A stretch of 64,000 bases of DNA from an uncultured bacterium (GTDB lineage Bacteria; Armatimonadota; UBA5829). Made by a program: the position numbers and the translations under genes. The notes under the pieces are model-generated. The model did not search any database. It was not told the DNA's origin and was given only the letters and a program-made list of their open reading frames with translations. The stretch lies in contig CALJES010000018.1 of assembly GCA_938074205.1 (NCBI GenBank), positions 48,520 through 112,519 of the forward strand. The letters are read 5' to 3'. This document shows, one piece after another, positions 1-64,000 of the stretch. Every line of letters begins with the position of its first letter. The stretch's first letter is position 1.

Positions 1-482
1 TCCAAAGATGGCAGCACGAGAAGCAACTTCGTATGACAAAGCAGGAAGTAAAAGAGGATCTGAAACGAACCGAGGGAGACCCCCTGGTAAAATCGCGCAT
101 TCGACAGCGTCAGAGAGCGATAGCGCAACGTCGAATGATGCACGAAGTTCCAAAAGCTGATGTGGTTGTTACCAACCCTACACACTATGCTGTGGCACTC
201 AAGTATGAGCCAGAGAAGCATAGCGCACCCGTCGTTGTGGCAAAGGGACAAAGACTAATAGCACTCAAAATAAGGGAGATCGCCGAGCAGAATGGCGTGC
301 CAATAGTAGAAAATCCGCCTCTCGCTAGAACTCTTTACGCGACGGTTGATATAGGCGACGAAATCCCCGCTCATTTGTACCAAGCGGTAGCGGAAATACT
401 GGCTTATGTATACCGGTTGAGTCAAAAGGTTGCGAGCGGTCGGCACGGCAGCGCATTTAGCAGCAACACAACTTCGCAGTAG
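1..482 (+). CDS. flhB: Flagellar export protein FlhB, C-terminal part (5' end outside window)
   Basis: This is the cytoplasmic C-terminal domain of FlhB, the substrate-specificity switch of the flagellar type III export gate. The reading frame is open from the left edge (in frame from base 3), so the N-terminal membrane domain lies outside the window. Visible hallmarks are the RTEGDP stretch that follows the linker helix and the NPTH autocleavage motif near base 174; cleavage occurs between the Asn and Pro. The downstream VAKGQR and ENPPLAR segments are also typical. It is followed after 40 bp by flhA, in the usual flagellar gene order. The identification is secure; only the start is missing. 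Confidence 0.95.
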
Positions 483-522
483 CTAGCTGTTCGCCGGTTT
501 TGCACTTTGGAAGGATTTGGCT

Positions 523-2616
523 ATGTCGGTAGCGTTACCGGGTTCAAAAACACAATCTACGCTGGGGGCACTAACTAGATACAGCGACATATTCGTGGCA
601 TTTGCGGCTGTCGTTATTGTCGGAATGATGATCTTGCCGATGCCGCATTGGCTTCTCGATGTATCGCTTTGTGCCAATATAGCGCTGGCTTTATCCGTTC
701 TCTTGGTGACAATGTACACTGCTGAGCCGCTCCAGTTCAGCTCATTTCCTTCCTTGCTTCTTTTGACGACACTGTTCCGTCTAGCCCTGAACATCTCTGC
801 AACGCGCTTGATTCTTCTCCATGCGGATGCGGGCACAGTTATAAGGGCTTTTGGGACGGTGGTCGTTGGTGGAAACTATGTGGTTGGCATTGTAGTTTTC
901 GCGATCATTATAGTCATCCAGTTTGTAGTCATAACCAACGGTGCCGGTCGGGTGGCTGAAGTTGCCGCGCGGTTTACTTTGGATGCAATGCCCGGCAAAC
1001 AAATGGCAATAGATGCAGATCTCAATGCTGGTTTGATTGACGAAGCCGAAGCTCAGCGTCGCAGGCTGGAGATCGCCCGCGAGGCAGACTTCTACGGAGC
1101 TATGGATGGTGCGTCCAAATTTGTCCGCGGTGACGCTGTCGCCGCGATAGTGATGATAATCATCAACATATTGGGTGGGTTTGTCGTTGGTGTATTGCAA
1201 AAAGGCATGAATCTAACTCAAGCCCTGCAAACCTACACACTGCTCACCGTTGGTGAAGGCCTCGTAACCCAGATTCCAGCCCTGTTGGTTTCTACAGCTA
1301 CAGGTCTAATGGTTACCAAAAACGGCTCGGAACGGAATCTAGGCCACGAGCTGATCTCCCAAGTTTTTTCGAGTCCTAAGGCCATTGGCATAACTGCGAG
1401 TGTGTTTGCTGCATTAGTGATAGTTCCCGGAATGCCGAGGGTGCCGTTGCTGAGTGCGGCTTGCGCCGTGGGCGCAGTTGCATATTTCCTCGCACAGAAT
1501 CAACGTCTTGCCGAAATCGAGGCTAAGCGGAAGGCGGCTGCTGAAAAAGAAATTCCCCAAGCGCCGGAGTCTATGACTAATCTGCTAGGCGTGGATCCGC
1601 TCTCGGTTGAAATAGGATACGGACTTATTCCGCTTGCTGATCCCAGGCAAGGTGGCGAACTTTTGGAGCGTATAACCTTGCTCAGAAAGCAAGCCGCTCT
1701 CGAATTGGGCATTGTGGTTCCAGCCATCAGGGTTCGTGACAACGTGCAGCTAGGCGCTAACGAGTATGTGGTCAAGCTTCGCGGGGTTGAAATATCAAGA
1801 GGGGAAGCCTATGTGGGACAGTATCTAGCTATGAACCCAGGTGGCGCCACAGAAAAACTGAACGGCATACCCACACAAGAACCCGCCTTCGGTCTACCAG
1901 CAATCTGGATTTCGGAGAGTCAGCGGACGTTTGCCGAAGTGGCTGGATACACGGTTGTCGACCCTACTACGGTAATTATTACCCACCTTGGGGAATTAAT
2001 CCGCCGATACGCCGCTGATTTGCTTACACGGCAAGAGACACAGGACATTCTCGATACTGCCAGAGAGATAGCGCCTGCCGTGGTAAACGAGCTTGTGCCG
2101 GACGTGGTGGGTATTGGTGATATTCAGAAGGTGTTACAGAACCTGCTGAGAGAACGGGTGCCTATCAAGGACATTGTGTCGATACTAGAGGCAATCGCCG
2201 ATCACGCTTCACTTACAAAGGACACAGACATATTGACAGAGTACGTACGCCAGCGCCTGTCCCTCGCGATATGTCAACAGTATAAGGGTCCTGGTGGTAA
2301 GATCGTCGCGTTCGCTTTTCATCCAGCCACAGAACAGATCATTGCAGACAACATAAGACAAACTGAGCTGGGAATGCGTCTGATATTAGAGCCCAGCCTG
2401 GTACGGGAATTGCTGTCTTCTATTCGCGACCAAATAGAACAATTGTCGGCGTTGGGCTATGCTCCAGTTGTGCTTTGCTCGCCTAGGATCAGAATGCACG
2501 TGAGGCGATTGGTCGAGCAGAGCTTTCCGACTCTTGCGGTCCTTTCTTATGCTGAGATCGCCCCCAACGTCGACGTAGAAACAAAGGGCATGGTGAAGAT
2601 AGGAAATGCGAATTAA
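523..2616 (+). CDS. flhA: Flagellar biosynthesis protein FlhA
   Basis: FlhA is the large export-gate subunit of the flagellar type III secretion system. The protein is about 697 residues, the usual family length. The N-terminal half holds about eight membrane segments with the conserved cytoplasmic FHIPEP-region sequences (for example the DAMPGKQMAIDADLNAG stretch). The C-terminal half is the soluble substrate/chaperone docking domain. The ATG at 523 is preferred over a TTG at 517 because a GGAAGGA ribosome site at 509-515 is properly spaced only for the ATG. It overlaps flhF by 11 bp, which suggests translational coupling. Confidence 0.96.
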   Translation: MSVALPGSKTQSTLGALTRYSDIFVAFAAVVIVGMMILPMPHWLLDVSLCANIALALSVLLVTMYTAEPLQFSSFPSLLLLTTLFRLALNISATRLILLHADAGTVIRAFGTVVVGGNYVVGIVVFAIIIVIQFVVITNGAGRVAEVAARFTLDAMPGKQMAIDADLNAGLIDEAEAQRRRLEIAREADFYGAMDGASKFVRGDAVAAIVMIIINILGGFVVGVLQKGMNLTQALQTYTLLTVGEGLVTQIPALLVSTATGLMVTKNGSERNLGHELISQVFSSPKAIGITASVFAALVIVPGMPRVPLLSAACAVGAVAYFLAQNQRLAEIEAKRKAAAEKEIPQAPESMTNLLGVDPLSVEIGYGLIPLADPRQGGELLERITLLRKQAALELGIVVPAIRVRDNVQLGANEYVVKLRGVEISRGEAYVGQYLAMNPGGATEKLNGIPTQEPAFGLPAIWISESQRTFAEVAGYTVVDPTTVIITHLGELIRRYAADLLTRQETQDILDTAREIAPAVVNELVPDVVGIGDIQKVLQNLLRERVPIKDIVSILEAIADHASLTKDTDILTEYVRQRLSLAICQQYKGPGGKIVAFAFHPATEQIIADNIRQTELGMRLILEPSLVRELLSSIRDQIEQLSALGYAPVVLCSPRIRMHVRRLVEQSFPTLAVLSYAEIAPNVDVETKGMVKIGNAN

Positions 2617-3823
2617 GACTTTTGAAGCTCCAACGTTGCAAGATGCTTTGGAAAAGGCCCGTAGAGAACTGGGCGAGGATGCCGTGGTACTCAATACCCG
2701 TTATGTAAAGTCTACCGGATTGCTGGGAATTCGCGGCGCTTCAAAGGTGGAACTAACAGCAGCCGTGCAACCTGAGGAACCTGGGGCAGTCGAGGTCGAA
2801 AATTGTGCGGATCGAACTCATAGTACTGCCATGGTCGAGTCTTCTTACCGATCGCTAAACAATCCGCTGTGCGATGGGGACAACTCCACACAGGTGCAGA
2901 TGGCTTCGGAGAATACTGAAGGCCGATGTACAAGTTTTTCCAAGGCCGAATCAACGGCGCCAGATATCGCTGACATAAAGTGGGAGCTTCGGCGCCTTGG
3001 TCTGATCGTCGAAAACTTACTTGCAGCGCGAATGTCAGTTTCTGCGGGCGAGCGGACACCTGAACAAGTGCATACGCCGTTACTGATCCGCGCAGGGGTG
3101 GAAGCAAATATCGCCTACAAACAACTTGCTGACCTCGTGTATTTTGACGAGTTTGATACGCTCATAAAAGCGCTGGCTTCGAAACTTGAAAGTTTCGTGC
3201 GTCCGTTTGATTGTGCTGATTCTAGAGTCGTTGCTTTAGTCGGCCCTACCGGCGCGGGTAAAACCACTACTCTGGCCAAACTTGCAGCTAAATGCTCGCT
3301 AGAGCAAGGCAAAGATGTTGCTCTCGTTACGGTCGATACATACCGCATTGGTGCAGTGGATCAGCTTCGAACATATGCGCGGATCATGGGTATCCCCCTT
3401 GAAGTTGCTTTTTCCCCTGCAGATGTAGCGGCAGCAGTTAATAAGCATAGGAACCGTGACCTCATACTGATCGACACGGTGGGTCGTAGCCAGCGAAGCG
3501 AGGAGCACTTGCGCGAGCTTAAGGCTTTCCTTGACGCGGCTGATGGCGTGGAAACACACCTTGTTGTATCGGCTGCTCTGTCACCAGACGTGCAGTACGA
3601 AGTTGTGGAGAGATTCTCGATTTTCTCACCGAAGTGCCTGATAATCACCAAGCTGGATGAAGTGTCCAACTTGGGTGTCCTGGTGAATCTACCCTTCCGC
3701 AGTGGTTTGCCGGTTTCTTGCACCACGTCAGGACAAAACGTCCCGAACGATCTGAGCATAGCCGATGCCAATGAAATGGCCGCAGCGGTTTTAGGACGTA
3801 TTACCGCGGAGGTTGCTAGATGA
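2606..3823 (+). CDS. flhF: Flagellar biosynthesis SRP-type GTPase FlhF
   Basis: FlhF is an SRP-family GTPase that sets flagellar position and number together with FlhG. The 405-residue protein starts with the typical B-domain sequence MRIKTFEAPTLQDAL, followed by a variable middle. The NG domain occupies roughly the last 200 residues: P-loop GPTGAGKTTTLAKLAAK, the DTYRIGAVDQL segment, DTVGRS (G3) and TKLDE (G4). It overlaps flhA upstream and shares an ATGA stop/start overlap with flhG downstream, so the three genes are almost certainly one transcript. Confidence 0.96.
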   Translation: MRIKTFEAPTLQDALEKARRELGEDAVVLNTRYVKSTGLLGIRGASKVELTAAVQPEEPGAVEVENCADRTHSTAMVESSYRSLNNPLCDGDNSTQVQMASENTEGRCTSFSKAESTAPDIADIKWELRRLGLIVENLLAARMSVSAGERTPEQVHTPLLIRAGVEANIAYKQLADLVYFDEFDTLIKALASKLESFVRPFDCADSRVVALVGPTGAGKTTTLAKLAAKCSLEQGKDVALVTVDTYRIGAVDQLRTYARIMGIPLEVAFSPADVAAAVNKHRNRDLILIDTVGRSQRSEEHLRELKAFLDAADGVETHLVVSAALSPDVQYEVVERFSIFSPKCLIITKLDEVSNLGVLVNLPFRSGLPVSCTTSGQNVPNDLSIADANEMAAAVLGRITAEVAR

Positions 3824-4731
3824 TCGACCAGGCTGCGAGTTTAAGAGAACTTGTTAGTACCAGAAGCGCCGACCGGTGCAGGGGTCAGTCGGCGCAAGTG
3901 CAAGGTGCCGCTTACACCCTTGCGGTTACTAGCGGCAAGGGTGGGGTGGGCAAGACCAGTCTCGCAGTCAACCTTAGTCTCCTGCTTGCTCGCAAAAAGC
4001 GGAAGATTTGGTTTATGGATGCTGACTTTGGTCTTGCGAATGCTGAAGTACTTCTAGGCGTGACACCGCCATTTAACGTAATGCATGTGTTGCGCGGCGA
4101 GGTCGATCTGGCAAGTGCTTGGTTGGACGTTGCAGAGGGCGTGAAGCTGCTCTCTTCCGGTTCGGGACTTGAGGACGTAGCGAATATTGATGGATGTCGG
4201 GCTGCTTATCTAATCCGCAGTGTCAAATGTCTTTCTGGGCCAGATGACATTGTTCTAGCTGATACTGGCCCGGGTATCGATGATCCGGTCATGTCTATCT
4301 TGACGGCGGCGGACGAGGTTATGGTGGTTACCACACCGGAACCGACTGCTCTCACAGATTCCTACGCAACAATGAAAGTTTTATTTTCACAGCGGCCTGA
4401 GTCGGATGTGACTCTTGTTATCAATTGCTGTGAGAGCCCTTCTCAAGCTGAGTCTCTGGCAAAGGCGATCAGCAACGTGTGCCAAAAGTTCCTCGGTAGA
4501 AGCTTCCAACGCTACGAGTACCTACCAGTGGATAACAGCTTGGCTCGCGCGATACAGGCTCAGAAGCCTCTTGTTATGGGTTCGTATCGCAGCCGCTTGG
4601 AACCGTGGCTGTGGAAGCTGGCAAACGGCATAGAAAGGAGAATGAAAGACAGGCACTCGGCTCTCGCATTCCGCGAGGCCGGTTTGCGTGTTGGACATTG
4701 GTCAGAAGCTGCAGCGGCGCGGTCGTTTTGA
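3820..4731 (+). CDS. flhG: MinD/ParA-type ATPase FlhG (YlxH)
   Basis: FlhG is a MinD-like ATPase that stimulates FlhF GTPase activity and controls flagellar number. The 303-residue protein has the deviant Walker A motif KGGVGKTSLAVNLS at residues 40-53, the MDADFGLANAEVLLG segment that is characteristic of FlhG, and the LADTGPGI Walker B region. The N-terminal extension of about 35 residues is where FlhG proteins carry their FlhF-activating segment. Its start overlaps the flhF stop (ATGA at 3820). Confidence 0.95.
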   Translation: MIDQAASLRELVSTRSADRCRGQSAQVQGAAYTLAVTSGKGGVGKTSLAVNLSLLLARKKRKIWFMDADFGLANAEVLLGVTPPFNVMHVLRGEVDLASAWLDVAEGVKLLSSGSGLEDVANIDGCRAAYLIRSVKCLSGPDDIVLADTGPGIDDPVMSILTAADEVMVVTTPEPTALTDSYATMKVLFSQRPESDVTLVINCCESPSQAESLAKAISNVCQKFLGRSFQRYEYLPVDNSLARAIQAQKPLVMGSYRSRLEPWLWKLANGIERRMKDRHSALAFREAGLRVGHWSEAAAARSF

Positions 4732-4973
4732 TCGTTGGAGGATGGGTACCTGAGTTGGGTAGAGCCATATGGAGGTTGATAAGTTTGCTCTTGGCCCTAG
4801 GAACCTTCTTGGCTGTTGCGTCAGTCCAGCTTTTGAACGGCGAGGATTTGTTATGGTTGGTGATCAAGGCAATAGGAGCGTTTTTCGCGAGCTGGTTGGT
4901 TCTAGGGTTCCTGGGTGAGCTGTTGGGATCGCTCCTGGACAACAGGGGCGAGGATTCATTGACAGATGTTTGA
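4728..4973 (+). CDS. Small membrane protein between flhG and fliA
   Basis: This is a hydrophobic protein of at most 81 residues, with two predicted membrane helices (a stretch beginning ISLLLALGTFL and another beginning WLVIKAIGAFFASWL) and a short charged acidic tail. I do not recognise a family. The start is uncertain: a TTG at 4728 overlaps the flhG stop, a TTG at 4755 follows a GGAGGA at 4737-4742, and a TTG at 4785 follows a GGAGG at 4771-4775. Its position inside the flagellar operon, 30 bp before fliA, suggests a role in flagellar assembly or placement, but that is inference from context only. Confidence 0.6.
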   Translation: MIVGGWVPELGRAIWRLISLLLALGTFLAVASVQLLNGEDLLWLVIKAIGAFFASWLVLGFLGELLGSLLDNRGEDSLTDV

Positions 4974-5002
4974 TCCCTAGGGGAGGGTAGTGCGGGTTAA
5001 AC

Positions 5003-5767
5003 ATGGATGCACGTGAGAAACTGTGGTTCGAGTATAAGAATAACGGCAGCGAGGAGGCAAGGGAGAAACTGATTGAAGAATATGCCTACCTTGCGAAGTA
5101 CGCAGTGGACAGACTGAATCTGTCTCCTTCCGGCGCTTTGGGTTATGAGGATCTCATAGGTCACGCGATCGTAGGGTTGATTGATGCCATAGAAAAATAT
5201 GATCCTAGCCGCAGCGTCAAGTTTGAAACCTATGCATTGTCCAGGATTCGCGGGGAAGTTATCGACGTCATACGAGCACTAGATTGGGCTCCCCGATCTC
5301 TCAGGAGGCAAGAAGCTGAACTTCGCAGGGCATACGCTTACTTGGAAACCGTTCTAGGACGAAGTGCCACCGACCAGGAGGTGGCTGATTATCTCAATAT
5401 CACAGTGTCCGAACTCGAAAAGCTTTTGGCGAACGTTTCCCAATGCGCATTGTTGTCCTTGGATGAAATCATAGCTTCAGGTGGCGATGTGTTGCATTCA
5501 GCTGATGGTTATTCGGACTCAGGTGACCCTGAAGCGATGATCGAGCGTTCGGAGCAAGTGCAGTTGCTAGCTCAGGCTATCGAAGAATTGCCCGAGCGTG
5601 AGCGTACGGTTATATCGCTTTACTACTACGATAAACTGACTCAGAAGGAGATAGCAGCAGTTCTAGGAGTTACCGAATCGCGGGTATGCCAGATGCACAC
5701 AAAGGCCGTGTTGCGGTTGGCTGCAAAGCTGACCCGTATGCCGTTGTCACTCTACGCTGCTGCGTGA
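5003..5767 (+). CDS. fliA: Flagellar sigma factor FliA (sigma-28, WhiG/SigD family)
   Basis: This alternative sigma factor directs transcription of late flagellar and chemotaxis genes. The 254-residue protein has region 2 (GYEDLIGHAIVGLIDAIEKYD, then the FETYALSRIRGEVIDVIR core contact region, followed by DWAPRSLR), region 3 around residues 95-150, and region 4 with a helix-turn-helix (LTQKEIAAVLGVTESRVCQMH). The DWxPRSxR signature and the length separate it from housekeeping sigma factors. It lies at the end of the flhB-flhA-flhF-flhG run, as in many Gram-positive-type flagellar clusters. Confidence 0.94.
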   Translation: MDAREKLWFEYKNNGSEEAREKLIEEYAYLAKYAVDRLNLSPSGALGYEDLIGHAIVGLIDAIEKYDPSRSVKFETYALSRIRGEVIDVIRALDWAPRSLRRQEAELRRAYAYLETVLGRSATDQEVADYLNITVSELEKLLANVSQCALLSLDEIIASGGDVLHSADGYSDSGDPEAMIERSEQVQLLAQAIEELPERERTVISLYYYDKLTQKEIAAVLGVTESRVCQMHTKAVLRLAAKLTRMPLSLYAAA

Positions 5768-5794
5768 GGCTCGCAGCGGCTTTTCGAAAAGGCG

Positions 5795-6097
5795 GTGATA
5801 GATGTGGATACGGATCCAACAGGGCTGACAGGATCGATTTCGAGACTGTTTGGTGTGGGGAAGTCGCTCGGATCAACTCAGCGAGCGAGCGAACTAGCAC
5901 AAGATCAACTGGCGGACGAGTCAGTCAATGCTCTACATCGTAAGTCACCCAACCAAGCGAACGGGGTATCAAGAGAGAAAATAAGAAGAGATCGCGAGCG
6001 AAGGCAAAAAGAGCACCAGCGCAAACTTGGCCGGAGCGGTGAAAAAGACATAGAACTGGCTGCAGAGACGTCCAGCGAGATTGATTTTACTGCATAG
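5795..6097 (+). CDS. Hypothetical charged small protein downstream of fliA
   Basis: This encodes a 100-residue soluble protein with a very basic, glutamine/lysine/arginine-rich centre (around residues 58-80, likely helical) and an acidic C-terminus. I do not recognise a family. A GTG at 5795 follows an AAAAGG sequence closely; a second GTG at 5804 is better spaced, so the start is uncertain. It begins 27 bp after fliA on the same strand and is probably cotranscribed with it, which suggests a flagellar accessory protein. It might be overlooked in automated annotation because of its size. Confidence 0.5.
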   Translation: MIDVDTDPTGLTGSISRLFGVGKSLGSTQRASELAQDQLADESVNALHRKSPNQANGVSREKIRRDRERRQKEHQRKLGRSGEKDIELAAETSSEIDFTA

Positions 6098-6184
6098 CGT
6101 CTTTCCATATCGTGGCTTAGTTTGGGCATGGTGGGTGTACGTCTGGATCGGAAGCTGCTGTAAATTTTCGGAGCGCAGAAGAGC

Positions 6185-6643
6185 ATGGAAACTTTGTTCT
6201 GTTCATTCGTTTTAGTGTTAGTCTTTTGGCTCCTATGGCGTGGCGTTGTATGGATGCTGCGGGCGGGTGGAAAAAACAACCTTAAGTTCGAGCCGCTAAC
6301 CCCAGCCGACCTTCGCGTTTTGGAAGAGGCTGCCGCGCGGCTCATGGAGGAACTCAGAGCAACGGCAGATGAGTGTGTTGCTAAGATCGAAGCAGCATGT
6401 GCCCAGGCAACTCAAACTAAACAACGTTTTGATGCCGCGACAACCGCTACAGATATGCAAAACCCTGATTGGGCGAGATGTGACATAAGTGCATCGGAAC
6501 TTGCAAGGCAAGTTGGGCTTACTACGGGCGAAATTGAGCTAATGCGCTCTTTACGTTCTTTTTGCCCGGGGTACAACAAAGATTCGACAGCTCAAAAGCC
6601 CGATTCCGAGTCTAAAATTCTTACTTTAGGGTCAGATTCCTAA
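6185..6643 (+). CDS. Membrane-anchored SwrB/YlxL-like protein
   Basis: The 152-residue protein has one N-terminal membrane anchor (residues 3-26), then a helical, probably coiled-coil region (residues 43-85) and a C-terminal helix-turn-helix-like segment (SASELARQVGLTTGEIELM). This order, and its place right after fliA, matches Bacillus SwrB (YlxL), which promotes flagellar type III export and assembly. The similarity is architectural and positional; I cannot show strong sequence identity. It ends the flagellar block, and its last 23 bases overlap the 3' end of a convergent gene. Confidence 0.6.
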   Translation: METLFCSFVLVLVFWLLWRGVVWMLRAGGKNNLKFEPLTPADLRVLEEAAARLMEELRATADECVAKIEAACAQATQTKQRFDAATTATDMQNPDWARCDISASELARQVGLTTGEIELMRSLRSFCPGYNKDSTAQKPDSESKILTLGSDS

Positions 6644-8444
6644 GTCGTGTTGCTCGTTTTGCAGCTTCGCTGCCCAATTCGCCTTTCGGATCTTCTTGGG
6701 CCGTTTGTTCATACTGTTCAAGTGCTCTTTTGACAAGTCCTGCCTTCTCGCAAGCAAGAGCATATTCGAATCGGTCGTTTGTAGACAGAATACCCAAAGC
6801 ATTTGCCTTTGCGTAAGAGTCAATCGCTTTATTGAAATCACCCAATCTTAGACTTACCCTAGCAAGACCTATCCACGCAGCGCGAAGCTTAGGGTTGAGC
6901 AATATGGCACGTGAGAACGCCTGTTCAGCTTTTTTCAGATCGCCGAGAAGGATGTAGGAGCTTCCTAAGCTCACGTATATCCGTGCGTCATCGCCTATTT
7001 CTTCCAGGGCTTCCAAAAGAACTTTCTGCGCATGATTAGGTCTGCCAAGTGCTCGCAGGGAATTAGCAAGGCCGAGATAATCCGTAACGTCTCGCGAACC
7101 GTGCTCTATAGCAGCCTTATATTCGTGTTCAGCTTCTCGGTAGAGGCCCGCCTTGAAGAAGTAGTATCCAGCCCAGCTGCGGAAGAAGCGACCACCTGTT
7201 TTTGAGATTGCCCTCGCCCAGGCAACGTCAGAGGAGTAGGGCTGGCAGCTTTCCACAGTTAGTGCTCCGCAATAAAGAACGAACCAGACTATAATTGCCC
7301 ACCCAATGATGCGCCAGATTCGCAGCTGACGTGGTTTCCATGTGAGAATCCGGTTCGCTAGCCACCCAATGATCATCGATGATCCAACACTTGGTAGGTA
7401 AACGAAACGCTCCGCCGGGATTGGTGACATTGCCGGCAGTAAATTTACCACCGGGAGCAGTGTGACGAGAATCCATAGTAGGGCGAATGCCAAGTGAGGA
7501 ACATTTTGTCTCAGGCGCACGGCTGACATTGCAAGTCCTATAGGTATCAGCCAAGCTGCAAGAGCAACCGGCGGGTACTTAATGCCTATCGGAAACACGT
7601 CGTAAACAACTCGTCCCAATTGAGGTATGAACATCATGCGTATGTAAGCTGCGTACGCTATCCCGATCCCAAGCAACCGTTTGCCAAGCGCAGCAGTGGG
7701 ATAGTTGACAATTGTCACGTGAACTGCGTGTCGTCGAAACAGTGTAAAGATCAGCAGTGAAAGAACTATCGCGACTGCCCATTTCGTCCTATCAGCTTTC
7801 GTCAAATGGCATCGGAAAACCCACACGTAACCTGCCATAACTAGCGGCAGAACAAGCGCGTTTTCCTTCGAGAAAAACGCACATAGTGCTAGCAAACTAC
7901 AGGCGACTATTGCTTTAGCTGAAGATTTATGCTCAGACTCGCATGCCTTCACGAAGACTAAGACAGCCGAAACCGTTAATAGCGCAGAAATAACGTCCGT
8001 CCTTCCAGATACCCAACCTACGGCCTCAGCGTGTGCTGGGAGAACTGCGAAAACGAGCGCAGCTAGTCCGGCTGTGCGCAGATTACCCAAAATCCTTTGC
8101 GAAAGGGCGAAAACAAGCAAGCTGGTCACAATGTGAAATAACAAATTGGTAAGGCGATAGGCGAATGGATTTGGTCCCGAAATCGCGTAGTTCAGCTGGA
8201 ACGATACGGTGACAAGAGGCCTGTAGTAGATAACGTTCGGCCCCAGTGCTCCGTGAAGGAAATCCCTGGTGAATGCTTTTAACACGTATTTCAAACTGTG
8301 GACATATGGATCTTTGACGATCAGTTGAACATCGTCGAGCGCAAAGTCGCCTCGCAGCGAAGCTATATATGGCAACGCTGCCGCAGCGATTATAACCAGT
8401 ACCCACATCACAACCATTCTGCGTTGTTTGTTGCTTTTCATCAT
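6621..8444 (-). CDS. Membrane GT-C-type glycosyltransferase with C-terminal TPRs (TMTC-like)
   Basis: This is a polytopic membrane protein of about 607 residues. After the first membrane helix comes a luminal/periplasmic loop with the acidic pair in FALDDVQLI and an HGALGP/YYRPL stretch, typical of GT-C enzymes and of the TMTC group of O-mannosyltransferases. About ten further membrane helices follow. The last 200 residues hold at least four TPR units (for example SLGSSYILLGDLKKAEQAF). It probably transfers a sugar from a lipid carrier onto an extracytoplasmic acceptor; the substrate is unknown. A tandem ATG at 8444/8441 directly before the first helix is the likely start, although a TTG at 8510 is also open. 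Confidence 0.8.
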   Translation of the reverse strand: MMKSNKQRRMVVMWVLVIIAAAALPYIASLRGDFALDDVQLIVKDPYVHSLKYVLKAFTRDFLHGALGPNVIYYRPLVTVSFQLNYAISGPNPFAYRLTNLLFHIVTSLLVFALSQRILGNLRTAGLAALVFAVLPAHAEAVGWVSGRTDVISALLTVSAVLVFVKACESEHKSSAKAIVACSLLALCAFFSKENALVLPLVMAGYVWVFRCHLTKADRTKWAVAIVLSLLIFTLFRRHAVHVTIVNYPTAALGKRLLGIGIAYAAYIRMMFIPQLGRVVYDVFPIGIKYPPVALAAWLIPIGLAMSAVRLRQNVPHLAFALLWILVTLLPVVNLLPAMSPIPAERFVYLPSVGSSMIIGWLANRILTWKPRQLRIWRIIGWAIIVWFVLYCGALTVESCQPYSSDVAWARAISKTGGRFFRSWAGYYFFKAGLYREAEHEYKAAIEHGSRDVTDYLGLANSLRALGRPNHAQKVLLEALEEIGDDARIYVSLGSSYILLGDLKKAEQAFSRAILLNPKLRAAWIGLARVSLRLGDFNKAIDSYAKANALGILSTNDRFEYALACEKAGLVKRALEQYEQTAQEDPKGELGSEAAKRATRLRNLTLK

Positions 8445-8764
8445 TGCTAACTTGCTTTGTGCGGCTGAGATTCTCAGCGCAAGGTTACCATGACGATAGC
8501 TGTTGGTCAATGCATACGCAAGCAGCTTGAATTTATAATTGGCGAGTGAAGCCTAAAACGGTAGTTTAGCTGTCTAACCGGTTCCGAGATGCAGACCTAG
8601 CAAGGTTTACTCTGGGGTAGGGGCCAGACGATTTAGCCCGGGCAGAGGAGATAGTAGCTGCGGTGACCGCTTACTTTGGCAGGTTTGCGTCGTTCAAATG
8701 TACAAACCCTCATTGCTACTCAATGGAGTTTATCACACAGATGTTATTTTCTGGGAGGTACTTG
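8445..8764. other. Intergenic region between divergent genes
   Basis: This stretch holds the divergent starts of the membrane glycosyltransferase and the oxidoreductase. A TATAAT hexamer at 8534-8539 could be a rightward -10 element, but I find no matching -35. A strong GGGAGG ribosome site at 8753-8758 belongs to the downstream gene. No RNA gene or further coding region was recognised. Confidence 0.4.
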
Positions 8765-9946
8765 ATGCTTCGCTTGGGAATTATCGGTTATGGTGCTCGC
8801 GCCCGCGGCTTGGTGAGCATAATGGAAAAATTCAATGCCGGCGTCCACGTTACGGCCGTAACTGACGTCCGCAACGATCAGATAGCTAGAGAAATGTCTG
8901 AGAGAGGCGAGGATCCCAGCCGTGTTACGTTCTACACCGATGCAGACGAAATGTTAGACAAGGAAAAACTGGACGGAGTTCTCATCGGTACACGGTGTTC
9001 ATTACACGCTTCTATGGCGGTGAAGGTGCTCGAGAGGAACATACCGCTCTTTCTGGAGAAACCTGTGGCGACAAGTATGCAAGACCTTATTCGATTGAGG
9101 GATGCAGCGGTAAAATCACGAAGTGAAGTGGTGGTTTCTTTTCCACTACGGGTTACTCCTCTGGTCCGTTTAGCAAAGGAGATCATCGATTCCGGTAAGA
9201 TTGGTACGGTTGAGCACGTCCAGGCTTGGAACAATGTTGGCTATGGCATTTGTTACTATATGGCCTGGTACCGTGACGAGAATGAGACCCAAGGCCTTTT
9301 CCTCCAAAAGGCAACTCACGACTTCGATTATATAAACTACCTTCTGGGAATCAAGCCAGTGTGGATCTGCGCGATTACTTCTAAACGCATCTACAAAGGT
9401 GATCGCCCGGCTGGACTGACATGTGATGAGTGCAACGAGTGGGAAGAGTGTATGGAGAGCCCATATCACTTGTTCTTTACCAGAGCCGAGACTCACGATG
9501 TGAGGAAGAATGGCAGACCGTGTGGGTTTGCAGTTGATACTGGGAATGAGGACTCCGGCAGTGCTATCGTGGAATACGAAACCGGCATGCATGTCTGTTA
9601 CAGCCAGAATTTCTTTGCAAGACGAAAAGCACACGCTCGAGGAGCGCGATTGCTTGGATACAGAGGTACCGTAGAGTTCGATTGGGCTACTGATGAGCTG
9701 AAAGTCTATATGCACCACGTTCCCCGCGTCGAAACCTACAAGACGGATACCAGCCAAATGTCACACGGCGGTGGTGACACCGTTCTTGCGGACAATTTCA
9801 TTCGGGTAATGCGCGGCGACGCGAAATCTGTGGCACCTCTGTCTGCTGGTATCCTAAGCGCGCTAATGTGTCTGAAGGCTAAAGAATCTGCAGCCACGCG
9901 CACGTTCCAAAAGATTGAGTTTCCCGACGCTTTAGCGCAATCTTGA
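8765..9946 (+). CDS. Gfo/Idh/MocA-family oxidoreductase with Cys-rich insertion
   Basis: This is a predicted NAD(P)-dependent sugar or inositol dehydrogenase of about 393 residues. The N-terminal Rossmann fold starts with LGIIGYGARARG, and the conserved EKPVA motif carries the catalytic/cofactor lysine. The C-terminal alpha/beta domain includes HDFDYINYLLG, the usual His-Asp region. Around residues 220-232 is a short cysteine-rich insertion (CDEC then EEC), which might bind a metal. The ATG at 8765 is chosen because of the GGGAGG 6 bases upstream; the frame is open further 5' but without a ribosome site. The substrate cannot be told from sequence. Confidence 0.88.
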   Translation: MLRLGIIGYGARARGLVSIMEKFNAGVHVTAVTDVRNDQIAREMSERGEDPSRVTFYTDADEMLDKEKLDGVLIGTRCSLHASMAVKVLERNIPLFLEKPVATSMQDLIRLRDAAVKSRSEVVVSFPLRVTPLVRLAKEIIDSGKIGTVEHVQAWNNVGYGICYYMAWYRDENETQGLFLQKATHDFDYINYLLGIKPVWICAITSKRIYKGDRPAGLTCDECNEWEECMESPYHLFFTRAETHDVRKNGRPCGFAVDTGNEDSGSAIVEYETGMHVCYSQNFFARRKAHARGARLLGYRGTVEFDWATDELKVYMHHVPRVETYKTDTSQMSHGGGDTVLADNFIRVMRGDAKSVAPLSAGILSALMCLKAKESAATRTFQKIEFPDALAQS

Positions 9947-10052
9947 TGAACGCGCGTGAGAACCCTTCAAACGAACCAGACATTCGATCACTTAAGTTCT
10001 TTTTTGCCTCTGAGAGCGGCAACCAATTTAGGATTGGCGACCACAAACAAAA

Positions 10053-10088
10053 TGCCCCTGTCGTCCACATTGGTTGGACACAGGGGAC
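10053..10088. terminator. Bidirectional hairpin terminator between the oxidoreductase and tpiA
   Basis: A near-perfect stem (CCCCTGT pairing with ACAGGGG, extended by GTCCA with TGGAC) sits between two convergent genes. On the minus strand it is followed by a T-rich CATTTTGTTT stretch, and on the plus strand by ATTATTTTTC. It can therefore stop both transcripts. Confidence 0.75.
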
Positions 10089-10123
10089 ATGCTATTATTT
10101 TTCTTTAGGCTATGTAGAATATG

Positions 10124-10924
10124 CTACAAAGCTGCCCTTACGATGGCTGCAAAGTCGGAAGCATTCAACGAAGCACCGCCAACAAGCGCTCCATCTATGT
10201 TCGGCTTATGGAGAAGCTCATACGCGTTGTCGGGTTTTACGCTGCCTCCGTACTGTATACGAATCGATTCTGCGATATCGGTTCCGTACATGTCAGCGAC
10301 GATTTCCCTGATAAGTCCACACACTCGATCTGCTTCGGTGGCATCACATACTTGTCCGGTACCAATTGCCCACACAGGCTCATATGCAATTACCATCTGT
10401 GAAGCCTGCTCTTTTGTAAAGCCCGCAACATCGATATTGATCTGCCTTGCAATAACTTCGTCTGTCTTGCCTTCCTCTCGTTCGGAAAGAAGCTCTCCGC
10501 AAGCGATGATGGGAGTCAATCCTGCTGCAAACGCTGCCTTGGCTTTCAAGTTTACCGTCTCGTCGCATTCCCCGAAGTACGAGAGCACTCCAGCCAACTC
10601 CTCATCCACCGTACCAAACCGACCTCGCGTTTCGGAATGCCCGATTATGACCCACTTGCAGCCGACATCTACCAGCATTTCAGGCGAGATCTGGCTTGTC
10701 CATGCACCCGAGGATTTCCAGAAACAGCTCTGAGCGCCAAGAGTGATGTTTGAGCCGTTCAGCCGCTCGCTCACAGCAGGAAGCGAAACAAAGGTTGGGC
10801 AAACGGCAATGTCAACCGAGTTTATATCGGCAACCAGTGGCTTCAGTTCATCTACTAAGGCGAGCGATTGGCTCACCGTGTTGTTCATTTTCCAGTTTCC
10901 AGCAATGAAAGGTCGTCTTTGCAT
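10124..10924 (-). CDS. tpiA: Triosephosphate isomerase
   Basis: TpiA interconverts dihydroxyacetone phosphate and glyceraldehyde 3-phosphate. The 266-residue TIM barrel has the N-terminal AGNWKMN substrate motif, the catalytic His in IIGHSETR, the catalytic Glu in the AYEPVWAIGTG motif followed by flexible loop 6, and the phosphate-binding YGGSVKPDNA loop. It lies downstream of pgk in the order gapA-pgk-tpiA, but a hairpin sits between pgk and tpiA, so readthrough or an own promoter is needed. Confidence 0.97.
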   Translation of the reverse strand: MQRRPFIAGNWKMNNTVSQSLALVDELKPLVADINSVDIAVCPTFVSLPAVSERLNGSNITLGAQSCFWKSSGAWTSQISPEMLVDVGCKWVIIGHSETRGRFGTVDEELAGVLSYFGECDETVNLKAKAAFAAGLTPIIACGELLSEREEGKTDEVIARQINIDVAGFTKEQASQMVIAYEPVWAIGTGQVCDATEADRVCGLIREIVADMYGTDIAESIRIQYGGSVKPDNAYELLHKPNIDGALVGGASLNASDFAAIVRAAL

Positions 10925-10979
10925 GGTCTTTCTCGATAACCACCTCTCGGTTTTTCCAGGCGAATAAATCTAATCTACA

Positions 10980-11010
10980 AAATGGGCAGCCTGTCGCGTA
11001 CAGGCTGCCC
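10980..11010 (-). terminator. Hairpin terminator after pgk
   Basis: A perfect 11-bp stem, GGGCAGCCTGT with ACAGGCTGCCC and a 5-base loop, is followed on the minus strand by ATTTTG. It lies just after the pgk stop and before tpiA, so it may attenuate expression of tpiA from the gapA promoter. Confidence 0.75.
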
Positions 11011-11026
11011 AACATTATCCTTCTGT

Positions 11027-12262
11027 TTACTTATCTTGGAGTGCAGCTACGCCGGGCAACTCTCTACCTTCTAGGAATTCCAAAGACGCTCCCCCTCCAG
11101 TAGACACGTGGTCTATTTTGTCAGCATACCCCAATTGTTCCACGGCAGCAGCTGAATCTCCACCGCCGACGATGGTAGTGCCGGGACACTCTGCCATAGC
11201 TTGAGCTATTCCCAGAGTGCCTTTAGCGAACCTGGGATCCTCGAACACACCCATCGGACCGTTCCATACCACAGTTTTGGCGGACTTGATCTTGTCTGCG
11301 TATACTTTTACAGTCTCGGGACCGATATCAAGCCCACGGTAGCCATCAGGTATTGAAGTCGACGGAACAACCTGGATATTTACGTTCTCCGGCACGCCCG
11401 ATGGTATGTCGAAATCTGCCGGCAGTTCAACAGCCACGGTGTCCACTGGCAACATCAACTCAACTCCACGGTCTTTTGCCTTTTGCAGCGCCTGGTTTGC
11501 CAACGCGATGCCGTCAACATCAACCATGGAGTTTCCTACACTGTATTCTTGAGCCTTCAGAAACGTGTAGGTCATAGCGCCTCCGATAAGGAGGGCGTCC
11601 ACCTTGTTAAGAAGGTTATCTATCACCTTGATCTTGTCGGAAACCTTGACGCCACCCAAGACCGCAACAAATGGCCTATCTGGGCTTTCCAGGGCCTTGC
11701 CCAGGTAATCTAACTCCTTCTCCATAAGGAAACCGGCCACCCCAGGCAGTATACGAGCAACGCCTTCGGTGGAGGCGTGAGCTCTGTGCGCTGTCCCAAA
11801 CGCATCGTTCACATATACCTCACCGAGTGACGCAAGCTGCTTAGCAAACTCGGGATCGTTCTTTTCTTCAGCCTTGTAGAAGCGCACATTCTCGAGAAGG
11901 ACAACTTCTCCCTCCGACATCGCTGCAACTGCATTGGCCACTTCTTCGCCGATGCAGTCATTGAGCTTCTTGACGGGCTTGCCAATGAGATCTGAAAGGC
12001 GCTTGGCCACTGGGTCGAGGTTATACTTCTTCACTGACTCAGCGTCGGCCTTACCAGTGTCGTCGTGCTTTGGTCGGCCAAGGTGGGACATCAGAATGAT
12101 CTTAGCCCCCTGATCCATTAGATATTTGATGGTGGGCAGCGCCGCAACTATTCTTCTGTCGTCGGTTATGTTCCGTTCGGCATCGAGTGGTACGTTGAAG
12201 TCGACCCGCACGAGAACTCGTTTGCCGTGCACGTCGATATCTCGAACAGTCTTCTTTTTCAT
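11027..12262 (-). CDS. pgk: Phosphoglycerate kinase
   Basis: Pgk makes ATP from 1,3-bisphosphoglycerate in lower glycolysis. The 411-residue protein has the canonical N-terminal [13 protein letters not shown] signature, the SHLGRPK substrate site, the [11 protein letters not shown] hinge region, and the C-terminal nucleotide-binding motif [13 protein letters not shown] followed by the [13 protein letters not shown] loop. It is 67 bp downstream of gapA and is probably cotranscribed with it. Confidence 0.98.
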
Positions 12263-12329
12263 CGAAGTAACCTCCGCTCAAATCTAGCCTTCGGTACCAA
12301 GCTAGGCTCGGTCCGACAATAGGAGCCGG

Positions 12330-13394
<1,065 letters not shown>

Positions 13395-13441
13395 TTAAGT
13401 CCGCCAGGTGATGCACCGTCCTAGCGGACAAATGCCTATCT

Positions 13442-13470
13442 ATTCTACCCGTTGAGGCGCTACCTGTCAA
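13442..13470 (-). promoter_or_regulatory. Sigma-70-type promoter of gapA
   Basis: On the minus strand TTGACA (13465-13470) is separated by 17 bp from TAGAAT (13442-13447). The expected start of transcription, near 13435, leaves a leader of about 65 bases before the gapA ATG. Confidence 0.8.
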
Positions 13471-13553
13471 ACTTAATGGCGGGCGTTCTTATGCTGCAGT
13501 GCGGGATCTTGAGGGGGATTCCCGAAAGGACACTTTCTCCACCCGTAAATAAA

Positions 13554-13586
13554 GGGTCCTATGGGTCGAGTAGACCCATAGGACCC
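13554..13586 (-). terminator. Strong hairpin terminator after hppA
   Basis: A perfect 14-bp stem (GGGTCCTATGGGTC with its complement, 5-base loop) lies just downstream of the hppA stop. On the minus strand it is followed by TTTATTT. Confidence 0.85.
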
Positions 13587-13608
13587 ACATAATGCACAGA
13601 GCTCAGAC

Positions 13609-16074
13609 CTACACCGCTGAAGGTTCTTTTTCTTCAAGTGCTTCGCCGGAACTTCCGGAAGTCTCGCCCGTTTCGGCCTCCAAACCTCCCCGCTTCGACC
13701 ACAGAGTGGCTCCAGCAAGAGCTAGAACTGCTACGACGACAATTGCCGTTCTAGCTGCGTTCGAAATAGGCTGGATAGCAATCGGGGCGACCAATATAGC
13801 CACAAGGTTCATAACCTTTATGAGCGGGTTTAAGGCGGGGCCGGCGGTGTCTTTGAACGGATCTCCAACTGTGTCGCCTACCACACCTGCTTTGTGTTCG
13901 TCTGTTCCCTTGCCACCGAACATACCTGCCTCTATGGTCTTCTTGGCGTTATCCCAGAGCCCACCGGTGTTGGCAAGCAGCACCGCCATTAGCTGTCCCG
14001 ACAAAATGGCACCAGCCAAGAATCCGCCCAACGCAGCAGCTCCTTTTACTGGGTCTTCGTAGCCCAAACCAAACCCGACCAGAATCGGAGCGCTTACGGC
14101 AAGCACGGCAGGACTTAGAAGCTCTTTCTGCGCTGCTGCGGTCGAGATCTCGACACATCGCTGATAATCAGGCTTGCCCTTGTCTGAGCCGGAGCGAGGA
14201 TCGTAATCCATTATACCCACTATCTCGCGGAACTGCCGCCGAACCTCCTCCACCAACTGGAATGCGGCTCGACTGACAGCGTTTATCGCGAACGAGCAGA
14301 ATAGGAAGGGAACTGCGCCGCCGATTAGAAGCCCAATGAATACCTGTGTCCAGTCTATCCGCAATCCTACCTCCAGCAAATTCGCGTCTGCCATGAACGA
14401 CCTGAAAAGCGCAGTGGCAGCAATAACCGCGGTGGCAATAGCTAGTCCCTTAGTCAGTGCCTTGGTGGTGTTGCCCACCGCATCCAGCTTGGCAACTATC
14501 TTGTGAGCATTGGAATCTTCCCCTGCATCCTTTAGTGCCCCAGACATCTCGAATATACCGTTTGCATTGTCTGAAATGGGTCCGTAGGTATCCATCGCAA
14601 GCATGAAGCCAGTTGTAGAGAGAAGTCCGAGGCCGGAAAGCGCGATTCCGTATGCTGCTAGTGCAGGATCACCCTTGAACAAGAGCATAGCGGCGAGGAT
14701 AGTCAAACAGATGGCAACTATACCCCATACGCTCGATTCTAAGCCGGATGCAAATCCTGTCAGGATAACGGTCGCCGGACCGGTCTTGGCAGCTTTGGCA
14801 GTCTCTTGTACTGGCTTGTATCGAGTAGAGGTGAAGTACTCAGTAAGTCGGCCTATCACCAGCGCAAGTAGGATACCTACCAGATTAGCCGTGGCAAACC
14901 TCCACCATTCAAAGCCCTCTATCGGTATCCTTACAGCGAACACGTAGTATGACACAAGGTAGAACCCTATTATTCCGAACAACGCAGATACCCAAAAACC
15001 TACGTTAATAGGTTGCATGGGATCCATATCTATATCGTCTCTACCTCGAACCGAGTAGACGCCGATAATCGAAGCAATAACACCGACGGCCCTCATTAGA
15101 AGGGGGTAAACCACCAAAGCAAGAACAGCGGCTCCGCCGCCAACTGCCGCAGCTGCAGCAGCACCAAGAATGATGGCAGCAACAAGAGTTACCTCGTAGC
15201 TTTCGAACACATCAGCTGCCATACCGGCGCAGTCGCCGACGTTGTCACCGACGTTGTCCGCTATAGTTGCCGCATTGCGAGGATCGTCCTCGGGTATGTT
15301 CTTTTCGATCTTACCGACTAAATCAGCACCCACGTCTGCAGCCTTGGTATATATGCCGCCGCCTATTCTCATAAACAGCGCCGCAAGACAGCCTCCGAAC
15401 CCAAAGCCCACGAGTACCTTCATCGACTCTTTGCCAAAGAAAAAGAAAACAAGGCAGGCGCCTAGCAGTCCAAGTCCTACAGTGGCCATGCCGGAAACGC
15501 CACCTGCACGGAATGCAACATACAGCGCCTTTCGGAAGCTGGACAACGCAGCATTGGCCACTCTCACGTTCGCTCGGACAGCCATCATCATGCCGACAAG
15601 GCCTGCTATATAAGATGCAGCTACACCTAACACAAACGCTATCGATACGCCCGCGTAAACCGGAATTGCGTTGAGTCTAATATCTTTGCTTCCAAACTCA
15701 GGCAGCGGCTTGTAGAGGAAATACAACCCGATGGCGATGATTATAACGAACCAAATCATCGTTTTCATCTGCCGCTTGAGGTAGGCCCAGGCACCTTCCT
15801 GCACCGCTGCAGAGACAGCTTGCATACCGCGCGAACCAGGGTCTTCTTTCATAATGGCTCTGAACCATGCGGCACCGAACAGCAATCCCAGAACCGCGCA
15901 CGCGAAGACTATGCCTACGGCAGGCCACATGATATCGAGTTTGCTGAAATCGGGTAGTTCAATTGCTTCACCAGCAAAGGCTGCAGGAGTAACCAGCAAA
16001 AGTAGAACTGCGACCGCCACACTGGCAGTTAGCAGCTTTGCAAGGATCGGCAGGGAACAATGATTGCGCTGCAT
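13609..16074 (-). CDS. hppA: Membrane-bound ion-translocating pyrophosphatase
   Basis: This integral membrane enzyme couples pyrophosphate hydrolysis to proton or sodium export. It has about 821 residues with some 16 membrane segments. Acidic pyrophosphate-binding motifs are clear: GGIYTKAADVGADLVGK, DNVGDNVGDCAGMAADVFES and the C-terminal DTVGDPFKDTAGPALNP. The motif GNTTKALTKG carries Lys where potassium-dependent enzymes have Ala, which places it with the K+-independent subtype (family knowledge). The ATG at 16074 is chosen because of the AGGAGG site 8-13 bases upstream; a signal-like leader ending in AFA precedes the first core helix. Confidence 0.96.
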   Translation of the reverse strand: MQRNHCSLPILAKLLTASVAVAVLLLLVTPAAFAGEAIELPDFSKLDIMWPAVGIVFACAVLGLLFGAAWFRAIMKEDPGSRGMQAVSAAVQEGAWAYLKRQMKTMIWFVIIIAIGLYFLYKPLPEFGSKDIRLNAIPVYAGVSIAFVLGVAASYIAGLVGMMMAVRANVRVANAALSSFRKALYVAFRAGGVSGMATVGLGLLGACLVFFFFGKESMKVLVGFGFGGCLAALFMRIGGGIYTKAADVGADLVGKIEKNIPEDDPRNAATIADNVGDNVGDCAGMAADVFESYEVTLVAAIILGAAAAAAVGGGAAVLALVVYPLLMRAVGVIASIIGVYSVRGRDDIDMDPMQPINVGFWVSALFGIIGFYLVSYYVFAVRIPIEGFEWWRFATANLVGILLALVIGRLTEYFTSTRYKPVQETAKAAKTGPATVILTGFASGLESSVWGIVAICLTILAAMLLFKGDPALAAYGIALSGLGLLSTTGFMLAMDTYGPISDNANGIFEMSGALKDAGEDSNAHKIVAKLDAVGNTTKALTKGLAIATAVIAATALFRSFMADANLLEVGLRIDWTQVFIGLLIGGAVPFLFCSFAINAVSRAAFQLVEEVRRQFREIVGIMDYDPRSGSDKGKPDYQRCVEISTAAAQKELLSPAVLAVSAPILVGFGLGYEDPVKGAAALGGFLAGAILSGQLMAVLLANTGGLWDNAKKTIEAGMFGGKGTDEHKAGVVGDTVGDPFKDTAGPALNPLIKVMNLVAILVAPIAIQPISNAARTAIVVVAVLALAGATLWSKRGGLEAETGETSGSSGEALEEKEPSAV

Positions 16075-16178
16075 AGGTCTTTCCTCCTCTACGCAAAATA
16101 AATGCCGCCGCTCGTCTTCTGTGCTCTTCTGCGTGAAGGCGAGGTCTGCGGCTGCTACGGTCACGGATGACCGCGTTA

Positions 16179-16207
16179 ATTATATGCCTACACCCAGTTA
16201 CTGTCAA
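16179..16207 (-). promoter_or_regulatory. Perfect-consensus promoter of hppA
   Basis: On the minus strand TTGACA (16202-16207) and TATAAT (16179-16184) are exactly 17 bp apart, a full match to the sigma-70 consensus. It implies strong, largely constitutive expression of the pyrophosphatase, with a leader of about 100 bases. Confidence 0.88.
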
Positions 16208-16375
16208 CACGAGAAGCACTCGTGATGCAACAGAGACCGGAGATGGGCGGGACACCACAGACATTCAAATGGGCTGAGCGTATGACGCCTCATTAAGAAG
16301 ATGCTTCGCAAAGTGCACGCAACTGCTACACTCGTGTCGGTTGATATTAGATGCAAGGAGTGCAAAATATTACGA

Positions 16376-16408
16376 ACAAGCCCCAGGTCAAGAGGCCTGG
16401 AGCTTGCT
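16376..16408 (-). terminator. Probable terminator after the GH172-like gene
   Basis: An inverted repeat (AAGC-CCCAGG with CCTGG-GCTT) lies just past the stop of the minus-strand gene ending at 16438. The T-run after it is weak, so the call is tentative. The rest of 16208-16375 shows no gene. Confidence 0.45.
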
Positions 16409-16437
16409 TGTACCGTTCCGTAGTTTATGATCTCGTG

Positions 16438-17535
16438 TTACTTCTTTTTCGGCTCGTACTGCGGCTCGTTGGGTCTTGGCAAGCGTTCCTCAACTGGTGG
16501 CAAGGGCGGGCCGCCTCTCTTTGGCTTAGAGAGATAGTAATACGCAGTGCTCGAGTAATCGTTTGACAACTTGTTTGCGTGGCCGTGTTCGATGGTAACG
16601 CGAATGCTCTTGCGAAACCTTATCGGATCTTCGATGTGATATCGGTATACGGTATTCTTGCCCTTCCATCTCCAGTTGTCGTTGCCCGAATACAGGATTA
16701 CGCCGTGATACGGAGCGTTGTACTCCTGGGTTGGACAATAGGCACAGTGGAACCAGTCCTCAGTTCCCGTTCCGTGCAAGCTCGGAGGCCATTCTTCACC
16801 ATCGATAAATATCATGTCGTCGCCTTCGCCGTACCAATCGTTGGGATTTCGCTGGAAGCAATCAATGTCCAGATGGGCACCGCAATATATGCCGTCGCCC
16901 TCTACTTCGCAGATAACGTAGTTGTGTTCCCCTGATGTGTTGAAAAACCTCGGATCGTCTTGTATTGAGCGATCGGCATAGCTCCTTCCTTCTTCGAAAG
17001 CCCAACCCTTCGTATCTGCTTCTCTCCGCCATTGGACGTGGAAATACGCTAGATCCTTTACAGCTTCCACGGACGGGTAGAGCTCATAGTCTATGTAGAA
17101 ATAGTGCGCGTAGTCTTCCTGTCCCTGATTCTCGACCTCAATAACCGCCCTTTCCTTGAAAGGCATTGGCCACCAGCTGTTAAAACCTTTTCCGTTTTGA
17201 GGGCTCATTTGCAAGGGAAGTGTTATGAAGTTCTTGCGCATACCGTGGCCCAATCCGAAGAAATCACCAATGGGACACTCAACACTCGGCTCAGGACAAT
17301 TGTCCCAATACATTCTAAGTACTATGCGTCGACAGTAGTCTTCGTTCTTTATTCCGAGTGTCATCCATATATGCTTGATGCAACCCGGTCCGCTGATGTC
17401 TGCAAGAACTCTTTTCTCGCCGGGCTGTATGCGCCACGCATCGGCGTTACCCCCTCTCGTGTCGTAGCTCGATATCCGTTTGCTAACATAATCTCGAAGC
17501 TTGGGTAGAGATGCCAGGCTAGTTTGTCCGATCAC
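16438..17535 (-). CDS. GH172-type (DUF2961) protein
   Basis: This 365-residue protein belongs to the DUF2961 family, some members of which act on difructose dianhydride or alpha-D-fructofuranosides/arabinofuranosides (GH172). Typical segments are SSYDTRGGNADAW near the N-terminus, DISGPGCIKHIWMT, and the late GTGTEDWFHCAYCP motif with the conserved Glu. There is no signal peptide. It is followed on the same strand by sequence leading to hppA. The exact substrate cannot be inferred. Confidence 0.85.
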   Translation of the reverse strand: MIGQTSLASLPKLRDYVSKRISSYDTRGGNADAWRIQPGEKRVLADISGPGCIKHIWMTLGIKNEDYCRRIVLRMYWDNCPEPSVECPIGDFFGLGHGMRKNFITLPLQMSPQNGKGFNSWWPMPFKERAVIEVENQGQEDYAHYFYIDYELYPSVEAVKDLAYFHVQWRREADTKGWAFEEGRSYADRSIQDDPRFFNTSGEHNYVICEVEGDGIYCGAHLDIDCFQRNPNDWYGEGDDMIFIDGEEWPPSLHGTGTEDWFHCAYCPTQEYNAPYHGVILYSGNDNWRWKGKNTVYRYHIEDPIRFRKSIRVTIEHGHANKLSNDYSSTAYYYLSKPKRGGPPLPPVEERLPRPNEPQYEPKKK

Positions 17536-17739
17536 TTCAGATAGAACCTCCTCACGCAGTTGCTCGATAGTTTGGCAAAATGTTAGCCATTGTTCGATTT
17601 TTCATTATGCGAGCCCGCACTGAGCTCCTCCTGCTAGCGGGTGCGCTTTTGGACATTGACCTGAGAACCTATGGCGCGGCGGTATCAATACCAATCACCT
17701 GATGGTATGCGGTGCTAACCGTTCGGGCGGTGTATAAAG

Positions 17740-19149
17740 CTAGTCCACGGGTGAAGGTTTTTCAGTATTATGTGACATCTTTTCAGGTAGCATCCAAACT
17801 TTATCTCCTGCCCGATTGGAAAAATAAAGCCTGCACTCTGATCGTTCGAACGGGTTACCGTCGCACCAAATCGTGTAGAAATCAGGGTGGGCGTTTATGG
17901 GGCGGCGGCAATTGTTATTGTTTAGCCGGCTGTTCCTTGTGACTTGCCGCTCCCTCATCCAAGTTTTCCCTTCATCAGTTGACTTCCAGATCACAACTTC
18001 TCCTCCGCATCCCCACGGTTGCGGCCCTGATTCTGTTGGCGCCACGACTCGCCAGGTGCCGTCCTCCTCAACCCAAATTGCCCCAGTGTCGTAGTTGTGG
18101 TCGGACGTAGTGACGGTGTGAATATCCCACTTAGAGCCTTTCCAGTGAGCGACAGTCCAGAGCCGAAGCCCGTTCTTAGGGCCTGATTCATAGCCCTTAC
18201 TGAGCACGTATAATACGATTGGCCGGCCTTGAGCGTCGAAATTCAAGTCCTTAACATAAACAAGGAGCTTTTCGCTTTGATGATAATCGTGCACCAGGGC
18301 CTCATTTGCTGGGGAGCCAAGTGGTGTATTCAAAGGTATGCCGGCAGCGTTAGTCCATGTCTTACCGAAGTCAGCTGATTCCATATAGTACAGGTTCGTT
18401 CTTCCATTTAGACCTACGCCAGGAGGATGCCAGTCGAAAGCAGTGCCGCGCTTATTCTGCCACGACCAGCTTACTTGGTAGTGACCGCCAAATCCAACAA
18501 TCTTGCGGTCCTCAGACCAAGTTTTGCCGTCTGGACTGGTGCTCACATACAGTTCCCGTCCGGCGGTGTACTTCGTGAAGAGCAGCATGAATCCAAAACC
18601 GGGGTAGTAAAACGGCTGCGGATAGCTAAACTCCTTCTGCAGCACTTGCTCGAAGCAATCCACGGAATACGGTGTAGTGCTTCGGAATATGAATGCATCT
18701 TTTCGACCGTGCGACGGCGCAAACACCCAAACGTAACCATCATCATCTATCGCGATCGTCGGGTTGTGGTGAGCGTCGCCCGGATCGTGCCCTGTGTTCT
18801 TCTGCATTACAACCGTTGGTCTTGGAACCGTACCCGATTTGTGATCATAATAACTTGCCATTATGAGCAAGTCTGGTGAATCCGGTCCCGGCGAACCGCC
18901 GTAAACGAAAAAGGTCTTCTCGGCCCTGGGCGAGTAGACAGCCATAGGAAGGTGTTTTGCGCAGAAAACAGCCATTCCACCGCTGTACTTCCAGCCGTAC
19001 TCGTCTCCCGAAGGCTGGTTTGCGTACCAGATCCCTCGATAACCATTCTCCTTGCGCTGTTCTGCGTCGCCCAGAGCCGACAGGGCAATCAGTATACACG
19101 CTAGCACCAGGTTGCCCCTCACCACTTTCACTGTAATCACAGTATGCAC
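17740..19149 (-). CDS. Secreted BNR-repeat (sialidase-fold-like) protein
   Basis: This 469-residue protein has an N-terminal export signal (hydrophobic LVLACILIALSALG) and several Asp-box-like repeats (S-x-D-x-G-x-x-W, for example STSPDGKTWS, ESADFGKTW and STDEGKTW), which mark a six-bladed beta-propeller like the BNR_4 family. The HHNPTIAIDDDGYVW stretch is characteristic. It is likely an extracytoplasmic glycan-active or glycan-binding protein. The start is uncertain: GTG at 19149 or in-frame GTGs shortly after it. Confidence 0.8.
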   Translation of the reverse strand: MHTVITVKVVRGNLVLACILIALSALGDAEQRKENGYRGIWYANQPSGDEYGWKYSGGMAVFCAKHLPMAVYSPRAEKTFFVYGGSPGPDSPDLLIMASYYDHKSGTVPRPTVVMQKNTGHDPGDAHHNPTIAIDDDGYVWVFAPSHGRKDAFIFRSTTPYSVDCFEQVLQKEFSYPQPFYYPGFGFMLLFTKYTAGRELYVSTSPDGKTWSEDRKIVGFGGHYQVSWSWQNKRGTAFDWHPPGVGLNGRTNLYYMESADFGKTWTNAAGIPLNTPLGSPANEALVHDYHQSEKLLVYVKDLNFDAQGRPIVLYVLSKGYESGPKNGLRLWTVAHWKGSKWDIHTVTTSDHNYDTGAIWVEEDGTWRVVAPTESGPQPWGCGGEVVIWKSTDEGKTWMRERQVTRNSRLNNNNCRRPINAHPDFYTIWCDGNPFERSECRLYFSNRAGDKVWMLPEKMSHNTEKPSPVD

Positions 19150-19170
19150 TTCATGCTTCTCGAAAATATT

Positions 19171-19647
19171 TTATCCTGTGACTTTCTTCACCAGAGCAGC
19201 CACTCGTTCTCCCATCCGCCGACACTGAGTCTCCACTCGCTGATCCGGAGCGTTGATCGATACTCGGCCGTAGTGATCGCCCTGCGGATCACCCTGGATG
19301 ATCATTCCGTGGATAAGCATTGCGTTTAGGATGTCTAGTATGGTGGTCTCATTTCCGCCACCAATATTCGCTGCGCTAGAGAATGCTGCTCCTACTTTGC
19401 CGTCCAGTCTTCCATGGTAGCGCACGCTCTCGTCAAAAAGTTTTTTCAGTTCCCACGCCATTGATCCGTAATAAGTGGGACTGCCTGCAACAATGCCGTC
19501 ATAATTGAGCAAGTCTTCCGGCGTTGTTTGCTCGACGCGTTTTACATCGACGTCAACTCCGCCAGCTGTTATACCTTCGGCAATCAAGTTTGCCATTTTT
19601 TCAGTGTTTCCTGATCGGGAATAATAGACAACCAATACCTTTGCCAT
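19171..19647 (-). CDS. Flavodoxin-like NAD(P)H:quinone oxidoreductase-type protein
   Basis: This 158-residue flavodoxin-fold protein has an FMN phosphate loop at the N-terminus (VVYYSRSGNTEKMA) and the second FMN loop GSPTYYGSMAWELK. The GGNETTILDIL region resembles the WrbA/flavodoxin group. The ATG at 19647 is preferred since a GGGAGG ribosome site precedes it by 9 bases; upstream in-frame codons lack one. It likely shuttles electrons to quinones or small molecules. It lies 21 bp upstream of the BNR protein gene on the same strand. Confidence 0.85.
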   Translation of the reverse strand: MAKVLVVYYSRSGNTEKMANLIAEGITAGGVDVDVKRVEQTTPEDLLNYDGIVAGSPTYYGSMAWELKKLFDESVRYHGRLDGKVGAAFSSAANIGGGNETTILDILNAMLIHGMIIQGDPQGDHYGRVSINAPDQRVETQCRRMGERVAALVKKVTG

Positions 19648-19760
19648 GTCAATCGACCTCCCTCGGAACAGTTTCACCTCTGGCATTAATACCTAAAAAT
19701 ACGCGAGCCCAAATTCCTTCTCTTGAGTTATTCTCATCTGAGAACTATCATGTCGGAGCT

Positions 19761-20402
19761 GTGGCACGGATAATTGACCTCACCCATGTAGTCACCAACG
19801 CAATGCCAGTGTTCCCCGGGGATCCCGAAGTAATAATACGACCTTCAGCCCTGGGAGCGGAAAAGCAATATCTGGTATCGAAGGTTACGATCGGCACCCA
19901 TACAGGCACCCACGTGGATGCTCCGCGTCACCTTATGCCTCAAGGAATAAGTGTAGACCAGCTTGATATCGGAAGTTTGATCGGATGGGCACAAGTCCTA
20001 GATCTGCCTAGGAAAAGCGAGTGCTCCGAGATTGGCGTTTCAGATCTGCGCGCATTCGAGAAGCAGATCGGAGAGGGATCGCGATTACTGTTATGCACAG
20101 GTTGGGGAAAATACTTTGGCCAACCGCGATACTTTACCGATTTTCCAGGGATATCTGAAGAGGCAGCCGAGTGGTTAGCATCTCGGAGGATTGGGCTTCT
20201 TGGAATCGAGCAGCCATCCACACATCCAGTTAAGCATCGTCAAACCCACGAGATATTGCTTTCACGGGGTGTCGTGCTTGTCGAATCACTCGCGAATCTT
20301 CAAGAACTAACAATGAATCGCGTGTACCTCATAGTGCTACCGTTGAAGCTGTTAGGTGCAGATGGTGCACCTGCCCGAGTTGTCGCCATCGAAGAAGACT
20401 AG
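19761..20402 (+). CDS. Cyclase / kynurenine formamidase-like metal hydrolase
   Basis: This protein of about 213 residues belongs to the bacterial cyclase family (kynurenine formamidase-like). The metal-binding [11 protein letters not shown] motif is complete, and the family opening [19 protein letters not shown] is present. The GTG at 19761 starts just before the first conserved strand and gives the usual family length; earlier in-frame codons lie in sequence that overlaps the divergent flavodoxin gene. The substrate is not known; the next gene encodes an alpha/beta hydrolase in the same direction. Confidence 0.85.
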
Positions 20403-20440
20403 GAGCCAAACTCGAAACCTTATTAAGGAGGACCAAACAT

Positions 20441-21349
20441 ATGCAATCGGACCGTGATGCGCTTTATGCACTGTTAGGAGATCTGCCCCCGCGCGATAGA
20501 CCCATCAGCTCAGATCTCGTCGACGAACAAGATCGTGATATCTACGTACTCGAAATTCTGACGCTTGATCTGAATGGAATCGAGCCTGTGCCAGCTTACT
20601 TTGTGAAACCCAAGAACACTTCCGATTCCGGCCCACGGCCGACTATTCTGTATAACCACGCGCACGGAGGCGATTACAAACTTGGCAAGGAAGAGTTAGT
20701 CTCAGGACGTCCTGCACTTCAGAACCCGCCCTACGCGGAGGTTCTGACGTCGATGGGTTATAACGCTCTGTGTATCGATACATGGTGCTTTGGTCACCGT
20801 TGGGGTCGCCCCGAGAGCGCAGTGTTCAAAGAGATGCTCTGGCGGGGTCAAGTGCTCTGGGGAATGATGGTCTATGACAGTATCAAAGCCGTGGACTACC
20901 TATGTGCCCGCGATGACGTTGATAAATCTCGCATCGGCACCTTAGGTATTAGTATGGGTTCCACAATGGCGTGGTGGACGGCGGCGTTAGATGAGCGCAT
21001 CGCTTGCTGCGTGGACATCTGCTGTCTCACTGACTTTCACGCCTTAATTGACATTAGAGGATTGGACTCGCACGGGCTATACTACTACGTGCCAGGTTTG
21101 CTCAAGGAATGGACTACAGCCAAAATCAACGCGCTGATAGCGCCCAGACCGCATCTGGCCCTAGCTGGTAACTATGACGTACTCACACCCCCACATGGGC
21201 TTGACCGAATCGATGCAGAACTGCGAATGGTATACGAGTCTTTGGGCGCTCCGGACGCCTGGAAGTTGTTGCGTTATCCTTGCGGACATATTGAGACTCA
21301 CGCGATGAGGCAAGAGGTTATACGCTGGCTGAAGAAATGGCTTGGATAA
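20441..21349 (+). CDS. Alpha/beta hydrolase (dienelactone hydrolase/acetyl esterase-like)
   Basis: The 302-residue protein has the alpha/beta-hydrolase fold with the nucleophile elbow GISMGS (around residue 172), an oxyanion strand [11 protein letters not shown], and a late catalytic His in YPCGHIETH. It resembles the esterase group found near sugar-catabolic genes and has no signal peptide. A strong AAGGAGG ribosome site lies upstream of the ATG, and the gene follows the cyclase by 38 bp, suggesting a two-gene operon. Confidence 0.82.
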
Positions 21350-21354
21350 TGATT

Positions 21355-22038
21355 TCAACTAATTCTCACCGGCGTGAAGCCCACATGGTCCGCTGATACA
21401 AGGCGGTATTCGATCCCGTTAACGTTGCCTTCAAGATAGTAACCCGTGTGGACGTGTCCGTAAACTACGAGATCCACTTGGTACTTTTTCAGAAGGTCAG
21501 CAAAGGCGTTGGGTTCCAGGTCGGCATTGAATGGCGGATAGTGGAGCGCCACGATTTTTTTGATGACGTGTTGAGGGATTTGCTTTAAACCTCTCTCCAG
21601 ATACATCAGTTCGCGTCGCAGAACTCTCTCATCTCCTGCGTCTTGATCCTCGTCCAACTCAATACGCCAGCCTCGTGTACCGGTTATGCCAACTCCGTCG
21701 ATTAGGATAGCGTTGCCGTGCACGAGCTCGATGCCAGGAGGCATTTGCGATCGTATTTTATTCGTTGCTTCTCGTCTCCACCAATAGTCGTGGTTTCCAC
21801 GGATGAGCAGTTTGCGTCCTGGCCTAGCTGCAATGAAGTCGATGTCGGGTTTTGCCTGATCGAACTTGAGCGCCCACGAATGGTCGCCGGCTACTATAAC
21901 CACGTCCTCTGGTCTGACTATGGTATCCCAGTTAGCTGCAATTCTTTCGGCGTGGTCTCTCCAGTGTTCCCCGAATACGTGCATCGGTTTTTTTACATCG
22001 TGGGAAAGGTGAAGATCTGATATTGCGTAGATTGCCAC
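21355..22038 (-). CDS. Metallophosphoesterase
   Basis: This 227-residue calcineurin-like phosphoesterase has all core motifs: SDLHLS (D-x-H), VIVAGDHSW (GD), IRGNHDYWW (GNHD), a His in VALHYPP and the final YGHVHTG. The Asp in GD is followed by His rather than the more common Val/Ile. It is 31 bp downstream of the YhaN-like gene and may be the last gene of the riboswitch-controlled transcript. The substrate is unknown. Confidence 0.88.
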   Translation of the reverse strand: MAIYAISDLHLSHDVKKPMHVFGEHWRDHAERIAANWDTIVRPEDVVIVAGDHSWALKFDQAKPDIDFIAARPGRKLLIRGNHDYWWRREATNKIRSQMPPGIELVHGNAILIDGVGITGTRGWRIELDEDQDAGDERVLRRELMYLERGLKQIPQHVIKKIVALHYPPFNADLEPNAFADLLKKYQVDLVVYGHVHTGYYLEGNVNGIEYRLVSADHVGFTPVRIS

Positions 22039-22069
22039 AGGTCGATTCTATCCAAGCGGGAATGAATCG

Positions 22070-24520
22070 TCAATTCAAGTTTAGCACTGTTACTCGATTC
22101 CGGAACCAGTCTCGGTCCGAGAGACGTTCGTGTCGCGCACGGTGGCACGTGAGCATGATAACCTGCTGATTAGTTGATAGTTGTTCGGCTAAGTACCGCA
22201 ACGTTCGCTCGAAGCGCTCGTCGTCAAAAGCTATTAAGGCGTCGTCGAGTATAATTGGTAGTATTTCACCTGACGCAGACAACTCGCAGCAGCACGCCAG
22301 GCGAACCGCCAGGTAGATTTGGTCTTTAGCACCCGTAGAAAGACACGCGTCGATGGTTGCTTTCTCAACCACACGGTCATCTGAGACGCGCCGAACAGTG
22401 AAGGCTAGACTATCGTCAAATCGCAGATCTTGGTACTCCGGGTTCAGATGGGGAAGTATTACGGAAGCTCGACGATTCAAGACATCAGCCCAGCGCAATC
22501 TTGCTTCTGAAACAACTTCGCCCAGCACTTTTTCAGCCAATTGGAGTGCTTCCGCGAACCTAGTTGCTCGTTTGAGCTCTAAGCGCAGGGCTTCCAGTTC
22601 GGCTTGAGCTGCTGAGTATCTGCGTTTGTAGTTTTCGACTACAACGCCGACTTTCCGCTCGCATTCACTTATTAACCCCGCGATTTCATCCAACTGACGC
22701 CGGACCTTCTGTCGTTCAGCGTCTATCTCGAGTGATGACTGCTCATATGTTTGAACTGGCTGATTAGAGAGCTGTTTGGCTAGCTTCTCTGATTCTTCTT
22801 GGAGTCGAGACAATTCGATGTCGGGAATAATACGGTCTTCTAGGGTTGGCAGTTCCGATTTCTTTATCTGCCAGTAACGCTCATAGCGGTTACAGCCTTC
22901 TTTAAACGACAGCAAAGCCTGCTCAAGCGGATACTTAGCAGATATGCCAGCTTCTGCCAGGATGGAGTCTATGATTTCACGCTCTTGCTTTTCGCGCGTG
23001 CGAAGATCCGTAATGCTGCGTTCAAGTGAGGCAAGCTCCCGCTCTAATTCAGCAAGCTTAGATTGTTCCTCCAAATGTATTTCTAGTTCTCGAATGGTTT
23101 TCTCAAGTAAGGGGGCTACCTCGGAACTGCCTTCTACGTATGTGCCGAGAAGCGACAATTCTGTGGCTATGGAATTGCTGACTTGCTCGTAGCTATTTTC
23201 CGCGTATTGAAGTGCTAGTTCGGCTTCCGAGCGCACTCTGAACGCTCGCCAGTATAAGCAGAGCCCAGCTACAGCCGCCAACAACGCTGGCAGACCCAGT
23301 TTCAGAGCTACACCCAGTTGAAAGTTGCGAGCTATAAGAGCAATTAAGACGGCTAGTAAGAGCGGCGAGGCGGCGAGAAGCAGCACTTTGCCCAACCAAT
23401 TGTAGCGATCAGCCCTTGCTTTTTGGGTTTGAACCCGGCGTTTTGCATTATCAAGTGTGGCCGCCGCATTGGAAATTCTTCCACGTGCATCGTAGAGTCC
23501 TGGAAGGTTTTGGCGGCTTGCAGCCGCCAGATGCTTGCGCGTGTTCACGCGGTTTCGGAGTTCATCTGCTTCAGTGCAGACTCGCCGAACGTCTGCTTGA
23601 CGCTCAGCAATCTGATTCTGAATTTCGCTCAATCGAATAGCCGCATTGGAGATCTGCTCCTTCCTCTCAGCGGGAAAGCTAGCATATCTTTCGAGCTGCT
23701 TCATCTCAGCTATCAGTTCTTCCCGTCGCGCCAGATCTTGCTGAGCAGTGGTGACTGATTTCTTAATTTCCGCAAGTCTGCTGGCTGCATACCTTATGTC
23801 TAGATCAGCCAGACGTGTTTCCAGCTCATCTCGCTGCATGCGCAGCTGCTCCATCTCCCGCACATCTTGAGATGCGGCCTCCAGCTCTGAATCTAGCTCC
23901 CTTAGCTCGCGCGATCTCTGATCTATTCCTTCTTTGATGCGATCGAGAGCAGTTTTAGGCTTTATATCTCTTGAATTAAGGTGATATACCGCACTGTTCA
24001 GAATCTCCAATGCCCGTTCAGCGCCTTGGGAGTGTTCGGAGCCTTCGATGACAACCATAAGCTTTTCGCGGATTGTGGCTGATGGATCGAAATAGCTTAC
24101 TTCCTTGCCAGAAATAAGAGCTATTCGCTCGTAGTCCTCTCGTGGCAAGAGAAAAAAGTGGTAAGCAAGATCACTATGGCATTCAGCTGTCACTTCGCGG
24201 TTTGTGCGGAGGTCTCGAACCGTGAACTTACTTTCAGCAAAGTCTCGCAACACCTGGTAACGTGTTCCACCTGTTTCAAATACCAGCTCCACGGCGTATG
24301 ATTCACCGGACCAAGGTCTGAACGCGTCTATCGGCTTGATTTTGCCTTTAGATGTGCGCTTGGAAGGAAAGCCGCACAAAGCGGCGAGAATTGCCGCTAT
24401 CAGTGTCGATTTGCCACGTTCGTTCTCATCTATGATTAGACATAGTCGCCCTTTGGGAAACTTGATGTGACGATCGTTAATGCAGCCGAAGCCTGGGATG
24501 CTTATGGACTCAATCCACAT
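22070..24520 (-). CDS. YhaN/SbcC-like SMC-type ATPase
   Basis: This is an ABC/SMC-type repair ATPase of about 816 residues. The N-terminal nucleotide-binding half has ENERGKSTLIAAIL as Walker A, long coiled coils follow, and two hydrophobic helices lie in the middle (around residues 385-435), as in Bacillus YhaN. The C-terminal half has the signature LSTGAKDQIYLAVRLA and Walker B PIILDDALIAFDD. The P-loop begins with Asp where Gly is usual. The ATG at 24520 starts directly at the first beta strand and overlaps the nuclease gene by 11 bp. Together they likely form an SbcCD-like DNA-end processing complex. Confidence 0.88.
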   Translation of the reverse strand: MWIESISIPGFGCINDRHIKFPKGRLCLIIDENERGKSTLIAAILAALCGFPSKRTSKGKIKPIDAFRPWSGESYAVELVFETGGTRYQVLRDFAESKFTVRDLRTNREVTAECHSDLAYHFFLLPREDYERIALISGKEVSYFDPSATIREKLMVVIEGSEHSQGAERALEILNSAVYHLNSRDIKPKTALDRIKEGIDQRSRELRELDSELEAASQDVREMEQLRMQRDELETRLADLDIRYAASRLAEIKKSVTTAQQDLARREELIAEMKQLERYASFPAERKEQISNAAIRLSEIQNQIAERQADVRRVCTEADELRNRVNTRKHLAAASRQNLPGLYDARGRISNAAATLDNAKRRVQTQKARADRYNWLGKVLLLAASPLLLAVLIALIARNFQLGVALKLGLPALLAAVAGLCLYWRAFRVRSEAELALQYAENSYEQVSNSIATELSLLGTYVEGSSEVAPLLEKTIRELEIHLEEQSKLAELERELASLERSITDLRTREKQEREIIDSILAEAGISAKYPLEQALLSFKEGCNRYERYWQIKKSELPTLEDRIIPDIELSRLQEESEKLAKQLSNQPVQTYEQSSLEIDAERQKVRRQLDEIAGLISECERKVGVVVENYKRRYSAAQAELEALRLELKRATRFAEALQLAEKVLGEVVSEARLRWADVLNRRASVILPHLNPEYQDLRFDDSLAFTVRRVSDDRVVEKATIDACLSTGAKDQIYLAVRLACCCELSASGEILPIILDDALIAFDDERFERTLRYLAEQLSTNQQVIMLTCHRARHERLSDRDWFRNRVTVLNLN

Positions 24521-25682
24521 CTCGTGGCTCCAAAGGTCGGCCGTCCAGAGCACGCAGGCCGTAGTAGGTGGCGTCTTCTACTGTTGCCAGCTCTTCTTTA
24601 CTGGTTGCAGACCTTTTCAGTTCAAGCATTCTGCGTAGGAAGGCTGCGCGAATCGAAGCCGCCGCGGATTCTGTCAATGCAATTTCAGCATCATAGTCAG
24701 TAGTTAGGTTCGCTGCTCTTACTCGAACGTGGAAGTACTTACTCGAGAACTCAGATTCTATTGCACCGATGTCGACATCGCATCTGAGAGTGCCAGTCAA
24801 ATTTATTGCAATTATGTCTTGGAACCGCGCTCCGCACGATTCTACACTTTTCGCCACCTTCTCTAGGACAGACTCGTATGAGCGCGCTCCGGTCAGGTTG
24901 ACCACGACGTCTACAATTCGCCTTTGACCTACTTCGATTGTGTCAAGGGTGACCTGCCCGGATGAGTCGATGGCGCCGACTATTGCCACCTTTTCACCTG
25001 TCTCGTCAAGACCGCGTCCCTGAGTGCATCCGGAATAAGCTCCCATTATCCTGCCCGAAGAATCGGTTATGCATGAATATGAGTGGTAATGACCAATGGC
25101 GGCGTAAGTAAAGCCTTGCTGTGCCAGTTCCATATCTGAAAAAGGCAAAACGTTTTCTTTATCACTGGGTTTGAACCCATCTCTGGAGCCGTGGAACAGA
25201 AGTATATTGATATCGGCTTCGGTGCGGGGAATAATATCGGTCAGCATACGTTGTATTATTCCACGGTGGGCGTGGGCAATGCCGGTAACCGAGCAACCGA
25301 TGTCAGTTAACACCACGCTTTCAAACGTCTGTGAGGTAAAGATATGTACGTTCTGTGGCCAGTTGGCAACTGACGTCGGCAAGTATGGACTTCCGGCACG
25401 CAGACTGTCGTGGTTTCCTGGGGATATCAGAACCGGCCGCGGCGCAAGTCCGGCGAGCTGGTCAGCAATGAATGAAATACTCTCAGGTGTTACCGACTCA
25501 AAGTCGAACAAATCGCCTGGTATTAGAACGAGATCAGCTTGAGTGTCTATCGCTAGCTGACACGCAGACGCTACCGATCGCCTAATGTCCTCGCGCAGAA
25601 CAGCCTTTTTCTCATTGGTTAGCGAAAGTGCACCGCCCGCGGCAGAATCGACGTGACAGTCAGCAAATTGCACAAATCGCAT
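24510..25682 (-). CDS. YhaO/SbcD-like DNA exonuclease
   Basis: This 390-residue Mre11/SbcD-family metallophosphoesterase has FADCHVD (D-x-H), LIPGDLFD, SPGNHDS, LLFHGS and IGHYHSY in order, the five motifs that bind two metal ions. The C-terminal part resembles the YhaO capping and ATPase-binding region. It is the first gene of an operon with the YhaN-like ATPase. Upstream on the same strand lie, in order, a promoter, a c-di-AMP riboswitch and a hairpin terminator, so its expression is probably attenuated by c-di-AMP. Confidence 0.9.
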   Translation of the reverse strand: MRFVQFADCHVDSAAGGALSLTNEKKAVLREDIRRSVASACQLAIDTQADLVLIPGDLFDFESVTPESISFIADQLAGLAPRPVLISPGNHDSLRAGSPYLPTSVANWPQNVHIFTSQTFESVVLTDIGCSVTGIAHAHRGIIQRMLTDIIPRTEADINILLFHGSRDGFKPSDKENVLPFSDMELAQQGFTYAAIGHYHSYSCITDSSGRIMGAYSGCTQGRGLDETGEKVAIVGAIDSSGQVTLDTIEVGQRRIVDVVVNLTGARSYESVLEKVAKSVESCGARFQDIIAINLTGTLRCDVDIGAIESEFSSKYFHVRVRAANLTTDYDAEIALTESAAASIRAAFLRRMLELKRSATSKEELATVEDATYYGLRALDGRPLEPRDVD

Positions 25683-25711
25683 TGTCGTAGCTGGTCTTGG
25701 TTAGTTATTGC

Positions 25712-25742
25712 AAAAGGCTGCGAACTGGGCCGCAGCCTTTTT
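25712..25742 (-). terminator. Terminator of the c-di-AMP riboswitch expression platform
   Basis: On the minus strand the stem GGCTGCG/CGCAGCC (extended by flanking A-T pairs) is followed by TTTT. It lies 20 bases after the riboswitch aptamer and 30 bases before the nuclease start codon. The position is that of a ligand-controlled terminator. Confidence 0.8.
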
Positions 25743-25762
25743 AGTCTGAGAGTCTTCCTGCC

Positions 25763-25867
25763 GCGCCTACGGAGTTAGCTGACGGGCTAAGGTCGGAAGA
25801 AAACCTCTCGATTATCGATTCGCCCCTTTTGAGTGGGTCCTCCGCTCTCACTGCGAGATTAGGCGCC
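25763..25867 (-). promoter_or_regulatory. Cyclic-di-AMP riboswitch (ydaO/yuaA class)
   Basis: Read on the minus strand, the sequence matches the ydaO consensus in order: a P1 strand GGCGCC, CTAATCTCGC, GCGGAGGACCCA, GGGGCGAATC, the CTTCCGACC segment, AGCCCGTCAGCTAAC, and the closing P1 strand TAGGCGC. P1 pairs GCGCC with GGCGC. In family members, c-di-AMP binding normally switches genes off through a downstream terminator, and one is present here. The downstream gene is a DNA nuclease, which is not a usual target (cell-wall hydrolases and potassium transporters are). Confidence 0.92.
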
Positions 25868-25949
25868 AAGTTGTTCCGCTATTCGGTTTTGTATTCAGTT
25901 GTCGGCGTGTATGCCATCAGAGACGGGGAGGTGAAGCACACGCCGGCTT

Positions 25950-25979
25950 ATTCTAAACCGAATCCCCAATATGTGTCAA
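25950..25979 (-). promoter_or_regulatory. Promoter of the riboswitch-yhaO-like operon
   Basis: On the minus strand TTGACA (25974-25979) and TAGAAT (25950-25955) are 18 bp apart. Transcription would start near 25943, about 75 bases before the aptamer, which confirms the orientation of the riboswitch. Confidence 0.75.
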
Positions 25980-26236
25980 CATCAACTTCGACCTCCTATA
26001 GCAGACCTACTTATTTCCTCTGTCTGTTAAGGGATGATAATGTATTTACGCAGAAAGAGGCGATTGCGATTTAATAGAAGAGAGCTGATCGTTATGATGT
26101 GCTTCGGAAGTTTTTGACGGTGTTCCAGCCGAACGTATGGGTTTGACAGAACAGTACTGCAACGAAGCAGTAACATAATTGTAACAAGCGGGTTGTACAA
26201 TTCTAAACATCAACAGTTTGTTGGAGGAAGAGCACT

Positions 26237-26998
26237 GTGTACGAGAAGCGACATACACACACAACATCCATTTCAGCGGACCTTGCACAGCGGATAGCTA
26301 ATTGGTTGCGTTACAGGGTTGAAGCCGCTGACGCACGCGGATTGGTATTCGGAATGAGCGGGGGGCTGGATTCATCAGTTGTAGCCGGATTGGCGAAAAT
26401 GGCGTGCGGGGACAACGTTCTCGGGCTAATAATGCCATGCCACTCAAGTCCAGAAGCTGCCCAAGATGCTCTGAGAGTGGCAGAGCATTTCGGCGTCCGA
26501 ACGCATGTGACTGACTTGACGCCTGCTTACGAAGCTTTGTTAGCAGCTGTGCCTCATAATAAGTCCCGTTTGGCAATTGCTAATGTCGCACCGCGGCTTA
26601 GGATGACAGCGCTCTACTGCGCAGCTCAATCCAACGGTTATTTGGTTTGTGGAACATCTAATAAGTCTGAAAGACTGGTGGGATACTTCACAAAATGGGG
26701 TGACAACGCTTGCGATCTGCAGCCGCTTGCCGGTCTTTACAAGTATCAGGTCTACGAGTTAGCGAGTGTCCTCGGTGTTCCCGAGGAAATAATCCAAAAA
26801 CCACCCACTGCGGATCTATGGACAGGTCAAACTGACGAAGACGAAATCGGTATGTCATATGCAGAGCTGGACACCGTGCTGCAGTCTATAGAAACGGGTA
26901 ATGTACAGGATTGCAACCCTCAGTCGGTGGAACGCGTTCTCCAAATGATGGAGAGCTCGCAACACAAACGTTCGCCTGTGCCCATCTTCGAGCCTTAG
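26237..26998 (+). CDS. nadE: NH3-dependent NAD+ synthetase
   Basis: NadE makes NAD+ from deamido-NAD+, ATP and ammonia. The 253-residue protein has the PP-loop GMSGGLDSSVVAGLA, the deamido-NAD binding segment GTSNKSERLVGYFTKWGD, and the PLAGLYKYQV and KPPTADLW motifs. There is no glutaminase domain. The GTG start at 26237 is supported by GGAGG 9 bases upstream. It is a single-gene unit, divergent from the nuclease operon. Confidence 0.94.
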   Translation: MYEKRHTHTTSISADLAQRIANWLRYRVEAADARGLVFGMSGGLDSSVVAGLAKMACGDNVLGLIMPCHSSPEAAQDALRVAEHFGVRTHVTDLTPAYEALLAAVPHNKSRLAIANVAPRLRMTALYCAAQSNGYLVCGTSNKSERLVGYFTKWGDNACDLQPLAGLYKYQVYELASVLGVPEEIIQKPPTADLWTGQTDEDEIGMSYAELDTVLQSIETGNVQDCNPQSVERVLQMMESSQHKRSPVPIFEP

Positions 26999-27197
26999 GC
27001 TACGACAAATCTCATTTACTGAAGCGTTTTTGGTGGGAGCGAGCTTCATTTGATGCAGACCGTTCACTTTGCCGGACTTAAGTCGCATGGGTTTGGAAAC
27101 ACTCTCGTATTCCTTTCATGCGAATTATTGCGATGACCCCAAAGCTCGCTTAGTGATTTGCACGATTCCCGTCTCGTGGGTTTAGACCTGGTCTATC

Positions 27198-27386
27198 TTA
27201 TCTAGGCTTTATTCTTACTAGTATTCTCTGTATCTCATCTGCGCAACTGTGCAGTTGTTCAGCAGCTTGCATCAGGCGCTGACGGTTTTCTGGGGATTCC
27301 ACATCTGAAATCGAATCGTTTACGATTCCCAATGCTGATGCAATGCGATCCTTAATATCACGGAGATCTGCTTCGATTGTTTTCAT
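27198..27386 (-). CDS. Small helical protein
   Basis: This encodes a 62-residue hydrophilic protein, almost wholly helical, with heptad-like spacing (possible coiled coil). I do not recognise a family. An AAGGA ribosome site lies 9 bases before the ATG, which supports translation. It lies 105 bp after the NlpC/P60 gene on the same strand and could be the last gene of the rml transcript. Confidence 0.5.
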   Translation of the reverse strand: MKTIEADLRDIKDRIASALGIVNDSISDVESPENRQRLMQAAEQLHSCADEIQRILVRIKPR

Positions 27387-27491
27387 TGCAGGGGTTCCTT
27401 AGCGGATTGCTGTTGGTTTTCCTCTTACATAGGTGCACAGACTTCACAGTGTAAAAAATTATGGCGCAGGACTGCTCGCGGTGATCCGCCT

Positions 27492-28379
27492 TCAGTCTTG
27501 CGGAGCGCCGCCGCCCAAGTCTAGCGTGGAGAGTCTCATCCTTCGAGCACCCCAATACCTTGGCCCGTATGACTCATCCGTAAATGGGCTGACAATTACA
27601 CCTGAATGCCCAGAGGAATGTATGAATTTTTCGCTGTCTAAAGCTAGGCCGACGTGTGTTACCTTGTCGAACTCCGGATCTTTGCCACTTCCAAAGAACA
27701 CCAGATCACCTGCTCGCAGTTCCTCTCGAGTTATCGGGATTGCTCTTTCGTCGGCAGCCTGCATATGTGCATCCCGCAACAGTGTCACACTGTGGATTCT
27801 GTGTACTAACTGAACAAATCCAGAACAATCTATGCCGAAAGGCGTTGTTCCGCCCCAGAGATAAGGTGTTCCTATGAACCTAAGAGCCGTTTCAACCAGT
27901 CTTTTGGGGTCGGGTAGGGGGATAGTCTGAGCAATGCTTCTGTTAACTAGCCTGGCTTCCGATCGCCGAATGAAGCCTATGCTGCCGTCTGGCAACTGCA
28001 GCTCTACCCAGTCGTTGGAGGTAAGATCGACAACTTCAAGTTCGCTGCTGATAGGTACTCTGGTGACGATTATAGAATCGTCGTGAGGTTCTTGAAATAT
28101 CTCAACGAAGAGGTTGCGAGTAATTGCCACGTTGCCGCTTGAGGCGTATGGTTTGTTTCCTTCGATTTTCCGGATTGCATGCGAGGGAATCCACCCTCGG
28201 TATGTATCCCAGGTCTTCACGAAGTACCAACTCCCTTGGCCAGCCTCGATATAAACCGGCTGACCTATTATCGCCTGGGTCACGCGTTCAGACTTGTCAT
28301 CAGGTTCTTTTCGGAGCGATACGACGTTCTTAGTTACAACTCCGATGCTGACGGAAGCCGAGCTATTTGCGTGTGGCAT
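27492..28379 (-). CDS. SH3-NlpC/P60 peptidase (YkfC/dipeptidyl-peptidase VI-like)
   Basis: This protein of about 295 residues cleaves peptidoglycan-derived peptides, most likely gamma-D-glutamyl bonds. Two N-terminal bacterial SH3 domains (roughly residues 15-75 and 85-155) precede an NlpC/P60 domain with the catalytic Cys in GIDCSGFVQL and His in THVGLAL. YLWGGTTPFG is typical of the YkfC group. There is no signal peptide, as expected for cytoplasmic muropeptide recycling enzymes. The ATG at 28379 has GGAG 8 bases upstream and overlaps the end of rmlB by 17 bp. Confidence 0.88.
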   Translation of the reverse strand: MPHANSSASVSIGVVTKNVVSLRKEPDDKSERVTQAIIGQPVYIEAGQGSWYFVKTWDTYRGWIPSHAIRKIEGNKPYASSGNVAITRNLFVEIFQEPHDDSIIVTRVPISSELEVVDLTSNDWVELQLPDGSIGFIRRSEARLVNRSIAQTIPLPDPKRLVETALRFIGTPYLWGGTTPFGIDCSGFVQLVHRIHSVTLLRDAHMQAADERAIPITREELRAGDLVFFGSGKDPEFDKVTHVGLALDSEKFIHSSGHSGVIVSPFTDESYGPRYWGARRMRLSTLDLGGGAPQD

Positions 28380-29370
28380 ACCATTTCTCCGCGAACCTCT
28401 TGTGCTCTTCACTCTCCTTTATCTTTCGCCACCAATCTTGGTTCTCCATGTACCAACGGATCGTTTCGCGGATGCCGGTATCAAAATCGTGTTCGCGGCG
28501 CCATCCCAGCGAAAGCAATTTCGAGGAATCAAGTGCGTATCGGCGATCATGTCCGGGTCTGTCCTCCACATGGCGTATTAAGCTTTCATCTTTGCCGGTA
28601 ACTTCCAGTATGATCTTAACAACTTCGATGTTCGGGCGCAGATTGTCGCCGCCTATGTTGTAGACCTCACCCGGTTTCCCCTTTAGCATGACGGTCTCGA
28701 TTCCTGAGCAGTGATCCAAAACATGCAGCCAGTCTCTAATTTGCATTCCATCGCCGTATACGGGAAGAGGTTTGTCTTCCAAGGCATTTGTTACAAATAG
28801 CGGGATGAGCTTCTCCGGCTGTTGATATGGCCCATATGTGTTCGAGCCTCGAGTTACCACAACTGGAACGCCATACGTGCGCCAGTAGGCGCGTGCCAAC
28901 AATTCGCCGCCTGCCTTTGACGCAGAGTACGGGCTGTTGGGCGAAATCGGATCTGTCTCCTTGGAAAATCCTGATTCTATGTCGCCGTAAACTTCATCGG
29001 TTGATATTTGGATGAAAAGCTCTACCGGATTTCTTCGGCAGGCTTCCATCAAAGTGTACACGCCGAGAATGTCAGTGGTAATAAACGCCTCAGGATCGCA
29101 TATCGAACGGTCAACGTGGCTTTCGGCAGCAAAGTTTACCACAATATCTGCTTCCTTTACGGGATCTTCTACATCGTTGGCGTTTCTTATATCCCCCTTT
29201 ATGAAGCGGAAACGAGGATCATTCCAAACATCCTCAAGGTTTTCGGTGTGTCCCGCATATGTAAGGGCATCCAGCACCGTCACCCTGAAGTCCGGATACT
29301 TCCGGAGTATATACCGAACAAAATTACTGCCAATGAAGCCGGCCCCACCGGTGACTAGGAGATGTTTCAT
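28363..29370 (-). CDS. rmlB: dTDP-glucose 4,6-dehydratase
   Basis: RmlB converts dTDP-glucose to dTDP-4-keto-6-deoxyglucose. This 335-residue extended short-chain dehydrogenase has the N-terminal NAD motif GGAGFIGSNFVRY, the catalytic triad in STDEVYGD and YSASKAGGE, and the RGSNTYGPYQQPEKLIP segment typical of RmlB. It follows rmlC by 19 bp in an rmlA-rmlC-rmlB operon for deoxysugar synthesis. Confidence 0.96.
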   Translation of the reverse strand: MKHLLVTGGAGFIGSNFVRYILRKYPDFRVTVLDALTYAGHTENLEDVWNDPRFRFIKGDIRNANDVEDPVKEADIVVNFAAESHVDRSICDPEAFITTDILGVYTLMEACRRNPVELFIQISTDEVYGDIESGFSKETDPISPNSPYSASKAGGELLARAYWRTYGVPVVVTRGSNTYGPYQQPEKLIPLFVTNALEDKPLPVYGDGMQIRDWLHVLDHCSGIETVMLKGKPGEVYNIGGDNLRPNIEVVKIILEVTGKDESLIRHVEDRPGHDRRYALDSSKLLSLGWRREHDFDTGIRETIRWYMENQDWWRKIKESEEHKRFAEKWYATRK

Positions 29371-29389
29371 ACTTGAAAGTTCCTTTGGC

Positions 29390-29845
29390 TTACGTGAACT
29401 TTATATCCCAATCATAAGGGATCTTTTCGCTGTTCCACGGCTCACGATACTCATCGGGTTCTTTTGGATTGTAAAGCTCCGACGGAAAGTTTATCAACAG
29501 CGAAGGTTCGATGCCTATTGTCTTATAGCCATGCATAGTCCCAACCGGGATCTTGAGCATGATCGGATTGTTATCACCGAGGAAAAACTCGTTCACCTCT
29601 CCGTAAGTTGGCGAACCTTCTCGAGAATCGTAGATAACAGCTTTTATCATGCCTTTTACGCATACCCAAATATCGTCCTGCTTCTTATGGTAATGCCACG
29701 CTCGTATAACTCCTGGATAGTTGAGCGAAACGTATGCCTGGGCAAACTTGCCAAACATTTCGTCGTCTGAGCGTAGCATTTCCATTAGGTAACCGCGTTC
29801 ATCTGCGTGTCTTTTGAGTTGTTTTATTTTTACACCTTCAATCAT
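29390..29845 (-). CDS. rmlC: dTDP-4-dehydrorhamnose 3,5-epimerase-like protein
   Basis: This 151-residue cupin of the RmlC family epimerises dTDP-4-keto-6-deoxyglucose. The family features RHADERGYLMEM, RAWHYHKKQDD and the PVGTMHGYKTI segment are present. It is shorter than the usual 175-185 residues, and it could be a related 3- or 5-epimerase. The symbol rests on this and on its place between rmlA and rmlB; no rmlD is seen in the window. Confidence 0.8.
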   Translation of the reverse strand: MIEGVKIKQLKRHADERGYLMEMLRSDDEMFGKFAQAYVSLNYPGVIRAWHYHKKQDDIWVCVKGMIKAVIYDSREGSPTYGEVNEFFLGDNNPIMLKIPVGTMHGYKTIGIEPSLLINFPSELYNPKEPDEYREPWNSEKIPYDWDIKFT

Positions 29846-29890
29846 CTTCCTTAGAACCTCAAACTAGGTGATCGCAGAGCCTGCCGCCGT

Positions 29891-30955
29891 TCAAATCACT
29901 CCTACAGCGCTATTATCTCCTAGCATCATACGATAAGCTCGGGGTTTTCTGCCGTTGCGTTCTATCCTTACGTTCTTACCCAGCAAACTGTCCTCTAAAC
30001 GACTGCCAATGTTAAGAATTGTACAGTTTTCCAAAATAATGCTATGCTCTACTTCGCTAGCTACGATTGTCACGTTGTGATTGATCGACGTGTACGGTCC
30101 AACAAATGCATTCTCTATATGGCAGTTCTCACCGATGATTACAGGTCCACGTATAGAGCTTTGTATAATCTTAGTGCCTTTTCCTATACTTACTCTTCCG
30201 GCAATTTGCGATTCTTCGTCTATATCTCCTTCAATGCTAGTCTCCAGGGTGTCGAGAATTAACCTGTTCGCTTCCAACATTGCTTCAAGATTTCCGGTGT
30301 CTTTCCACCAACCCGTAACTAGGTGGCTTTCTACGCGGTAGCCGTGGTCAATTAGGTATTGAATCGCGTCAGTTATCTCAAGTTCGCCTCTTGCAGAAGG
30401 TTTTATTGCGTTGACAGCTTCAAATATGTGGTGATCGAACATGTAAACGCCCACGAGGGCTAGATCGGACGGCGGATCCTTAGGCTTTTCGACAAGCTTT
30501 ACTGCCCTTCCACCTTCTAGAACGGCTACGCCGAAATCCTGGGGGTTTGGAACCTTTGCCAGCAGTATCTGACAGTTGGCACGGGACTTTTTGTATGCTT
30601 CAACAAGCGAGGTAATGCCGTCTTTGATAAGGTTGTCCCCCAGGAACATTACGAACTGATCGTCTTTAAGGAAAGGTTCTGCAATCTTAACTGCATGTGC
30701 GAGTCCTAATGGAGCTTCCTGCTGAATATAGGTAACCTTTACCCCGAACTTCTCGCCACTGCCTACAGCTGCCTTAATTTCCTCATGCGTGTCGCCTACT
30801 ACTATTCCAATATCGGTTATACCTGCATCCCGGATCGCTTCTATCGCGTAGAACAGAATAGGCTTGTTGGCGACAGGCACCAACTGCTTGGCACCAGTGT
30901 GGGTAATTGGTCTGAGCCTTGTGCCTTTGCCACCGCTCAGTATGAGTGCCTTCAT
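29891..30955 (-). CDS. rmlA: Glucose-1-phosphate thymidylyltransferase (long form)
   Basis: RmlA activates glucose-1-phosphate to dTDP-glucose. The 354-residue protein has the nucleotidyltransferase signature LSGGKGTRLRPIT, the metal-binding FLGDN, and LVEKPKDPP. The C-terminal 100 residues form a left-handed beta-helix (hexapeptide-like VSIGKGTKI and PVIIGENCHIE), as in the StrD/archaeal-like long RmlA group. It is the first gene of the rml operon, behind a consensus promoter. Confidence 0.92.
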   Translation of the reverse strand: MKALILSGGKGTRLRPITHTGAKQLVPVANKPILFYAIEAIRDAGITDIGIVVGDTHEEIKAAVGSGEKFGVKVTYIQQEAPLGLAHAVKIAEPFLKDDQFVMFLGDNLIKDGITSLVEAYKKSRANCQILLAKVPNPQDFGVAVLEGGRAVKLVEKPKDPPSDLALVGVYMFDHHIFEAVNAIKPSARGELEITDAIQYLIDHGYRVESHLVTGWWKDTGNLEAMLEANRLILDTLETSIEGDIDEESQIAGRVSIGKGTKIIQSSIRGPVIIGENCHIENAFVGPYTSINHNVTIVASEVEHSIILENCTILNIGSRLEDSLLGKNVRIERNGRKPRAYRMMLGDNSAVGVI

Positions 30956-30987
30956 AGACGTCCTCCGTGCCGTGTCCGACGAACGGG

Positions 30988-31016
30988 ATTATACGGGTGA
31001 TTATACGCTGTGTCAA
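30988..31016 (-). promoter_or_regulatory. Perfect-consensus promoter of the rml operon
   Basis: On the minus strand TTGACA (31011-31016) and TATAAT (30988-30993) are 17 bp apart. A second TATAAT lies inside the spacer. The rmlA ATG follows about 25 bases after the predicted start. Confidence 0.85.
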
Positions 31017-31114
31017 CGCGAGCATGTGCCCGTATCACCACTTGCATATCATCGGCTAACACGAACCGCGTTTGGAGGTAATCACCGCCAAACAGGCTAA
31101 CATGAGGTTTGAAT

Positions 31115-32113
31115 ATGTCAAACACTTCCTCACTTGAAAAACCCAGAGTTGCTATCACTATGGGCGATCCCGCGGGCATTGGACCCGAAATCGTAATCGC
31201 CGCGGTGTCTGACCGTCTGGTGCTTTCATCGTGTAAGCCTGTCGTTATTGGAAGTCGGATCATCCTCGATCGGTGCACCCGCGTTGTCGGGCTGAGCAAC
31301 TTACCAAGCGAGGTCGAGGTTGTCTCGATCGATACAGAAGGGGTTGATAATATCAGACTAGGACAGGTTAGCCGAGAGGCAGGTATAGCTGCTGAGGCAT
31401 ATATCAGGAAAGCCTGCGAACTGGCACTTGAGCGGCAGATAGAAGCGATTGCTACCGCGCCCATAAATAAGGAATCCCTGCGGCTTGCTGGAGTTCCGCA
31501 CATAGGACACACGGAAATGCTGGCTGCTTACTTCGGTAGTTCGGACCCAATAACTATGTTCATAACTGGTGCAATGCGGATCTTCTTCCTCTCAAGGCAC
31601 ATGTCATTGCATGATGCAGTGCACTATGTAAGCAAAGATCGCGTATATAAATTCATCAAGCGGGTCGACGATGCCATGAGAAGCCTTGGCTTCAATAAAC
31701 CTCGAATAGGTCTAGCGGCGCTAAATCCCCACGCGAGCGATGGCGGACAGTTTGGCGATGAGGAAGAAAAACATTTGATTCCGGCTGCAACTCTAGCCCG
31801 AGCCGAAGGTATCGACTGCTCCGATCCAATCGGTGCTGATTCGGTTTTCCACATGGCACTTGAGGGTCGCTTTGACTGCGTTATCTCGCTCTATCATGAT
31901 CAGGGACACATTGCAGCCAAGACCCGCGACTTCTACGGCACTGTTACGGCCACTTTAGGGTTACCAGTTTTGAGGACGTCTGTTGACCACGGAACTGCGT
32001 TGGACATTGCGTGGAAAGGCATTGCTAATCCTGTAAGCATGAAAACTGCCATTCTGACGGCAGTCGATCTGTTAAAACAAAGAGATGGTTGTGGAGAACT
32101 GCACTATTTGTGA
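31115..32113 (+). CDS. pdxA: 4-hydroxythreonine-4-phosphate dehydrogenase
   Basis: PdxA acts in the DXP-dependent pyridoxal phosphate pathway. The protein of about 332 residues shows the opening AITMGDPAGIGPEI, the APINKESLRLAG segment, the metal ligand His in GHTEMLA, LNPHASDGGQFG and the late YHDQGHIAAK motif. The ATG at 31115 is preferred over a TTG at 31109 because of GAGG 7 bases before it. It is divergent from the rml operon. Related PdxA2 enzymes act in sugar-acid catabolism, so that alternative remains. Confidence 0.9.
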   Translation: MSNTSSLEKPRVAITMGDPAGIGPEIVIAAVSDRLVLSSCKPVVIGSRIILDRCTRVVGLSNLPSEVEVVSIDTEGVDNIRLGQVSREAGIAAEAYIRKACELALERQIEAIATAPINKESLRLAGVPHIGHTEMLAAYFGSSDPITMFITGAMRIFFLSRHMSLHDAVHYVSKDRVYKFIKRVDDAMRSLGFNKPRIGLAALNPHASDGGQFGDEEEKHLIPAATLARAEGIDCSDPIGADSVFHMALEGRFDCVISLYHDQGHIAAKTRDFYGTVTATLGLPVLRTSVDHGTALDIAWKGIANPVSMKTAILTAVDLLKQRDGCGELHYL

Positions 32114-32347
32114 GGCGGTTGTTTCTCTGCCTTGCTCTACTCGTCGCGCTAGACACTGGCGTGAGTTGATGCCGGCGAAATTCTAAACTTGTTCAATCGC
32201 ATTACGGGGCGGATCAGGCCTGGCGGATTGCCTGGTCTTCAAAACTAGTGCGATGTCCGACAAGGATCTCAGGTGGGTTCGATTGCTTTCCACGCGCTCC
32301 CTCTACGCAAGAGATCTGACAAACGCTGTGTACTGAACGGAGGCTGT

Positions 32348-33502
32348 GTGTTGGACAAGATTGGTATAGCTGTTGTGGGGTGTGGCATGATGGCGCAGAA
32401 TCTCCATCTGCCCAATATCAAGCGCCATCCGAGTTTGGAGTTGCTTTGGTGCTGCGATGTGAATACTCAAGTGTTGTGTGAGGTTGGGGAAAAGTTTCAA
32501 CCACGAAAACTGACAACAGACGCCGCCGAAGTTGCTGCTGATCCTCGATGCGAAGCTGTTTTGATTTCAACTACTCATACAGTCAGACTGCCGCTGATCG
32601 AGTTATTTGCGCTTTCTGGCAAACATCTATACATTGAGAAGCCCATAGCGGACACGTTTGATGAGATGAAGAAAATACTACGTGTTTGCCGCGAAACAGG
32701 CGTTAAAACCCAAGTTGGCCACAACCGACGTGCCGCGCCGGCGGTGCGCCATGCGCTCAAGGCACTGCAAAAGCACAGGTTGAAACCCGTTGCACCCAGG
32801 TGGAGATTTGACAGAGAAGGTCCGGATCGCCCAAGGCTTGAAGGCGAAAAATCCACAATGGTTCTTCTTCGTGTTAACGACGACTACTGGTCATGGAAGC
32901 GGTGGGCGTTTGCACACGGAGCTCTTATCAATGAAATGACGCATTTTGCCGATTTGGCTTGCTGTTTCATACCCGCAAGACCCATCAGAGTCAGCACCGT
33001 CGGCAGCAGACTGGCTAATCACGTTGTGACTATAGAGTACGACGACGGCTCACTAGCGACCATATTTGCAACAGCCTTCGGCAGTTTCGGTTACCCGAAG
33101 GAGCTGATCGAAATTTATCACAACGGAAGCGCAATAATTGTCGATCATCTGATGGAAGTGCGAGTGGCTGGTGTTGTGGGGGAGCCGTTCCGAACAACGT
33201 TCAGTGTTGCCGATGACCGTCATCCTCACATAGAAGAGCAGGGTATAGAGGGCTACTATAAACGCGTACTCGCGTCGCAGCGTGAGGCATTAGAATCCGG
33301 GGACAACTCAATCTTGCCGGAGCAGCCGGATAAAGGTCACTTTGCGCTTTTGGACGATTGGCTCAATTGCATTCGGAATGGCGGCGAGCCGATGTGCAAT
33401 GTAGAAGTCGCAGCTGTGCCCACCGCGATTATCTTACGGGCGTTAGAATCAGAAGAACTTGGCGGACAACCGGTGGCCATATCTCCATCGGACTACTCAT
33501 AA
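32348..33502 (+). CDS. Gfo/Idh/MocA-family oxidoreductase
   Basis: This is a predicted NAD(P)-dependent dehydrogenase of about 384 residues. The Rossmann motif is IAVVGCGMMAQNLHLPN, EKPIA carries the conserved lysine, and INEMTHFADLACCF holds the C-terminal His-Asp region. A GTG at 32348 or TTG at 32351 follows GGAGG at 32339-32343. Its stop overlaps the end of the convergent GH38 gene by 10 bp. It shares its family, but little else, with the gene at 8765. The 235 bp before it hold no recognised element. Confidence 0.86.
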   Translation: MLDKIGIAVVGCGMMAQNLHLPNIKRHPSLELLWCCDVNTQVLCEVGEKFQPRKLTTDAAEVAADPRCEAVLISTTHTVRLPLIELFALSGKHLYIEKPIADTFDEMKKILRVCRETGVKTQVGHNRRAAPAVRHALKALQKHRLKPVAPRWRFDREGPDRPRLEGEKSTMVLLRVNDDYWSWKRWAFAHGALINEMTHFADLACCFIPARPIRVSTVGSRLANHVVTIEYDDGSLATIFATAFGSFGYPKELIEIYHNGSAIIVDHLMEVRVAGVVGEPFRTTFSVADDRHPHIEEQGIEGYYKRVLASQREALESGDNSILPEQPDKGHFALLDDWLNCIRNGGEPMCNVEVAAVPTAIILRALESEELGGQPVAISPSDYS

Positions 33503-36243
33503 TGACACACCTGCAAATCCGTTGCCTCTGGCACAAGTTTAACCGTTACGATCTCCTTACCTCTTGCGGTGATCTCTATTTTCCTTCCGTTAAATACTGG
33601 CAGCAGATCCTTGGGGAACTCAGACAGATCAGACTTCCAGGCTTCGGAAATGGGTGTGGCGAAAGCTAATGTGACGGGTTGCTCAGTCTCTAAGGGGTTG
33701 AAGAATCGAAAAATGATCCCAGTCTCATCCTCGCTGGTCTTGACGGTTGAGAGGACGACTTTGCCATCGATTTGCACAAAGGACTTTTTCGGCGGAAGAT
33801 AGCCTGTATGCGATGGTGTCGTCAGTGGAAAAAGGGGCATCTTGTACTCTTCTGTGTCTCGGAAGATTTCCCATACTTCGTCATCCGAATTAAGCGGCCT
33901 CAACGCATATTCGCACTCTATTTTCCCGAGCATCTGACTGTCAATCGTTCGCGTCCCACCGATTCGCTGTTCAAACGCTCTGAATAAGGTTATGGCAAGA
34001 GTGCGTCTGGTATCATCGCGGACGCAGGCTTCACAAAGTCCCTTGGTTATAACAACTATTCCTCCAGATTCGTCTCGAACGCCGGCGAAGTTCTTTATTG
34101 GGGATTCTTCCCGGTCTTGTTCCTGCCAGCCGGTGGTGTCCATCAGTCTTATCGACCTGGTTACACAGTCGAAGGCTGTATCGCAAAACCACACGTCGGC
34201 TTTTCTACCAGTTGGGAATAGCACCCGCATTCGATGGTTTCTCGCAGTGTTATTGACAATCGTTTTGCATTCGACACGTTTGCTGCCGGCATCTAACCTG
34301 AACATCGACTTTACCTGAACTGAGGTCAACCTTTTACTTCGACTTCGTCCGTCCAATGAGAGCCCGACTGGCAGTCTCAGCCGGTAGGCAATGTGCAGCG
34401 TTGCGCTCAGTGGGCTGGTTTGCTCTATACGAATCCTTGCACGGTTACCCACTTGTTGTGATGAAAGAATCCGAAGGTCTTGCTCAGGGTAGACGTGGTC
34501 CCAACCGGTGCCAGCATCTCCGCAATCTTCTATTTCGTGAAGCCCCTCGTACCAGATGCCAGATCGTTTGTCGTATATGTCTACCATGCCATTTTCGTGT
34601 GCGCGCAGGGTTATGAATTGGTTTTCGATTGATCGCTCATTCTTGTTGCAGCGAACCGGCATTAGTTCATTCGGCAGAGGAGGATTAGCTGCACGTTTCT
34701 TTAGAAATGCTATCCGATAGCTTCTGTATCCCATCGGAGGAATACTCGTTAGAGCTGTCACATCGTATCGGATGTGAGTTATCAGCGCATCTGGTATCCA
34801 GCCGAACTTTGGTGTGGGTGCTTTTATTTTGTGCACAAACGGAATAGGGAAAGGTTCTCTCGACGTATCCTTGATTTCAGAACAGACAACAGAACCTTGC
34901 TCGTCTATCAAAGCAGGTACCAGGCCCGCGCGCGTCTTCTCTTCAAAGATCGGCTCTGGGACGTAGAACCAAAACCTGACTACAGAACCTTTTTCAACAG
35001 ACGCCATATTGTGTACCGTGACCGCATAGCCTTCGTCTGTCAGCGATGCAGTATCCAAAGCGTCTGTTATCGCAAACGCGCTTTCCCAAATGGAATTCAG
35101 GGCTATGCAGCGTGCCTGATCGAATCTGTAAATTACGTCTCTATGTACCTGGTCAATCGAGCAGCCGACGATAGAATCGTGCGGGTGGCACAGAAGCATA
35201 TAGCGCCATGCCAGGTTTAGAAAAGCTTTCTGCGAATCACCACTTAGCAACCGAGACCAGGCATGCATGGGTTCCGCACATCGCGGAAGCAGGTATTCGA
35301 GAAGATCATTTGCCTGTTTCAAGTAAACTCTGCTTGATGCTGTACCATGGAATACCTCAGCATAAGCCCCCTCCTTATTTGGTCGACGAAGCTCTCCTTT
35401 AAATCTCTTCAGTCCTTCTTGCCAGTTAGGTCCCAGTGCGTTTTTGAGTTCGCTCAAGAACGCCGGGAGTGAGGAGTGTACACATTTTGTTTTCAGAAAA
35501 ACGCCATTTACCCTATCTATGAGCTCCGGGATATCCCAGTAGGCTGGCTCGTGATCGTTTCCGTCAAGTGCAAAGAGCACTTTGGTCGTCGCGAGCTCGT
35601 GTTTCCTTCGTTCATATTCGAGGAGCTCATTCTCAGAGGCTTCGCGGTACTGTAAGAAGTCTTGGTAACCGGTGTATAAATAAACCTTAATTAGGAGGAG
35701 CTCGCTACCGTCGGCGCCTTCCCAGACCATTTCCGATTTCTCGCCTTCGTTTGAAGTACCTCGATGCAAAATGACATTGTCAATACCAAAACCATGCAGG
35801 ATTTGTGGAAGCTGGGAACAGTGGCCGAACACGTCCGTAACGTAGCCTACTTTCATCGGACTCACTTTCCATTCGCGGCAGAGTTGGTGGCCCAGGAGAA
35901 GATTACGCACCAGACTCTCGCCGCTCAGCAGCAGTTCGTCTGGCATCACAAACCAAGGTCCGACGAATATTCTGCCGGACCTTATGTGACTAAGCAGCCT
36001 CTCCTTATTTTGGGGTCGGATATCTAAGTAGTCCTGGACACAACAAGTTTGGCCGTCCAGATGGAAGCACCGATACTCTGGACGTGCTTCCAGAAGATCC
36101 ATTAGTGCGTCCATCTGATAAACAAGCCGCTGTCGAAAACCTTGGAATTCCTGGTACCACTCTCGATCCCAGTGAGTGTGGCTCAATACGTGCATTACGT
36201 GAGGTTTGTCTTGGGAGCTTTGTAGTTCAGGCGAGAGCATCAC
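33493..36243 (-). CDS. Glycoside hydrolase family 38 alpha-mannosidase
   Basis: This 916-residue retaining alpha-mannosidase has the N-terminal zinc/substrate motif SHTHWDREW, the nucleophile Asp in YVTDVFGHC, and a three-helix middle domain with LCHPHDSIVGCSIDQVH, where HDS/GCS residues are conserved. The C-terminal beta domains are complete. There is no signal peptide, so it probably degrades imported mannosides in the cytoplasm. It overlaps the upstream aminotransferase gene by 17 bp and is likely translated with it. Confidence 0.92.
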   Translation of the reverse strand: MMLSPELQSSQDKPHVMHVLSHTHWDREWYQEFQGFRQRLVYQMDALMDLLEARPEYRCFHLDGQTCCVQDYLDIRPQNKERLLSHIRSGRIFVGPWFVMPDELLLSGESLVRNLLLGHQLCREWKVSPMKVGYVTDVFGHCSQLPQILHGFGIDNVILHRGTSNEGEKSEMVWEGADGSELLLIKVYLYTGYQDFLQYREASENELLEYERRKHELATTKVLFALDGNDHEPAYWDIPELIDRVNGVFLKTKCVHSSLPAFLSELKNALGPNWQEGLKRFKGELRRPNKEGAYAEVFHGTASSRVYLKQANDLLEYLLPRCAEPMHAWSRLLSGDSQKAFLNLAWRYMLLCHPHDSIVGCSIDQVHRDVIYRFDQARCIALNSIWESAFAITDALDTASLTDEGYAVTVHNMASVEKGSVVRFWFYVPEPIFEEKTRAGLVPALIDEQGSVVCSEIKDTSREPFPIPFVHKIKAPTPKFGWIPDALITHIRYDVTALTSIPPMGYRSYRIAFLKKRAANPPLPNELMPVRCNKNERSIENQFITLRAHENGMVDIYDKRSGIWYEGLHEIEDCGDAGTGWDHVYPEQDLRILSSQQVGNRARIRIEQTSPLSATLHIAYRLRLPVGLSLDGRSRSKRLTSVQVKSMFRLDAGSKRVECKTIVNNTARNHRMRVLFPTGRKADVWFCDTAFDCVTRSIRLMDTTGWQEQDREESPIKNFAGVRDESGGIVVITKGLCEACVRDDTRRTLAITLFRAFEQRIGGTRTIDSQMLGKIECEYALRPLNSDDEVWEIFRDTEEYKMPLFPLTTPSHTGYLPPKKSFVQIDGKVVLSTVKTSEDETGIIFRFFNPLETEQPVTLAFATPISEAWKSDLSEFPKDLLPVFNGRKIEITARGKEIVTVKLVPEATDLQVCHYE

Positions 36244-37597
36244 GGACAGCCTCTTCTACCACAGCAAGTCCTTCGCGCAATTGCTCTTCGTTTATGACCA
36301 ACGGCGGGTTGATCTTAATAGCACTTCCGCCTACTCCCACTGGAGCGAATAACATTACACCGCGCTCCACGCACATGCGGACCACATTCCACGCAGTTTC
36401 GGGATCAGGCTTTGTTGTTCCGGGTTCCACGAACTGCAGGGCCATTACGAGTCCCACGCCGTCTGCTCTGCCAACTCGACCACCTGACAAATTCATTATC
36501 CTTTGCCCGGATTCCAATAGAACCGGCTCGAGCCGGCGGGCGTTATCAACAAGACCTTCCTCTAGGATCGTTTCAATATTAGCTAGTGCTGCCGCGGCGC
36601 AAATAGGATTAGCTGAATGAGTAGAAGTCATCTCACCGGGGCCGTATTGGTTCATCAACTCTTCTGTCCCTACGACTGCTGATAGAGGCATTCCCCCTGA
36701 TATGCCCTTGCCGAAAACCGCAATATCGGGTACTACCCCGTAGTGTTCGAATCCGAACAGTGTGCCCGTGCGCCCGAATCCAGCTTGGACCTCATCGAAT
36801 ATGAACACAGCTTTGTGTTCGTTACACCACTGGCGCAGAGATTTAGCATATTCACGGGGCATCAGTTTCGCGTTACAGCCTTGATACGTTTCACTTAGAA
36901 CCCCACACACACAGTTGGGATCAATCCCTTTTTCTGCCAGAGTTTGGGCAAAAACCTCAAACGACGTATCCGGGCAGCGAAAGCCATCGGGGTAAGGCAC
37001 CTGAACGAAGTCTGGGTATTGTCCGCCTAGCCATTGCTTAAGGGTTGGTGTGCCGCCTGCTAGCTGGGCGCCCATTGTTCGTCCGTGGAAAGCGTTCTCA
37101 AAGCTCACAAGTACTTTCTTGCGCGGTCCTCCGACACGCAAGCCCCAGGTCCGCGCAAGCTTGATTGCGCATTCAATTGCTTCTGAGCCTGTAGTCAATA
37201 GGAAAACCTTGGACAGCGGTTCCGGCACGAGGCTTTTTATTTTGGCTACCAAATGCGCTCGTATCTCGGTGGGAAAACAATAAGCGTGGTATAGATGCTT
37301 GCCGGCCATTTCCTGAATGGCTTTTACAATTCTCGGATGCGAATGACCACACGCCGTGACCAGCACACCCGAGCTGAAGTCTATCCATTGGTTACCGTAA
37401 GGATCTCGAATCAGCGCACCTTCGCCGCTATCCCAGATAATCGGGGGCTGTCCTCCCATCGATTGTGGTTCTGCAGCACGCATTTGTTCAAGTATCGGGA
37501 TTGATTCCGGAACCGGGATCTTAGTAAAAATCCTGCGATGTTGCGTTTCAACCCTTCCAACATCGCGCGGAACAAGGGGGAATTCCTTAGTTGCCAT
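36227..37597 (-). CDS. Class III PLP-dependent aminotransferase
   Basis: This 456-residue aminotransferase of the GABA/ornithine aminotransferase class has LLTTGSEAIECAIKLAR (phosphate loop), NAFHGRTMGAQ, the Asp of IFDEVQAGFGRTG, and the PLP-binding lysine in VFGKGISGGMP. A GAGGAGA ribosome site precedes the ATG. It is cotranscribed with the GH38 mannosidase. The substrate could be a sugar-linked or 4-aminobutyrate-type amine; sequence alone does not tell. Confidence 0.9.
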   Translation of the reverse strand: MATKEFPLVPRDVGRVETQHRRIFTKIPVPESIPILEQMRAAEPQSMGGQPPIIWDSGEGALIRDPYGNQWIDFSSGVLVTACGHSHPRIVKAIQEMAGKHLYHAYCFPTEIRAHLVAKIKSLVPEPLSKVFLLTTGSEAIECAIKLARTWGLRVGGPRKKVLVSFENAFHGRTMGAQLAGGTPTLKQWLGGQYPDFVQVPYPDGFRCPDTSFEVFAQTLAEKGIDPNCVCGVLSETYQGCNAKLMPREYAKSLRQWCNEHKAVFIFDEVQAGFGRTGTLFGFEHYGVVPDIAVFGKGISGGMPLSAVVGTEELMNQYGPGEMTSTHSANPICAAAALANIETILEEGLVDNARRLEPVLLESGQRIMNLSGGRVGRADGVGLVMALQFVEPGTTKPDPETAWNVVRMCVERGVMLFAPVGVGGSAIKINPPLVINEEQLREGLAVVEEAVRDALA

Positions 37598-37939
37598 AGA
37601 TCTTATTTCTCCTCAATAACGAATCGGGTAAGACTCGTGTTATTCACGAAGCACACATTGGACGTGGTTGGCAAGCTCTCAGGCAGTTTTTGACCGGTAT
37701 CTTCCATTCACTTCGAAAACGTCACCGGAGTCAATCAGTCTAGCCAACGCATCGCAACTTGCCACAACCAACGCAGCTATATTTAATTTATCTTTTCCTA
37801 TATGGCGCTTTTTCCCTTCACTGTGGGGTCAGGGTGGTGTAATACCAAGGGACTACGTCCGATCAATAGATGATTTTAATTAAAAATACGTTGTGCGATT
37901 AATTGTGTGCTGAGGGTTTCAAGGGTAGCATTTATATAA

Positions 37940-38216
37940 CCGGCGACTGGGGCGGTGGAGTGTTCCGAAGTTGACATCGGACAGGGTGCCGACCCTAGCT
38001 GAGGGAATGCTCTTCTAAACGTGCCTGCCCGCGGAGTTTGTCCCTCAGACCGGGAAAACGAACACTGTGTGCCTCTAGCCTGCCAGCACGCTGCAATGGG
38101 TGTTCGGAACCCGGCGCCGGCTTCTTGTCACCTGCAATGAACTTGCTCCTCGAAGGTAATACCTGCGTAGTGGGAGAAATCTCAGCTTAGACCCGTGTGA
38201 GTGCGGTTGCGTCCGA
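37940..38216 (+). ncRNA. Structured leader RNA, possibly a divergent TPP riboswitch
   Basis: The 620-bp gap before the methyltransferase ends in a GC-rich segment full of inverted repeats. CTGAGGGA (37999-38006) pairs with TCCCTCAG (38041-38048), GTTCCGA (37962-37968) with TCGGAAC (38104-38110). Two sequence boxes match the thiamine pyrophosphate aptamer: GGGTGCC followed by GCTGAG (37984-38003), and TAATACCTGCGTAG (38157-38170) with a small flanking stem. However, about 110 extra bases lie between them and the CUGAGA box has a G at the end. Also CATCGGAC (37975-37982) can pair with GTCCGAATG, which covers the start codon. A TATATA at 37933 may be the -10. The part 37598-37930 shows nothing clear. 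Confidence 0.35.
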
Positions 38217-38969
38217 ATGTGCGGAGATAAGTCCCAGTTCACTCTTATCGCCAGACACTACGATGCTCTGATGGCGAGCGTTCCATACCGTCAGTGGGTG
38301 GCGTACATCGAAGCTATTCTCGAACGTCTCAACTACCGACCCTTGACTGTTTTGGACTTGGCTTGCGGCACTGGCAACGTCAGCGAGCTTCTCGCCCAGC
38401 GTGGTTACAAGGTCGTAGGCGTCGATATATCGCCAGCTATGGTGGAAGTTGCGAGATCTAAAGGGGGTCAGGTAGATTATATTGTTCAGGACATAGCCGA
38501 TCTTGACCTAGGCAAACAGTTTGAATTGGCTGTTTGTTTGTTCGACAGTCTCAACTACATCACCGATCCAGAAAGGGCCGCTCAAGCTCTCAAGAGGATA
38601 GCCGAACACTTGGTGCCTGGCGGCGTGCTTATTTTTGACGTCAACACAGTCTACGCTTTGCAGCACAAGTTTTTCGATCAAGCAAATCTGAGTCCGGCGT
38701 CCAATCCGAGATATGTGTGGACCAGCGAATACGACCATCAAACCAGACTCTGTCGTATCGAGATGCTCTTCGAAGTTCTGGACGAAGACGGAGAAGTGCA
38801 TCAGTTTAAGGAGATTCACTACCAGCGCGGTCACACTCTTGAAGAGCTTACGCAGTGGCTTATAGACGCCGGATTCTACGTGGTGGATACATTCCACGCT
38901 TACAGACTTCGCAAACCCACACGGCGTTCGGACCGAGTCTTCTTTGTCGCCAAAAGGAAGACTGAATAG
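38217..38969 (+). CDS. Class I SAM-dependent methyltransferase
   Basis: This 250-residue methyltransferase has motif I VLDLACGTGNVSELLAQRG, an acidic motif II (VVGVDISPAMVEVA), the DIADLDL segment and FDSLNYI after strand 4. YDALMASVPYRQWV at the N-terminus is typical of a small-molecule methyltransferase group in Firmicutes-like genomes. No Shine-Dalgarno sequence is visible; the ATG can pair with an upstream RNA segment. The substrate is unknown. Confidence 0.85.
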   Translation: MCGDKSQFTLIARHYDALMASVPYRQWVAYIEAILERLNYRPLTVLDLACGTGNVSELLAQRGYKVVGVDISPAMVEVARSKGGQVDYIVQDIADLDLGKQFELAVCLFDSLNYITDPERAAQALKRIAEHLVPGGVLIFDVNTVYALQHKFFDQANLSPASNPRYVWTSEYDHQTRLCRIEMLFEVLDEDGEVHQFKEIHYQRGHTLEELTQWLIDAGFYVVDTFHAYRLRKPTRRSDRVFFVAKRKTE

Positions 38970-39020
38970 AGCCCTTACTAGAGCTATTGGTCAGACCCTA
39001 ACGCAAACCGGAGGACGTGG

Positions 39021-41105
39021 ATGAGCAAGAGCTTGCTGCGAGGTCTACTCGTCATTGCGGTTGCTGTTGCAATAGTCATAGCTCTCCTGATTATTCCTGC
39101 TCGCCTGCCGGCACCCAAGCATACTTCGAATGACGACCCTTGGGTACTGGTCAATTATAACCCTGAGGATAAATACGGGACATTCTTAGCCAACGGATTT
39201 ATCTCCACACGACTCATGGGGGATGGTGTGGGCAATCAAGGCGGGAAACCGCTGCCCTGCTTTGCGGCAGGGTTCTACGAAAATGAAAAGCTGACGCCAA
39301 TTCCCACATGGAGCGATCTGCGTTTCTACTATGGCAATACGATGTTTGTTGTCGATAAGACGGCAGGTTACAAGCAGACGCTCAATATGCGCACAGGCAT
39401 TTTCACCACTTATGCAACCTGGCGTGCGAAAAAAAAGATGCTCACAGGAAAGATCCAGGTGTTAGTCTCTCGCGCAGATCCTAACATAGGGCTGATCAGA
39501 GCTGAGCTCACGCCCAGTTTTAGTGGTGTCGTAGGCATAGGAGCTTCTGAAAGCGTCACCGAAGCCAACTTGGTAAAACTAAACGGCGCTTTGTTGAGAC
39601 TTACGGGTGGTAGGTCTGCGGTGCTATCTGTCTACCAGACCAAACAAAGCAAGATTGCGCTGGCTATCGCCACAGTGGTGCCTACAAACGTCGGCGTGCG
39701 CGAGAATGTCAAGTTCGAAGTCAGAAAATGGGTTTCAATATCTACCTCTACCAGCACCGAGCGTGCTCGGCGAGAAGCGCTAACAGCTCTTGAGCACGTT
39801 CTTAGCGACGAAGGCGGTGCAATCATTCGGCATAAGAGAGCATGGGAAAAACTCTGGCAAAAAGATATCCGAGCTGTAGGGAGTTCAAGAAAACAGCAGC
39901 AAATTATACATAGCTGCATGTTCTACATCCTTTCGAGCGTACGCGAAGGAAGTAAATGGAGTATACCCCCAATGGGTTTATCGAATAATGCATTCAGCGG
40001 ACACGTCTTCTGGGATGCCGACACTTGGATTTTCCCCGCCCTAATCCTTCAGCATCCTGAACTTGCTAGGTCCATTGTTCATTACCGTTACCATACGCTT
40101 CCTGGGGCCATAATCAATGCAAGGGAGTCAGGCATGCCCGGGGCACAATACGCCTGGGAGTCGGGTTATACAGGTCGCGAAGACACGCCTGAGGGGCTGC
40201 CGTATCGCCACGGACGTCACATCAACGGTGACGTTGCCATTGCCCAATGGCAGTATTTCCTTGCGACAGGCGATCTAAATTGGTTGAGGACGCGTGCCTG
40301 GCACGTAATCAAGGCAACAGCCGATTGGTGGGTTGCCAAGGCAAAGTGGATTCCGAGCAAGGGACGCTACGAGATTCACCAAGTAGTGCCGCCGGATGAA
40401 AGTGCAGAACTCGTTAACAATTCGGTGTACACTAATGCCATAGCGGTGATAAACCTGAGAATAGCCGACAAAGCGAGTCGAGTCCTTGGTTGGAAGCCGA
40501 ACCCGAGATGGTTGCAAACTGCTGAGCAGATGTATATTCCGATCGATCCCAAGACACGCAGATTCATTGCTTTTGACGGTTACGGCAGCGGCAAATTCGG
40601 CCCAGCGTACAGGGCAAAACAAGCGGATGCGGAGCTTGTGATCTATCCCCTCCAGTTTACGATAGGCCAGCAAGATATGACCGCCATATATGAGAACACT
40701 TTCCGATTCTACGCGGAGCGAGTTCACAGTGGAGGGCCGGCAATGACTTCATCAGCGCACGCTGTGATCGCGGCGAGGCTGGGTGACTGTGAAAGAGCTT
40801 ATTCGGAGTTTGTGAAGAGTTACAAGCCTTTCATCAGAGGCCCGTTCAACATGTTTAACGAGAAGCCTTCCCGATACCTTGATAACATGTGTTTTCTGAC
40901 AGGTGCTGCTGGGCCAATACAAGCCATACTCTTTGGGTTGGCTGGAATCAAAATGGATTACTTCGGAACTTCTGAGCTTACTATCAAGCCGTGCCTACCC
41001 AGACACTGGAAGAAACTTGTTATCAAGAAGATTCAGTGGCGAGGGAAGACATTTGATCTAACAGTGCTGCCGGGAAACAACGTCAAAATCACACCTTTGA
41101 ATTGA
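39021..41105 (+). CDS. GH65-like glycoside hydrolase with N-terminal membrane anchor
   Basis: This 694-residue protein begins with a membrane anchor (residues 8-26) and continues with an (alpha/alpha)6-type GH65 domain. Family marks are SGHVFWDADTWIFPALIL, RYHTLPGA, the YAWESGYTGRE segment and INGDVAIAQWQYF. It resembles acid trehalase and PGGHG-type glucosidases more than phosphorylases. A GGAGG site lies 6 bases before the ATG. It is on the outer face of the membrane by prediction. The acid residue of this family is in the central stretch around QVVPPDESAE. Confidence 0.82.
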   Translation: MSKSLLRGLLVIAVAVAIVIALLIIPARLPAPKHTSNDDPWVLVNYNPEDKYGTFLANGFISTRLMGDGVGNQGGKPLPCFAAGFYENEKLTPIPTWSDLRFYYGNTMFVVDKTAGYKQTLNMRTGIFTTYATWRAKKKMLTGKIQVLVSRADPNIGLIRAELTPSFSGVVGIGASESVTEANLVKLNGALLRLTGGRSAVLSVYQTKQSKIALAIATVVPTNVGVRENVKFEVRKWVSISTSTSTERARREALTALEHVLSDEGGAIIRHKRAWEKLWQKDIRAVGSSRKQQQIIHSCMFYILSSVREGSKWSIPPMGLSNNAFSGHVFWDADTWIFPALILQHPELARSIVHYRYHTLPGAIINARESGMPGAQYAWESGYTGREDTPEGLPYRHGRHINGDVAIAQWQYFLATGDLNWLRTRAWHVIKATADWWVAKAKWIPSKGRYEIHQVVPPDESAELVNNSVYTNAIAVINLRIADKASRVLGWKPNPRWLQTAEQMYIPIDPKTRRFIAFDGYGSGKFGPAYRAKQADAELVIYPLQFTIGQQDMTAIYENTFRFYAERVHSGGPAMTSSAHAVIAARLGDCERAYSEFVKSYKPFIRGPFNMFNEKPSRYLDNMCFLTGAAGPIQAILFGLAGIKMDYFGTSELTIKPCLPRHWKKLVIKKIQWRGKTFDLTVLPGNNVKITPLN

Positions 41106-41147
41106 ATTAAATTATACAAACGCATACTTATTTCGTTTCGTAGATAG

Positions 41148-42212
41148 TCAGAGTGCTATTGGGTACTTTCCGGCTTCCCTACACGTTTCGTAGAAGGCCA
41201 GTATGTTCTCTACAGGAGTCGCAGGCACAATTTCACTTGACGAACCTATGAAGAAACCTCCTCCAGGGGCTGCGACCTTGATAATCTCTTGCGTAGCGCG
41301 AATAACCTCATCCACACTTCCGCGCGGTAGAAGCTGAGAGCAATCTACTCCACCCACAAGTACCAAGTGCTTGCCATATTCGCGCTTGAGAAGTGCTATA
41401 TCCATTCCTGCAAGTGGCTCAATGGGGTTTAGGCCGTCTATTCCGGCGTCTATCATGTCGTCTAGTATTTCCATAACATAGCCGTCAGAGTGAAATATTA
41501 CCTTGATTCCTGCTGCTTTGAGCGGTTCAATACATTTTTTCAGCGACAGGATAAAAGTCCGCCGCAAGAACTCAGGTGAGAAAAGGAGCCTGCCTTTGTA
41601 GGCTATGTCGTCGCCTATAAAGTAGATGGGACAGAGCTTGGCCTGAGCTGCAGCTTTAGCGAGTCGGTATGCGGATTCTGTTTCCACCTCCAGTAGTCTC
41701 TCGACATTTACAGGGTCGTCGTATATTGCATACGAGAAAAGCTCTTGGCCCATCAGGCCGTATGTGGCGTGAAAGCCGCATCCGCCGCCAGGTACGTACA
41801 TCGTGTAGGGCTCAAAGCGTACTATATCTGCTTTCAATTGTTCGATCCACTCGGTATTTGCCCACTCTTCACTTACCGGCTGGCGCTCAAAAGTCTTTAG
41901 GTCGTCGAGCGTCTTTATTGGATAGTCAACGACCCAATTGGTCTGGCCCGAGATCCTACGTTGCAATACACCGTTTTCGGTGCAACACTCTGTACCATCG
42001 TCTTGCTTGGAATACGAAGCGCCGTATCCTCGGCACAGATCGATGCCGAGGGTGTGGTACACTCTTACCATCGCATCATGGTAGTCGGACCAGCCTGGGC
42101 AGATGTAATCAACTATTGCCCTGTTGTCGATGAAGTCCCATATGGGAACACGGTCACCTTCTTGGTGGTTTAGGGATGCGAGTATTCTGTGTTCAACTTG
42201 CGAGTCGAGCAT
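41148..42212 (-). CDS. Uroporphyrinogen decarboxylase-like (URO-D superfamily) protein
   Basis: This protein of about 354 residues belongs to the URO-D/MtaA-type superfamily. Typical late features are the GIKVIFHSDGYV strand with His and the DGLNPIEPLAGMD and LVGGVDCS segments. Members include haem-pathway decarboxylases and corrinoid methyltransferases; the lack of haem genes nearby and the sugar transporter context favour neither. The ATG at 42212 has GGAG 6 bases upstream. It ends the transcript that starts with the two ABC permeases. Confidence 0.82.
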   Translation of the reverse strand: MLDSQVEHRILASLNHQEGDRVPIWDFIDNRAIVDYICPGWSDYHDAMVRVYHTLGIDLCRGYGASYSKQDDGTECCTENGVLQRRISGQTNWVVDYPIKTLDDLKTFERQPVSEEWANTEWIEQLKADIVRFEPYTMYVPGGGCGFHATYGLMGQELFSYAIYDDPVNVERLLEVETESAYRLAKAAAQAKLCPIYFIGDDIAYKGRLLFSPEFLRRTFILSLKKCIEPLKAAGIKVIFHSDGYVMEILDDMIDAGIDGLNPIEPLAGMDIALLKREYGKHLVLVGGVDCSQLLPRGSVDEVIRATQEIIKVAAPGGGFFIGSSSEIVPATPVENILAFYETCREAGKYPIAL

Positions 42213-42235
42213 GTCTATCTCCACTGCGGGGCAGG

Positions 42236-43234
42236 TTAGAAGTCGAAAGAGTCGACGTTCTCCTTCGTTATAACGACCCCCGGCATTATTATTACGCCGT
42301 TCTTGTGTACTTTTAACTTGCCCACACCCTTGATTTCCATTCCATCAGCGGGTTTCTTGCCATCAAGATAGTCATTAACCAACTTTGCCGTCACGTAAGT
42401 AAGCTTTGCAGGATCCCAGAGAATTAACCCGTGAACGACGCCCTCCTTTATGTATTTGCGGTTCTCGCTTGGCAGACTCAGACCCCAAATCTTAACTTTG
42501 CCTGCTTTGCCTGCGGCGATTACGGCTCGCGCTGCTCCAGGCGGTCCGGGCGAATTAACGCAGGCGATTCCTGCTAGATCCGGGTGCTTCTGAAGTAACC
42601 CTGCCACGACTGATTGCGCCAACTGGGGTTGTTCGTTGTTGTATACGATCGGCTTAGCAAGCTCGATACCCGGATAACTCTTCATGCGCCGCAGTACGCC
42701 TTCCACGTGTTGGTTCAGGTTAAGTGCTCCCTGTCCTCCGGACATTATTCCAACTTTACCTTTTCCTCCGATTTCCTTGGCGAGTCTGTCCATAATGTCT
42801 TCGCCGATACCAACGTCGTCTGCGGCAGCTACATAGAATATCCTTTCAGTGTCTGGGGCATCGGAGTCCCAAGTGAACACTTTTATACCCCTGCGCATCG
42901 CTTTAGCAACCACCGGCTTTACGGCGTTTGGGTCGTTCGGCGAGATTACAATAGCATCAACTCCGCGAGCTATCTGGGCTTCGATAATGGCTATCTGGCC
43001 AACAACGTCAGCCCCTTTCGCTGGGCCAAGGAAATCAACGTTTATTCCCAAGTCTTCTGAGGCTTTCTTGGCACCTCTAGCGCATACGTTTGCATAAGGA
43101 ATACCAATTTCCTTGAACACAAAGACTATCGTGCGCTTGCTTGGCTGCACATTGACTGGTTGACGCTTTCCACAGCCGAAGACACATAGGGCTGCCACAG
43201 CGCATATCAATATTAGCAGGGATTTTTGTTTCAT
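42236..43234 (-). CDS. Sugar ABC transporter substrate-binding lipoprotein (RbsB-like)
   Basis: This periplasmic binding protein of about 332 residues has a lipoprotein signal (lipobox VFGC, Cys at about residue 21) and the type I sugar-binding fold: VDAIVISPNDPNAVKPVV, VFTWDSDAP, and VGIMSGGQGALNLNQHVEG. The ATG at 43234 is preferred since GAGG lies 9 bases upstream and the signal peptide starts there. It is cotranscribed with two permeases. The sugar is not predictable. Confidence 0.9.
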   Translation of the reverse strand: MKQKSLLILICAVAALCVFGCGKRQPVNVQPSKRTIVFVFKEIGIPYANVCARGAKKASEDLGINVDFLGPAKGADVVGQIAIIEAQIARGVDAIVISPNDPNAVKPVVAKAMRRGIKVFTWDSDAPDTERIFYVAAADDVGIGEDIMDRLAKEIGGKGKVGIMSGGQGALNLNQHVEGVLRRMKSYPGIELAKPIVYNNEQPQLAQSVVAGLLQKHPDLAGIACVNSPGPPGAARAVIAAGKAGKVKIWGLSLPSENRKYIKEGVVHGLILWDPAKLTYVTAKLVNDYLDGKKPADGMEIKGVGKLKVHKNGVIIMPGVVITKENVDSFDF

Positions 43235-43253
43235 AGCAGCGTACCTCGATGTT

Positions 43254-44246
43254 TTATCTGACGTCGCTAAAAACAATTTGCCGCCATGATTCCAATGAGG
43301 ATAGAACGCTTCTGCGAACCTTTTCCATTGCAACAGCACTTATAAGGAGTAGTCCGAGGCACATCATACGCCACAGGTCATTAATCCCCATAAGGCCGAA
43401 CCCGCGATTAAGCGCTGCAGCCATTGCGATACCCAACACACTTCCCAGAACTGTTGCTTCGCCGCCAAGAATGCTCGTTCCTCCCATCAGCACTGCTGTG
43501 ATTACTTCAAATTCGTAACCGAGCCCAGTGTCTGTGGTCGCCGTAGACATCATGGCAGTGGTCAAAATGCCGCCAAGACCAGCCCCTGCTCCAGCTACGG
43601 CGTAGAGCACAAGCTTTACTCTGCCTACATCTATACCGGATAACCTAGCTGCTTGTTCGTTACCACCTATGGCGATCACGTATCGTCCAAAGGAGCTTCT
43701 TGACAAAACAGCGTACGCGGCAGCGGCGCAGGTGATGACAATCACCACAGGCAAATTGCTTTCATAACCCAGGGTGACAAGTCGATGTGCACTCGCTGGC
43801 AGACTTATAGTGGAAACTCCCGGTCCAGCGACTACGTAAGCTAGCCCTCTTGCCGTAGCCATCATACTGAGCGTTACAACTACAGGCTGCAAACCGAGCC
43901 GCGAGATCGCGGCGCCGTTGAATGCACCGCACAGAATACCAACACCGACCGATATCGCACAAGCGCTCGCCATGTCCGCCTTAGTTTTGGAAAGCAGCGA
44001 CGCGAGCACTACAGCACATAGCCCTACGACTGATCCCACCGATATATCTATGCCACCGCTCGCGATTACAAGAGTCAGGCATACAGCCAATAGTGCGTGG
44101 CACGAATATTGCCTAGCAACATCCATTAGACCACTAGGGTCTGCAAATTTCGGTGCATAAATGGAAAAGTATAGGCACACACTGCACAAAAGAATGGCCA
44201 CCGGTAGTTCCTTGATCGAAAGCAACCGAAGTGCCATCCGTCTCAT
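43254..44246 (-). CDS. Sugar ABC transporter permease (RbsC-like)
   Basis: This 330-residue membrane permease has about 8-10 hydrophobic helices and the RbsC-type motifs ASGGIDISVGSVVGLCAV and VLMGGTSILGGEATVLGS. Its first bases overlap the stop of the upstream permease (ATGA-type overlap at 44243-44246). The two permeases are likely a heterodimer, as in AI-2/rhamnose-type importers. Confidence 0.9.
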   Translation of the reverse strand: MRRMALRLLSIKELPVAILLCSVCLYFSIYAPKFADPSGLMDVARQYSCHALLAVCLTLVIASGGIDISVGSVVGLCAVVLASLLSKTKADMASACAISVGVGILCGAFNGAAISRLGLQPVVVTLSMMATARGLAYVVAGPGVSTISLPASAHRLVTLGYESNLPVVIVITCAAAAYAVLSRSSFGRYVIAIGGNEQAARLSGIDVGRVKLVLYAVAGAGAGLGGILTTAMMSTATTDTGLGYEFEVITAVLMGGTSILGGEATVLGSVLGIAMAAALNRGFGLMGINDLWRMMCLGLLLISAVAMEKVRRSVLSSLESWRQIVFSDVR

Positions 44247-45172
44247 TTAACTAGGTTCTCCCTGCGAATTTTGTCCGCAGCAACGGCTAGGAAGATTGCC
44301 ACTCCGACAATCACCTGTGCCCATCTCGCTTCTAAACCGACAAGGATTGCGCCGTTGCGCAGCACTGTTGTGATCGCCACGCCTATCAGCGTTCCAGCCA
44401 CGGAGCCGCGTCCGCCGTTTATGCTCGTTCCTCCGATGACCACGGCAGCTATGGCGGCGAGCTCATAGCCCTGAGCGTCATTTGCCTGGAATGTGCTTCC
44501 TATGGCAATCATCACTATCCCGCTAAGGGCTGCAAGAAAACCATTTGCCACATAAACGAACATCTTGATTAGATTCGCCTCGATTCCAGACAGACGCGCC
44601 GATTCCTCACTGCCTCCTACCGCGTATATGTATCTGCCCACTCGCGTGTATTGCAATATACCTGTGGCGAGCAGAGCTGTGCTTCCAAGCACTAGAATCG
44701 GCGCATATCCGCTTCCGATTGCGGCAACAGGATTGTGTTCCAGAATAATGCACTGTCCTTCGCTTGCTAGTGTAGCCGCGGATTGGAAAACATACATAGT
44801 TCCCAATGTAGCTATAATCGGCGGCATCAACACGCGCGTAATCAGGATTCCATTCAATAGTCCGCAGGCCACACCTACAAACGCCGCGGCCGCTATCGCG
44901 CCATGGGCAGTAAAACCTTTCGCCATTAGACTGGCAGCTGCGAGTGCGGATAGGGAAAGTATAGCTGCAACAGATAAGTCGATGCCACGCGTGATTATGA
45001 CCGCAGTCATCCCGATGGCTAAGATGCCTGTCGCAACCGCATCTGCTCCGAGGGTTCTTAGATTCGCCGTAGTCGCAAAGTTTCTGTTAGTAAGAGTAAG
45101 CAATAAGCATAGGACGACAAGAAAAGTTAGTGTGGGAAACTCTCTGGGGACTCTTTTTCTAGGCCAGCTCAC
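44243..45172 (-). CDS. Sugar ABC transporter permease (RbsC-like)
   Basis: This 309-residue membrane permease has the RbsC-type motif TRGIDLSVAAILSLSA and VVIGGTSINGGRGSVAGT. The predicted start is a GTG at 45172 with no Shine-Dalgarno site, only about 8 bases after an extended -10 sequence, so the mRNA may be leaderless. No ATP-binding gene is found next to the two permeases and the binding protein. Confidence 0.9.
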   Translation of the reverse strand: MSWPRKRVPREFPTLTFLVVLCLLLTLTNRNFATTANLRTLGADAVATGILAIGMTAVIITRGIDLSVAAILSLSALAAASLMAKGFTAHGAIAAAAFVGVACGLLNGILITRVLMPPIIATLGTMYVFQSAATLASEGQCIILEHNPVAAIGSGYAPILVLGSTALLATGILQYTRVGRYIYAVGGSEESARLSGIEANLIKMFVYVANGFLAALSGIVMIAIGSTFQANDAQGYELAAIAAVVIGGTSINGGRGSVAGTLIGVAITTVLRNGAILVGLEARWAQVIVGVAIFLAVAADKIRRENLVK

Positions 45173-45179
45173 AGGGCGA

Positions 45180-45223
45180 ATTATACCACGCAGCCAACGT
45201 TACAGTCTCAATTCGGTTGAGAC
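45180..45223 (-). promoter_or_regulatory. Extended -10 promoter and operator-like palindrome of the ABC operon
   Basis: On the minus strand TGGTATAAT (TATAAT at 45180-45185) is an extended -10; the expected transcription start is at or next to the GTG start codon at 45172. A perfect 7-5-7 palindrome (GTCTCAA, spacer, TTGAGAC; 45205-45223) lies around the -35 region and may bind a regulator. Confidence 0.55.
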
Positions 45224-45269
45224 AAAAGAGGATTACCCCAGCAAAAATACCTGATTTTGCTGCCAGTCA

Positions 45270-45298
45270 TTGACAGTGATGGGATGATAGGCTACATT
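45270..45298 (+). promoter_or_regulatory. Probable promoter of the PEP-CTERM gene
   Basis: TTGACA (45270-45275) is 17 bp from TACATT (45293-45298). The leader to the ATG at 45430 is about 125 bases and ends in AAAGGAGG. Confidence 0.6.
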
Positions 45299-45429
45299 GA
45301 CAATAGATGTGACAGCGTAGTCGCCGGTTGTAGCTGAGCACCGGAAAGGGCCCACCGGTTACTATCCGCCGAACCGGCAATTCGCTGATTCTTAGAAGAG
45401 CAAGACTCAGAGGAAAGGAGGACAAACGC

Positions 45430-46221
45430 ATGAAAACAAGGCTAACAGCATTCGTGGCACTGTGTGTGCTCGCGCTTGCAGCGGTGGCTTCAGCGGAGAC
45501 GATCTACATCCACGAATACAATTATGCATCTCTTGGTTGGACAAAGACCATCAGGGTAGGACCTGAGCCTGGCGGCTATGTTTCGTTCAGGTCGCGAGGC
45601 GACACCATCCCGCCGTACACTCCTGGCGTAGAGTGTGCTCCCAAGAAGTCCCAGGCGAACAATTTGGCTTGGGCAGGCTTGAGCACGAACATGTTCGACG
45701 GTTTGTACCTGAGAGACATCACCCACTTCCGCATTCGAACAGCGGGGTTCGAGGGTGATGGGACCGCATGGGAGCCGCCGAGCGTATATCTGCAAATAAG
45801 CAAGGATGGCCTCAACCAGCGCAACATCAGATTCCTGCCTTACGCGTCGTATGGCAGAGGAACCAGATGGGCATTCTACGAGTATGATTTGATTGGAGAG
45901 AATGCCAAGTGGTTCTGCATGATTGATGCGCAGGTAAGAACTTGGTCGCAGGTTTTATCTGCATGGCCCAACGCCGTATTTGACAGCACGGTTACAATTC
46001 CACTGCCGTCAGGACAGGTATTCAACGTATTCGACGGTTGCGCGATCAACGAGGAAGTCAAGTACGGTTCGTCTGCGCGCGGCATGGTTGACTGGGTCGA
46101 GATCGGCTTCGCAGATGGTACATTCTACCGATTCGACTTCTGCGTTCCTGAACCGGGAAGCATTCTGGCTCTCGGAACTGGGTTGATCGGACTTCTCGGC
46201 TTCGCGCGACGAAGAAGGTAA
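45430..46221 (+). CDS. PEP-CTERM sorting-domain protein
   Basis: This 263-residue exported protein has an N-terminal signal peptide (cleavage likely after VASA, about residue 22), a beta-rich middle without a recognised domain, and a C-terminal PEP-CTERM signal: VPEPGS, a hydrophobic helix and an RRRR tail. Such signals are processed by exosortase (EpsH/XrtA family) and usually send proteins to the cell surface or exopolysaccharide. No exosortase gene is in the window. The unit stands alone between a promoter and a strong terminator. Confidence 0.88.
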   Translation: MKTRLTAFVALCVLALAAVASAETIYIHEYNYASLGWTKTIRVGPEPGGYVSFRSRGDTIPPYTPGVECAPKKSQANNLAWAGLSTNMFDGLYLRDITHFRIRTAGFEGDGTAWEPPSVYLQISKDGLNQRNIRFLPYASYGRGTRWAFYEYDLIGENAKWFCMIDAQVRTWSQVLSAWPNAVFDSTVTIPLPSGQVFNVFDGCAINEEVKYGSSARGMVDWVEIGFADGTFYRFDFCVPEPGSILALGTGLIGLLGFARRRR

Positions 46222-46281
46222 TATACTACAACCAAGGGCCCAATCGGACTATATACAACCTATAAGTCTCGCCAAAGCAGG

Positions 46282-46319
46282 AATGACCCGCCATAATAGT
46301 GGGCGGGTCATTCTTTTTG
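46282..46319 (+). terminator. Terminator after the PEP-CTERM gene
   Basis: AATGACCCGCC pairs with GGGCGGGTCATT, and CTTTTTG follows. It is a strong intrinsic terminator on the plus strand. Confidence 0.85.
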
Positions 46320-46342
46320 AATTTTTGAGGGTATGCGAACAA

Positions 46343-46374
46343 AACCGGAGCGGCTTTCGCTGACCGCTCCGGTT
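46343..46374 (-). terminator. Terminator facing the minus-strand gene at 46429
   Basis: A 10-bp stem (ACCGGAGCGG with CCGCTCCGGT) is followed by TTTTGTT on the minus strand, so it fits the end of the small minus-strand gene. Confidence 0.75.
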
Positions 46375-46428
46375 TCTGCTATTAAAGAAGGGGGTGGAAT
46401 GCGCGTCGTTTACTGTCTTGCAAGACCA

Positions 46429-46800
46429 CTATACAGCCGAGTGCCAAACAAACGGGCTCTCCTTTATTACCATTCGAGCAGGATCCTTAGGAACGTTTTC
46501 CACTAGCACTACACATCCAGGCTCTTCCTTTTCGATCCGATATCGCCCACCGTCGCTTTCGACGAGAGCTTTCTTTACGATTTCAAAGGCTTGCTGGAAG
46601 CTACCCTTGTTCACAACTATCGGATGGGACGAACTCAGGTTCTGAAATCCTATGTTTGCTTCGGACAACAGCTTCTTGACCTGGACAAACACTTTGCCAC
46701 GAGAACTGTCATTTTCAACAACCACGCTTCCGTCGTCGGCCTTACCAAAATGGGTCGAAGCCCTTGCGGTTTTGCTCAGTTTGCCTTTTTCAGCCATCAT
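46429..46800 (-). CDS. Hypothetical protein
   Basis: This encodes a 123-residue soluble protein, unrecognised. It has a short basic N-terminus, a helical stretch (VFVQVKKLLSEANIG) and a C-terminal beta-rich part ending in hydrophobic and acidic residues. A TGGAGGCAT ribosome site lies right before tandem ATG codons (46800, 46797; the second is better spaced). It is terminated by its own hairpin, which supports a real gene. Confidence 0.65.
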   Translation of the reverse strand: MMAEKGKLSKTARASTHFGKADDGSVVVENDSSRGKVFVQVKKLLSEANIGFQNLSSSHPIVVNKGSFQQAFEIVKKALVESDGGRYRIEKEEPGCVVLVENVPKDPARMVIKESPFVWHSAV

Positions 46801-47283
46801 ATGCCTCCATACTGCTTGTTTTCACGGGATTAGGCGGAGGGTATATCTCACCGCCACGCTGCCAAACCTGTGACATCGCGCCGAAATCCGGTTTGGTCGG
46901 ACGTTAGATGCCAGACAAACATAAAGACGACTTGCTTGCGCTCCCAATCCGTGACGCCCCAAGAGCTCCTAATCGCATGCCGTCTTAATAAGTCTTTATT
47001 GGAGTTAGCAAACGGCAGACGTTAATATTTTACCATATGCCGCTGCAGTACACAATACGCCGTTTTGCTTCCCAACGCGTTCGGCTTCGGAGCAGAACGT
47101 CTGAGCTATCGCCACAATAATTGCACGGCGACCAGGCGGGGAGCCTATGTACACTAGGCGCAAAACGTCTAACAAGCGCGGCCATTCGAATCTGTTCATA
47201 GAGCAAATCACATGTGGGCAGATATTGATAATATTGGTCTTCAAAGTGTATGAGCTATGACTGGAAATTACGCTGTTTTTCCG
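46801..47283. other. Intergenic region without a recognised gene
   Basis: The stretch between the hypothetical gene and the queA promoter shows no convincing coding region or RNA gene. A 79-codon minus-strand frame (47005-47244) lacks a ribosome site. No preQ1 riboswitch was recognised ahead of queA. Confidence 0.4.
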
Positions 47284-47312
47284 TTGACATCACTGCCTAG
47301 CGCGGGTAGAAT
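47284..47312 (+). promoter_or_regulatory. Promoter of queA
   Basis: TTGACA (47284-47289) and TAGAAT (47307-47312) are 17 bp apart. It lies inside the longest open frame of queA, so the earlier in-frame ATG at 47257 cannot be the start. Confidence 0.8.
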
Positions 47313-47424
47313 CATAGCCAAGAGGGGTAGCCATATAGCTTTGAACAGTGGAACCTTTACATTAGTCGGCACACCGCCAATCCAGACTCCGGTAATCGAA
47401 AAGCCAGTGTCAAGCTGGAGTCCT

Positions 47425-48477
47425 ATGCTCTTGAGTGAATTTGATTATGATCTTCCCGAGGAACTTATTGCTCAGGAGCCCCTGCCCGAGAGGGACATGT
47501 CCCGGCTGATGGTCGTAGACCGGTCGAGTCAGAAGATTGAGCACCATATCTTCCGGGAATTTCCACAGTTCCTGCGGGAAGATGACGTGCTCGTTCTCAA
47601 CGACACGCGGGTAATGCCGGCCAGGCTGTTGGGACTAAAGGAGACCGGCGGAAGGGTGGAAGCGCTGCTTCTAGAGCGTCGTGAGCCCGGAGTCTGGGAG
47701 GCGATGGTCAAGCCTGGACGGCGAGTGCCGGTGGGCACAAAGTTGCTTTTTGGCTCAGAGCTGAGCGCTGAAGTTGTCGACAGGACAGAATCGGGTGGGA
47801 GAATATTGCGGTTTTTTTCTCCGACGATGGACGGCAAGACTGACCGCACTGACTGGGCCGATCCAGGCAGCGTAGACGAAATAATCGCTCGTATAGGACA
47901 GGTTCCATTGCCGCCATATATTCGTAAGGCTCTACAAGATCCAGAGCGGTACCAAACTGTCTACGCTACATCGGAGGGTTCAACGGCTGCGCCCACTGCT
48001 GGTTTGCATTTTACGCCTAGACTTCTCGAGGCCATAAGAGCTCGGGGCGTGCGGATTGTCTTCGTCACACTACATGTAGGCATCGCAACTTTTCGCCCTG
48101 TGCGCGCTGCAAACATCGAACAGCACCAGATGCATACTGAACGGTACCAAATACCCGATGAGACAGCGGAGGTGATAAACTCAGCAACCGGTAGAATAGT
48201 GTGCGTCGGCACTACCACCGCTCGAGCGCTTGAAAGTGCCGCCGTGGAAAAGCACAGGGTGCGTGCAACCGTGGACGAAACGAATTTGTATATCAGACCT
48301 GGATACGAATTCAGGATTGTCGATGTTCTTGTGACCAACTTTCACATGCCGAGATCTACACTACTGATAATGGTCAGTGCATTCGCGGGTGTGGAGCTGA
48401 TCAAGAAGGCGTATGAGGAAGCCATACGCAGGAGGTACCGGTTCCTGAGCTTTGGCGATGCAATGATGCTGTGCTGA
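47425..48477 (+). CDS. queA: S-adenosylmethionine:tRNA ribosyltransferase-isomerase
   Basis: QueA adds an epoxycyclopentane unit from SAM to preQ1 in tRNA, in the queuosine pathway. The protein of about 350 residues opens with FDYDLPEELIAQEPLPERD, and has LNDTRVMPARL, the GRVEALLLERR segment, the TAGLHFTPRLLEA motif, HVGIATFRPV and the C-terminal TNFHMPRSTLLIMVSAFAG. The ATG at 47425 follows GGAG by 5 bases and the promoter at 47284 supports it. Confidence 0.95.
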   Translation: MLLSEFDYDLPEELIAQEPLPERDMSRLMVVDRSSQKIEHHIFREFPQFLREDDVLVLNDTRVMPARLLGLKETGGRVEALLLERREPGVWEAMVKPGRRVPVGTKLLFGSELSAEVVDRTESGGRILRFFSPTMDGKTDRTDWADPGSVDEIIARIGQVPLPPYIRKALQDPERYQTVYATSEGSTAAPTAGLHFTPRLLEAIRARGVRIVFVTLHVGIATFRPVRAANIEQHQMHTERYQIPDETAEVINSATGRIVCVGTTTARALESAAVEKHRVRATVDETNLYIRPGYEFRIVDVLVTNFHMPRSTLLIMVSAFAGVELIKKAYEEAIRRRYRFLSFGDAMMLC

Positions 48478-48494
48478 AGATAGGAGAAGGGGAG

Positions 48495-49511
48495 ATGGCT
48501 ATTTACGACAGAAAGCTGGGTGATTGGTTCAAGGAAGTGGAGCAACTTGCACAGGAGTTGCGTGAAAAGAAACAGCAGAGGTCTGTGTCGTTACCGGACC
48601 GGACGACCCAGAGTAGCGGGGAAGGCATTACCTCGGAAGCTACAACCGTGTTACCAACCGGCGTGATGGACTCCACTCCCACAGCAAAAGTGGGGATCCA
48701 ACATCTGCCTTTGCAACATGCAAGAGCGGATCGCGACGCTAACTCCGTGGCCGTGGCCGAGAAGTCCGAAAACGATGGCGACACCTCAGCAAGACCTGAG
48801 GCGGTTGCGGGTTTATTTGAGGAAGACGAAATTCCCCAAGTTGAGGATTTTCTGCCGTTCCTAGATAGGTCTGATAAGCCGGATCAACAAGCCCCTCGGA
48901 AGTCGGAGGCAGCGGATTCATATACTGATGCGCAGCAACCGCTACTCAACCTAAGCGAAGGTACGGGCGTTCCGCGACCAATCAGGGCTCAGGTCGATGG
49001 GGAGAAACAGTCGGCACAAGTTAGCACAGATCTTCTGGAGCAGCGTGCTGAACAATTACCAAACGCAGCCCCAACAAGTACTGAAAGTGAAAGAACTTCG
49101 GCTGTTAGTGCGGAAATTCCTAAACATATGCAGCGCGTAACAACTGAGCCCGAGCAACCGCGAGAATCCTCTGCGGAGGAAAAGTGGGCGCGAGTACCGA
49201 GCCACTTGCGGGCTTTATTTGAGGAAGAAGTTCCAGAAGTAGCGCAGCGATCTTATAAGACCTTCAAGGAATCTAGAGCCGAATTGATCGAGCGATTGCT
49301 AGATCCGATTATAACGCTTGAGGATGCCGCTAGGATTCTGAACGTTTGCCCGACCACAGTCCGCCGGTACACAAACAAAGGTATCCTCAGACACTTCCGC
49401 ACACCCGGCAATCAGCGCAGATTCAAGTTATCGGATGTGATCGCATTTCTCGAAAGCAGAAGGACAGGACAAGGCAGAGGAAAGACGAAAGAATTGGAAA
49501 ACTCAGCGTAA
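48495..49511 (+). CDS. MerR/excisionase-type HTH protein with long disordered region
   Basis: This protein of about 338 residues has a short helical N-terminus (about residues 1-30), a long low-complexity acidic, Ser/Thr/Gln-rich middle that is probably disordered, and a C-terminal winged-helix domain of about 55 residues (LEDAARILNVCPTTVRRYTNKGILRHFRTPGNQRRFKLSDVIAF region). The HTH is of the MerR/excisionase kind, with R-x-x-x-G-x-x-x-x-F recognition loop. It is probably a regulator with a tethered DNA-binding tip. AGGAG lies upstream of the ATG at 48495. It begins 17 bp after queA. Confidence 0.8.
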   Translation: MAIYDRKLGDWFKEVEQLAQELREKKQQRSVSLPDRTTQSSGEGITSEATTVLPTGVMDSTPTAKVGIQHLPLQHARADRDANSVAVAEKSENDGDTSARPEAVAGLFEEDEIPQVEDFLPFLDRSDKPDQQAPRKSEAADSYTDAQQPLLNLSEGTGVPRPIRAQVDGEKQSAQVSTDLLEQRAEQLPNAAPTSTESERTSAVSAEIPKHMQRVTTEPEQPRESSAEEKWARVPSHLRALFEEEVPEVAQRSYKTFKESRAELIERLLDPIITLEDAARILNVCPTTVRRYTNKGILRHFRTPGNQRRFKLSDVIAFLESRRTGQGRGKTKELENSA

Positions 49512-49608
49512 TTCTGATCGCCAGGTCTAATTAGTCGATTATCTGCTTGAATATCAATTCAGACGGCGGATTAGCAAGCGGATTTGGAATAAGGGAATTG
49601 TCGCTGCT

Positions 49609-50781
49609 GTGCGTATAGTCATCTTCACGGAGAGTTATGAGCCGATTGTAAACGGCGTTAGTGTCTTTGTTAGTACCCTCCGAGATGAGATGACGCGCCG
49701 CGGACACGAGGTTTATATATTTGCACCGCGGTTTAGAGGCTACAAGGACAGCCGAGACAACGTTTTCAGGTGGCCCTCACGGCACACAGTTTTCATGCCC
49801 GATTATCCTTTTCCTTCGCCCTACGCTCCGCAAATGGCCAAGGTCTTTCAGTGTCTTAAAGCGGATATCGTGCACACTCAGACGCCTTTCATCCTTGGGA
49901 TAACCGCGGCCAGGTGGGCCAAGAGGTTGGGCATTCCTCTGGTATCGACAAACCACACTCTTTACACCGAATATGCCCATTATGTGCCGGTTCGCCCAAT
50001 GATTTTCACGAAACTGGCGATCATTCAGCTGATGAAATGGTACTATTCCAAATGCGACATGGTCATCGCCCCATCTCAGACGGTCGAGCGGATTCTGCGT
50101 TCCTACGGAATTGCGAGGCCGATAGAAGTAGTAAAGACGGGCATCATCCCAGCTGCTGAAATGCCTGCTGACACCAGGGAAAGAGTTCGAGACGAGCTTG
50201 GGATATCGTCGCACGAGTTCGTGCTGGTCTACGTTGGGCGCATTGCACGCGAAAAGAACCTGGAAATGCTCATGCGAGCTTTTAACAAATTGCTCTCTCG
50301 GCATCAGCATCTCAAACTTCTGTTGATCGGCGGTGGTCCGGCGCTTGGGGAGACGCGCAAACTAGTGTTGAGACTGGGTTTAGAACGCAGTGTTCAATTT
50401 CTGGGTACGCTTCAGCGGCCAGAAATTGATCCCATATTCGCAGCTTCTGACGTGTTCGTTTTCCCTTCGACCACTGAAACGCAGGGGATAGCGATCTGCG
50501 AGGCCATGAGCGCAGGGCTACCTGTGGTTGCTGTAAACGCTGGGGGTATTCCGGAAAACATAACCAATGGAGTCGATGGAATCTTGACTCCCAACGACGC
50601 GGATGCCTTTGCCGGCGCGATTGAGCGTCTTATTGCAAACGATGAAGAACGTCGGCAAATGGGTCTGCGTGCGAAGGAGAGTGCAAGCAAGTTGTCTGTC
50701 GAATCTATGGGTGATAGATTCGAAAAGATCTATACAGAAGTGATCAGCTCAAAAAGAAACGCAGCTTGTTGCACCCATTGA
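49609..50781 (+). CDS. Glycosyltransferase family 4
   Basis: This is a 390-residue GT-B enzyme of family GT4. The N-terminal domain starts with IVIFTESYEPIVNGVSVFV; the C-terminal domain has VYVGRIAREKNLEMLM, and the EX7E motif (ATTETQGIAICEAMSAGLPVVAV). It resembles alpha-mannosyl or glucosyl transferases acting on lipid acceptors (e.g., PimB/monoglucosyl-diacylglycerol synthase types). The GTG start at 49609 is used; no strong ribosome site is visible. Confidence 0.92.
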   Translation: MRIVIFTESYEPIVNGVSVFVSTLRDEMTRRGHEVYIFAPRFRGYKDSRDNVFRWPSRHTVFMPDYPFPSPYAPQMAKVFQCLKADIVHTQTPFILGITAARWAKRLGIPLVSTNHTLYTEYAHYVPVRPMIFTKLAIIQLMKWYYSKCDMVIAPSQTVERILRSYGIARPIEVVKTGIIPAAEMPADTRERVRDELGISSHEFVLVYVGRIAREKNLEMLMRAFNKLLSRHQHLKLLLIGGGPALGETRKLVLRLGLERSVQFLGTLQRPEIDPIFAASDVFVFPSTTETQGIAICEAMSAGLPVVAVNAGGIPENITNGVDGILTPNDADAFAGAIERLIANDEERRQMGLRAKESASKLSVESMGDRFEKIYTEVISSKRNAACCTH

Positions 50782-50983
50782 TCGAGTCGACCCGCTTCTG
50801 CGCATTGCAGAGTAAGCTGGCGATTCCTCACTTATTTTGGTTCCCGCGCCGACAGTCTTTATTGGACCCGTACGATTTCTTATAGCGTTGTCCGAATTCG
50901 TAATGCGTTTGGGGTTGATATAATCGATAGTTGATTATATGGTATCATATACTGTGACAATGTCTGAGAGGAGCGACTGGATT

Positions 50984-51946
50984 ATGAAGCGCAACTTGGT
51001 AGCATTTGCGATTTTTGGGGTCTCCATGGTTAATTGTTGGGCTTCTAATACTCCTGCGCCCAGCAAGATCGGCATTCATTTAATCGCTAGATATACGGAA
51101 GGCGCAAAGAAGATCATTGCCGCGAATTGCAACATCATAAAGGTAATCGATACCACACCTGAAATGCTGGCAGCGCTTTCTGACTTCAAGAGGCTGCATC
51201 CAAGAGGTGTGACGGTCCTTCGAATATATACTCCGACAAGCTACAAGGCAGAAGATGATCCAGTGACCTCCGCGCGCGACTATTGGAACAGATGGTTGTA
51301 TCCGAGTTTGAGGAATCTAACGCCGCAACAGAAGAAGCTCATTGACTACCTGGAAGGTACTAATGAGTGCGATAACACACCGTGCTGGGGGAGTGTTGAT
51401 GAGGCCAGATGGTACTGCAGCTTTTGGTCTGAGCTTGCAAAAATAATGGCGGAAAACGGATTCAAACCCTGTGTGGGCAGCCTGCCTGTTGGCAGTCCTC
51501 CTGGTCCTCCGTCTGAGATAGAGGCGAAGCTCAAAGCCTTTATCCCGGCGCTGCGAACAGCCAAAAAGTTCGGCGGTGCGTGGTCCTACCACGCGTACAC
51601 CCTGAAGTACACGAAGGATCCAGAAATTGAGATTTGGTATTCTCTGCGATACAGACAGTTTTACTCGATCTTCAAGCAGTACGCACCAGATCTACTTGAC
51701 CTACCAATCATTTTGACCGAGGGTGGAGTGGATAACGACGGCAACCATCCGCAAAAGCCTGGCTGGAAGCGCGATTCCGCAGAAAAATACAAAGATTGGC
51801 TTCAGTGGTTCGATGCAGAGATGAAACGAGATCCTTACGTTCTAGGGGTGACGCTATTTGAGATTGGCCACCCAGAGCATTGGGACTCCTTCGATCTGGA
51901 GCCGATTGCGGATTGGCTGGCTGATTACCTAGGGAGCACTAAATAA
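50984..51946 (+). CDS. Secreted TIM-barrel glycosidase-like protein
   Basis: This exported protein of about 320 residues has a signal peptide (hydrophobic core LVAFAIFGVSMVN). It has a likely (beta/alpha)8 fold of clan GH-A type: a strand ending in EGTNECDNTP (a Glu that could be the acid/base) and a later strand ending in ILTEGGVDN (a candidate nucleophile Glu). I do not recognise the exact family. The ATG at 50984 has AGGAG about 11 bases upstream. It is a single gene between intergenic sequences. Confidence 0.72.
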   Translation: MKRNLVAFAIFGVSMVNCWASNTPAPSKIGIHLIARYTEGAKKIIAANCNIIKVIDTTPEMLAALSDFKRLHPRGVTVLRIYTPTSYKAEDDPVTSARDYWNRWLYPSLRNLTPQQKKLIDYLEGTNECDNTPCWGSVDEARWYCSFWSELAKIMAENGFKPCVGSLPVGSPPGPPSEIEAKLKAFIPALRTAKKFGGAWSYHAYTLKYTKDPEIEIWYSLRYRQFYSIFKQYAPDLLDLPIILTEGGVDNDGNHPQKPGWKRDSAEKYKDWLQWFDAEMKRDPYVLGVTLFEIGHPEHWDSFDLEPIADWLADYLGSTK

Positions 51947-52077
51947 CTACTTTCTGGAATCCCACGGCTCACGATAGAGTCATCGCTAATTAAAAGCGGG
52001 TATATTTAGCCCCGCCAGCTGACTTTTTACCCGTGTTGCCTATTCCAGGCTTGCAGTTACCCGTAGTCCGTTGTTCG

Positions 52078-52284
52078 TTAGGCGTAGCGCGACTTCACAT
52101 CAAAGTCATCGCTTTCAGGCGTTCTTCCTTCGGCTGCGCAGGTTGGACATAGAATCTCGTTGCGCAGGTAGTCTTCGCTGGTTATTCTAACTGGCCTTCC
52201 GCAGCGCTCGCACAGTGGCCGGTCCTTTAGCCCACCACCGGCAATTCTCTTTATCGGTCTCTCCCTGAAAGCTCTCTCCGCCAT
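52078..52284 (-). CDS. Small zinc-ribbon protein (DksA/TraR-type)
   Basis: This 68-residue protein has a C-x2-C...C-x2-C zinc ribbon (CERCG and CPTC about 20 residues apart), like the C-terminal zinc finger of DksA/TraR proteins but without their long coiled-coil. AGGAGGTGG before the ATG at 52284 is nearly ideal. The longer open frame (to 52401) is not needed. It may act on RNA polymerase, but only the zinc site is visible. Confidence 0.7.
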   Translation of the reverse strand: MAERAFRERPIKRIAGGGLKDRPLCERCGRPVRITSEDYLRNEILCPTCAAEGRTPESDDFDVKSRYA

Positions 52285-52462
52285 TTCCACCTCCTGGTAG
52301 ACTATGTCGGAAACAGTTCCGCGCCAATGGATAGAGGTCCCGTTGACGCCTGCCGCGTCTTGCTCGCTTATTAATTTATCCCCACCCTTGCGAAAATGCA
52401 ATAGTTGTAATGCCGTATTTGTGGAAGATTATCAAAAGTAAGAGGTCTTTCACGCTTTGGAA

Positions 52463-52491
52463 TTGACAGCATACCAGTGAAGAAGTATACT
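52463..52491 (+). promoter_or_regulatory. Promoter of the UshA-like/cytochrome operon
   Basis: TTGACA (52463-52468) and TATACT (52486-52491) are 17 bp apart, with the ATG at 52547 about 50 bases after the predicted start. Confidence 0.8.
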
Positions 52492-52546
52492 GCGAGTGGG
52501 TTATAGACAATACCTATTGTTTACCATTATAGGTGAGGCCAACGGG

Positions 52547-53977
52547 ATGGGCGATCGACGTACACTTAGCCGGCTGTCTACGTGGATAGTGCTGGTGCTT
52601 GGAGTGCTGGTCGTCGCAACGATTGCGGGCGAGCCCCCAAAAACGATCCGCATTATCTACACAAACGACACACTCGGCTATATAGAGCCGTGTGGATGCG
52701 GAGGGCGTAGAGCAGGCGGTCTTCCCCGACGCGCAGTACTGATATCGCAGCTCAAGAATGAAAACCCGCAGTGTGTGATTGTTGAAAGCGGAAATCTTAC
52801 GAACATGCCTGACCGATTAGGCCTGATCGCCTCCATTCTTGCGGAACTTGGGTATGACGCAGTTGGTGTTGGTGAGACTGATATACGCACATGTGGAGAA
52901 GAGTTCTACAAAAAGGCTGCCGAGGCAAAGTTGACGGTTATCGATCCATCTCCTGGTGCGCCGAAAAGTGCCGTGCCATATTTGATAAAGAATGTGGCCG
53001 GTGTGAGGATAGGTATAGTATCATTCGGATTCGGCCTACGCTTGTCGGATCAAGACGAATACGAGCGTCGTAAGGCGTTGTATTCGGCATACACTGAGGC
53101 TAGACGCAAGTCCGATGTCCTGATTGTGCTTGATCAAAGCAATACCGTTACGAACGAATGGATAGAAAGCAATGAGGGCCGATTCGGTGCACCTGACATA
53201 GTGATCGGCGGTGTCATGCAGCGCACCCTCATGGAGGACAAGGTTATCGGTAAAACACACATAGTTCCTACCTCGATACAGGGTAGAGATGTGGGAGTCG
53301 TCGATCTAGAAATAATACCTGGCCAGTCGCTAAAGTTCTCGGTCCGCAAGATGCCAGTTGATGAAAGCATAGCCGAAGACACCGCGGTAAAGAAAAGGGT
53401 AGAAGAGTTTATGGGAAAGATCCGCCAAACTCCGACATACGCTCGTGCGACTACAGAGCCACAGGTTACTGTTGGTCAGGGATCCGCCAAATACTATCCG
53501 CCGCTACTGTGTAAAGCATGCCACGCTTCTGAATACGAGCAGTGGGAAAGCACAAAACATGCCAAAGCCGTAGCAACGCTTACCGCTCAGCAGCGGGCGA
53601 TCCCAGAGTGTCTCAAGTGCCACTCGGAAATGTTTCGCAGACTGCAGAGGTTGACGTTGACTTCTGGTGCGCCTGCAGGAGTCGACTGTATGACGTGTCA
53701 CGAGAAGTCCTTGCCTCACGGATTGGAGCGCAAGGAAAGTCCCATACGTGTCAAAGTTGACACCAAGATCTGCCTGGAATGCCACGATAAGGAGTGGAGT
53801 CCGAATTACAACGAGAAAACTTATTTGCCCAAAATCAGCCATGGGCCTAAGCCAACCCAAACCTCTGCAACTCCTACATCTCAGCCTGCGCCTCCACCCG
53901 TGAAATCTCAAAACCCGTCCATTGAGTCCAGACCGCCTGCGCCTCCGCCTTCTCCGATCCCTCAGGCGGGCAATTAG
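52547..53977 (+). CDS. UshA-like domain fused to tetraheme cytochrome c (first copy)
   Basis: This exported protein of about 476 residues has a signal peptide (hydrophobic stretch at about residues 12-28), then a 5'-nucleotidase/UshA-like domain with IIYTNDTLGYIEPCGCGG, and, from about residue 322, four CxxCH heme c motifs (CKACH, CLKCH, CMTCH, CLECH). A Pro-rich tail ends it. In the phosphatase domain the usual metal-binding His after TND is replaced, so it may not hydrolyse nucleotides. The EPCGC motif resembles families annotated as UshA-like (seleno)proteins, with Cys here. It likely carries electrons on the periplasmic side. Confidence 0.82.
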   Translation: MGDRRTLSRLSTWIVLVLGVLVVATIAGEPPKTIRIIYTNDTLGYIEPCGCGGRRAGGLPRRAVLISQLKNENPQCVIVESGNLTNMPDRLGLIASILAELGYDAVGVGETDIRTCGEEFYKKAAEAKLTVIDPSPGAPKSAVPYLIKNVAGVRIGIVSFGFGLRLSDQDEYERRKALYSAYTEARRKSDVLIVLDQSNTVTNEWIESNEGRFGAPDIVIGGVMQRTLMEDKVIGKTHIVPTSIQGRDVGVVDLEIIPGQSLKFSVRKMPVDESIAEDTAVKKRVEEFMGKIRQTPTYARATTEPQVTVGQGSAKYYPPLLCKACHASEYEQWESTKHAKAVATLTAQQRAIPECLKCHSEMFRRLQRLTLTSGAPAGVDCMTCHEKSLPHGLERKESPIRVKVDTKICLECHDKEWSPNYNEKTYLPKISHGPKPTQTSATPTSQPAPPPVKSQNPSIESRPPAPPPSPIPQAGN

Positions 53978-53995
53978 GAGAGGCGACTTGAGGAT

Positions 53996-55381
53996 ATGTT
54001 TGTCAGATTGCCCGCCGGATTCAAGTTCTTTGCAGTAATAGCGGCGGTTGTCCTATGCGCGGTTAGCGCACTGGAAAACTCTGCGGTCAGTCCCACGAAA
54101 AAAATCAGAGTCATCTATACGAATGACTTATTAGGTTGGCTCGAGCCTTGCGGGTGTCCGGGTAAGAGGTTGGGCGGTCTTGCTCAGCGCGCAACGATTA
54201 TTGGCAAGTTGATTAAGGAAAACCCCAATGTGGTACTTGTGGACAGCGGAAACCAGTCCGACAAACCAGGTAGACTTGATTTTATTATGTCCATCTTGGC
54301 AGAGCTGAAATATGATGCAATCGGAATCGGAGCTGCTGACAGGCTGCTTGAGAAAGAGTTCCTTGAAGCAGCTTCGAAGCACTCAGTAGCGGTTGTGGAT
54401 GCAGCAGCCTGGAATACAGGCGGTGCGTCGGGAGCAGGCAAACAGGGGTCGGGATGGCACGTGATACCGTACTTGGTCAAGAACGTTTCGAGCGTGAAAG
54501 TCGGGATTATCTCTTTTGGTGCTCCCCCGACGTCAGTTTCCGCGTCAGACAATCTGAGTAGCACCGCGATTCTCTCGGCGCTCAAGGAAGCGCGTGCGGC
54601 CTGCGACATCCTCATCGCTCTCGACCAGGCTGGTTTGGTCACGCGAGAATGGCTTCGAGAGAGTGCAAGAGAGGGATCCATACCCGACTTGGTAATCGGT
54701 GGTTCTGCACGTGCGCATTCTCCGCCTGTAGAGATCATTGAGGGGTGCCATGTCGTACAGACTTCCGTAAATGGCTCGCACGTTGGAGTTGTTGATGTAG
54801 AGTTCGACCGAGATCAGCCTCTTCATTTCACGTTCGATCGCATAGCTCTGGATACATCCGTACCCGAGGAACCCAATATCAAGAGCCGCGTTACTCAATT
54901 CCTCGACTCAATAGGGCAACGCTCTGTAGCTTTAGTTACATCAGCGAATGCGCAAAGTGATTCCGCAGCATACCTGCATCCACGAATGTGTCGAGCATGT
55001 CACGAGACAGAGTACGAAGACTGGGCGGCCACGAAGCACGCCCAGGCAGTAAGGACACTAGAAAGAAACAAACGCTTAATTCCAGAGTGCCTTCAGTGTC
55101 ACTCAGAGGTCTATCGGAGAACGAAGACCGTCAATGTTCCCTCAGACGGCATTGCGGGGGTGGAGTGCATCACTTGCCACAGATTGCCCGTACCACATTG
55201 GGATGACGCGCGTGCGCCGTCAGCTACGTGGAAGGTTGACCGCAAGCTGTGCACTGAGTGTCACACGCCTGAGCGCAGCGCAGCTTATAACGAAGATGTG
55301 TATCTTCCGAGGGTTTCTCACGGTATTATTCCAGTAGCTCCGCCACCTAAGGCAACAGTGCATCCCAAGACTAAGAAGTGA
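53996..55381 (+). CDS. UshA-like domain fused to tetraheme cytochrome c (second copy)
   Basis: This 461-residue protein is a paralogue of the preceding one, with the same order: signal peptide, VIYTNDLLGWLEPCGCPG, the UshA-like domain, and from about residue 332 four heme motifs (CRACH, CLQCH, CITCH, CTECH). It starts 18 bp after the first copy and shares its promoter. The tail is shorter and lysine-rich. The heme region with YEDWAATKHAQAV and IPECLQCHSEVYRR is strongly similar between copies, so they arose by tandem duplication. Confidence 0.82.
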   Translation: MFVRLPAGFKFFAVIAAVVLCAVSALENSAVSPTKKIRVIYTNDLLGWLEPCGCPGKRLGGLAQRATIIGKLIKENPNVVLVDSGNQSDKPGRLDFIMSILAELKYDAIGIGAADRLLEKEFLEAASKHSVAVVDAAAWNTGGASGAGKQGSGWHVIPYLVKNVSSVKVGIISFGAPPTSVSASDNLSSTAILSALKEARAACDILIALDQAGLVTREWLRESAREGSIPDLVIGGSARAHSPPVEIIEGCHVVQTSVNGSHVGVVDVEFDRDQPLHFTFDRIALDTSVPEEPNIKSRVTQFLDSIGQRSVALVTSANAQSDSAAYLHPRMCRACHETEYEDWAATKHAQAVRTLERNKRLIPECLQCHSEVYRRTKTVNVPSDGIAGVECITCHRLPVPHWDDARAPSATWKVDRKLCTECHTPERSAAYNEDVYLPRVSHGIIPVAPPPKATVHPKTKK

Positions 55382-55439
55382 CAGGGGAAATTATCTCTTG
55401 CTGAATCAGCTATTTCTGTCAATGGGGACGAGCAGTCCC

Positions 55440-56318
55440 TTACTTGTTTGTCTGTTTACCTGCAGAGGCTGAAGCGTTCGAAATAGTCGTGATGCTCGGC
55501 TTTCGCCATCTGAAGACTATATGTACTGGGGCTTTGCCTTTAACTACGTGTCCCCCGTCTGAGTTGATCGCCGTCCGGACTGGCAGTTTTGTCCGGATAA
55601 AGTGAGCAAGCCGCCAGATGTCCGACTTGCCTTGGACTATGAAGATGAAGTGCCGATTTATTCCAATTGCCATGCGGTCTGTTACTCGATTCATGAACGC
55701 CAGGGAAAATCCGTCTTGCTGAAGCGGTACGAGTCTTTGACCCAATGCTAGAGCACTGATTCCAGGCTGCCCTTTAATACCTGCGTATTCGTCTGAAATG
55801 TCGAGCGTACCGTCACGGTTTATCACCAGCAGGCACCTTCCCGTGCGCGCACCTGCTAAGACACAGCCGTCTCGCTGGAGAAAATCCGCGAGAGCCATAG
55901 ACTGCGGATGGTGGTAGCTCCCAGTTACTGCAGCAACACCCCCGATCCTTGCTTTGGCTTGTTTCAACGTTTCTCCTGAGGGGTTGTAGGTTATGACAGT
56001 TTCCAGATGTTCGCATCTCGGAAGCTGTACAATTCTAAAAACGCGCCCTCTGTGCTTAGCCATCCAGACCTTGACTATGTGGGGTGGGTGCCACGTATCT
56101 ATCTTCGGCTTCGCTTCGTTGTCGCCCAGCAGCGATGCTGCTTCGTCAGTTGTGAGAACGCGTTCTACTGGTTGAACAGGTTGTAAGGGTGGCTGGTTCT
56201 TTCCGGTGTTCGTGGACAGACCGAAAGTTAGCAAAGTTAGTCCAACAGCGACCATCGTCGAACACAGCAGGCGTCGGCGCATCTCAAAGTTTTCTATAAA
56301 CCGTGTAATATTGCGCAC
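55440..56318 (-). CDS. Exported phosphodiester glycosidase-type (NAGPA) protein
   Basis: This 292-residue protein has an N-terminal membrane signal (residues 16-36) and a NAGPA/phosphodiester glycosidase domain, which in related proteins cleaves sugar-1-phosphate diesters in exopolysaccharide or cell-wall metabolism. Marks are VAAVTGSYHHPQSMALADF, the GRCLLVINRDG strand and the late RTAINSDGGHVV segment. The GTG start has AGGAG 9 bases upstream. A c-di-AMP riboswitch lies 220 bp upstream on the same strand, as expected for a cell-wall-related gene. Confidence 0.85.
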   Translation of the reverse strand: MRNITRFIENFEMRRRLLCSTMVAVGLTLLTFGLSTNTGKNQPPLQPVQPVERVLTTDEAASLLGDNEAKPKIDTWHPPHIVKVWMAKHRGRVFRIVQLPRCEHLETVITYNPSGETLKQAKARIGGVAAVTGSYHHPQSMALADFLQRDGCVLAGARTGRCLLVINRDGTLDISDEYAGIKGQPGISALALGQRLVPLQQDGFSLAFMNRVTDRMAIGINRHFIFIVQGKSDIWRLAHFIRTKLPVRTAINSDGGHVVKGKAPVHIVFRWRKPSITTISNASASAGKQTNK

Positions 56319-56540
56319 TCCGTTTGTCTCCTATGAGCTTATCTATCGAGTTTGCTCTTTTCTTTCGAATTCCGTGCCGATGGCACATGTTCTGATTACG
56401 ACTTTGCTCCACGGAACAGCTCGCGCAAAGTTCAGCTCAGCAAGATAACCTACACCGGTTGATCGGGGAGATCAGGGAACTTCGTGGGGATCAAAATGAC
56501 GAAGCTGCATCCGATGGGAAACAGCGGGCATCTTCCTCCC

Positions 56541-56655
56541 ACGCCTACGGGGTTAGCTGACGGGCTAGGGTCGGAAGAATAACCCTTCTCGTTGCGAGAT
56601 TCGCCCCTACTCCCGGGTCCCCCGATCTCCGGACCATAACCGGAGACTCGGCGCT
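56541..56655 (-). promoter_or_regulatory. Cyclic-di-AMP riboswitch (ydaO/yuaA class), second copy
   Basis: On the minus strand the aptamer reads in order: P1 strand GCGCC, a long GGAG/CTCC helix, CGGGGGACCCGGG, GGGGCGAATC, TTCTTCCGACCCTAGCCCG, TCAGCTAACC and P1 strand TAGGCGT. The match to the ydaO consensus and to the copy at 25763 is clear. A weak hairpin (GAAG-TGC with GCA-CTTC) followed by ATTTTG at about 56490-56533 might be its terminator. The promoter was not identified. It controls the phosphodiester glycosidase gene. Confidence 0.9.
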
Positions 56656-56823
56656 CAGTTTTCAATGTCGTAAATCTACGTTTTCTTTCGGAACAAGGCT
56701 TCCCTACGCACGGTATTTGCTTTTCCAATATGGTCTTTCCATACTGCGCGAGGGTAGCTTTGAACCTGTTCCCTTCGTTTTTAAAAACGGCTCAGATAAG
56801 CGAAAAGTTCCAACTCAACTGTA

Positions 56824-56853
56824 TTGACACAGTCCGAGCAGCTATTCTAGAAT
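56824..56853 (+). promoter_or_regulatory. Promoter of groESL
   Basis: TTGACA (56824-56829) and TAGAAT (56848-56853) are 18 bp apart, just upstream of the CIRCE operator. Confidence 0.85.
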
Positions 56854-56856
56854 AAT

Positions 56857-56883
56857 TTGGCACTCTTTTGGGTAGAGTGCTAA
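56857..56883 (+). promoter_or_regulatory. CIRCE operator (HrcA binding site)
   Basis: TTGGCACTC, a 9-base spacer and GAGTGCTAA match the CIRCE consensus with one mismatch (G for A in the left arm). It overlaps the transcription start of groESL, so HrcA would repress the operon without heat stress. Confidence 0.93.
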
Positions 56884-56924
56884 TAGGATAAAAAGATTGC
56901 TTCAACAGGAGGTGACTCAAGATT

Positions 56925-57209
56925 ATGATCAAACCTCTAGGGGACAAAGTAGTTGTCGAGCCCGTGGAGGAGGAAGAGAAAAGCCCGGGCGGAATTATCT
57001 TGCCTGACACGGCAAAGAAGAAGCCGCAAGAAGGAATCGTAATAGCTGTGGGACCCGGGAAAGTTCTGGATGATGGGTCTCGTGGCGAGATGGCAGTCAA
57101 GCCGGGTGACAGGGTGATATACGCCAAATACGGTGGCACCGAGGTTACGGTTGACGGCAAGGAATACGTAATACTCGATCAGGATTCCATATACGCAATT
57201 CGCGAATAG
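56925..57209 (+). CDS. groES: Co-chaperonin GroES
   Basis: This 94-residue co-chaperonin caps the GroEL ring. It has the IKPLGDKVVVEP opening, the mobile loop with KSPGGIILPDTAKKKPQEG and the GDRVIYAKYGGTEV strand. AGGAGGTGA before the ATG is ideal. It is followed by groEL after 81 bp. Confidence 0.97.
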   Translation: MIKPLGDKVVVEPVEEEEKSPGGIILPDTAKKKPQEGIVIAVGPGKVLDDGSRGEMAVKPGDRVIYAKYGGTEVTVDGKEYVILDQDSIYAIRE

Positions 57210-57281
57210 TATTGCCGAGTCCTGTAAACTCGGCGGAAGACAGATTGGTAAATAACTGCAACACTATGAGTAAGGAGGTAA

Positions 57282-58913
<1,632 letters not shown>

Positions 58914-58963
58914 ACCTCGCCTGCAGTCTGCGCTCTGTGGACTGCGTTGATGTAAAACAAAAT

Positions 58964-58994
58964 TGCCCCGGGCGCAACACGCTCGGGGCCTTTT
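58964..58994 (+). terminator. Terminator after groEL
   Basis: GCCCCG pairs with CGGGGC, with an inner GC-rich extension, and CTTTTAG follows. Confidence 0.8.
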
Positions 58995-59039
58995 AGTTTG
59001 AATGAGGCGTTTTCAAACACGCCGCCTGCGTCTAAATTG

Positions 59040-59068
59040 TTGACCTTGATATGATGTATAGGTATACT
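59040..59068 (+). promoter_or_regulatory. Promoter of the ABC ATPase gene
   Basis: TTGACC (59040-59045) is 17 bp from TATACT (59063-59068). The expected transcription start is at about 59075, only a few bases before the ATG at 59079, so the mRNA may be leaderless. Confidence 0.75.
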
Positions 59069-59078
59069 CTTGCCTAGA

Positions 59079-60038
59079 ATGCCACTTCTTACACTAAACA
59101 ACGTTTCCGTTCGCCTAGGCAAGAGCTGGGTGCTCTGGGATGTCGGACTCGAGATCAACTCGGCGGACCTGGTTGCCGTGTTCGGTAAGTCCGGTTCCGG
59201 AAAAACGGTGCTAACTGCGGTTCTAGCGGGACTTATAAAGCCGACGCGAGGTTCCGTGGAAAGGTGTGGGCAAGATAGTGATGAGGATCTTCCGCGCGGT
59301 GTGGCGACCATCGAAAAAGATCGAATTTGGGTTATGCCGGCATTCGAGAACCCCACTGTTGCTCCTGAACTGACCGTCTATGAGAACCTATGTCTATTTG
59401 CATCGCTATCTGGGACTGCTTACCGATCGCGCAGCAGGCAGATAGCCTACATGCTTGAGTTTCTCGATCTTACAGCGCGGCGGAATGCAAAACCGTCTGA
59501 ACTTTCAACCGGTGAGCTCAAACGCGTCGAAATTGGACGCGTGTTTTTAGCAGACAGCCCGGTGGTGGTAATCGACTCGCTCTTGGACTCTATCGAGAGG
59601 GGCTTGCTAGAGAAGGTCTGGGATCATATTCTCTCAGAGCGACGGGCTAAAGGAAGAACTTTTGTTTTAACGACCAGGTCTTCTCGGATTGCCTCTTTGT
59701 GTCCTCGAATTACAGTATTGCACCGCGGCCGAAACGCGTTTACTGGGCGTCCGGAAGATTTCCGAAAGCTGGGCGGCCAAGATATGGTGGTACTAACCGA
59801 GTTAGCAAATCCTGCATTGCAGGAGAGAATTTCGGAGAGGTTGTCGGTAATTATCAAGGAAGAAGAAGGTTTTTTGTCGTTCAGAGTATCAGACGCCGAA
59901 AAAACCATAAGCTCGCTTCTGGCGGAGTTTGGTTCCGAGATCGGCTGTGTTTATCTGAGAAGACCCACTCTGGACGACGCTCTGGAGGTTCTAGAAAGTG
60001 GTACACAGAGCGTTGCTGCACATGAGGAAACTGCTTAA
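59079..60038 (+). CDS. ABC transporter ATP-binding protein with degenerate catalytic motifs
   Basis: This protein of about 319 residues has the fold of an ABC-2-type ATPase: Walker A GKSGSGKTVL, a signature-like LSTGELKRVEIGR, and Walker B VVVIDSLLDS. The catalytic Glu after the Walker B Asp is Ser, and the H-loop (TTRSSR) has no His, so hydrolysis should be weak or absent. The C-terminal 90 residues are an accessory domain. It has no Shine-Dalgarno site. A 3-helix membrane protein follows after 49 bp and is probably its partner. Confidence 0.82.
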   Translation: MPLLTLNNVSVRLGKSWVLWDVGLEINSADLVAVFGKSGSGKTVLTAVLAGLIKPTRGSVERCGQDSDEDLPRGVATIEKDRIWVMPAFENPTVAPELTVYENLCLFASLSGTAYRSRSRQIAYMLEFLDLTARRNAKPSELSTGELKRVEIGRVFLADSPVVVIDSLLDSIERGLLEKVWDHILSERRAKGRTFVLTTRSSRIASLCPRITVLHRGRNAFTGRPEDFRKLGGQDMVVLTELANPALQERISERLSVIIKEEEGFLSFRVSDAEKTISSLLAEFGSEIGCVYLRRPTLDDALEVLESGTQSVAAHEETA

Positions 60039-60087
60039 TGGTGGTATAAGTGCCATATCTGCCTAAATTGGCAAGGAGACTATCTCA

Positions 60088-60417
60088 GTGCTAGTTTGGT
60101 ATACCATAAAAAGAATACTGCGGCGTACGGCTGCGCGCCTGGTTTTCTGTGTAGCGCCCGTAGCGTGTATTTTCTTGTGCCTAATATTCCCATCCGCAAA
60201 AAGTATTCGCACAGCGCTGACGATGTGTTCTTACGGGGGTATAGGCATCGCTTTTGTCGCTGTGTGGCTTCTTGCGTTTTTCGACAACGCGACAGGGCTA
60301 GACAGGGTTATAAAGACCTACGGGGTAAGTTTTAGACAGTTACTTGGTGTCCGTTTTCTTTCGGCTTTGTCTCTGAGCTTATTGTGGGTTCTTGTTGGTT
60401 TACTTTCCAACAATTGA
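60088..60417 (+). CDS. Small three-helix membrane protein, partner of the ABC ATPase
   Basis: This 109-residue protein has three predicted membrane helices (about residues 16-36, 45-65 and 85-106) and a basic N-terminus. It starts with GTG after AAGGAG 9 bases upstream. It could be a half-sized ABC-2-like permease or a remnant of one; the usual permeases have six helices. I do not recognise a family. Confidence 0.65.
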   Translation: MLVWYTIKRILRRTAARLVFCVAPVACIFLCLIFPSAKSIRTALTMCSYGGIGIAFVAVWLLAFFDNATGLDRVIKTYGVSFRQLLGVRFLSALSLSLLWVLVGLLSNN

Positions 60418-60635
60418 TATTATGGCTGTGGTCTGAAGGCTTTTCCTAGACGTTTCACGCGTCAGCGAAGTGGTTCTCCACGCAAACTGAGGTTTGTATT
60501 GTCAAATTCTCAGTGAACCCTGTTCCGACAAGCTACTGCTACGTTGCATCGGCTCGATAGTTTCTTCGGTACTAAGGACTACCCTTAAGCTATCTTGTAC
60601 CCAAAGCTCTTAATACTATGCAGTTCGGGTTGTGG

Positions 60636-60664
60636 TTGTAAACAGAGTCGGAGTTTGGTATAAT
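60636..60664 (+). promoter_or_regulatory. Promoter of tRNA-Glu
   Basis: TTGTAA (60636-60641) and TATAAT (60659-60664) are 17 bp apart, and transcription would begin 1-3 bases before the mature tRNA. The rest of 60418-60635 shows no gene. Confidence 0.75.
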
Positions 60665-60672
60665 CTTATTGC

Positions 60673-60747
60673 GGCGCCATGGTGCATCGGTTAGCACACG
60701 GCTCTTTCAAGGCCGAAAGACGGGTTCGACTCCCGTTGGCGCCGCCA
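60673..60747 (+). tRNA. tRNA-Glu (anticodon TTC)
   Basis: The 75-base sequence folds as a complete cloverleaf: a perfect 7-bp acceptor stem (GGCGCCA with TGGCGCC), D arm GTGC...GCAC, an anticodon arm with loop CTTTCAA giving anticodon TTC, and a T arm with GGTTCGACTCC. Discriminator G and an encoded CCA end follow. Confidence 0.96.
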
Positions 60748-61156
60748 CTTAATTAATTATTGCCTCTATTGAGTTCATCGCGTCTTGGCATGGTCATTTG
60801 CTTGTGCCGCGTGTTCGATTAGCTCGCATCTACGTTACACCTTGTGACTTTGGGAGACGCGCCCATTTTGAAATTGTCAGTGCACTATTGCCTGCCAATT
60901 TATAGTTCCGTTGGCATCCTGTAGCCGCATGCCAGGCTGTCATTAGATTATGTATGCCTCCTCAGTTGATAGCGCGTGAGATTGAGCGCAGTCATTCTCT
61001 TCGGTCTTAACTGTTCCCGATCTGTTGCCACTGGCCGAAACTTATGTTGCAATGTAAGACCGCGGCACCCAACATCTTTCCGCATCATTTCAATCTAATT
61101 TAGTCCTCTTCGCAATAGCGGAATCTTGACCTTAGACCTTATGACAGATTTTGACA
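60748..61156. other. Intergenic region between tRNA-Glu and the split regulator gene
   Basis: I see no coding region, RNA gene or repeat here that can be supported. The base composition is close to that of neighbouring intergenic DNA. Confidence 0.4.
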
Positions 61157-61186
61157 TTGACACTAGGATTGTTCGCGTGGTACATA
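61157..61186 (+). promoter_or_regulatory. Probable promoter of the split regulator gene
   Basis: TTGACA (61157-61162) is 18 bp from TACATA (61181-61186). An overlapping TTGACA lies at 61151. The leader to the ATG at 61283 is about 90 bases. Confidence 0.5.
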
Positions 61187-61282
61187 TGCATGTGTTAACA
61201 CGGCATATCATAAGGAAAGTTCGACGCTTCTGAACTGAGCTTGGTCGAGAAGTATTAACTGCACGTTTTGCCAACCATTCGT

Positions 61283-62530
61283 ATGTCGGGTTCACTGGAC
61301 AGCAGCAACGGTTTGAAATGGCTAGTAGATGCGGGTCATAGCGGCCAACCCGCACAACATATGGGTCAATCTCCCACGCCGGCGCGGGGGGAATGTGCCG
61401 TTTCTTGTAGGCCTGTCTCGCTAGCTAACAGCTCCCAGCCGGTATGCACCGAATCCACTGATCTCGTGTACTCACCAGCGTGCCGGGGTGTGGAGTTCAA
61501 GACTTGGCCTCGCGGCGAATGGGTCTCTTTTTCTCAAATAGATAAGCCTCTGAGGGAATTAATCGACTTGCGTTGCTTCGATGCGGAGGGTGACTCAACT
61601 TACCAAATTGACAACATTCATTTGACGGCCAGAGCTCGCCATTGTTTCATGAGAGCGAACATACTGACGGTTGGTGAGCTGCTCAGCCTTAGCCCTAAGC
61701 GACTGATGCAGCTTCCCAACTTCGGCATAACCAGCTTGGCTGACGTTGTGATAGCATTGAGTACGCTCGTGCCAAACCTACCTGACAGTGTACCCGCCGC
61801 ATCTAACGCTACCACGAATGACTCATTGCTTGCTATGCCCATAGAGCGGCTAGGGCTGTGTCATCGTGCGTACACTCGTCTTGTTAGGATTGGAGTCCGT
61901 ACCGTTGGCGAGCTCGTCCGTTTGTCGGGAGCTGATTTGCTACGCCTGCCGGGGTTCGGCCAGCTTACATTGGACAGAGTTCGGACTGCGCTCAGATCTG
62001 TAGGTCTATGTCTAAGCGATGATTCAGTTGATCAAGATATCCACTCGTCGACGACACAAAATGATGAGAAATCACTCGCGGCCCAGTTGGAGTGGTCCGA
62101 TGAGTTGCTCAGTGCCGCACAGAATTGGCCGTTGGGTGTACTTGATTTGCCTTTGCGACTGTTAGCGCAGTTGTACGCGCACCGGTTTAGCTGGGTTGTC
62201 GAACTTGCCTCGTCCATACCAAAGAAACTCTTTGCTTGCGGTTTTACCTCCGCGCAATTGAAAACGGTACTGGCGGCGCTTAGCAAACTTGATCTACACT
62301 CGTCTGCCACCTTAGGAGCGAACCACTCGAACGACGCTGCTGCAAGCGCGTATCGGATAGATTGGTCATCCTTCGGCGGACTCGTTTCGTCTTGGTTTGC
62401 AGCTGTTCGACTTCCAGATGCCCATCAACTCGCTCTTAGGCTTTACTTCGGACTGAATGGTCAACCGGCGATGACCTACCGTATGATTGCTCGCCAGCTT
62501 GGTTGCTCAGCGGCCGTTTTCGTTGTGTAG
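61283..62530 (+). pseudogene. RpoA-CTD-repeat regulator, N-terminal part (frame broken by 67-bp insertion)
   Basis: This part encodes about 415 residues. After an unconserved N-terminus come two clear RNA polymerase alpha-CTD-like helix-hairpin-helix repeats (LTVGELLSLSPKRLMQLPNFG, then VRTVGELVRLSGADLLRLPGFG), a third degenerate one around residues 285-345, and the start of a sigma region 4-like HTH (TYRMIARQLGCSAA). The frame then ends after VFVV because of a repeat insertion at 62483-62581. No ribosome site is seen; TTG 61268 is an alternative start. It likely contacts DNA or RNA polymerase. Whether it is a real mutation or an assembly error is open. Confidence 0.75.
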
Positions 62531-62581
62531 ATGGGCCGCCAGCGTCACAATGATTGCTCGCCAGCTTGGTTGCTCAGCGGC
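62483..62581 (+). repeat. 32-bp direct repeat that splits the regulator gene
   Basis: The same 32 bases (starting ATGATTGCTCGCC) occur at 62483-62514 and 62550-62581, 67 bp apart. Between them lie 35 bases with an in-frame TAG. A hairpin (GCGGCC with GGCCGC) spans the junction. Removing 67 bp restores one continuous frame. Confidence 0.95.
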
Positions 62582-64000
62582 ACGGATTCAGCAGGTGGTG
62601 GGTCAAGCTGCGAATGTACTAAGGCTTCCAGGCGTCCAACGCCTGGTTGACCCTCTATGGGACACAATAAATCGGGTAGCCGAAAAATGCGGCGGTACCT
62701 GTGCAGCGTGGTGCACCGCATTGCACTGTGCTGAGAAATTCGGGTGGTCAGACATACGTCCGGAGCTGATAACCAGTCTGGCCAGAATCAAATGGGGCAA
62801 GTCGGTCGACTATCGGAGAGGCATAATATCTGTGAACTCGCAGAGCTCACTCACATGCGAGCCCTGCGTGGAAATAGCCAAGCAGTTACTCGACGAAAAC
62901 AACGGGTGTATGGATGCTCAGTTGTTTGCGGAAAGTCTACTCCAACATATTGGCCTCACTGAAGCTCCGCGAGCGGATTGGATGGTTGAACAAGTGTGTA
63001 GCTACTTCAGCAGTGTCCAGCGTGATATCGTATACAACGGTGCACATGTGTCGCGGCGCGCTGGTCGTGAACGTGTTAAAAAGATGGCGGGCAATAAACG
63101 CGGCAGACTATATACGGCAGTTATTGAGGCTTTCAAGCGATTAGGTGGGCCTGCACGGCTTTCGGAAATTGCCGCGATTGTCAGATCTATCGACGAGCGG
63201 TTTGCACACCACACGGAATGGAACATCTATACATGTATTGCTCGTCGGCCTGAAAACTTCGTGCGTGTTGACCGCGGCGTGTACGCCTACGTTGACAGAT
63301 CTGTCGGAACCTCTGAGGAGGAACATGAGATGTCTGTGGTTCCCTGGACTCGCATAGAAGCGCTGCGCCAAAGTGGCGATCTACTGCGTGCACTGAGGTT
63401 GGTTCGAGACAGCCTACGCTCCTTGGAAATCTCGTCCCAGGATGTAGAGCGACTTAGGCAGATAGACCGCGAATTGGAGCAACAGCTAGTTCGCCAAGCA
63501 CAGGTTAAATATCAAGCTTCTTCCTCTGCTGCGGGCCCCACTGCTCAGTTTCCTGACACTGACGCATCGAAGGAAAAATTAGTCCAGCTGAGTATTAGAG
63601 CTCAGGGGATGCTTCGCATTCTGCGCGATATGCCGGCGGGCGAGCACAGTATGTGGCAGATTGTAGGTTGGCTTACCAAGCACGACCGAGTACAAGAGAT
63701 CGAAGAGTTCATAGTAGGCGATACTGCCACCGAATCGCCTAGACACATAGAAGACGGCACAGATGTATGTTTTGACTGCACAGAACTCACCCCTTGTTCT
63801 CAAAGGCTTGCAGCCCTGCGTGACGCTCAGGAAAAGAGGGCGTTACTAAGAGTGTATAGATTTGGTTATTACAAATATCTCAAGAGGTCGATGGACGCCA
63901 GACATTTTGCTCGACTCCTACTTTCTGATCCTCTGATGTTGAAGTTCGCAGTGGCTTATGCAACTGCCGTTGATGCGAAACAAGAGCTCCAGCAGAAAGG
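62550..64000 (+). pseudogene. Regulator C-terminal part: sigma region 4 / HARE-HTH-like domains (runs off right edge)
   Basis: From the second repeat copy the frame is open to the window edge (about 483 codons). It restarts the sigma-70 region 4-like HTH (MIARQLGCSAARIQQVV), then an alpha-helical part with Cys pairs, and around 63125-63300 a winged-helix HARE-HTH-like segment (RLSEIAAIVRSI... YTCIARRPENFVRVDRGVYA region). A later coiled stretch and a C-x2-C...C pattern (VCFDCTELTPCS) follow. Together with the upstream part it forms one large transcription-linked protein. It could be expressed separately from ATG 62550, but no ribosome site is clear. Confidence 0.75.

Follow-up and report, generated by a model that had tools for sequence, protein, structure and literature searches.

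A probable c-di-AMP off-switch before a predicted YhaO-YhaN nuclease operon, kept in two genera of one family

We describe a riboswitch of the c-di-AMP class (RF00379) that lies in the leader of a predicted YhaO-YhaN nuclease operon. From its layout, which runs from a promoter-like site through the aptamer to a hairpin, it is probably a transcriptional off-switch for that operon. As judged from its sequence, the aptamer appears to be a genuine member of its class with an unusual target, it is kept across two genera, and regulation of the operon is likely. The window referred to throughout is the whole stretch of DNA analysed, 64,000 nucleotides long, and Table 1 gives the features of the locus.

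Table 1. Features of the riboswitch leader and the operon behind it, in window coordinates.
Feature	Position	Strand	Details
Promoter-like site TTGACA-18 nt-TAGAAT	25950..25979	-	11/12 matches
5' domain of leader, RNA start predicted	25876..25943	-	C-rich hairpin (CUUCACCUCCCC in loop), then AAUACAAAACCGAAU
c-di-AMP riboswitch aptamer (RF00379)	25749..25875	-	80.3 bits, gathering score 38
Terminator hairpin of expression platform, UUUU tail	25712..25741	-	-17.3 kcal/mol
yhaO-like metallophosphoesterase, predicted nuclease subunit	24510..25682	-	390 aa; PF00149 51.4 bits
yhaN-like Rad50-type ATPase	22070..24553	-	827 aa; AAA_27 30.7 bits (cut-off 22), AAA_23 43.9 bits (cut-off 27)
Third gene, second metallophosphoesterase	21355..22038	-	227 aa; PF00149 57.9 bits

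Results

A full-length aptamer in an operon leader

An earlier note, made from the letters of the window, had read a complete ydaO-class aptamer here on the minus strand and had called for a covariance-model search. In that search (cmscan over the window) the RF00379 match was significant (E 4.6e-17) and covered the whole model, positions 1-134 of 134. The aptamer sits between the promoter-like site and the hairpin, on the same strand as yhaO, as expected of a 5' leader. The minus-strand promoter claimed in the earlier note was likewise found as a promoter-like site, and a TTGACA box with a TATAAT-like hexamer (5 or 6 of 6 positions) is present in all seven leaders examined.

The same note had described a hairpin with a T-run. 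The hairpin (AAAAGGCTGCGG...CGCAGCCTTTT) is there, but the run amounts to just four U, partly paired with an A-run and overlapping the stem, and a simple terminator scan of the window did not flag it. Across the seven leaders examined, a hairpin is followed in every case by a run of 4 to 6 U. In the window, 29 nt separate the end of the hairpin from the yhaO ATG (25682), and the promoter scan found no promoter-like site between them, which makes it likely that yhaO is transcribed by passage through the hairpin. The corresponding gap to the first start is 29 nt in the window's own genome (G000), 29 in G002, 92 in G004, 27 in G008 and 7 in G013, where the first start is a GTG and the next ATG lies at 19 nt. 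A gap of less than 30 nt, as in four of these five copies, leaves little room for a promoter of its own, and the operon therefore probably depends on read-through.

Upstream of the aptamer, a conserved C-rich 5' domain (CACCUCCCC) and a AAUACAAAACCGAAU box were seen only in this leader type. The seven aligned leaders are invariant at 24 of 68 positions in the 5' domain, at 73 of 127 in the aptamer and at 10 of 41 in the stretch from aptamer to terminator. Copies from the window's genus (g1) favour one long hairpin in the 5' domain, and those from the second genus (g3) a short hairpin of the GAGGUGC/GCACCUU kind; we claim no common fold from our inspection of the seven-leader alignment by eye. 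Pairing of the C-rich element with the aptamer, tried by hand, was left aside because the aptamer is G-rich and would accept any C-rich stretch.

A YhaO-YhaN-like pair behind the hairpin

The first gene product carries the full metallophosphoesterase motif set (ADCHVD, GDLFD, GNHD, LLFHG, GHYH). Compared with solved structures, its sequence matched only SbcD (7dog, E 1.9e-06), yet it misses the curated SbcD cut-off (TIGR00619, 29.1 versus 77.65 bits). We therefore call the pair YhaO-YhaN-like: going by family models, the protein, labelled YhaO/SbcD-like in the earlier note, seems YhaO-like rather than a clear SbcD. Elsewhere in the genome (G000:C6), a second homologue is more SbcD/Mre11-like, at 69.3 bits for TIGR00619, also under 77.65.

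The adjoining ATPase, which had been described as YhaN/SbcC-like, is YhaN-like, with both AAA_27 and AAA_23 above their cut-offs. It carries the motifs DENERGKST, LSTGAKDQ and IILDDALIAFDD, and among solved structures it matched Rad50 entries with E down to 1.9e-09; its start may be an ATG near 24520 instead of 24553. Metallophosphoesterase motifs next to an AAA_27/AAA_23 ATPase are what we take as a pair of the YhaO-YhaN type. The third gene also proved to be the metallophosphoesterase that had been claimed after yhaN, and a homologue with 89% identity lies behind yhaN in G002. By family resemblance, a function at DNA ends is predicted for YhaO-YhaN.

Distribution of the leader and of yhaON

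We defined the leader type as a promoter-like site, a C-rich 5' domain, an AATA...GAAT box, the aptamer and a terminator. Among 291 genomes of the phylum Armatimonadota it is present in 8: in all three of genus g1, all five of genus g3, which belongs to the same family, and none of the other 283. The search pattern (the AATA...GAAT box plus the start of the aptamer) was written from seven leaders and can miss more distant ones; it matched 10 of 127 loci examined, all of them copies of those seven, and run backwards as a control it gave zero in the rows shown. Five records of the GTDB collection matched, namely the copies of G001, G002, G011, G013 and G014.

The G014 copy (record DJHI01000018, UBA5829) is cut by the contig end and so cannot be judged. 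The other seven are complete, with aptamers scoring 68.8 to 80.7 bits against the gathering score of 38. Five of these seven (G000, G002, G004, G008 and G013) have yhaON directly behind the leader, and two (G001:C275 and G011:C93) do not. The claim that the riboswitch is placed to control a YhaO-YhaN operon thus finds support in the sequence, and the conservation in relatives that the earlier note had asked about extends over two genera. Genes upstream of the G014 copy (HIT and LTXXQ-type) are those found at G004; the upstream genes of G013 and G011 differ.

Seen from the operon side, the yhaO-yhaN pair is present in 7 of 15 genomes of the family (G000, G002, G003, G004, G008, G011 and G013), a count that excludes the YhaO matches of G001 and G012; around the YhaO matches of G005, G009 and G014, the sequence read contained no yhaN-like ORF. 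The riboswitch stands directly before the pair in five of these seven operons, those of G003 and G011 being without it. More widely, YhaO-like or SbcD-like proteins occur in 84 of 151 genomes, the window's own included, and RF00379 in 52 of the same 151. When contigs and positions were compared across the 151, an RF00379 match fell at a YhaO match only in the five yhaON leaders.

Two yhaON operons behind a single lineage of the switch

In a tree of 84 aptamers, a set that excludes a G046 match under the gathering score (33.8 bits), the seven leader aptamers form one side of a branch (support 94/94; 95% of 200 bootstrap trees), in an alignment of few columns whose bootstrap has not settled. The proteins behave differently: YhaO of g1 and of g3 are about 25% identical, and a 37-row tree places them in two different clades, each with strong support. 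Forcing the five riboswitch-bearing YhaO into one clade costs 290 log units and is rejected (p-AU 3.5e-18), and a clade of these five plus G003 is also rejected (p 4.5e-05). By these sequence trees, a single switch lineage stands before two non-orthologous yhaON operons. With the aptamers in one clade and the YhaO proteins not, either the switch was kept while yhaON was replaced, or it moved before a second yhaON.

In G003, whose YhaO is of the window's type and lacks the switch, a gene for a family-4 uracil-DNA glycosylase precedes yhaO, and such a gene also lies upstream of the switch in G008 and G014 (UBA5829), with 80 to 91% identity; this neighbour was not seen at the window locus. Such synteny hints that the switch may have been kept and yhaON replaced in place. 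A GroEL-family tree of 22 of the 28 genomes of the class, which excludes G001 (protein not recovered) and five others, did not settle if g1 and g3 are each other's closest relatives. Without the order of the genera, it does not tell an in-place operon swap from re-use of the leader.

The leader as a free-standing RNA

The two copies without yhaON raise another reading, in which the unit of own promoter, C-rich 5' hairpin and terminator serves mainly as a small RNA that stands on its own, is about 220 to 250 nt long and senses c-di-AMP; its position ahead of yhaON would be a secondary matter, with a degree of read-through. The G011 copy (L121:2185-2316, minus strand) is intact, with promoter-like site, aptamer and terminator, and the end of a convergent LPG_synthase_TM gene falls at the terminator, about 40 nt beyond the aptamer; the sequence of this copy makes it a candidate free-standing RNA of the c-di-AMP class. 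The G001 leader is followed by about 800 nt without a clear gene and then by a GHL10 gene, and the better conservation of the 5' domain than of the aptamer-to-terminator stretch would fit an RNA with a function of its own. We nevertheless consider this reading unlikely, the best placed though it is among the alternatives. Five of the seven judgeable copies have yhaON directly behind them, four of the five with the start less than 30 nt from the hairpin, and it seems unlikely that two non-orthologous operons came by chance to stand behind one leader lineage. Moreover, a TatD gene lies beside the G011 leader and a relative of it (68%) near yhaO of G003, so that the G011 copy may be what is left of an operon since lost.

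Small RNAs that derive from SAM or B12 riboswitches and act in trans are known, among them Listeria SreA/SreB and Rli55. There, an intact riboswitch with its terminator can occur as a short transcript, and the G011 copy might do likewise; trans activity here is hypothetical. A stronger version, which we also consider unlikely, would have an RNA gene with a C-rich, anti-Shine-Dalgarno-like 5' hairpin behind which two yhaON operons were placed, acting in trans and gating DNA-end processing by c-di-AMP.

A model for the off-switch

Returning to the transcriptional off-switch, which we prefer, bound c-di-AMP would favour the terminator and thereby lower yhaON expression. At low c-di-AMP, pairing of the 3' side of the aptamer (CUCCGCAGGCGCGGC) with the terminator's 5' arm (GCUGCG...) could let RNA polymerase pass the hairpin and so allow yhaON to be expressed. 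The off direction is likely by analogy with the kdp switch (PMC6488665).

In the five yhaON leaders, the energy of this pairing was reached by 18 to 57 of 500 shuffles. The same pairing in the leaders without yhaON was reached by 42/500 (G001) and 6/500 (G011), so these two cannot be told from the yhaON copies by it. For other class aptamers with a hairpin, the figure was 64 to 151 of 500 in the five compared out of seven (G023 and G002:C168 left out). When leaders were folded with only the 5' arm of the terminator, P1 was broken in four of seven (G000, G002, G004 and G013), by 0.4 to 2.8 kcal/mol; it was kept in G008, G011 and G001, the last without a forced-P1 comparison. Pairing and folding, as modelled, would fit bistability, and we take them as moderate evidence for an antiterminator.

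These same numbers could be due to a constitutive terminator, or a decayed switch, with c-di-AMP without effect on yhaON: the antiterminator pairing is just moderately above shuffles, and for three of the seven leaders the model offers no alternative that breaks P1. We give this reading little credence, since the aptamers score as high as reported above before proteins of two deep YhaO clades, a pattern that points to selection on the sensor.

The source of c-di-AMP

In the window's genome (3.02 Mb in 19 contigs, 97.9% complete) a single DAC-domain protein was found, CdaA, a diadenylate cyclase (TIGR00159 220.5 bits, cut-off 188.8), which provides for c-di-AMP synthesis. The ORF behind its gene, 311 aa long, looks like CdaR/YbbR on inspection by eye and had no NCBIfam match. 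None of the 28 genomes of the class, several of them incomplete, gave a match to the DisA-linker family (PF10635); among 14 controls, B. subtilis, T. maritima and C. glutamicum did match.

The earlier note had proposed that the messenger comes from the DNA-integrity scanner DisA and sets the nuclease level, closing a loop from integrity sensing to repair, and an RF00379 aptamer before a repair-type operon does invite that thought, but with CdaA the sole DAC protein found and no DisA linker found in the 28 genomes of the class, some of them incomplete (the note had asked whether related genomes encode DisA), the messenger is unlikely to report DNA integrity by this route and we regard the loop as highly improbable. 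It seems more likely that the signal is the envelope, potassium or osmotic state rather than DNA integrity. In the off-switch model, c-di-AMP would be supplied by CdaA, and the input would thus be envelope, potassium or water stress.

Other targets of the aptamer in the class

The 28 genomes of the class hold 39 RF00379 aptamers, in 21 of them. Of the 84 aptamers, 78 have a downstream ORF of at least 100 aa within 500 nt; families were tallied for the class only (41 lie outside it), by comparison with representative proteins, from which the Pfam names are taken. The targets of the 39 are STAS (11), octopine-type dehydrogenase (8), NlpC/P60 (6), YhaO (5), the family of a 292-aa ORF of the window (2) and others (7).

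The window's genome has three RF00379 copies. One, absent from the earlier note, lies in the window itself (56527-56663, minus strand, 85.9 bits), 208 nt before a 292-aa ORF (55440-56318) that had no Pfam or NCBIfam match at E 0.001; a relative of this ORF is also found behind an aptamer in G002. The third (L050:7300-7851, minus strand, G000:C11) has a gene for a STAS-domain, anti-sigma antagonist-like protein behind it, with an AGGAAG tail immediately before the predicted start codon. STAS-like ORFs, assigned with Pfam run on 3 of the 11, lie within 8 nt of the aptamer or overlap it in all 11 class cases, with no terminator listed. Judging from these sequences, the end of the aptamer may serve there as the ribosome-binding site of a translational switch.

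Octopine-type dehydrogenase genes follow eight of the 39 aptamers (L073, L086, L090 and L120 among them), and at several such loci (e.g., in G005, G008, G009 and G017) a second ORF comes after, with GTIVAGALGNCVHVAG near its start. Single cases include an aptamer before a serpin gene in G010 (L118:615-1874) and one before an Nramp-family transporter gene in G017 (L112:167-1642).

Discussion

Two earlier accounts describe c-di-AMP riboswitches in the control of osmotic responses, of enzymes of the cell wall, and of transporters, those for potassium included (PMC7266159, PMC3766115). Among the closest known systems is the kdpFABC switch of B. thuringiensis, an off-switch by termination on experimental evidence; c-di-AMP is reported to fall under potassium limitation in this organism (PMC6488665). 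The kdp switch shares with the window a ydaO-class aptamer and, between this and the first gene, an intrinsic terminator. It differs in its target, which is potassium uptake, and in the distance of the terminator from the start codon, 143 bp there and 29 nt in the window, where the target is a predicted nuclease operon (PMC6488665). The C. glutamicum riboswitch has the same aptamer family and acts on a cell wall-related peptidase gene, not on YhaO-YhaN (PMC9960051); the NlpC/P60-type genes behind six of the 39 class aptamers resemble that target.

SbcCD/Mre11-Rad50 and the window's pair have in common the full metallophosphoesterase motif set beside a Rad50-type ATPase. The difference is that the window's first protein misses the SbcD cut-off, which leaves the pair YhaO/YhaN-like. 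In the literature searched, which had most subscription papers outside it, we found no description of a c-di-AMP riboswitch with yhaON; this does not show absence from print.

If the off-switch reading is true, a Mre11-Rad50-like operon would be under a c-di-AMP switch, with one lineage of the switch before two distant forms of the operon, and an RNA sensor would couple the processing of DNA ends to envelope or water stress. Falling c-di-AMP should then raise a repair-type nuclease in bacteria that have CdaA and in which no DisA was found.
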